From Deltaproteobacteria bacterium (GTDB taxonomy: Bacteria > Desulfobacterota > Desulfuromonadia > Desulfuromonadales > Geopsychrobacteraceae): a DNA stretch of 32,670 nucleotides. Shown one piece after another: positions 1 to 32,670 of the stretch; position 1 is the stretch's first letter, and each line of letters starts with the position of its first letter. Location: contig JAJRQI010000060.1 of assembly GCA_024280335.1 (NCBI GenBank), forward strand, positions 1 through 32,670. The letters are read 5' to 3'. The position numbers were made by a program, and so were the translations under genes. The notes under the pieces are model-generated. The model was not told the origin of the DNA. It saw nothing but the letters and a program-made list of their open reading frames with translations, and did no database searches.

Positions 1-111
1 AGGGCCGCAATATTCGAGTACATCGAAGTATTCTACAATCGTCAGCGACTACATTCTTCTAACGGATATGAGTCCCCGCTGGTCTTTGAGATGTTGCAAA
101 AAGCTGCGTAA
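1..111 (+). CDS. IS3-family transposase (OrfB), C-terminal fragment
   Basis: Frame 1 gives 36 residues ending at a TAA at 109-111, including the stretch [15 protein letters not shown] followed by [10 protein letters not shown]. This matches the conserved end of the DDE integrase domain in IS3-family OrfB proteins, whose usual form is YN..R.H..LGY.SP..FE. The protein cuts and joins DNA ends during transposition. Only its tail is visible, so activity cannot be judged. It is transcribed against the cas operon that it interrupts. Confidence 0.85.
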
Positions 112-138
112 TATTGTGTCCGGAAAAGTGTTGACACA
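1..138 (+). mobile_element. 3' end of an IS3-family insertion sequence
   Basis: The window opens inside an insertion sequence. The plus strand encodes the C-terminal tail of an IS3-type transposase, which stops at 111. A terminal-repeat-like sequence at 117-138 follows and ends in GTTGACACA. Immediately after it, the minus strand is coding sequence of cse1, so the element boundary falls at about 138/139. The other end of the element and its target-site duplication lie outside the window. The IS3 family is inferred from the transposase tail; the exact boundary is an estimate. Confidence 0.8.
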
Positions 139-580
139 TCACAATGCTTGCACATGACCCACAAAGAAAATCCCCCAACCCTGATGCATTCACAAAACAA
201 CTGTTCGTTGTACTGGCTAACCCTGTCAGCAACTTATAGAAATTGGTTATTTTTTCAGCCCTCACGGCTTTTACCTGCATGAAAGGATATTCGAGATGAT
301 CTAATTGAAACCAATCTTGGTACGGCGCGCAACCTTGATCAAAATTACCCCTCGACAAAGGAACCTGTATACGCTGCTTTAGTTCTGCGGTGTCTTTTGG
401 GTGAAATAGTATTTGCGTCAAACAGATCAACAATTGTAGTGCTGCCAGTTCCATATCATCGCGCGGCAAGCACAGTTCCCAGTGTTCGTCTTTACACAGT
501 AGCTGCTGCAACGTCAGTTTCTGTGCTGCTGCTTCTGTCTGTTGCCGCACGGGTATCCACGGATCGGTTAATAGATTCAT
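139..580 (-). pseudogene. cse1: Cse1/CasA (type I-E Cascade large subunit), truncated by IS insertion
   Basis: Cse1 is the large subunit of the type I-E Cascade complex; it recognises the PAM and recruits Cas3. The gene starts at ATG 580 with a strong GAGGAGG ribosome site, and its start overlaps the cas3 stop (ATGA). The N terminus MNLLTDPWIPV is the family hallmark, and a YPFMQV segment and a C-x2-C pair (LCGSC) follow. After about 147 codons the Cse1-like sequence ends exactly where the IS terminal repeat begins. The frame then runs 26 IS-derived codons to a stop at 59-61. Family members are about 500 residues long, so over two thirds is missing or displaced to the left of the IS. cse2, cas7, cas5, cas6e, cas1 and cas2 would be expected further left but are not in the window. 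Confidence 0.85.
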
Positions 581-3213
581 CTTTTCTCCCTCCTCAGTCC
601 GGTATCGCTGTGATACCTGAAAATGACCTTCTTTCCTTCGGTTATAAATCCGCTGCCATCCGGCTGCATCTTCAACCAGTAGCGATTTTTATCAACTTCA
701 GCAATATCATCCAAGCTATATTTCCACGCATTGCTCCCTGGTACACTGACACTGTTGAGTGCCAATGTTTCATTCAACTGATATTCATCCAGTTGGTCGA
801 GCAAATCACCATCAATCGTTTGCCGGCCATTCGTTGCCTCAATGTACGGGATGAGCGTCAGGCTCATTTCACCATCACGCGTCACAGCAGTAATGCTCTG
901 ATCACTGTCCGTAAATGGTGTCATGTCTTTGGCCATATTGACAATTTGTTGAGCCATAAACCTTTTTACACTTTCAATTTCATCCTTGAATTCCCGATAT
1001 GCCTCCGTCACTAATTCAGGTTCATCGTCCCATGAGTCTTCCTGGTAGACCGCTTCAATCCAATCCCGATAGGCTGCAGGAAATACAACTTGCTCCACAT
1101 CGATCAACATTTGCTCAGTTCGCCAGAGAACACGGTTGTTGGCGTAAACAACGCCGGTACCGCCGTAATCACCATCAGTCGGCACGAGAACCGAACAAAG
1201 TGGCTCGGTGAAGCCGGGAGGTCTTTTGTCGTTATTGTTTTCATGACGGTGCAAACGCCCCATTCGCTGAAATAGCAGATCGACCGGACAGAGTTGAGTA
1301 ATAATCCAGTCGAAATCAATATCAAGCGATTGTTCAACCACCTGCGTTGCCACCAGAATCCGCCCTTTGTTGCGGTCGCCACCTAGACCGAAGCTGTTGA
1401 TGACGCCTTTTTCTTTGCCTTGCCTGTCCAAAAACCGGAAGCGGGCGTGAAACAGATCGACCTCAATCGGCAGACCCTCAGTTTGCAACTTGAGCTGTTC
1501 ATAGAGAGATTGTGCCACATCAACCAGATTGCAGATAATTGCCACCTGAGCACCTTTTTCAGCGGCTTTAATTATTCGAGAAATCAGGTCATTGTCCGGT
1601 GTCATGTCTTGAGATCGTAAAGACTCAACATTGACGGTGACAATCTCTTGATCTGCAGCCTCCGGCAGCGAATATGGTACGACTTCGTGAGCAGCAGCAG
1701 AACTGATTAAAGGATAAGGCAATAGTTCTTCAGCATTTGTCACCTCTGCATTCCAGGCGGCAAACAGCTTCTGTTTCTGTTCAGCGGGAAGTGTGGCGGA
1801 TAGAAGGATTGCTGACCCGACCGAATTCTTCTGCTGTCGCAACACCTCTTCGAGCAAGCCGTACATGTAGGCATCATAAGCATGGACTTCATCAACAATC
1901 AGTACACTTCGGCCCACACCAAAACCACGCACAAACCGGTGGCGAACTGGCAGCACCGAAATCAGTATCTGGTCGACGGTGCAGACACCAATCTGGCCAA
2001 AGAATACTCGTTTGCGACTTTCGGCCAACCATTCGCTGCACTTGACCCAGCCATCCTGCTCATCGCCTTCTGCATGGTTGCTGTACTTTTTGAGATCGGC
2101 AAATTTTTCATTGAACCTGGCGTAACCGTGAGCAAGTAATAGGTTCGGCGAAGCAGAAAAAAGTATTGTGGCAGCTTTTTTCAACCGATCGAACATAGCG
2201 TTTGTCGTCGCCTGCGTCGGCAAAGCGAAGATGATAGAATCAGCCAACTCGGCATCAATAAGTTTCCACGCATGTGCTAAAGCAGCCTCAGTTTTCCCGG
2301 TACCTGTCGGCGCTTCAATAATTGTCAGTGCGGGTTCTTTAGGCAGCATTTCGGTCAGTACCTGCAAAGGTCGCGGGGATTTGCCTTCAGGAAGCAGTGC
2401 GGTAACGCCGGAGAAGGGTTTTGAACGGCCGATGATGCCGGACATCTCCAGAACCCTTCCCCCATCATTCGCTGACTTCTGATTGAAGTATGCTTCTGGT
2501 TCTTTGGGCTGAGAATGGAATGAAAAGTTTTGCACATCGCAACGAGAACCCAACCAGTCCGCGACAGAGCATAATCCGGCTAACATCGGTGAAGGCTCAG
2601 GCGGTTCGCTACTCAGAGAGAGACCTGCAGGAGATAAAAATAGCTCGGCGAGTACATTTTGCCATGCAACGCGAGCCGATAAATCGACATCCCTGTAACG
2701 TGAATCAACCGTACTGCTGAATTCGGCGCTGATGGCATAATCTGCGTTTTTCAGATGGCCGTGATGTCCGGTAACTGCTTCAATCCAAGGCTTCCATGAA
2801 ATCCACTGCTCCGGTTCGACCTCATCGAAAAACAAACCACCACCTGAATCAGCACATCCGAACAACTGGATATAATCCTTTCGAAACCAATAAAGACCGG
2901 CCTCGCCGTGCCAGTAACCCTTGATTTCTTTTTCTGAAGGGAGTGTGCCAGCCGGATAGGGGTACAGTGATTTAAAAGCAGGGGCTTTGAGCTGGAATCG
3001 GAGGTCGAACTTACCGTAATCGTGAAGGGCGCAAAAAAACAACAGCCAGGCACGAATCTGCTTCTCGTCACAATTACGACAAAAACTTCGCCTGATTGTT
3101 GCGCTGGAATCCCACCAGACTGCGACCATTGCTGCCACATCCAGACAATGATAGGGCAGCAGATGATAGCTGCCATCTTCCGCAGTTTTGCCCCAGTAGT
3201 TGAAAATTGACAT
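577..3213 (-). CDS. cas3: Cas3 HD nuclease-helicase, type I-E CRISPR-Cas
   Basis: Cas3 is recruited by target-bound Cascade and unwinds and degrades the invader DNA. The protein is about 878 residues, close to E. coli Cas3. Numbering from the upstream GTG at 3216, the HD nuclease domain shows H23, LHDYGKFD with H65-D66, H103 and GHHGH from 150. The superfamily-2 helicase follows with Walker A APTGTGKT (302-309), DEVH (442-445), SAT (473-475), VATQVVEQSLDID (622-634) and QRMGRLHRH (650-658). All key residues are present, so this gene looks intact. I prefer the ATG at 3213 because GGAGG lies 7 bases upstream; the GTG at 3216 is the alternative. Its start overlaps the stop of the preceding small gene and its stop overlaps the cse1 start, so the three genes form one operon. 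Confidence 0.95.
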   Translation of the reverse strand: MSIFNYWGKTAEDGSYHLLPYHCLDVAAMVAVWWDSSATIRRSFCRNCDEKQIRAWLLFFCALHDYGKFDLRFQLKAPAFKSLYPYPAGTLPSEKEIKGYWHGEAGLYWFRKDYIQLFGCADSGGGLFFDEVEPEQWISWKPWIEAVTGHHGHLKNADYAISAEFSSTVDSRYRDVDLSARVAWQNVLAELFLSPAGLSLSSEPPEPSPMLAGLCSVADWLGSRCDVQNFSFHSQPKEPEAYFNQKSANDGGRVLEMSGIIGRSKPFSGVTALLPEGKSPRPLQVLTEMLPKEPALTIIEAPTGTGKTEAALAHAWKLIDAELADSIIFALPTQATTNAMFDRLKKAATILFSASPNLLLAHGYARFNEKFADLKKYSNHAEGDEQDGWVKCSEWLAESRKRVFFGQIGVCTVDQILISVLPVRHRFVRGFGVGRSVLIVDEVHAYDAYMYGLLEEVLRQQKNSVGSAILLSATLPAEQKQKLFAAWNAEVTNAEELLPYPLISSAAAHEVVPYSLPEAADQEIVTVNVESLRSQDMTPDNDLISRIIKAAEKGAQVAIICNLVDVAQSLYEQLKLQTEGLPIEVDLFHARFRFLDRQGKEKGVINSFGLGGDRNKGRILVATQVVEQSLDIDFDWIITQLCPVDLLFQRMGRLHRHENNNDKRPPGFTEPLCSVLVPTDGDYGGTGVVYANNRVLWRTEQMLIDVEQVVFPAAYRDWIEAVYQEDSWDDEPELVTEAYREFKDEIESVKRFMAQQIVNMAKDMTPFTDSDQSITAVTRDGEMSLTLIPYIEATNGRQTIDGDLLDQLDEYQLNETLALNSVSVPGSNAWKYSLDDIAEVDKNRYWLKMQPDGSGFITEGKKVIFRYHSDTGLRREKR

Positions 3214-3617
3214 CACACCCCCTCCGTCCTTTCTCTCCAGTCGATAACAATATAGGAGCTATCTTTGCCGATCCAGAATCTTCCCAGTTCGTCACAAAGG
3301 CTCACCTCAACAGTTACTTGAATCCCCTTGCCGTCCAAACGGGCAAGATCAAAATCTATGTGCATTTCAGCACGTTGCAACTTTAGGTCGGGCCATTTCC
3401 TGATTGCTCCCAATAGGGTGCGCTGACACATTCCCGCCAGAATACGGTTTCGTTCAACATCAAACAGGCGTGGCGAAATCCGCAACCTTAGCAAGTCAAT
3501 CACCGTATAAGGCTGATTTCCTGATACCGCCTGAAACGCATAGTAGCTTGTTGAGCAATTAAACTGATAAGCAACACCTCCAGCAATCCCCTTCAAATCT
3601 CTACGCGACAATCCCAT
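3213..3617 (-). CDS. Unrecognised 134-residue protein coupled to cas3
   Basis: I do not recognise this protein. It starts at ATG 3617 after a GGGGGAAGG ribosome site. Its TGA overlaps the cas3 start region (GTGTGATG), so translation of cas3 is probably coupled to it. The sequence is soluble-looking, with no signal peptide or membrane segment. It has a Gly/aromatic N-terminal third (GGVAYQFN, SYYAFQAV), an Arg-rich middle (LLRLRISPRLFDVERNR) and a beta-rich C-terminal third ending in SSYIVIDW. I see no HTH, RHH or nuclease motif. Its position as first gene of a cas3-cse1 operon suggests a CRISPR-associated role, for example regulator, Cas3 partner or accessory factor. That is inference from context only. 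Confidence 0.7.
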   Translation of the reverse strand: MGLSRRDLKGIAGGVAYQFNCSTSYYAFQAVSGNQPYTVIDLLRLRISPRLFDVERNRILAGMCQRTLLGAIRKWPDLKLQRAEMHIDFDLARLDGKGIQVTVEVSLCDELGRFWIGKDSSYIVIDWRERTEGV

Positions 3618-3661
3618 ACCTTCCCCCTATTTATCGGCATGACTGACCCTACCACCCCACC

Positions 3662-3681
3662 ATGACAAAATAAGTCACAAT
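3662..3681 (-). repeat. 20-bp direct repeat, copy 1 (core AATAAGTCACA)
   Basis: This 20-bp stretch matches 4306-4325 at 17 of 20 positions in the same orientation, with an unbroken 11-bp core AATAAGTCACA. It lies about 45-65 bases upstream of the ATG of the cas3-linked small gene. The second copy lies about 120-135 bases upstream of the exonuclease start. It could be a shared operator or promoter element, or a trace of insertion of the exonuclease segment. The sequence alone does not decide. Confidence 0.45.
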
Positions 3682-3682
3682 C

Positions 3683-4189
3683 TCAATATTTCTGCAACCC
3701 CAACCAAACAAACGCCGCCATCCGGGCATCATCCAGCGCTCGATGCCGCTGGATTGAATCGTCAATTTCTCCGCCAAGGTGCCGATAAACTGTTTGCAAC
3801 TGATAGTTCGGCAATCGCAATAATTTCCGTCGACTGAGCTTCAGGGTACAGTCAATCCGATTCGAAAGACCGTGACCGAGTGAAGCGAATTCGGCGCGTA
3901 GAAAGCGCGTGTCAAAGGGGGCATTGTGGGCGACCAAGGTCGACCGTCCAATAAAGTTGTGGAATTTGGCAAACACCTCTTCCGGTCGTGGCTGGCCGCG
4001 CAGCATGGTTCTGCTGATCCCATGCACTGCTTGCGCCTGTGGATCAATCGGCACCCCGGCATCGATCAGACTCTGGAATTCATCGACAATTTCTCCGCCG
4101 GTCAGCCTGACGGCACCAATCTCGATAATCCGGTGTCCCTGTTGCGGCGACAGCCCGGTGGTTTCTACGTCGAAGACGACTAGGTCCAT
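3683..4189 (-). CDS. DnaQ-like DEDDh 3'-5' exonuclease
   Basis: This is a stand-alone exonuclease of the DNA polymerase III epsilon (DnaQ) superfamily, 168 residues long. The catalytic set is visible: D7 and E9 in FDVETTG, D93 in HNAPFD, and H149 with D154 in HRALDDA. The start at 4189 is chosen because AGGAG sits 6 bases upstream and the first strand of the fold begins at once; an open frame extends upstream to 4312 but shows no conserved domain. Such enzymes trim 3' ends in proofreading, repair or RNA processing. It lies just upstream of, and in line with, the cas genes, 65 bp from the small gene. DnaQ-like enzymes are known to trim prespacers in some type I-E systems, but they are also common housekeeping proteins, so a CRISPR role here is only a possibility. 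Confidence 0.9.
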   Translation of the reverse strand: MDLVVFDVETTGLSPQQGHRIIEIGAVRLTGGEIVDEFQSLIDAGVPIDPQAQAVHGISRTMLRGQPRPEEVFAKFHNFIGRSTLVAHNAPFDTRFLRAEFASLGHGLSNRIDCTLKLSRRKLLRLPNYQLQTVYRHLGGEIDDSIQRHRALDDARMAAFVWLGLQKY

Positions 4190-4305
4190 CTTTGGCTCCT
4201 GTTCGATCATTGCCGAAAGGGTTACAGATACAGACATCCCGACTAAATCTATCAGCTGGCCTCTTTTTTCGGCTACGGTTGTGTTACGAACCATACCGGA
4301 CAATA

Positions 4306-4325
4306 ATGTCACAATAAGTCACACT
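4306..4325 (-). repeat. 20-bp direct repeat, copy 2 (core AATAAGTCACA)
   Basis: This is the partner of the repeat at 3662-3681, with 17 of 20 positions identical and the same orientation. Together the two copies bracket the DEDDh exonuclease gene. On the minus strand this copy reads with two TGTGAC half-motifs (TGTGACTTATTGTGAC). Confidence 0.45.
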
Positions 4326-4357
4326 GGCAATTTAATTCCTCCATTTTTTCTTCAATT

Positions 4358-4384
4358 CGGGCGAATACAAGATTCGCCCCTACC
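4358..4384. repeat. REP-like palindrome
   Basis: This is a perfect 8-bp stem, GGGCGAAT (4359-4366) with ATTCGCCC (4372-4379), around the loop ACAAG, followed by the CTAC tag. The same design recurs at 4438-4467, 4700-4780 and 4803-4830, all next to or inside the RAYT gene. REP elements of this type are dispersed by RAYT transposases. Confidence 0.8.
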
Positions 4385-4437
4385 CGGTTCACAATCCTGG
4401 GCGCGGCAAGCAGCGCCTTTACGAAATGGTTAGAAAG

Positions 4438-4467
4438 CGGGCGGACACATGGGTCCGCCCCTACGGG
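4438..4467. repeat. REP-like palindrome overlapping the RAYT stop codon
   Basis: The stem GGGCGGAC (4439-4446) pairs with GTCCGCCC (4453-4460) and is followed by the same CTACGGG tag as the other copies. The TAG stop of the RAYT gene (4461-4463, minus strand) is the CTA of this tag, so the REP supplies the end of the gene. Confidence 0.8.
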
Positions 4468-5099
4468 TGGTTGGCCGGGTTTTCCTGGTCGGTTGCCCAT
4501 TTCATTGGGTTGCCGCGGATATATTGCCGGGCGCTGTGCAATTCGTTTTCGTCGCGGATGATCCGTTCGTAATAATTGCGCTGCCATAATTTGCCGGGGA
4601 ATGGTGGCCAATGGTTGTTTTTTACGTTTTTGATGTAGGCGTTGGTGGTCAATGATTTAAATGCCTGCACAATCCGCCCCACCGATCCAGCAGATGTCCC
4701 GTAGGGGCGATCCTTGTGATCGCCCGGTTCTTCACGATCCTTGTGATCGCCCGGTTCTTCACGATCCTTGTGATCGCCCGGGATTGAATTTTCTGGTAAA
4801 GACGGGCGAATACAAGATTCGCCCCTACGGTCATGCAAAATCAATATTCCGTGAAAATGGTTCGGCATGATGGTGAATTCGGCGGTGGTCAAATTCGGGA
4901 AACGTGACGGCAAACCAATCCAGGTGTTTTCCACCATCCTCCCGGCAGCGTTTAAACCCATGGCACCATCGGTGATGGTGCAGAAGAGCGATTCTCGTCC
5001 CTGCACACAAACGGTCACAAAATAGAAACCTGCTGAGGAATAATCGTAGTGAGACAGCCGAATCGACTGGCGATGATGGATCTCTGGATTGAATGTCAT
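4461..5099 (-). CDS. REP-associated tyrosine transposase (RAYT, IS200-like Y1 family)
   Basis: This is a single-strand DNA transposase of the Y1/HUH superfamily, 212 residues long, thought to mobilise REP palindromes. The N terminus has the family pattern (RQSIRLSHYDYSSAGFYFVT). The HUH metal-binding motif lies in MPNHFHGIL (H81, H83), and the candidate catalytic tyrosine is Y176 or Y177 in RNYYERIIRDENEL. Between these motifs, about residues 90-136 are encoded by REP sequence, including a threefold GDHKDREEP-type peptide repeat. The insertion is in frame and leaves both motifs intact. The start at 5099 is chosen from the start of homology; the ribosome site is a poor G-run. Whether the inserted loop is tolerated is unknown. 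Confidence 0.88.
   Translation of the reverse strand: MTFNPEIHHRQSIRLSHYDYSSAGFYFVTVCVQGRESLFCTITDGAMGLNAAGRMVENTWIGLPSRFPNLTTAEFTIMPNHFHGILILHDRRGESCIRPSLPENSIPGDHKDREEPGDHKDREEPGDHKDRPYGTSAGSVGRIVQAFKSLTTNAYIKNVKNNHWPPFPGKLWQRNYYERIIRDENELHSARQYIRGNPMKWATDQENPANHP
4700..4780. repeat. REP palindrome with 27-bp tandem repeat inside the RAYT gene
   Basis: The stem GGGCGATC (4705-4712) pairs with GATCGCCC (4718-4725) around the loop CTTGT. A 27-bp unit beginning GATCCTTGTGATCGCCCGG repeats at 4709-4735 and 4736-4762 and partially at 4763-4780. Because 27 is a multiple of three, the repeat adds exactly nine residues per copy to the RAYT protein and keeps the frame. Confidence 0.88.
4803..4830. 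repeat. REP-like palindrome inside the RAYT gene
   Basis: GGGCGAAT (4804-4811), ACAAG loop, ATTCGCCC (4817-4824), then the CTACGG tag. It is nearly identical to the copy at 4358-4384. It lies within the RAYT coding sequence and encodes the residues RRGESCIRPS. Confidence 0.85.
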
Positions 5100-5122
5100 G
5101 AATGTCCCCCCCCGGGAAAGAC

Positions 5123-5146
5123 GGGGCAGGCACTGCGGCCTGCCCC
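5123..5146 (-). terminator. Stem-loop downstream of pdhC, possible terminator
   Basis: A 9-bp GC stem, GGGGCAGGC (5123-5131) with GCCTGCCCC (5138-5146), lies 12 bases after the pdhC stop. On the minus strand it is followed by GTCTTTCCC, which is a weak U-tract. It could end the pdh transcript or protect its 3' end. Confidence 0.45.
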
Positions 5147-5157
5147 GGTGGATCAGA

Positions 5158-6369
5158 TCATTCGCTGACCAGCATGATCGGTGCTTCGAGGTAGCTTTTG
5201 ACGGTATCGAGAAATTCTGCGGCATCGGCACCGTCGAGCACCCGGTGGTCGGCGGAGAGGGTCAGGCGCATGACCGGTGCGACCGCCGGTTCACCCTGCT
5301 CATCGACGACAATTTCACCCTTGACGGTGCCGACGGAAAGCACCGCTGCTTGCGGCGGGGTGATGATGGCGCCGAATGATTCGACGCCGAGCATCCCCAT
5401 GTTGGTGATGGTAAAGGTGCCGCCCTCCATCTCCTGCGGTTGCAGACGACCCTTGTTCGCGGCTTTTTCACCCAGATCGCGAGCTTTGGCGCTGATCTGT
5501 TTGAGGCTGAGCTTTTCGCAGTTATGGAGAACCGGGTTGTAGAGTCCGCGATCGGTGGCGACCGCCATGGCGATATTGATATCGGCCAGCTCAACCCCCT
5601 GCTCGCCGTTCCAGGTGGCATTGACCCAGGGATGTTCCTGCAGCGCTTTTGCGGTGGCCGCGAGGACGAAATCGTTGATAGTGACGCCCAGATCCTTGCG
5701 GAAACGGATGACATCGGTCATGTCGACCGGCATGGTGACATAAAAGTGCGGGATCGTCCGCCAGGCTTCCTCCATTTTGCGGGCGACCAGCCGGCGGATC
5801 TTGACCGACTTGCCACTGCTGCTGTTGGCCGCGACCGAAATTTTCCGGGAATAAGCGGTCTCGGGCATTTCCTCGGGGCCAGCCCGCTCGACATCGGCCA
5901 ACACGATCCGGCCACGCGGCCCGCTGCCCTGGATCGACTTTAAATCAAGGCCTAATTCTCCTGCCAGTTTCCGCGCGGCAGGAGAGATGACCGGCCGGTC
6001 CGATTTACCCAAGGGCGGCGGCACGACAACCGGGAAAGCAGGTGTTTCGGCGACAGGCGGCTTCAGCGGTACTGGTTGCTCCTTCACAACCGCCCCAACG
6101 GTCTGATCTTTTGCCACGGAGGTGGTTCCGCTGGCAGTGCTCAAGGTCGCCAACAGGGTGCCGACCGGCACGGTCTGCCCCGCTGCGACGCGCAGAGACT
6201 CGATAACCCCGGAGTCAAAAGCTTCCATCTCCATGGTCGCTTTGTCGGTTTCCACTTCGGCAATCACCTGGCCGCGCTCGATGCTGTCGCCGACCGCTAC
6301 AAACCATTCGATCAGGGTTCCCTCTTTCATCGTATCGCTGAGCTTCGGCATGTTGATTTCTACGGTCAT
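5158..6369 (-). CDS. pdhC: Pyruvate dehydrogenase E2, dihydrolipoamide acetyltransferase
   Basis: E2 is the core of the pyruvate dehydrogenase complex; it moves the acetyl group from lipoate to CoA. The protein is 403 residues long. An N-terminal lipoyl domain carries the lipoylated K43 in VETDKATME. A Pro/Ala-rich linker leads to the E1/E3-binding domain from about residue 125 (SPAARKLAGELGLDL, GSGPRGRI). The C-terminal catalytic domain ends with the active-site H375 in LSADHRVLDG. There is one lipoyl domain. It is the last gene of pdhA-pdhB-pdhC, with 128 bp between it and pdhB. The E3 (lpd) gene is not in the window. A related 2-oxo acid E2 cannot be fully excluded, but the E1 pair fits pyruvate best. 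Confidence 0.92.
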   Translation of the reverse strand: MTVEINMPKLSDTMKEGTLIEWFVAVGDSIERGQVIAEVETDKATMEMEAFDSGVIESLRVAAGQTVPVGTLLATLSTASGTTSVAKDQTVGAVVKEQPVPLKPPVAETPAFPVVVPPPLGKSDRPVISPAARKLAGELGLDLKSIQGSGPRGRIVLADVERAGPEEMPETAYSRKISVAANSSSGKSVKIRRLVARKMEEAWRTIPHFYVTMPVDMTDVIRFRKDLGVTINDFVLAATAKALQEHPWVNATWNGEQGVELADINIAMAVATDRGLYNPVLHNCEKLSLKQISAKARDLGEKAANKGRLQPQEMEGGTFTITNMGMLGVESFGAIITPPQAAVLSVGTVKGEIVVDEQGEPAVAPVMRLTLSADHRVLDGADAAEFLDTVKSYLEAPIMLVSE

Positions 6370-6497
6370 GCTTCATCCCCCTTCAACTTAAGATGTTCAA
6401 ATCTAACGGCATTTAACCATAGCGAACCCAGAGTTCACAGGAAAAAGGGAGTGAATTCAAAACCTTTATCTTTTTTCCTTGCCCTTTTCACCTGCCG

Positions 6498-7469
6498 TTA
6501 AAACAACTCTTTGACTCGCGTCACCACATCCTCGGCGTGCGGGATGGCCAACTGCTCCAGCTGCTTGTTATAAGGGGCCGAGACATCGGCAGCAGCGACC
6601 CGCAACACCGGGGCGTCTAGCACATCGAAACAGGTTTCCATGATTCGCGCCGCAATCTCGCCACCCCAACCGCCGGTCAGCCAGGACTCTTCAACGGTGA
6701 TAGCACGCCGGGTTCTACCGACCGACTCGATCACCGCAGCCATATCGAGCGGGTTGAGGCCGCGCAGATCGAGGACTTCAGCATCGATCCCCTCAGCCGC
6801 CAACTGTTCAGCCGCCTCCAGGCAGGTATAAACCATTTTCGACAGGGCGATCAGGGTCACATCCCGCCCGGCACGCTTGATATCGGCCACACCCAGCGGG
6901 ATCAGCAGCTCGCCATCCGGCACATCTCCTTTGACGCCGTACAGTTCTTCATGCTCCAAAAACAGAACCGGATCTGCACTGCGGATCGCGGTTTTCAGCA
7001 GCCCCTTGGCATCCGCCGGAAACGAGGGGCAGACCACCCGGATGCCGGGGAAATGCATGAACAGCCCCTCCAGCGAATGGGAGTGTTGCGCGCCGAGCTG
7101 ATTGCCACCACCGCCGGGGGCACGGATCACCAGCGGCACCTGCAGCTGACCGCCGAACATATAGTGGATTTTCGCCACGTGATTGACGATCTGGTCCATG
7201 GCAACGATGGCGAAATTAACCGTCATAATCTCGGCAATCGGTCGCAAGCCGCCCATCGCCGCACCGCAAGCCATGCCGATAATCCCCGCCTCGGCGATCG
7301 GGGTATCGATCACCCGCTGTTCGCCGAAGGCGGCATATAAACCCTTGCTGACCTTGAAAGAACCTTCATAAAGGCCGACATCCTCACCGAGCAGGATTAT
7401 TTTTTCATCCCGTTCCAGCTCTTCATGCAAGGCCTGATTGATCGCTTCACGGGTGGTGATTTCAGCCAT
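6498..7469 (-). CDS. pdhB: Pyruvate dehydrogenase E1 component, beta subunit
   Basis: The beta subunit of heterotetrameric E1 works with PdhA to decarboxylate pyruvate on thiamine diphosphate and reductively acetylate E2. The 323 residues begin MAEITTREAINQALHEE. Typical transketolase-pyrimidine features follow: LLGEDVGLYEGSFKVSKGL, DTPIAEAGIIGMACGAA and the E1-beta segment RAPGGGGNQLGAQHSHSLE. The start at 7469 has an AAGGA site at good spacing. The gene sits between pdhA and pdhC in one direction. Confidence 0.93.
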   Translation of the reverse strand: MAEITTREAINQALHEELERDEKIILLGEDVGLYEGSFKVSKGLYAAFGEQRVIDTPIAEAGIIGMACGAAMGGLRPIAEIMTVNFAIVAMDQIVNHVAKIHYMFGGQLQVPLVIRAPGGGGNQLGAQHSHSLEGLFMHFPGIRVVCPSFPADAKGLLKTAIRSADPVLFLEHEELYGVKGDVPDGELLIPLGVADIKRAGRDVTLIALSKMVYTCLEAAEQLAAEGIDAEVLDLRGLNPLDMAAVIESVGRTRRAITVEESWLTGGWGGEIAARIMETCFDVLDAPVLRVAAADVSAPYNKQLEQLAIPHAEDVVTRVKELF

Positions 7470-7483
7470 AGTTTATCCTTCTG

Positions 7484-7557
7484 AATCCCCCTCAATCCCC
7501 CTTTTTCAAAGGGGGGGCAACCGTCCCACCCTTAGCAAAGAGGGGATGGGGGGATTT
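7484..7557. repeat. C/G-rich inverted-repeat element between pdhA and pdhB
   Basis: This small palindromic element fills most of the pdhA-pdhB gap. It contains a perfect hairpin, CCCCCTTT (7497-7504) with AAAGGGGG (7508-7515). Larger imperfect arms, beginning AATCCCCCTCAATCCCC and ending AGGGGATGGGGGGATT, fold over it. Similar AATCCCCC..CAAAGGGGG elements are dispersed in many genomes. A REP- or MITE-like origin is inferred. Confidence 0.65.
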
Positions 7558-7574
7558 CGGCCATACAGAAACAG

Positions 7575-8561
7575 CTATCCCTCGACGTAAATATCGGTCA
7601 TCAACTGATCGGCAGCCGGTTCCGGGCTGGCTTCGGCAAATTCGATCGCCGCCGCAACCCGTTGCAGCTCTTCGGCCAGAATCGTTTCCAGTTGTGCCGG
7701 TGCAACCCCCTTGTGCTGCTGTAGATACTTGCCCAACTTTGGGATCGGATCCCGCTCCTGCCAGATTTTCTTCTCCTGCGGACTGCGATAATTGCCCGGA
7801 TCGGAGATCGAATGGCCACGAAAGCGATAGGTGGCCGCCTCGATATAGCTGGGGCCGCCACCTTCGCGGGCCCGTGCAATCGCTTCTCTGACCAGTTGGT
7901 AGACGGCGAGGACATTCATGCCGTCGACCCGGTTGCCCGGCGTTTCGTAGGCACAGCTCTTCTTGTACAGTTCCGTCACCGAACTGGCCCGCTCGACGCT
8001 GGTGCCGATGCCATAGCCGTTGTTTTCACAGATGAAGATCACCGGCACATGGTAGAGGGCGGCCATGTTCATCGCTTCGTGAAATACCCCCTGATTGGTC
8101 GCACCATCGCCGAACAGGCAGACCACCACCTGACCGGTCTGCTGATATTTGGCGGCGTAGCCCAGGCCGACCGCCAGCGGCAGATGACCGCCGACGATGC
8201 CGTAACCACCCATGAAATTCAATTCGGCGCTGGCCAGATGCATCGACCCGCCCTTGCCCCGGCTGATGCCGGTCGCTTTGCCGAACAGTTCGGCCATAAT
8301 TACCTTGGGATCAGCGCCACGGGCGATAATATGCCCATGCTCACGGTAGGCGCTGATCATATAGTCGCCGTCCTGCATCGCGTGGGACGCCCCGACTCCG
8401 ACCGCCTCCTCACCGGAATAGAGGTGCAGAAAACCGCCCATCTTCCCCTGACTGTAAAGTTTGGGGCAGGACTCTTCGAATTCGCGCAGCAAAACCATGT
8501 CGCGATACATCTGCAACAGTTCAGCGATCTCAAGTTTTAATCCATCATCGATCGGCAGCAT
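7575..8561 (-). CDS. pdhA: Pyruvate dehydrogenase E1 component, alpha subunit
   Basis: The alpha subunit of E1 binds thiamine diphosphate and decarboxylates pyruvate. It is 328 residues long. The thiamine diphosphate motif runs from GDGAT (151-155) to ENN (179-181). Other family segments are SRGKGGSMH, GGYGIVGGHLPLAVG and YRFRGHSISDPG, the conserved loop that kinases modify in mitochondria. The ATG at 8561 is preceded by AGGAGG. It is the first gene of the pdh operon, with a weak promoter candidate at 8584-8613. Confidence 0.94.
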   Translation of the reverse strand: MLPIDDGLKLEIAELLQMYRDMVLLREFEESCPKLYSQGKMGGFLHLYSGEEAVGVGASHAMQDGDYMISAYREHGHIIARGADPKVIMAELFGKATGISRGKGGSMHLASAELNFMGGYGIVGGHLPLAVGLGYAAKYQQTGQVVVCLFGDGATNQGVFHEAMNMAALYHVPVIFICENNGYGIGTSVERASSVTELYKKSCAYETPGNRVDGMNVLAVYQLVREAIARAREGGGPSYIEAATYRFRGHSISDPGNYRSPQEKKIWQERDPIPKLGKYLQQHKGVAPAQLETILAEELQRVAAAIEFAEASPEPAADQLMTDIYVEG

Positions 8562-8583
8562 GGCAAACCTCCTACGTCCATTA

Positions 8584-8613
8584 ACTGTAGCACCCCCTCT
8601 CGGAAATACTCAA
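8584..8613 (-). promoter_or_regulatory. Candidate sigma-70 promoter for pdhA
   Basis: On the minus strand TTGAGT (8608-8613) and TACAGT (8584-8589) are separated by 18 bp, just upstream of the pdhA ribosome site. Each hexamer matches consensus at four of six positions. This is a plausible but weak call. Confidence 0.3.
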
Positions 8614-8714
8614 CTTGACGGCATTCGCCTGAGAACAGGGAGCGGGCAGAAAATTCGGCCGGAGGAAGATCGGGTGAAACAGAAAGGGAAATTTGCGGTT
8701 AGGCAGGATGAACG

Positions 8715-10439
8715 CTATCCACAAACGCCGCAACGGCGGCAACCGGAGACGCAGCGCGGGGTCAAGGTTCCCTGTAGCGCCCGCTGGTATTCCAGTCGAA
8801 AATAATCCCGCCGGATCCCTTGATCAATGATCTCCCAAGGGAACAGCTCATCCGCAGTCCGTTCACGACTGAGGCAAAAATCGAGGTCCAGGCCGTTCTT
8901 CTTACAGAGCTGCTTCAGATTGCCCCCGGCCGTCAGTTGCGGCAGTAGGCGGCCGATACGGCGGTCACCGCGGGACAGAAAGGCCTGCAATTGCGCGGCA
9001 CGGATCGATTCACTGTTCAGTTGCGTATTCGGCATCCGGGCAATCGCCGAACGCAGCAGGCGGATTTTCTTTTTCAGGCTCTTCTCCGGCTCCATCCCGG
9101 CCCACTGCAACGGGGTAAAGGGTTTGGGGATAAAGGGATTGACGCTTAAAGTAATGGTCCCCAACTGGCCGCGCTGCCGTCCGGTCTCACGCCAGATCAG
9201 GCGGATTTTTTCTGCCAGTTGCAGCAGTTCCTGCAGATCGTCCTGAGTCTCGGTCGGCAGACCGATCAGGAAATAGAGTTTCAGATTGAGGATGTCTCCA
9301 TCAGCCAGCAGCTGCACCGCATGCAGGATCTGCTCTTCATTCAACCCCTTATTGATCAGATCCCGCAGCCGCTGACTGCCGGCTTCGGGAGCGATAGCGG
9401 CGGTGCGCAGTCCGGAAGCGTGCAGACCGGCGACCTCCTCGGTTGTCAGGGCATCGAGTCGCAGGCTCGACACCGAGACCTTGCCGCCCCGCTCCAGAAT
9501 CCCCTGCTGCAACGGTTCAATCTGTGTATGATCGGCCACTGCCGCGCCGACCAGGCCGATCTTCTGCCGTTGACAGAGTCCGAGATCCACCTGTTCGAGC
9601 AGATTATTCAGACTTCTTTCCCGCGGCGGCAGATAGATATAACCGGCGGCACAAAAACGGCACCCACGTGAGCAGCCACGCGAAACTTCGGCCAGCGCCA
9701 TGTCGCCGAATTCGGTCTCCCGAGTCTGCAGATAGCTGCGACTGGCCGATTCATCCAGATCGGCAAGAAACTGCCTCCGTACCTGCTTGGGTGCCGGTCG
9801 CTGCACCTCAACCGACTCAAGAGTTCCGTCAGTCTGATAATTAATCGTATAAAGCGACGGTACATAAATCCCGGCAACTCCGGCCAACGACTGCAACAAT
9901 TTGGTTCGATCGGTTGCACCGGGAATCAGCAGCTCCAGCATCGGCCCCAGAATCGGCTCCGCCTCGCCGACCGCCACCAGATCGACCAGCTCGGCAATCG
10001 GCTCCGGGTTGAGAAAAGCGCAGACCCCGCCGAACAGAACTAGCGGATCGGCACTGCTCCGCTGAGCGGCATACAACGGCAATCCGGCTAATGAAAAGAT
10101 CGTCGGCAGATGCAGGTAATCGTTCTCAAAGGAGATAGAAAAAGCGATCAGATCGAAATCAGCGAGCGGTCGCTGCGATTCCAATGACAGCAGCGGAAAA
10201 CCGGTCCGTTGGTGCTCGAGCAGATCCTTTTTATCGGGAAGGAAAAACCGTTCGCAAAGGCAATCAGCACGTTGATTGAGAAGATGATAGACGGTCTGAA
10301 AGCCGAGATTGCTCATCCCCTGATGATAATGATTGGGATAGATCAGCGCGATCCGATAGCGATCGGACCAGGGGTGAAGAATCGCACCTGTTTCCGAGTT
10401 GAGTCGTTGCCGATATTTATCAATAAGTTGACGTGACAT
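8715..10439 (-). CDS. B12-binding-type radical SAM protein, TIGR03960-like
   Basis: This is a 574-residue radical SAM protein. The N-terminal part resembles the cobalamin-binding-like region of the TIGR03960 family (ALIYPNHYHQGMSNLGFQ, LVLFGGVCAFLNPEPIAE). The cluster motif CSRGCRFC (C256, C260, C263) would bind a 4Fe-4S cluster and SAM. Later segments include IAPEAGSQRLRDLINK and LYFLIGLPTET. The C terminus ends in a Cys-rich CVSGCRRCGVCG, which may bind another cluster. The substrate is unknown. The gene lies directly downstream of the ftsZ terminator. No good ribosome site precedes the ATG at 10439, so translation may be weak or the start may differ. Confidence 0.85.
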   Translation of the reverse strand: MSRQLIDKYRQRLNSETGAILHPWSDRYRIALIYPNHYHQGMSNLGFQTVYHLLNQRADCLCERFFLPDKKDLLEHQRTGFPLLSLESQRPLADFDLIAFSISFENDYLHLPTIFSLAGLPLYAAQRSSADPLVLFGGVCAFLNPEPIAELVDLVAVGEAEPILGPMLELLIPGATDRTKLLQSLAGVAGIYVPSLYTINYQTDGTLESVEVQRPAPKQVRRQFLADLDESASRSYLQTRETEFGDMALAEVSRGCSRGCRFCAAGYIYLPPRERSLNNLLEQVDLGLCQRQKIGLVGAAVADHTQIEPLQQGILERGGKVSVSSLRLDALTTEEVAGLHASGLRTAAIAPEAGSQRLRDLINKGLNEEQILHAVQLLADGDILNLKLYFLIGLPTETQDDLQELLQLAEKIRLIWRETGRQRGQLGTITLSVNPFIPKPFTPLQWAGMEPEKSLKKKIRLLRSAIARMPNTQLNSESIRAAQLQAFLSRGDRRIGRLLPQLTAGGNLKQLCKKNGLDLDFCLSRERTADELFPWEIIDQGIRRDYFRLEYQRALQGTLTPRCVSGCRRCGVCG

Positions 10440-10472
10440 GGCGCTATTTAAGCACAGATTTACCAGCGGACA

Positions 10473-10504
10473 CAGAAAAAGAAAGGGGCCGCTAAAGCGG
10501 CCCC
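10473..10504 (-). terminator. Rho-independent terminator after ftsZ
   Basis: On the minus strand GGGGCCGC pairs perfectly with GCGGCCCC (10485-10504) around TTTA and is followed by TTTCTTTTTC. This is a strong intrinsic terminator. It lies about 200 bases after the ftsZ stop and marks the end of the dcw transcript. Confidence 0.85.
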
Positions 10505-10705
10505 AGGTGACGAGGGAGTCGTCAGGGAGTCATTACAAAGTACAGAACGCTGTACATCTGCCGGGCGGAGAACCGGCTTACATCACAATTGAAATTTCTT
10601 TCGCGGCAGCGCAACAGCCAGCGGTCGTGCGCGCGCAACAACCTTGCCACTTTCGTGCTGCAGAAAATGCAAGTCAACTACGGTAGAAGCCGGGCCGAAT
10701 CGTTT
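10505..10705 (-). other. ftsZ 3' untranslated region with several small hairpins
   Basis: No convincing gene is present in the 200 bases between the ftsZ stop and the terminator. It contains compact inverted repeats: GACGA/TCGTC close to the terminator, GTACAG-AACG-CTGTAC (10540-10555) and GCCGG/CCGGC (10560-10577). This could be a structured 3' UTR or the source of a 3'-derived small RNA ending at the terminator. Confidence 0.35.
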
Positions 10706-11908
10706 TCAATCGACCCGGCGGCGCAAAAAGGTCGGGATGTCGAATTGTCCATCGTCGACGAACAGGTCACGAGCCTGGCTCGGCATTTCCCGCTGTTTGC
10801 GGACAAGGGGAGCTTCTAGCTGCTGATTACGGATAATCGTCGGTACGTCGAGATCAACCTTGCCGTTACTGCGCAACAGTGCCTGGGAACGCTCGTTGAT
10901 CAGATCGCTAGCGCGTCGTTTACCATCAAAGGTTTCACCGAAGCCGGTAGCGATCGCGGTAATTTTGATTTTATCGCCAAGGCTCTCATCGATCACCAAA
11001 CCGACGATGATGTTGGCATCCTCGTGAACCTTTTCGTGAATGATGGTTGAGGCTTCCTCAAACTCTTCCATCGTCATGTTGGCAGAGCCGGAGATATTGA
11101 CCAGCACGCCCATGGCACCGGAGATATCGACCTCTTCCAGCAATGGACTGCTGATGGCATTGTGCGCCGCTTCGGCAGCACGTCGCTCACCCTCAGCAAT
11201 ACCGATGCCCATCATTGCCATACCGCGGTTGCTCATGACGGTGCGTACATCGGCGAAGTCGACGTTGATCAGACCTTCGGTGGTGATCAGATCTGAGATC
11301 CCCTGCACCGCCTGCCGCAACACATCATCGGCGGGTTTAAAGGCATCGAGAATACTCATATTTTTACCGGCCAGGCCGAGCAATCGATCGTTCGGCACCA
11401 CCACCAGTGAATCGACCACTTCACGCAGTTCCGCAATGCCCTGATCGGCACGCGCCATCCGCTGCTTGCCCTCGCGGCTGAACGGTTTTGTCACCACGCC
11501 GACGGTCAAAGCACCGGCCTCTTTGGCGGCCCTGGCAACTACCGGCGCAGCACCGGTTCCGGTACCGCCGCCCATCCCTGCGGCAACAAAGACCATGTCG
11601 GACCCCTCGAACAGTTCGACCAGACGCTGATGGTCCTCTTCGGCGGCCTGGCGGCCGAGTTCGGGATTGGCCCCGGCACCCAGCCCCTTGGTCAGCTGGC
11701 CGCCGAGTTGGACCTTCATCGGCGCGTCGCTACGCCGCAATGCCTGGGCATCGGTGTTGGCGGTGATAAATTCAACCCCCTCTACCTGGCTGCGAATCAT
11801 GGTATTGACCGCGTTGCCGCCGCCGCCACCAACGCCGATCACCTTGATTTTTGCCCCTTGGTCCAAAGCATCCTCAAACTGAAACATGACTCCCTCATTG
11901 TTAGGCAT
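10706..11908 (-). CDS. ftsZ: Cell division protein FtsZ
   Basis: FtsZ is the tubulin-like GTPase that forms the division ring. It is 400 residues long. The GTP-binding domain has [14 protein letters not shown] and the tubulin signature GGGTGTG (113-119). The conserved C-terminal tail DIPTFLRRR, which binds FtsA and other partners, is intact. The ATG at 11908 has a GGGAGG site 5-6 bases upstream. The ATG at 11887 (MFQFEDA) fits the usual family start better but has a poorly spaced site. It is the last gene of the dcw cluster and probably also has its own promoter in the AT-rich gap to ftsA. Confidence 0.97.
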
Positions 11909-11979
11909 AATGCCCTCCCTTTTTCAGTTTTGCTGCCGCTTCTCCGCAGACTCGACAACAGTTAAGTTTAATTCTGACT

Positions 11980-12008
11980 AATTTAGCACTAGTATTTCTT
12001 ATTAACAA
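11980..12008 (-). promoter_or_regulatory. Candidate promoter for ftsZ
   Basis: In the AT-rich ftsA-ftsZ gap the minus strand reads TTGTTA (12003-12008), a 17-bp spacer and TAAATT (11980-11985). Each box matches consensus at four of six positions. The gap is the longest AT-rich stretch in an otherwise tightly packed cluster, which supports separate transcription of ftsZ. Confidence 0.45.
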
Positions 12009-12030
12009 GTAATTATCACATAATTATCTA

Positions 12031-13260
12031 TTAAAAGAACTCTCCGAACCACTCCTTCATCCGGCGTGCGACCCGCTCAAAGACATTGTCTTCCCCGATG
12101 CGAAAGTTGGCGCTCTGGGTATTGTGGCTGCCGTACTTCACCAGGCCGACTCCGGTTGCGTAAATAGGCGAATTCACGACATCAAACAGCCCACCGATAT
12201 CTTGTGGGTTGCCGCGCCGGACCGGTAGGTTGAACACCTGTTCAGCCAGTTCCGGCATTCCCGGCAGGATGGCACTACCGCCGGTAATCACCACACCAGA
12301 GGCGATCAACTCGCCATAACCGCTTTTGATGATTTCGCGATTGACCAGTGAGAAGATCTCCTCGACCCGCGGCTCAAGGATTTCCGCCAGCAGTTGCCGC
12401 GACAATACCCGTGGCTCACGACCGCCGACCGAGGGGACTTCGATCGTTTCATCCTTGCCGACCATCGAGGTCAGGCAACAACCGTAGGCCTGCTTGATCT
12501 TTTCAGCCTCAGCCATCGGCGTGCGCAAACCGACGGCGATATCGTTGGTCAGATGATCACCGCCGATCGACAGCACCGAGGTATGCTTGATCGCCCCTTC
12601 GGAGAAAATCGCGATATCCGAGGTGCCGCCGCCCAGATCGACCAAGGCAACGCCCAACTCCTTTTCATCCGGCGAAAGCACCGCTTCGCTGGAGGCCAGC
12701 TGCTCAAGCACGATATCGGCAACATCGACCCCGGCACGATTGCAGCTTTTGACGATATTCTGCGCGCTGGCAACCGCTCCGGTGACGATATGGACTTTGG
12801 CCTCCAGGCGGACCCCGCTCATGCCGAGCGGCTCGCGAATCCCATCCTGATCGTCGATGATAAATTCCTGCGGCAGGATGTGTAACACCTCGCGATCCAT
12901 CGGAATCGCGATCGCCTTGGCGGCGTCGATGACCCGCTGCAAATCCTCACTGGTTACTTCACGATTCTTGATCGCGATCACCCCTTGTGAATTAAGCCCC
13001 TTGATGTGACCGCCGGCGATTCCGGCAAACACTGACTTTATTTCACAACCGGCCATCAGTTCCGCTTCACGAATCGATTTCTGGATGGCTTCAACAGTGG
13101 TTTCAATATTGATCACCACTCCCTTGCGCAGCCCCTTGGATGGACTGGTGCCGATGCCGACCACCTCCAGTCCTTCATCGGTCATATTGCCGACGATACA
13201 GCAGATTTTAGTGGTTCCGATATCCAGCCCGACGATCAAATTTTCTCTTCTTGCGCTCAT
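12031..13260 (-). CDS. ftsA: Cell division protein FtsA
   Basis: FtsA is an actin-like ATPase that tethers FtsZ filaments to the membrane. The 409 residues show the phosphate-1 motif GLDIGTTK (11-18), the phosphate-2 motif VDLGGGTSD and ASGVVITGGSA near the adenosine site. The C-terminal amphipathic helix (RRMKEWFGEFF) is the membrane anchor. The start at 13260 overlaps the ftsQ stop by 4 bp (ATGA), with an AGGGGG site upstream. Confidence 0.97.
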   Translation of the reverse strand: MSARRENLIVGLDIGTTKICCIVGNMTDEGLEVVGIGTSPSKGLRKGVVINIETTVEAIQKSIREAELMAGCEIKSVFAGIAGGHIKGLNSQGVIAIKNREVTSEDLQRVIDAAKAIAIPMDREVLHILPQEFIIDDQDGIREPLGMSGVRLEAKVHIVTGAVASAQNIVKSCNRAGVDVADIVLEQLASSEAVLSPDEKELGVALVDLGGGTSDIAIFSEGAIKHTSVLSIGGDHLTNDIAVGLRTPMAEAEKIKQAYGCCLTSMVGKDETIEVPSVGGREPRVLSRQLLAEILEPRVEEIFSLVNREIIKSGYGELIASGVVITGGSAILPGMPELAEQVFNLPVRRGNPQDIGGLFDVVNSPIYATGVGLVKYGSHNTQSANFRIGEDNVFERVARRMKEWFGEFF

Positions 13261-14147
13261 GACACCCCCTTGGTATCAGCCTTTGGCCGCGTTAGGAGAT
13301 TGTCGGACAGCCTCCTTGCGGGACGTTCAATTCGGACGATTACTTTTTCGTCAACATTCAGGTCTATGTAGTCAAGAATCGGCAAGCGCGGTTTTAATTG
13401 ACTGTAAATCCGCTCCAGTCGGTCCAGTTTTTTGCTGAAAGCATCCCGCCCCAGCCTGACCTTCACCCCGCCATCCAGGGTAAACAGAGAGAGACTGCCG
13501 CTCGGGTTGCGATGAATTTCCGAGATCTGATCGAGGCTGAACAGCTTGCGCCCGGCCAGATCGGCCATCAGTGCGACAATTTTTTTCAGATCTGCCGCAA
13601 CCTGCGGATCACGCTGCTCGACCTTCCGGTAATCGAACCCGGTAATCATCGGAAAATCAAGCTTATCCGTCGCATCCAGCACCTTGAAAACCTCAGCGTT
13701 GCGACCCAGGTAGTAGAGGAACCCCAGATTGATAATCGCCACCGGCTGCTGCTCAACAACACTGATCACCACTTCCCGCGGGAAAATCCGCTCCACCCGC
13801 GCTGCGCCGACCCAAGGGTTCTCTTCAATCTTGCGACCGATCAAGCCGAGATCCAGTTCAAAGGTATTCTGTCCCCGCTGGATATCCGAAAGAGCAATCA
13901 ACTGTTCCGAGCTGAGCTGCCGACCGCCGTTGACGGCAATCTGGTCGATGCGGAACTGATCCGAAGCCATCAGCAACTGTACCGCGAAGAAACCGCCGAC
14001 CACGATCAGCGCACCGCTGAAAGAGGCAACTGCGACCCGCAGGACGCGATGCAGCAATTTACGCAACTTCAGCGGCTGTTTCTGCTTCTTTTGCCGATTC
14101 TTGCGCAGTTTGCTTTTAGTTTTTTGTTGGCGTTTCAGATCACGCAT
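13257..14147 (-). CDS. ftsQ: Cell division protein FtsQ
   Basis: FtsQ is a bitopic divisome protein that links FtsL/FtsB to the ring. It is 296 residues long. A strongly basic cytoplasmic N terminus (residues 1-37) leads to one membrane helix at about 38-60. A POTRA domain begins FRIDQIAVNGGRQLSSEQL, and the FtsQ domain runs on from there. It lies between ddl and ftsA, as usual in dcw clusters. No strong ribosome site is seen, and the gap to ddl is 29 bp. Confidence 0.93.
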   Translation of the reverse strand: MRDLKRQQKTKSKLRKNRQKKQKQPLKLRKLLHRVLRVAVASFSGALIVVGGFFAVQLLMASDQFRIDQIAVNGGRQLSSEQLIALSDIQRGQNTFELDLGLIGRKIEENPWVGAARVERIFPREVVISVVEQQPVAIINLGFLYYLGRNAEVFKVLDATDKLDFPMITGFDYRKVEQRDPQVAADLKKIVALMADLAGRKLFSLDQISEIHRNPSGSLSLFTLDGGVKVRLGRDAFSKKLDRLERIYSQLKPRLPILDYIDLNVDEKVIVRIERPARRLSDNLLTRPKADTKGVS

Positions 14148-14176
14148 TGCGGTTTCGTTCTCAGTAAATTTCCAAG

Positions 14177-15112
14177 CTACTTATCCAGCCCGGCGTCGAG
14201 CAGAATCTGCTCGACCAGTCGGGGAAATTCAATCCCGGCTTCGCCTGCGGCTTTCGGCAGCAGACTGGTTTCGGTCATTCCGGGAATGGTATTGATCTCG
14301 ATACAGTAAAACTCGCGCTCGCGGAGCATGAAATCGACCCGCGCGGCACCGCGACAGCCAAGAACCTTGCAGGCAGCAATGGCGGCCTGTTGAATCCGCT
14401 GGTAGCTGACCGCATCAAGCGGTGCCGGCAACAGATACTCGGTTGCTCCAGCGGTATATTTGGCCTGATAGTCGTAAAAACCGCTCTTCGGTACAATCTG
14501 GATGATCGGCAGTGCCTGGCCGTTCAATACCGAAACCGTCAGTTCGATACCTTCTATATACTCTTCGACCAGCACCGTGCCGTCGAGTGCTGCAGCGGTA
14601 TCGATGCCGTGGCGTAGCGCCTCGCGGCTGCGGGCGATGCTGATGCCGATGGTCGAACCTTCCCGCGACGGTTTGACGATCAGCGGCAGATATTTGCAGC
14701 GTGCAAACAGACTTTCGCTCGACTCCCCCGGGCGCATAAAATCGAAACCTGGTGTCGGCAGCTCGTGGTAAAGCAGCAGCTGCTTGGTGACCACCTTATC
14801 GATCGCCATGCTCGAAGCCAGCACCCCGCTGCCGGTATAAGGGATCTGCAACATCTCCAGCAATCCCTGAACCCGGCCGTCCTCACCGAACCTGCCGTGC
14901 AGGGCGATAAACGCTATTTCGATTGCTGCATCGCGCAGCTGCCCCGGCAGATCCGTGCCGACATCGATGCCGACCGCCGGATAACCGAGCTGCTGCAGGG
15001 CGCTCAAGCAAGCGGCTCCGGTGCGCAGGGAAACTTCCCGCTCAGCGGACAGCCCACCCATCAGCACGGCGATTTTCTTCTGCTGCAACGCCTCGCGACT
15101 GAAAGAGTTCAC
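14177..15112 (-). CDS. ddl: D-alanine--D-alanine ligase
   Basis: Ddl is an ATP-grasp ligase that makes the D-Ala-D-Ala dipeptide for peptidoglycan precursors. The 311 residues include [26 protein letters not shown] (71-79), the ATP loop REGSTIG (150-156) and the C-terminal metal-site segment [17 protein letters not shown]. The start is GTG at 15112, overlapping the murC stop as GTGA. In Geobacter-type clusters murB lies between murC and ddl; here the two genes abut directly. Confidence 0.96.
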
Positions 15113-16494
15113 ATCGATACCTCGTCATCGCGCAATCGATCGGCCAGCAGTTGACAGACCTGATTGACATTACCGGCCCCCAGCGTCACCACCATGTCGC
15201 CCGGCTCGACCAGTTCGACCAGCAGATCGGTCAGCTCGGCAAAGGACGCACGATAGTGGCTGGCCTTGTGGCCATGTTCGATAATTCCTTGCACCAGCGC
15301 CTCAGCGGTCGCGCCGGCAATCGGCTCCTCCCCGGCGGCGTAAACATCGGTCACCAGCAGCAGGTCGGCCTGATAGAAAGCGGTCAGAAATTCTTCAAAC
15401 AGCGCCGCGGTTCGGCTGTAACGATGCGGTTGAAAAACCGCCACAACCCGCTTCTTCCAACCCGCCTTGGCGGCAGCCAGAGTAGCCTTGATTTCTGCCG
15501 GATGATGTCCGTAATCATCGACAATCATCACCCCGCCGATCTCATCACGAACCTGAAAGCGTCGTTGCAGGCCACCGAAGTTGCGAAAACCACCGATAAT
15601 CGTCTGAAAAGGCACCTCCAGTTCCATCGCCACCGCGATCACCGCCAGCGCATTGAGGACATTGTGGCGTCCCGGCAGTTTGAACGAGATCCGCCCCAGC
15701 TCCTTGCCCTGATAATGGGCGGTGAAGCTGGTGCGCCCCTGGCGATGCTGCACATCGCTGGCGTAAAAATCGGCCTGCGAACTGAACCCGTAACTCAGAT
15801 AGCGTTTTTTCACTTCCGGCAGAATATCCTGCACATTCGGGTCGTCCAGACAGAGGACCGCGCGACCGTAAAACGGCACCTTGTTAATAAATTCGGTAAA
15901 GATCTGCTTGATCTCATCCAGTCCCGAGTAAAAATCGAGATGGTCTGCATCGATGTTGGTGACCACGGCGATGGTCGGCGACAGGTGCATGAATGAACCG
16001 TCCGACTCGTCCGCCTCGGCGACCAGAAACTTGCCGCGCCCCAGTTTGGCATTGCTGCCGAAAGCATCTAGTTTACCGCCGATCACTGCGGTCGGATCGA
16101 TCCCAGCGTGATGCAACACCACCGACAGCATACTGGTGGTGGTGGTCTTGCCGTGGGTCCCGGCAATGGCGATGCCGTACTTCATCCGCATCAGTTCTGC
16201 CAGCATTTCGGCCCGCGGGATCACCGCGACATGCTGCCGGTGCGCCTCGATTACTTCAGGATTATCCGCTTTGACCGCCGTCGAGGTGACCACCACATCC
16301 GCATCACAGACGTTCTCCGCGCTGTGGCCGATCATAATCTCGCCGCCGAACCCGGCCAGCCGCCGGGTGGTATCGCTTTCACGCAGATCAGACCCGGAGA
16401 CCCGGTAGCCCTGATTGAGCAGCAGTTCAGCAATCCCGCTCATGCCGATACCGCCGATGCCGACAAAATGAATTTTTTTGATTCGTCCGTACAT
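15109..16494 (-). CDS. murC: UDP-N-acetylmuramate--L-alanine ligase
   Basis: MurC adds L-alanine to UDP-MurNAc, the first amino-acid step of peptidoglycan precursor synthesis. It is 461 residues long. It starts with the family's Rossmann-like [16 protein letters not shown], has the P-loop [10 protein letters not shown] (111-120), and continues with DADHLDFY and [10 protein letters not shown] typical of MurC. The ATG at 16494 is preceded by a GAAGG site that lies in a small hairpin (16497-16511). Confidence 0.97.
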
Positions 16495-16496
16495 AA

Positions 16497-16511
16497 CAAA
16501 CCTTCGGTTTG
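16497..16511 (-). promoter_or_regulatory. Hairpin containing the murC ribosome-binding site
   Basis: The 15-base sequence folds as CAAACC / GGTTTG with a GAA loop on the mRNA strand. The ribosome site GAAGG lies in the loop and 3' arm, two bases upstream of the start-codon region. The stem could partly hide the site and modulate murC translation. This is inferred from sequence only. Confidence 0.4.
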
Positions 16512-16537
16512 AGCTGTAAGTTAAGAGCAGTAAGCAG

Positions 16538-16560
16538 TTAGCTGTTAGCTGTTAGCTGTT
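16538..16560. repeat. Heptanucleotide tandem repeat (TTAGCTG)3 between murG and murC
   Basis: TTAGCTG repeats exactly at 16538-16544, 16545-16551 and 16552-16558, with degenerate related copies just to the left (CAGTAAGCAG, GAGCTGTAAG). It fills most of the 72-bp murG-murC gap. Copy number at such short repeats often varies between strains. Confidence 0.75.
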
Positions 16561-16566
16561 GGCGGC

Positions 16567-17637
16567 TTATCTGATTATCAGCTTTCGGCACTCGCTTAAT
16601 ATTCTTTCTGCTGCTCCCGGCTGTCCCAGCGTACGACCTTTGTCCGCCATCTGTTGCAACTGTGTCAGATCGAAAAACAGCGGCTTGATCGTCGTCGCCA
16701 GCTGTTGCGGACTCAGTTCGCTCTGCGGCAGCAGTTTCGCGGCACCGGCCACGACCAGCGCTTTGGCATTGGCGGTCTGATGATCTCCCGACGCATAGGG
16801 GAACGGGATCAAAATTGCCGGGCGACCGCAGACGGTCAGTTCCGCCAAGGTGGTTGCCCCGGCCCGGCAGACAACCAATTTACATGCTGCGTAGGCAGCG
16901 GCCATATCCTCGATAAAGGGCACCACCTGCTGCGGATCGAAACCGGCAGCGTCATAGGCTTGTCGAACCTGTTGCAGATCTTCCGCTCCGGTCTGGTGGA
17001 GGATCTCCGGCCGCTGCGGCCAATCGTTCAGCAGCGGCAGCAGCTGCATGACCGCCTGATTGATCGCCCGGGCACCGCGACTGCCGCCGAAGATCAGCAG
17101 CTTACCCGCTTGCGGCAGCGGCACGGCAACCTCTTCCAGACCGGGACGCAGCGGATTGCCGGTGAGCAGCGTTTTGCTGCGATCGAACCCGGCCGTCTGT
17201 GGAAACGACAGGCAGATCAGCTTTGCCCAACGGCCGAGCAGTCTGTTACTTAAGCCGGGGATCGCGTTCTGCTCGTGGATCAGATAGGGAATCCCCAGCA
17301 GCCTGGCCATCAACAGCACCGGTACCGACGCGTAGCCACCGACCCCGACCACCAGATCGGGACGAAAATCGTTGAGGATTGCCCTGGCCTGCAGCAGGCT
17401 TTTCAGCAAACGGGGCAGCATTTCCAATCTGCCGCGCCAGCCCCGACCGACCACTCCGGCCATGGCGACAAATTGCAACGGCAGGTTGAGCTTCGGCAGC
17501 AGCCGCGCTTCCAGCCCCTGTTCAGTGCCGACAAACTGCACAGCTGCCGTTGCTTCCTGTTTGAGCAACAGCTGCGCCAGCGCAACCGCCGGAAACAAGT
17601 GCCCGCCGGTTCCGCCACCGGCCAGCAACAGCCTCAC
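16567..17637 (-). CDS. murG: UDP-GlcNAc:undecaprenyl-PP-MurNAc-pentapeptide transferase
   Basis: MurG adds GlcNAc to lipid I to make lipid II on the inner face of the membrane. I chose the GTG at 17637. It overlaps the ftsW stop as GTGA and places the glycine-rich loop LLLAGGGTGGHLFPA at residues 3-17, as in the family; the upstream open frame is not homologous. The result is 356 residues, the normal length. HEQNAIPGLSNR and GGSRGARAIN are typical, and CRAGATTLAEL forms the UDP-GlcNAc site. Confidence 0.96.
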   Translation of the reverse strand: MRLLLAGGGTGGHLFPAVALAQLLLKQEATAAVQFVGTEQGLEARLLPKLNLPLQFVAMAGVVGRGWRGRLEMLPRLLKSLLQARAILNDFRPDLVVGVGGYASVPVLLMARLLGIPYLIHEQNAIPGLSNRLLGRWAKLICLSFPQTAGFDRSKTLLTGNPLRPGLEEVAVPLPQAGKLLIFGGSRGARAINQAVMQLLPLLNDWPQRPEILHQTGAEDLQQVRQAYDAAGFDPQQVVPFIEDMAAAYAACKLVVCRAGATTLAELTVCGRPAILIPFPYASGDHQTANAKALVVAGAAKLLPQSELSPQQLATTIKPLFFDLTQLQQMADKGRTLGQPGAAERILSECRKLIIR

Positions 17638-18746
17638 TGCTGCGGCTCCAGGGTCGAGGAGATATTCAACAAGATCCCGACCGCCACCAGGCTGACCACC
17701 AGACTGGTGCCGCCGTAGGAGATAAACGGCAGCGCCAGCCCCTTGGTCGGCAGCAACCCCAGACAGACGGCCAGATTGACAAAGGCTTCCAGACCGAGCA
17801 ACAGGCTCAGGCCGAAGGCCAGATTGCGACCGAACGGATCCTGACACTGCAGAGCGATACGGATACCGCAAAACACGATCAGCAGAAACAGCGCCGCAAC
17901 CAGCAACACCCCGACCAGCCCCAGCTCTTCGCCGATCACCGAAAAAATAAAATCGGTGTGCGCTTCCGGAAGATAGAACAGTTTCTGTTCGCCGACCCCC
18001 AGCCCCTGACCGAAGACGCCCCCTTTGCCGAAAGCAACCAGACTCTGGATAATCTGAAAGCCGCTACCGAAAGGATCCTCCCAGGGATCCAGAAAGGCCA
18101 TGATCCGGCGGCGACGATATTCAACCTGCATGATCAGAAAATAGAGTGCCGGCAATGAAATCAACAGGGTCAGCAGGATATACCGCCAACGCACTCCGGC
18201 AACGATCAGCATCGACAGAGCCAGCCCGGTAATAATCATCGCGCTGCCCAAATCGGGTTGTTTCAGCAGCAAGCCGAGCAGTACTGCCAATACGATCATG
18301 TAGGGCAGGTAGCCTTTGCACAGCGAGCGAACCATCTCTTTTTTTCGGGTCAATGAATGGGCCAGATAGAGGACCAGTCCCAGCTTGACCAGTTCCGCCG
18401 GCTGCAGGTTGAATCCGGGCAGTCGCAACCAGCGCAGCGCACCGCCGACCCGAACGCCAAGGCCGGGGACAAACAGCAGCGCCAGCAGTACGATCCCGAC
18501 CAGCAGGGTGACCGTCGCCAGCTTGCGCCAGTTCTGGTAATTAAAATAGGCAGCAATCGCCATCAGTGAAAAACCGACCAGAGTATAAATCAGCTGCCGC
18601 TTAAGGAAATAAAACCCATCGTTGAAGCGTTCAGCCGCCATGATTGCCGAGGAGGAATAGACCATCACCACCCCGATACAGGTCAGGCAGACCGCCAGCA
18701 GCAACAGCGTCGTATCGATGTCGCGGCGCAGGGTCACGGTTTCCAC
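17634..18746 (-). CDS. ftsW: Peptidoglycan glycosyltransferase FtsW (SEDS family)
   Basis: FtsW is the polytopic SEDS glycosyltransferase of the divisome and acts with FtsI. It is 370 residues with about ten hydrophobic segments. Signature parts are YSSSAIMA, LKQPDLGSAM, YLPEAHTDFIFSVIGEELG and a conserved C-terminal segment LPFISYGGTSLV. The GTG at 18746 gives a 13-bp overlap with murD. A second GTG at 18737 would overlap the murD stop exactly as GTGA, as at two other junctions in this cluster, and may be the true start. Confidence 0.95.
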   Translation of the reverse strand: METVTLRRDIDTTLLLLAVCLTCIGVVMVYSSSAIMAAERFNDGFYFLKRQLIYTLVGFSLMAIAAYFNYQNWRKLATVTLLVGIVLLALLFVPGLGVRVGGALRWLRLPGFNLQPAELVKLGLVLYLAHSLTRKKEMVRSLCKGYLPYMIVLAVLLGLLLKQPDLGSAMIITGLALSMLIVAGVRWRYILLTLLISLPALYFLIMQVEYRRRRIMAFLDPWEDPFGSGFQIIQSLVAFGKGGVFGQGLGVGEQKLFYLPEAHTDFIFSVIGEELGLVGVLLVAALFLLIVFCGIRIALQCQDPFGRNLAFGLSLLLGLEAFVNLAVCLGLLPTKGLALPFISYGGTSLVVSLVAVGILLNISSTLEPQQ

Positions 18747-20095
18747 CCCGTTTCCGGCAAGGCTTCGACCAGATCAACGAATGCGCGACCACGTGCCTGA
18801 TAATCGCTGAACATGTCGAAACTTGAGCAAGCCGGTGACAGCAGCACGGTTCCTCCGGACGGGGTAATCTCCGCCGCCTGCAAAACCGCAGCCTCAAGGC
18901 TGGCCGCCATGCGCAGCTGGCAACAACCGGACAGCTCTTCGGCCATTCGCTGCGCGGCTTCGCCGATCAGAATCAGGCTTTCGACCTTTTCTGTCAGCAG
19001 CGGCCGCAACAGAGAATAATCGCCGCCTTTGTCCTTGCCGCCGGCGATCAGGGTCACTGGCGCAGCAAGCCCGGCCAGACTCTTCAACACGCTGCCGACA
19101 TTGGTTCCCTTGGAATCGTTGTACCAGTCGACGCCGGCGCGCTGCCGAACCAGGTTCATCCGGTGCTCCAGCCCGCGAAACCCGCAGACTGCCCGCCAAG
19201 CCAGCTCAGCCGGGCAACCTTGCAATAACGCCGGGATCAGCGCCGCCATGGCATTTTCGATGTTGTGCTCCCCCGGCAAGCGCAACTCGGCAAGCGGCAG
19301 ACGGCTGTTCGCGCCGTTCCAGTTCCAGATCAATTCGTCACCCCGGCGGATCATGCCGCGCACCTTCCGGCCCTGCGCTGAGAACCAGACCTTGGTTGCG
19401 CGCAGCCCCTCGGTCAATCGGCAGACCTCGGCATCATCGGCGTTGAGGATGGCATAATCACCGGCCTCCAGATTGCGAAACAGCTGCAGCTTGGCGTGAT
19501 AGTAACTCTGCAGATCGGCATAGCGATCCAGATGATCGGCGCTGAGATTGAGCAGCAGAGCGAAGCGTGGATGAAATTTTTCAATCGTCTCCAGCTGGAA
19601 GGAAGAAAGCTCCACCGCCAACAGATCATATTCAGCAGCGCAAGCTTCGACCAACGGCATACCGAGATTGCCGCCGACGAAAATCTGTTTGCCCCAGGCC
19701 TGAAAAATCTCGCCGAGCAGACGGGTGGTGGTCGATTTGCCGTTGGTTCCAGTGATGCCGATCATCGGTGCCGCGATCTCCCGCGCCGCCAGCTCAACCT
19801 CACCCAGCAGTGGGATATTGCACGATCTGGCCCGCAACAAGGGCGGGCAATCGAGCGGCACGCCGGGGCTGACAGCAATCAGGTCGGCCTGTTCGAACAG
19901 CTCCAGGTTATGGCCGCCCAGATCCAGCCGCACCGGCAGTTGCGCAAACTCGGCCAGCCCGGCAAGCTGTTCGGCACTGCGTTGATCAGACAGAGCGACG
20001 CTGGCGCCACGTTGCAGCAGAAAACGCACCAGGGCCTGACCGCTGCGGCCCGCCCCGATGACAACTACTTTTTTTCCGCTGAAGTCTTGTTTCAT
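18734..20095 (-). CDS. murD: UDP-N-acetylmuramoyl-L-alanine--D-glutamate ligase
   Basis: MurD adds D-glutamate to UDP-MurNAc-L-Ala. The 453 residues open with a Rossmann-like [18 protein letters not shown]. The P-loop is [12 protein letters not shown] (113-124), followed by [12 protein letters not shown] and the C-terminal [16 protein letters not shown] and [13 protein letters not shown] segments. The ATG at 20095 overlaps the mraY stop by 4 bp (ATGA). Confidence 0.96.
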
Positions 20096-21168
20096 CGCAG
20101 TTTCAATGTCGATAAGGCAATCAATGCCAGAATGATACTGATAATCCAGAAGCGGACGATAATCTTCGGCTCCGGCCAGCCCTTGAGTTCAAAATGGTGA
20201 TGAATCGGCGCCATGCGAAACACCCGCCGACCCCAGTAACGAAACGAAATCACCTGGACAATCACCGAGAGCGCTTCAACGACGAAGATCCCGCCGACAA
20301 TCACCAGCACCACCTCGTTTTTGGTAATCACCGCAATCGTACCGAGTGAGCCGCCGAGCGACAAGCTACCGACATCGCCCATAAACACCTGGGCGGGGTA
20401 ACTGTTGAACCACAGAAATCCGAGCCCGGCCCCGGCCATCGCCCCGCAGAGGATCGCCAGTTCTCCGGCCCCCTGAATACTGCTGATCTGCAGATAGCCG
20501 GCGAGTTTGGCGTTACCGGCCAGATAGGCGAGCAGCAGAAAGGTTCCGGCGGCAATGATCATCGGTCCGATTGCCAGGCCGTCCAGCCCGTCGGTCAGAT
20601 TGACCGCGTTGCTCGCACCTACCATCACCAGGATGGCAAAAGGGATATAGAAAAGACCGATATCCGGCTGCGCATCCTTGAAAAACGGTAAACTCAGGCG
20701 CGTATCAAAGCCGCTGCTGCTGTACAGCAACAGTACCGCGACCAAAGCGATCAGAATCTGCCAGAACAGCTTCTGCCGGGCGGAGATACCATCACTGTTT
20801 TTACGCACCACCTTCAGATAGTCATCGACGAAGCCGATCGCCCCGTAACCGGTCGTCACCAGCAGGGTCACCCAGATATACAGATTGGTCAGGTCCGCCC
20901 AAAGCAGGGTCGGCACAATAATCGCCAACAGGATCAGTGAGCCGCCCATGGTCGGCGTCCCCTCTTTGACAAAGTGGGATTCCGGACCACTCTTGCGGAT
21001 CGTCTGACCGATCTGCATTTTCTGCAGGGTGGCGATCAACCAGGGGCCAAGGATGAATGAGATCAACAGGGCGGTTATGGTCGCATAGATCGTCCGGAAG
21101 GTGATGAAGCGGAAGACGTACAACACCGAGAACTCAGTATGCAGTGGGTAGAGAAGGTGATAAAGCAC
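20092..21168 (-). CDS. mraY: Phospho-N-acetylmuramoyl-pentapeptide transferase
   Basis: MraY transfers phospho-MurNAc-pentapeptide to undecaprenyl phosphate to form lipid I. It is a polytopic membrane protein of 358 residues. Typical motifs are [17 protein letters not shown] (the catalytic Asp region), [13 protein letters not shown] and the C-terminal [12 protein letters not shown]. The start is GTG at 21168 with GGAG at 7 bases. It is 3 bp from murF. Confidence 0.97.
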
Positions 21169-21171
21169 CTG

Positions 21172-22566
21172 CTAACTCCCTTTCTGCCCGTGAGGCAGCT
21201 CCTCGCCGGCAGCGCGTAACGCCGTCGCCAGCTTGTCCAGCTTGATTCCCCGCGAACCTTTGACCAGAATCCGATCTCCCGGGCGTTGATTCTGCTGCAG
21301 ATAACCGATCGCGGCGGCCACGTCGGCAAGTTGGACCGACTGCTCAGCAGGCAGTCCGGCTGTTTGCGCACCGGCGCAGAGAAGATCAGCATACTCACCG
21401 ACGGCAACCAGCAGATCGACGACTTCAGCAGCCCGAGCCCCGGCCTCGCGGTGCAGTTGCACCGTATCCTCGCCCAACTCCAGCATATCGCCGAGTACTG
21501 CGACGCGCCGACCCTGGCCTTTCTGTTCCTTCAATCCGTCAAGCGCTGCAGCTACCGAAAGCGGATTGGAATTGTAGCTGTCATCCAGCAGCAGTCCGCC
21601 GCAGGCCAATGGACACAGGTTCATCCGGCCGCGGATCGGGACAAACCGGTTCAGTCCGGCGGCAATCTTCGCCAGCGGGACGTTCACCACCAGCGCGGCA
21701 GCCGCGGCAGCCAGAGCATTGGCAACATTGTGTCGTCCCGGAACCTGCAGACAGACGCTTTCACGCTTACTGTCAAAAACCAGCTCAAACTGGACCGAAG
21801 CCGCGGCCACCTGGACCTGTTCGGCCCTGACCTGTGCTTGCGCTGATTCACCGTAGGTCAATTTATCGACCCCGTTGGCGACCGGCAGTCGGGCCACCCG
21901 CTCGTCATCCAGATTAATCACCGCTGTTCCCCCCTGCAGCCCGGCAAACAATTCCCCTTTGGCGCGGGAAACACCATCCAGTCCATGCAGGGTTTCCAGG
22001 TGTGCCGGTCCGACATTGGTGATCACACCGATGGTCGGCTGAGCAATTTCGGTCAGCCGCTCGATTTCACCGAGCGAGCTGGTGCCCATCTCCAGCACCG
22101 CCCATTGATGCTCGGTCTGCAAGCGGAACAGGGTCAGCGGCAAACCGATCAGATTATTGAAGTTGCCCGCCGTTTTTAGTCCCGGCCCGATCAACTCCAG
22201 AATGGCTGCCAACATCTCCTTGCTGGTGGTTTTACCCACCGAGCCGGTGATCGCGATCAGCGGGCCGCGCAGTTGCAACCGATAGGCCGCAGCCAGATCA
22301 CCCAAGGCGCGCAGAGTGCCGGAAACTCGGACTACCGGCACGCTCAAGCCCTCAATGACCTCTTCACTCAAGCAGGCAGCAGCACCATTTTTCACCGCCT
22401 GACTCAGATAGTCGTGGCCATCGAAGCGCTCGCCGCGTAACGGGATGAACAATGCACCCGGCGTGATATTGCGACTGTCGGTGGAAATGCCGCTCAACTG
22501 ACAATTGCGCTTTGTTCCGGAGAATTCCCCGGCGGTAATCCGTGCAACCCGTTCCAGATCAAACAT
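21172..22566 (-). CDS. murF: UDP-MurNAc-tripeptide--D-alanyl-D-alanine ligase
   Basis: MurF attaches D-Ala-D-Ala to the UDP-MurNAc-tripeptide. It is about 464 residues with the P-loop ITGSVGKTTSKEM (106-118). GISTDSRNITPGALFIPLRGERFDGH is the MurF N-terminal domain pattern (given here as positions 26-51), and LLDDSYNSNPLSV follows. Two ATGs are possible, 22572 and 22566. The ribosome site AGGAG is 3 bases from the first and 9 from the second, so I prefer 22566. It overlaps the murE end by 8 bp. Confidence 0.95.
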   Translation of the reverse strand: MFDLERVARITAGEFSGTKRNCQLSGISTDSRNITPGALFIPLRGERFDGHDYLSQAVKNGAAACLSEEVIEGLSVPVVRVSGTLRALGDLAAAYRLQLRGPLIAITGSVGKTTSKEMLAAILELIGPGLKTAGNFNNLIGLPLTLFRLQTEHQWAVLEMGTSSLGEIERLTEIAQPTIGVITNVGPAHLETLHGLDGVSRAKGELFAGLQGGTAVINLDDERVARLPVANGVDKLTYGESAQAQVRAEQVQVAAASVQFELVFDSKRESVCLQVPGRHNVANALAAAAAALVVNVPLAKIAAGLNRFVPIRGRMNLCPLACGGLLLDDSYNSNPLSVAAALDGLKEQKGQGRRVAVLGDMLELGEDTVQLHREAGARAAEVVDLLVAVGEYADLLCAGAQTAGLPAEQSVQLADVAAAIGYLQQNQRPGDRILVKGSRGIKLDKLATALRAAGEELPHGQKGS

Positions 22567-24079
22567 CGTCATCCGCTCCTGCGATCCCGTGGCGGTTCAA
22601 GGTGCGAAACAGCTCTTCCCGATCGTCAAAATGAATCCTGGTGGTTCCCAAAATCTGATAATCTTCATGCCCTTTTCCGGCAACCAGCAGCAGATCACCT
22701 GTTTGGGCGATTTCGCTGGCAAACTCGATCGCTTCGCGACGGTCGGCGATGACCACAAAGCCGCGCTCCTTCGCCTGCAGCTGGAACGAACTGAGTTCCA
22801 ACGCTTCCGCAGCCAGGGCACCGGCACGCATCTGTTCAAGAATCTGCAGCGGATCTTCGGTGCGCGGGTTGTCGGAGGTGAAGATCGCCAGGTCGGAGTA
22901 ACCAACTGCGGCTGCCGCCATCACCGGCCGCTTAATCGGGTCACGGTCACCGCCGCAACCGACCAGCGTGATCAGCCGCTTATGCTCAAGCTTCGACAAG
23001 GTTTTCAGCACCTGCTCAAGGGCATCACTGGTGTGTGCGTAATCGACCAGTGCCAGCACCCCTTTGCTGTTTTCGACCCGCTGCACGCGTCCTGGAACCT
23101 GAGGGGCGACGCTGATCCCGGCCTCAATATCGGCATTCTCGATCTGTAACGCCTGCGCGGCGGCCACGGCAGCCAGCAGGTTGCTGATATTGAAATGACC
23201 GATCATCTTGCTGTCGATCTGTAGCCGCCCCTGCGGCGTGGCAAAACTGCCGTGAATACCGTTCCTGTCGGCAGTGACATCAAGGGCACGAACCTTGGCC
23301 TCGGCGTGCAGGCCGAAACCGCACCAGGCAGGATTTTCCTGCAGCAGTCGGGCGCCGAAACCGTCATCCCGGTTGATCGCTGCCTGCCCCTGCTGCAACA
23401 ACTCGCTGAACAGTCGCCGCTTGCTGGCGAAATAATTGTCCAGATTCCGATGGTAATCGAGATGCTCCGGGGTCAGATTGGTAAACACCGCGACATCAAA
23501 CTCGATGCCGTCGACCCGGTGCTGTTCCAGCGCATGCGAAGAGACTTCAAGGATGAAGGCATCCGCTCCCCGCTGCCGGAAATCCGCCATCATCGCCAGC
23601 AGTTCCAGCGATTCAGGGGTGGTGTGCGCTGCTTCCAACCGTTGCCCGGCGAAACGATATTCAACCGTGCCGAAAACCGCCGGGGCAAGACCAGCCTGCT
23701 TAAGGATCGCTTCGAGCAGATAGGTGATGCTGGTCTTGCCGTTGGTTCCGGTAACGCCGATCACCGGGACGCCCCGAGTCGGATGCCCGTGGTGTGCTGC
23801 CGCCAGCTGCGCCATGGCCTGACGCACTTTCGCTACTTGAACAAAGCAGGTCGCGGCGGGCGGTTCTTCCGGCAGCTGTTCGACAACGACCACCGTGGCT
23901 CCATTGTCGATCGCCTGCGGAACATAGGCAAGACCATCCACCTGACTGCCGGGCAGGGCAAAAAAGATATTCCCCGGCGAAACCTGGCGTGAGTCACAGC
24001 ACAGACCGGTCAGGTTCAGATCGGTCGCACCGACAATCAGTTCCGTCTCAATCGTCTGCAGCAGCGCAGCAAGCTTCAT
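22559..24079 (-). CDS. murE: UDP-MurNAc-L-Ala-D-Glu--meso-diaminopimelate ligase
   Basis: MurE adds the third stem-peptide residue. The protein is 506 residues long, with the P-loop GVTGTNGKTSITYL from about 108. The substrate motif DNPR (403-406) within FTSDNPRTEDP is the meso-diaminopimelate type, which supports a Gram-negative cell wall. The ATG at 24079 has AGGA 5-6 bases upstream and starts at the family N terminus MKLAALL; the longer open frame upstream overlaps ftsI and has no homology. Confidence 0.96.
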   Translation of the reverse strand: MKLAALLQTIETELIVGATDLNLTGLCCDSRQVSPGNIFFALPGSQVDGLAYVPQAIDNGATVVVVEQLPEEPPAATCFVQVAKVRQAMAQLAAAHHGHPTRGVPVIGVTGTNGKTSITYLLEAILKQAGLAPAVFGTVEYRFAGQRLEAAHTTPESLELLAMMADFRQRGADAFILEVSSHALEQHRVDGIEFDVAVFTNLTPEHLDYHRNLDNYFASKRRLFSELLQQGQAAINRDDGFGARLLQENPAWCGFGLHAEAKVRALDVTADRNGIHGSFATPQGRLQIDSKMIGHFNISNLLAAVAAAQALQIENADIEAGISVAPQVPGRVQRVENSKGVLALVDYAHTSDALEQVLKTLSKLEHKRLITLVGCGGDRDPIKRPVMAAAAVGYSDLAIFTSDNPRTEDPLQILEQMRAGALAAEALELSSFQLQAKERGFVVIADRREAIEFASEIAQTGDLLLVAGKGHEDYQILGTTRIHFDDREELFRTLNRHGIAGADDDV

Positions 24080-24089
24080 CGTCTTCCTT

Positions 24090-26041
24090 TCAGGCACCAA
24101 AACGGACCCAGGCCTCTTTGCCGTAGCGGATCGTCCGACCGGGTCGCGGCGATTGTTCAACCACCTGACCACTGCCGGAAAGTTTCAGATTCAGGCTTTT
24201 ATTCTGCATCGCCCGCAGCACCTGCCGATAGCTCATCCCCCGAAAATCGGGCATCCGTAAACCATCGACCGGTTCGGAATCGGGCAGCAAAGCTGCCAGA
24301 TCAGGCAGCGGGGCCAGATCGAGTTGTGCTTTTGCCAACCCCTGCAACGAGCCTTTCGGCAGAATATCCAGATAGCTGAGCGACTGCTCGGCAATCCGGG
24401 CGAATACCGGTGCGGCGATCAAGCCGCCGTAGGTCTTTCCCTGCGGTTCATCGACCGTGACGGAAATAACCAGTGCCGGATTCTCCGCCGGAACAAAACC
24501 GATAAAGGAGGAGACCCGCTTATCCGGCGAGTAGCCTCCGGTCACCGGGTCAACCTTTTGTGCAGTACCGGTTTTACCCGCCACTCGATAGCCGGACAGC
24601 GCCGCCCGGGTACCGGTCCCGCCCGGCTCCGTGACTGAAATCAGCATCTCGCTGACCAGTTTGGCCGTCCGTTCGGAGATGACCCGTCGCTTAACCTGCG
24701 GCAAACGCCGCTGAACCTGTTGTCCCTCGGCGTCAGTCACCCGTTCGACGATAAAGGGTTCCATCAGTAAGCCACCATTGGCGATAGCCGCCATTGCGCT
24801 GGTCATCTGCACCGGAGTGACACTTAACCCCTGACCGAAGGAGATGGCGGCCAGATCGATTTCGAACCAGCGCGACGGCGGTCGAACCTGACCGCTCGCT
24901 TCCCCCGGCAGGTCGAGTCCGGTCGGCTCACCGAAACCGAAATCACGAATATAGGCATAGTAGCGTTCCCGCTCGAGCGCCTTACCCAGCTTGGCAAAGC
25001 CGATATTGCTGCTGAATTTAAGCATCTCCTTAAGGGTCAATTTGCCGTAGCGGGCGTGATCGCGAATCACCTTGCCGCCGACCGAATAACGGCCGTTTTC
25101 ACAGTCGGTCTTCTGATTCAGCCGGACGATTCCTTCTTCCAGTATCCCGGCCAACAGAAACGGCTTGAAGGTCGAGCCCGGCTCAAACATGTCACACACC
25201 GCCCGGTTGCGCCGCCTGGAGGCACGATAGTTACCGGGCAGGTTCGGATTGTAGTCAGGCTGACTGGCCATCGCCAGAACCCGGCCGCTGGCCGGTTCCA
25301 TCATCACTACGGTGCCGCCGACGGCGCCGGTCTGCTTGACCACCCGAGCCAACTCCTTTTCAGCGATATACTGCAGCGAACGATCGATGGTCAGCTGCAG
25401 GCTGTGCCCCGCTACGCCCCCCTGCACCAACTGTTTTTCAGTGGCCATCCCGCGACCGCGCGCATCCCGCTGCGACAGCAGCCGGCCTGGCTCCCCCTGC
25501 AGCAGTTGATCATATTCCAGTTCGATCCCTTCCAGCCCCTTGGGATCGAGACCGGTAAAACCGACAACATGGGCGCCGACGTTTGCTTGCGGGTAGTAAC
25601 GTTTGTGTTCGGTAACAAATTGCAGCCCGGCAATGCGTAATTTCACCACCTGCCCGGCGACCTCGGGATCAAGCTTTCGTTTGACCCAGACGAAACGTTT
25701 TTTCGCCGACAGCAGTTGCTGCAGCTCTTTTTTCGACAAATCGAGAATTCCGGCCAGTTTGCCGGCAGCCTGCTGCGGATCTTTGACCAACAGCGGGTCG
25801 GCATAAAGGGATTGAGTATCCAGGCTCAAAGCCAGTGGATTGCCGTTGCGATCCAGAATACTGCCGCGCTGCGGCGCCAGCTTAACCACCCGCTGTCGCT
25901 GCTGATCGGCCCGCTCCTGCAGATCAGGAGCGATCACAACCTGTAAATAGTAGGCACGCCCGGCCACCAGCAGAAACGCCAGCAGAAACAGGGCGCCAAA
26001 AAGCGGATGCGCAGTTGGATGCCGCGCTCCGTAAATGCCAT
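24090..26041 (-). CDS. ftsI: Peptidoglycan D,D-transpeptidase FtsI (PBP3) with PASTA domain; frameshifted near N terminus
   Basis: FtsI is the septal transpeptidase that works with FtsW. Numbering the frame-corrected protein (650 residues), the catalytic STFK serine is about 290, the SSN triad 344-346 and KTGT 490-493. A C-terminal PASTA-like domain follows from about 595. The natural start is ATG 26041, one base after the ftsL stop, giving MAFTERGIQLRIRF. At a T5 run (25998-26002) the frame then breaks, and the membrane segment GALFLLAFLLVAGRAYYLQV continues one frame over. The uninterrupted frame has only a GTG at 25967, inside the membrane helix, which would give a 625-residue protein without its cytoplasmic tail. 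One extra T restores a normal FtsI. The gene is essential in relatives, so a sequence error or slippage is more likely than true loss. Confidence 0.9.
25998..26002 (-). other. Frameshift site in ftsI (T5 homopolymer on the coding strand)
   Basis: The coding strand reads CGC TTT TTG GCG in the start frame and needs CGC TTT TTT GGC GCC CTG to continue into the FtsI membrane helix. The run of five T residues is one short. Explanations are a homopolymer sequencing error, a real one-base deletion, or slippage by RNA polymerase or the ribosome at this run. Confidence 0.8.
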
Positions 26042-26042
26042 A

Positions 26043-26360
26043 TCAATCGACCCGAATGATCTGGCCGGAGGATGGCGGACGTAAACCCAGGGTTTCCCGC
26101 GCCAGGGTCTCGATCCGCTCATCGCGCGCCAGGTAGGCCGCTTCCAGCTTCAATTGCTTGATCTCCTGCTGACCGGTCCGAATCTGTTTCTCCAGGCTGG
26201 AAATTCCATACTCTAGATTGATGGCGTGAATCCGTGACCAGACGAACAACAGGGAAAGGAGTGCGACCAGCACAATGGCGACAAAAACCTGGGCCAGGCG
26301 TGGTCGATAAAGCGAAAACCCATTGATCTCTACCACTGTCTGCTGTACAGCTTGCGACAT
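26043..26360 (-). CDS. ftsL: Cell division protein FtsL
   Basis: FtsL is a small bitopic divisome protein that forms a coiled coil with FtsB and binds FtsQ. The 105 residues have a short cytoplasmic tail, one membrane helix (about 24-41, VFVAIVLVALLSLLFVWS) and a heptad-rich periplasmic region ISSLEKQIRTGQQEIKQLKL. It ends in ARETLGLRPPSSGQIIRV, like other FtsL proteins. A GGAGG site precedes the ATG at 26360. Identification rests on topology, length and position between rsmH and ftsI. Confidence 0.88.
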   Translation of the reverse strand: MSQAVQQTVVEINGFSLYRPRLAQVFVAIVLVALLSLLFVWSRIHAINLEYGISSLEKQIRTGQQEIKQLKLEAAYLARDERIETLARETLGLRPPSSGQIIRVD

Positions 26361-26432
26361 AGGAGCCTCCCTGTCTATCTCAGACGTGCTGAATAATCCC
26401 TGAATCCGTGAATATTCGACGGATCCAGGTAA

Positions 26433-27374
26433 TCAGCAACGTTCAACCGCTCTCAATATCGCACTGCGAGAACGGCCATTCACTTCAATCTCGGCATCAC
26501 TGGCGCGAAGACCTTTGCGCGTCAACAGTTTCACTTCCGGTTGCTTATTACAGAGGCAGACGGGCAAACGCGGCGGGCAGATACAACCTGCGGCGCGCTC
26601 ACGAAACAACCGTTTGACGATTCGATCCTCCAACGAGTGAAAGCTGATCACCACCAGCCGTCCACCCGGTTTCAGCAAATCAATTCCGGCGGCAACTCCG
26701 TTTTTGACCTGCTCCAACTCCTGGTTTACTTGAATCCGCAGCGCCTGAAACACCCGCGTGGCCGGATGGATTCGACTCGGCCTGTGACCACCGGGAACCG
26801 CATCCCGCACCAGTTGTGCAAGCTGTGCGGTCCGGGTGATCGGCTCTTCGCTGCGCCGGGCAACAATTTTTCTGACGATCCGCCGGCTGAAGCGCTCTTC
26901 TCCATATTCAAAAAAGATCCGTACCAGTTCGGCCTCATCGGCCTGATTGATAATGTCGGCTGCAGTCTCACCGACCTGTGGATTCATCCGCATATCGAGC
27001 GGGGCATCGTGGCGAAAGGAGAAACCCCGCTCCGGAGTATCGAGTTGATGGGATGAAACCCCGAGGTCGAGAAGCATTCCGTCAAGACGATCGATGCCGA
27101 GTTGTTGCAGCACCGAATCGGCCTGATCGAAGGTGGCATGGTGCAGGCTGACGCGATCGCCGAACGGGGACAGAACTTCAGCTGCTTTTTGTAACGCCGC
27201 CGGATCACGATCAAGACCGACCAACCGGCAGTCGGGCGCGAGTTCAAGGATCATGCGGGAATGACCGCCGCCACCGGTGGTTCCATCCAGGTAGGTGCCG
27301 TTATCCTGCGGTTGCAGCCAGCGAAGAACCTCTTCAGGCATCACCGACAGATGTTCAAACTCCGCCGCAGCCAT
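26433..27374 (-). CDS. rsmH: 16S rRNA (cytosine-1402-N4)-methyltransferase RsmH (MraW)
   Basis: RsmH methylates N4 of C1402 in 16S rRNA using SAM. The 313 residues open with FEHLSVMPEEVLRWL. The SAM loop is DGTTGGGGHS (30-39), and LLDLGVSSHQLD and ERGFSFRHDAPLDMRM follow. The C-terminal part has VISFHSLEDRIVKR. It starts 3 bp after mraZ, the universal arrangement in dcw clusters. Confidence 0.97.
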   Translation of the reverse strand: MAAAEFEHLSVMPEEVLRWLQPQDNGTYLDGTTGGGGHSRMILELAPDCRLVGLDRDPAALQKAAEVLSPFGDRVSLHHATFDQADSVLQQLGIDRLDGMLLDLGVSSHQLDTPERGFSFRHDAPLDMRMNPQVGETAADIINQADEAELVRIFFEYGEERFSRRIVRKIVARRSEEPITRTAQLAQLVRDAVPGGHRPSRIHPATRVFQALRIQVNQELEQVKNGVAAGIDLLKPGGRLVVISFHSLEDRIVKRLFRERAAGCICPPRLPVCLCNKQPEVKLLTRKGLRASDAEIEVNGRSRSAILRAVERC

Positions 27375-27377
27375 CGA

Positions 27378-27821
27378 TCAGAAACCCAGCTCCGCCTGAC
27401 CTTGCGCGTCAGCGTCCAACAAGGCTTCAGACTCACCGGCAATCAGCTGGTGGGCCTGCTGGCTCCAGATTTCGATCTTTTCAAACATACCGATCACCAC
27501 CACATCCTTGTCCAGCACCGCATGGGTCCGCAGCGACTGCGGCACCTGAATCCGTCCCTGGGCGTTAAAGGTGCACTCCTTAGCCGGCGCGATCCGATTC
27601 CGCAGGTTGGCTTCACGGCTGGGACCGGCGGGCATGGCGAAAACCTTGGCGCAAATCTCTTCCCAACGTTTCGGTGGATAGGCCACCAGTCCACCCTTAA
27701 AACGAGTGACAAACAGGCTCTCACTCTTGTAAACTTCACGCAGCTCGTCCCGAAACGAGGCCGGAATACTGATCCGTCCCTTCAGGTCGATACTGACGTT
27801 ATATTCACCAGAGAATTTCAC
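27378..27821 (-). CDS. mraZ: Transcriptional regulator MraZ
   Basis: MraZ is a DNA-binding protein with two SpoVT/AbrB-like half domains and usually represses its own dcw operon. I chose GTG 27821, which gives KFSGEYNVSIDLKGRISIPASF at the N terminus and 147 residues, the family length. GAGG lies about 8 bases upstream. The two halves show DLKGRISIP (12-20) and NAQGRIQVP (86-94). A longer open frame from 27890 would run through the promoter and is rejected. Three direct repeats just upstream of the start look like its operator. Confidence 0.94.
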   Translation of the reverse strand: MKFSGEYNVSIDLKGRISIPASFRDELREVYKSESLFVTRFKGGLVAYPPKRWEEICAKVFAMPAGPSREANLRNRIAPAKECTFNAQGRIQVPQSLRTHAVLDKDVVVIGMFEKIEIWSQQAHQLIAGESEALLDADAQGQAELGF

Positions 27822-27822
27822 C

Positions 27823-27849
27823 TTGACACCTCTTGACACTTTTTGACAC
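27823..27849 (-). promoter_or_regulatory. Probable MraZ operator: three GTGTCAA repeats at 10-bp spacing
   Basis: On the minus strand GTGTCAA occurs at 27849-27843, 27839-27833 and 27829-27823, separated by 3 bp each, so the period is exactly 10 bp, one helical turn. Known MraZ boxes are short direct repeats with a 10-bp period upstream of mraZ. The array lies between the predicted transcription start and the mraZ GTG and overlaps the ribosome site. Confidence 0.75.
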
Positions 27850-27861
27850 CGGGATGTTGAA

Positions 27862-27890
27862 AATATAGCGGTGCCCCCCTTGACTGTCAA
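27862..27890 (-). promoter_or_regulatory. Sigma-70 promoter of the dcw operon (PmraZ)
   Basis: On the minus strand TTGACA (27885-27890) matches the -35 consensus perfectly. After a 17-bp spacer, TATATT (27862-27867) matches the -10 box at five of six. The predicted start of transcription is near 27855, just before the GTGTCAA repeats. Confidence 0.85.
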
Positions 27891-28030
27891 GCAGAAAACC
27901 CTGTTTTTTCGACCTTTGTCAGATATGGAAAATGCTGTTCTGGCGGGGACTTAACTTTCATTAGAGAGGAAAACAGCGGGCTGATATCGACAGTTACCGA
28001 CGCCATGCCTTACCGACGGAGCATAAGTAC

Positions 28031-28064
28031 ATAAAATCTCTGGCATCAACGATGAATCCAGAGA
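28031..28064 (-). terminator. Candidate terminator downstream of the CorC/HlyC-like gene
   Basis: On the minus strand TCTCTGG pairs with CCAGAGA (28037-28064), with an inner CATC/GATG stem, and TTTTAT follows. It lies about 80 bases after the stop of the upstream CBS-domain gene and before the mraZ promoter. The stem is moderate and the T-run short. I see no gene in the 250 bases between mraZ and the CBS-domain gene. Confidence 0.45.
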
Positions 28065-28143
28065 AAAAACACCAAAAAAGCGGCCCGAATTCTGAATCGC
28101 TTTACGGCATAGTGATATTGCTGACACGGCGGCAGAAGGTTTC

Positions 28144-29400
28144 TCAGTCACGCTTCCCGGCCAGTACCATTTCCACCTCCTCGATCCGGCGGTCATCCAT
28201 CCGCCGGACTCGAAACAGCACCCCCGCCTCTTCAAACGACTCCCCTTCTTGCGGGATTCGCCCCATGATCTGCAACAGGTAACCGGCCAGGGTAGTAACA
28301 TGCTCCTCCGGCAATTCCAGCTTAAAGCGCCGGTTGACCGTCCGCAATGAAACCGCGGCATCGACCAGAAAGCGGCCGGGTTCAAGCTGGCGAAAATCGA
28401 CCTGCTCAATCTCATACTCATCATGGATCTCGCCGACGATCTCTTCAATCACATCCTCCAGAGTAACGATCCCCTCAACACCGCCATATTCGTCGACGAC
28501 AATGGCCAGATGTTCACGTCGCCGGCGGAAACTCTGCAGCAATACCGCGACCCGCTTCGACTCGGGGACAAAATACGGCTTGCGGCAGATATCGGCGAGA
28601 GAGAACTTATCGGTCCGGCCGATAAAATCAAGGACCGCCTTGGAGTGTACCACCCCGGTGATACTGTCGAGACTGCCACTGAAAACCGGAAACCGTGAGT
28701 GCCGTTCACGTTGGACAATTTCCAGCACCTCCTGAACATTAGCCGAGACCTCAATCCCGACCATTTCGGTCCGCGGGATCATCACGTCGCGCACCCGGGT
28801 TTCTGACAGATCGAAGATACCGTGCAGCATCCGCCGCTGCTCGGCCGCAACCACGCCCGACTCTTCACCGACCTCGATAATCGCCCGGATCTCTTCCTCG
28901 GAAACCGACAGCCCCTCCGCCTCTTCGCCGCGAAAAAATCGGGTCAACAGCCGTGAGAGCGAGGCAACGACATGCACCACCGGGGTCAGCATCCAGACCA
29001 CGAAACGGATCGGGTGCAGCACCATAAATGATACTTTTTCCGGATATTTCGCCGCATAGGTTTTGGGGCAGACTTCGGAGAAAACCAGCAGAATCGGCGT
29101 AAGAATCAACACGGTCAGAACTTCACCCTGTTCACCAAAATAGCCGACAAACAAGCCGGCAGCAATAACCGTGGCAGCAATATTGACCAGATTGTTGCCG
29201 ACCAGAATCCCGCTGAGCAAGCGATCGGGGTCATCGAGCAGGGCGGCCAATTTGGCTGCTCCGGGACGCTCTTTTTGTTGCAGAAAACGCACCCGCAACT
29301 TATCAAGAGACAACAGTGCTGTTTCAGAACCGGAAAAGAAACCTGACAGTGCCAGCAATACCAGCAACGCCAGGATGCGCCATAATGATTCGTCGGACAT
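28144..29400 (-). CDS. CorC/HlyC-family (CNNM-like) CBS-domain membrane protein
   Basis: This is a 418-residue inner-membrane protein of the CNNM/HlyC-CorC family, linked in relatives to magnesium or cobalt transport. The N-terminal DUF21 membrane domain carries the signatures FFSGSETALLS (21-31), LVGNNLVNIAAT and SEVCPKTYAAKYP (108-120). Two CBS domains lie at about 205-320 (VRDVMIPRTEMVGI, HLAIVVDEYGGVEGIVTLED). The CorC/HlyC domain closes the protein from about 335. The start ATG 29400 has GGAG at 5 bases. It is divergent from ligA and ends before the dcw promoter. The exact ion is not known. Confidence 0.9.
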   Translation of the reverse strand: MSDESLWRILALLVLLALSGFFSGSETALLSLDKLRVRFLQQKERPGAAKLAALLDDPDRLLSGILVGNNLVNIAATVIAAGLFVGYFGEQGEVLTVLILTPILLVFSEVCPKTYAAKYPEKVSFMVLHPIRFVVWMLTPVVHVVASLSRLLTRFFRGEEAEGLSVSEEEIRAIIEVGEESGVVAAEQRRMLHGIFDLSETRVRDVMIPRTEMVGIEVSANVQEVLEIVQRERHSRFPVFSGSLDSITGVVHSKAVLDFIGRTDKFSLADICRKPYFVPESKRVAVLLQSFRRRREHLAIVVDEYGGVEGIVTLEDVIEEIVGEIHDEYEIEQVDFRQLEPGRFLVDAAVSLRTVNRRFKLELPEEHVTTLAGYLLQIMGRIPQEGESFEEAGVLFRVRRMDDRRIEEVEMVLAGKRD

Positions 29401-29511
29401 CCAGACTCCAGAGTATGCAGAAATATTTGAAGTAATAACGCCAGTATAGCGAAATTGAAATAAATTGCGCGGAGTGTAGCTTAATCCGCTTTAAAGAGGA
29501 AGTGCTTGTCG

Positions 29512-29540
29512 TTGCACCAGGTCAATCCACATGCTATAAG
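29512..29540 (+). promoter_or_regulatory. Candidate promoter for ligA
   Basis: TTGCAC (29512-29517), a 17-bp spacer and TATAAG (29535-29540) lie about 40 bases upstream of the ligA ATG. The -10 box matches at five of six, the -35 box only at three. Confidence 0.45.
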
Positions 29541-29569
29541 CCGTCAGATAAAACTACCAATCCAGTTGA

Positions 29570-31872
<2,303 letters not shown>

Positions 31873-31916
31873 GCATTTACACGTGCACCGGAAATTCTGC
31901 CAGCTCGCAACAATCC

Positions 31917-31943
31917 AGCAATTTTGCAGCAATTTTGCAGCAA
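31917..31943. repeat. 11-bp tandem repeat upstream of the toxin-antitoxin pair
   Basis: AGCAATTTTGC occurs twice in immediate tandem (31917-31927, 31928-31938), followed by AGCAA. The 11-bp period is about one helical turn. It lies about 105-130 bases upstream of the antitoxin start, in the 174-bp gap after acyP. It could be a binding site for the RHH antitoxin, but this is not shown. Confidence 0.45.
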
Positions 31944-32046
31944 ACAAGCAGCGGTAGAGCAGCACGACACCGCAAATCAACACCTTGACAGCTGCCCCCG
32001 GATCAACGACAACGTCACTGACATTACATGACAGCAGAAGGCTATT

Positions 32047-32268
32047 ATGTCTCAAATTACCGCAAGACTCCCAGACGAAGTCATCTCAGCCCTTGACCGA
32101 GCGGCACAGGCCCTGAACCGCTCACGGGCGGACATTATTCGGCAAGCAATCGAAAGTTACCTAGAGGATTTTGACGATCTGACCGTCGCCATTGAACGGC
32201 TGCGTGATCCGGCAGATATGAATATCGACTGGCAGGAGGCCAAACGTGCGCTACTCGCTGACAATTAA
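32047..32268 (+). CDS. Ribbon-helix-helix antitoxin, type II toxin-antitoxin
   Basis: This is a 73-residue DNA-binding antitoxin. The N-terminal ribbon ITARLPDEVISALDRAAQ and the helices with NRSRADIIRQAIESYLED are typical of RHH (CopG/RelB-like) proteins. The acidic C-terminal tail would wrap and neutralise the toxin. The antitoxin-toxin complex usually represses its own promoter. Its end overlaps the toxin gene by 23 bp. Confidence 0.9.
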   Translation: MSQITARLPDEVISALDRAAQALNRSRADIIRQAIESYLEDFDDLTVAIERLRDPADMNIDWQEAKRALLADN

Positions 32269-32500
32269 GCAGAGCGCCCTCAAAGAGATTCAGCGACTCG
32301 ACAAACCTGACCGAAAACGCCTTATCGAAGCGATCGATAAACTCGCTGAGAATCCGCATGTCGGCAAACTCCTCAAGGGAGAATTCTCTGGTCTCCGCCG
32401 CATTCGGGTCGGCAGCTGGCGGGTCATTTATGAAATCAATGATGGGAAGGTTGTAGTTCTGATCCTGCGGGTCGCCCACCGCAAGGATATTTATCGCTGA
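32246..32500 (+). CDS. RelE/ParE-superfamily toxin
   Basis: This is an 84-residue toxin that starts at GTG 32246 with AGGAGG six bases upstream. The sequence follows the RelE pattern: YSLTIKQSALKEIQRLDK, then KLLKGEFSGLRRIRVGSWRV, IYEINDGKVVVLILRVAHR and the C-terminal KDIYR. RelE toxins cut mRNA on the ribosome, while ParE members poison gyrase. The C-terminal HRKDIYR and basic face favour RelE, but this is inferred. It forms an operon with the upstream antitoxin. Confidence 0.9.
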   Translation: MRYSLTIKQSALKEIQRLDKPDRKRLIEAIDKLAENPHVGKLLKGEFSGLRRIRVGSWRVIYEINDGKVVVLILRVAHRKDIYR

Positions 32501-32520
32501 CAGAATGTCCCGGTCAAGAC

Positions 32521-32670
32521 TCACAACTGATTTCGAAACGGTCGATAGAGCGGATCACCGATCAGCACCATCTGCCACGACAGGAAGGGCAGGCTCAAAA
32601 AGTAACTTTCCGCCAACGTGTAATAACCGTCGAGCAGGGTCGCAAAGAACAGCTCCGGTAACGGGAAGCC
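32521..32670 (-). CDS. C-terminal fragment of a probable TIGR03790-family protein
   Basis: The minus strand is open from the window edge to a TGA at 32521-32523, giving 49 residues. They include the stretch GYYTLAESYFLSLPFLSWQM and then VLIGDPLYRPF. The LSWQ-x-VLIGDPLYRP ending recalls the tail of the uncharacterised TIGR03790 family and of C25-like peptidase proteins. The start lies beyond the window. It is convergent with the toxin gene, 20 bp away. The family call is from memory of the tail motif only. Confidence 0.6.
   Translation of the reverse strand, partial: GFPLPELFFATLLDGYYTLAESYFLSLPFLSWQMVLIGDPLYRPFRNQL

Follow-up and report, generated by a model that had tools for sequence, protein, structure and literature searches.

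The canonical type I-E operon, in the order given for Salmonella in one part of a published account (PMC8039139), runs cas3-cse1-cse2-cas7-cas5-cas6e-cas1-cas2. The locus that we investigated shares with it the succession of cas3 and cse1 but differs by an extra gene before cas3 and by a cut inside cse1. This raises the question of what the extra gene is for: does it serve Cas3, as an earlier note on this DNA had guessed, is it peculiar to type I-E systems, or does it belong to something wider? The window analysed here is a whole contig of 32,670 nucleotides from a draft genome of 72 contigs (3,585,041 bases, 99.51% complete).

The small gene and the operon remnant

The small accessory gene (3213..3617 on the minus strand) begins with ATG and encodes a protein of 134 amino acids without a known family. 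Its stop codon (3215-3213) and the ATG of cas3 (3213-3211) have one base in common in GTGTGATG (TGATG), and a GGAGG-type ribosome site of cas3, read from the sequence, sits within the 3' end of the small gene. The earlier note had described a real gene joined to cas3 by a stop/start overlap and provided with a clear ribosome site; the open reading frame and its one-base overlap bear this out, as does the AGGGGGAAGG that directly precedes the small gene's own ATG. Conservation of the frame in relatives, which the note had named as a check, was also found: the reading frame is kept in the homologues compared, and dN/dS, computable for 13 of 15 pairs (the other two were saturated), falls in the range 0.09-0.39. 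The small gene is thus under purifying selection and is not a chance open reading frame. Its description as the first gene of the operon is doubtful, since another gene, read in the same direction, ends 65 bp before it and the small gene may therefore not start the operon. This upstream gene (3683..4189, minus strand) encodes a DEDDh (DnaQ-like) exonuclease of the CRISPR-associated kind, recognised by Pfam RNase_T on a longer open reading frame and by PADLOC on 3683-4186 (E 2.2e-40); the start at 4189 is putative. A counterpart that is 69% identical over 159 residues is found in genome G079 (locus L104), where it overlaps the start of a type I-E cas3 and no gene lies between the two.

Downstream of the small gene, cas3 (577..3213, minus strand) encodes the type I-E HD nuclease-helicase (NCBIfam NF007248, 1147.7 bits; Cas3e in PADLOC), and it is followed by the N-terminal part of cse1 (cas8e; 134..580, minus strand), which covers profile positions 1-147 of 450. 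At the contig edge an IS3-like element interrupts cse1 near codon 149; of this element we see the C-terminal end of the transposase (integrase core; 1..111, plus strand; Pfam rve_2, 24.6 bits against a cut-off of 22) running off the contig; the end of the element was placed by eye between 111 and about 145. A search of the whole genome gave a single Cse1 match, again to profile positions 1-147 of 450, and none to Cas7e (Cas_CT1975 profile, 0 of 1); Cse1 and Cas7e are the cas genes that were looked for genome-wide, and an assembly gap is possible in a draft of 72 contigs. Unless it was lost in assembly, the effector complex may be gone, with the small gene, cas3 and the stump of cse1 left here.

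Beyond the exonuclease gene the window contains an open reading frame resembling a Y1 transposase (4461-5231, minus strand; Pfam E 9.8e-4, under the cut-off) and, at 4343-4830, palindromic repeats (GTAGGGGCGATCCTTGTGATCGCCCG and relatives) together with three tandem 27-base copies. The open reading frame and the palindromic repeats resemble a REP element with its transposase. An Rfam search of positions 1-6000 returned no result.

A family new to the libraries searched

Protein and profile searches covered 1,740 genome slots altogether, with some genomes repeated, and matched the family in 28 genomes. Six belong to the order of the window (6 of 147 relatives, the same six among 136 in a second search) and eight further ones come from a phylum sample (11 of 395 matched, including the window and two weak matches). 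The order of G302 added one genome (2 of 194 matched), that of G306 ten (13 of 199) and that of G160 two (4 of 257); one Rhodocyclaceae genome also carries the family, the one match among 274 genomes of its class. Two matches were dropped as weak, in G478 (E 0.0086) and in G515 (34 residues, E 5.6e-4, three stops). Neither plasmids nor phages yielded a family member in tblastn searches with two members as queries, the viral contigs yielded none when searched twice, and a first scan of the genome contigs with the window protein alone gave no result. The members are alpha/beta proteins of 134-147 amino acids. Decayed, truncated or fragmentary copies are present in 6 of the 28 genomes (G074, G091, G461, G706, G803 and G835), the copies of G008 and G595 are cut by a contig end, and that of G852 is divergent at its C-terminal end.

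The earlier note had held that the protein resembles no Cas protein, and indeed no curated Cas profile in NCBIfam, Pfam or PADLOC matched it. The profile searches and structure prediction that the note had proposed gave no credible family match and no convincing structural relative: PHROGs, Pfam and PADLOC returned no credible family for the small protein, NCBIfam a single hit far under the cut-off, and the PDB sequences one hit (E 0.21) with the window protein alone and none with a profile of 14 members. A weak match to DprA (PF02481) appears in 7 of 14 family members (best E 2.3e-4); we set this candidate aside, as the best score in the nine members examined in detail was 12.4 bits against a curated cut-off of 29.6. 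The AlphaFold model is confident (pLDDT 90.0, pTM 0.83) and predicts a single fold in the order two helices, two short strands, a long helix from a conserved (E)RNR motif, and three long strands. Fold libraries (PDB and viral) returned weak hits, for example to EsaG, gp25/TssE and pantothenate synthetase, none of them convincing, and a weak or absent fold match is not proof of a new fold. Neither an active-site signature nor a fold match was found that would support a biochemical role of the small protein. Among the papers listed by literature searches, none could be tied to the family, although absence from print is not thereby proven. As far as profile matching can tell, the small-protein family is new to the libraries searched.

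Copies upstream of cas3

A copy is found upstream of cas3 in 5 of the 28 genomes (the window, G082, G091, G008 and G074), which amounts to five of the six copies in the window's order, the one in G074 being a decayed remnant. No gene of size separates the copy from cas3 in any of the five, and in three (the window, G082 and G008) the two genes overlap or are within two bases of each other. In G091, whose type I-C locus carries a large array, the copy has been truncated and a few hundred bases separate it from cas3. The locus in the window is type I-E and the other four are type I-C, an assignment made from gene order and from matches of Cas8 or Cas5 to PDB entries (Csd1, CT1133, CT1134, Cas8) that we take to be type I-C complexes; these matches are strong for G008 (Cas5, 398.5 bits) and G074 (Cas8, 612.8 bits) and weak for G082 (33.7 bits) and G091 (29.9 bits). 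Among 134 genomes of the order, 32 hold 38 cas3-core matches, five of which are preceded by the small gene or its remnant.

A role specific to type I-E is not supported by this distribution. The genomes G103, G067 and G079 carry type I-E cas3 and cse1, and tblastn at E 1e-5 detected no small gene in them; the link to type I-E thus comes from the window, and the link to cas3 from five loci. The earlier note had named, as support for its guess, homologues lying repeatedly next to cas3 of type I-E; the neighbourhoods found agree with this as to cas3 but not as to the subtype, for only the window's locus is type I-E.

One chromosomal locus in the genus of G082 illustrates how the gene is combined with CRISPR operons. 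In G082, G091 and G103 (loci L100, L007 and L008, the last of these in G091) the same genes for a WYL regulator and a penicillin-binding protein, 77-94% identical, lie alongside three different CRISPR operons: two are type I-C, differ from each other and are accompanied by the small gene, and the third is type I-E and lacks it. The WYL regulator near the small gene of G082 is recognised by PADLOC. In G091 (L008; L116) the stretch between the truncated small gene and cas3 resembles, by eye, a degenerate type I-C repeat; a long array lies nearby (116 copies in the listed repeat family), and no match to this stretch within 3 mismatches was found in the 11 kb that hold the array.

Copies in other defence operons

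A recognised defence core gene is near the copy in 22 of the 28 genomes, always on the same strand; this is a raw adjacency count over genomes that are not independent, many of the copies in clade 2 coming from close relatives. Outside the cas3 group, 17 of 23 genomes have a copy near Azaca, Hachiman, restriction, UvrD-type, MmeI or DISARM genes. Azaca accounts for eight genomes (G160, G306, G324, G352, G461, G803, G840 and G1195); PADLOC scored ZacB and ZacC of G160 and ZacA of G1195, and the other cases were recognised by similarity to these. Hachiman is the neighbour in two genomes (G302, G595), the HsdR of type I restriction in two (G776, G1303) and type III restriction in two, scored in G818 and recognised in G871 by a Res 94% and a Mod 68% identical to those of G818. 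Single genomes have a UvrD-type helicase with BrxA (G417), an MmeI N-terminal fragment with RhuM (G084), and DISARM DrmA/DrmB (G835). Full-length copies therefore adjoin seven unrelated kinds of defence, namely type I CRISPR, Azaca, Hachiman, type I restriction, type III restriction, the UvrD-type system and the MmeI fragment, whereas DISARM is accompanied by a 34-residue fragment of the small-gene family. A DNA helicase is present in 21 of the 22 cores; the MmeI case has none in the part present.

In the non-CRISPR branch the small gene is usually the last gene of the defence operon, whereas in the CRISPR branch it lies upstream of cas3. Most full-length copies begin within about 60 bases of the preceding gene; the exceptions are G1303, with about 165 bases, and G160, where a transposase gene lies in between. 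Four genomes have only accessory genes or remnants upstream, in G852 a split 385-aa gene and a 461-aa gene and in G503, G755 and G763 a stretch of 45 residues of the 461-aa protein. No defence gene is in view in G706, whose copy is frameshifted, or in G886, whose copy is flanked by a peptidase gene and mutS, both identified by reading.

The 461-aa protein (L058 7996-9381, minus strand, and homologues), which matches nothing in Pfam or PADLOC, is encoded next to the small gene in many loci and is present in 97 plasmid records as well. In the four records inspected it was twice beside a UvrD helicase gene, once near RhuM and HsdR, and once near neither.

Apparent exchange of defence cores around the small gene

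The CRISPR-linked proteins form one clade with both type I-E and type I-C members (support 100/100). Within this clade the protein from the window groups with the type I-C members of G082 and G091 and not with the type I-C member of its own genus (G008), although this inner join is weaker (93/69). Identities to the window protein are 69, 69 and 48% within the clade and 33-37% for five other members in the identity matrix. In several pairs of loci the DNA homology breaks off no more than a few bases from the stop codon of the small gene, whereas in other pairs it continues beyond the stop or ends earlier. Different defence cores adjoin near-identical copies of the small gene, and in several loci the 461-aa gene and the small gene are joined in one block that follows cores as different as Hachiman, Azaca, type I restriction and the UvrD-type system. 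The pattern looks as if cores had been exchanged around the small gene, to judge from these sequence comparisons.

What the small protein may do

That the family accompanies many antiviral systems unrelated to one another suggests that it acts as a plug-in helper and not as a part confined to CRISPR. We lean, by a little, towards the view that the small protein is an optional accessory factor of DNA-targeting defence operons, mostly of those driven by SF1/SF2 helicases or translocases. The carrier systems contain Cas3, ZacC, HamB, HsdR, Res, a UvrD-type helicase or DrmA. The small protein would be made together with the helicase and would act on something common to these systems. As a first guess, its target might be DNA that the helicase has left unwound or degraded, or a host or phage factor that meets the helicase; since the helicases come from different families, a single conserved helicase surface is a less likely binding site. 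The protein would be dispensable, improving or broadening immunity from outside the minimal machine. The helicase theme itself is suggestive only, and could mirror how common helicases are among defences. More tentatively, and with less than even confidence, we consider that the protein may be a general-purpose immune co-factor, one small fold that plugs into helicase-driven defences of unrelated mechanism (type I CRISPR, Azaca, Hachiman, restriction of types I and III, and possibly DISARM) and performs an identical task in all of them while the cores are exchanged. Such a task could be the handling of the DNA intermediates created, or the shielding of the motor from phage inhibitors.

Several alternatives have to be weighed against the accessory-factor reading. 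The members of the CRISPR branch might be dedicated to Cas3, as a specific and translationally coupled co-factor or regulator, with the other branch doing something different. The position of all five cas3-linked copies directly upstream of cas3, the overlap or near-overlap in three of them and the well-supported clade that the CRISPR branch forms agree with this explanation, as does a back-of-envelope estimate (38 cas3 matches in 134 genomes of an assumed 3.2 Mb or so each) by which chance adjacency would amount to a few in 10,000 per copy, versus the five of six observed. However, the Cas3 proteins of types I-E and I-C are about 23% identical over 382 residues, yet the small proteins that accompany them are 69% identical; most cas3 loci of the order (all but 5 of the 38 matches) do without the gene; and the copies of G091 and G074 are, respectively, truncated at a distance from cas3 and reduced to a remnant. 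A dedicated Cas3 partner is thus unlikely. What stands of the earlier guess is the recurrence upstream of cas3; a role specific to Cas3 does not follow, given the 17 of 23 other genomes in which the copy is near other defences, and the guess is a special case of a wider family association. The note had also considered a safety factor. This is unlikely too: apparently intact cores exist with broken copies (ZacABC of G803 with a decayed copy, G074 with a remnant, G091 with a truncated copy) or, in the three type I-E loci, with none, so the small protein is probably not needed against toxicity of the core.

That the gene merely hitchhikes at a recombination junction, as an anchor or a selfish gene carried where cores swap and without an immune role, is decidedly improbable in our judgement. 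The homology breaks at the small gene's stop codon in several pairs, the different CRISPR operons at the same chromosomal locus in G082, G091 and G103, and the decay of several copies would be expected of a hitchhiker; however, the dN/dS values require selection at the protein level, on which ground we reject a pure DNA anchor, and one common anchor does not explain a CRISPR branch on the 5' side together with another branch mostly on the 3' side. We give even less credence to a leader or regulator, by which the open reading frame or its product, through coupling or through autoregulation, would tune how strongly the next gene is expressed. The coupling to cas3 in the window and the ribosome site of cas3 within the small gene are what such a leader would look like, but in the other branch the small gene is usually the last of the defence unit, where coupling to a downstream effector cannot be its function, and the protein sequence is conserved, which a leader does not need.

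Comparison with known accessory genes

An accessory gene is commonly attributed to a single defence system. If the accessory-factor reading is true, a protein common to CRISPR, Azaca, Hachiman and restriction loci points to a step that these systems share, and the small protein would be a compact, testable handle on it. It also cautions that a gene coupled to cas3 does not necessarily encode a Cas3-specific protein. The CAS-associated accessory genes of PADLOC, such as the DEDDh exonuclease and WYL, are likewise optional and adjoin several CRISPR subtypes, and both occur near the small gene, DEDDh in the window and WYL in G082. In contrast to them, the small family is without a profile in the libraries searched and also accompanies non-CRISPR defences. 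The domains common to distinct phage defences (PMC10952713) are likewise modules reused by unrelated systems; in the part of that paper considered here, however, most of them belong to known Pfam families of nuclease, ATPase, helicase or DUF domains, whereas the small gene encodes a separate small protein without a recognised domain. DUF2188 (PF09954), likewise small and unexplained, belongs to a different sequence family. A DUF2188 gene (86.4 bits) directly follows the small gene in L034 (7660-7880), and the same opening letters come after the small gene in L036, L037 and L060.
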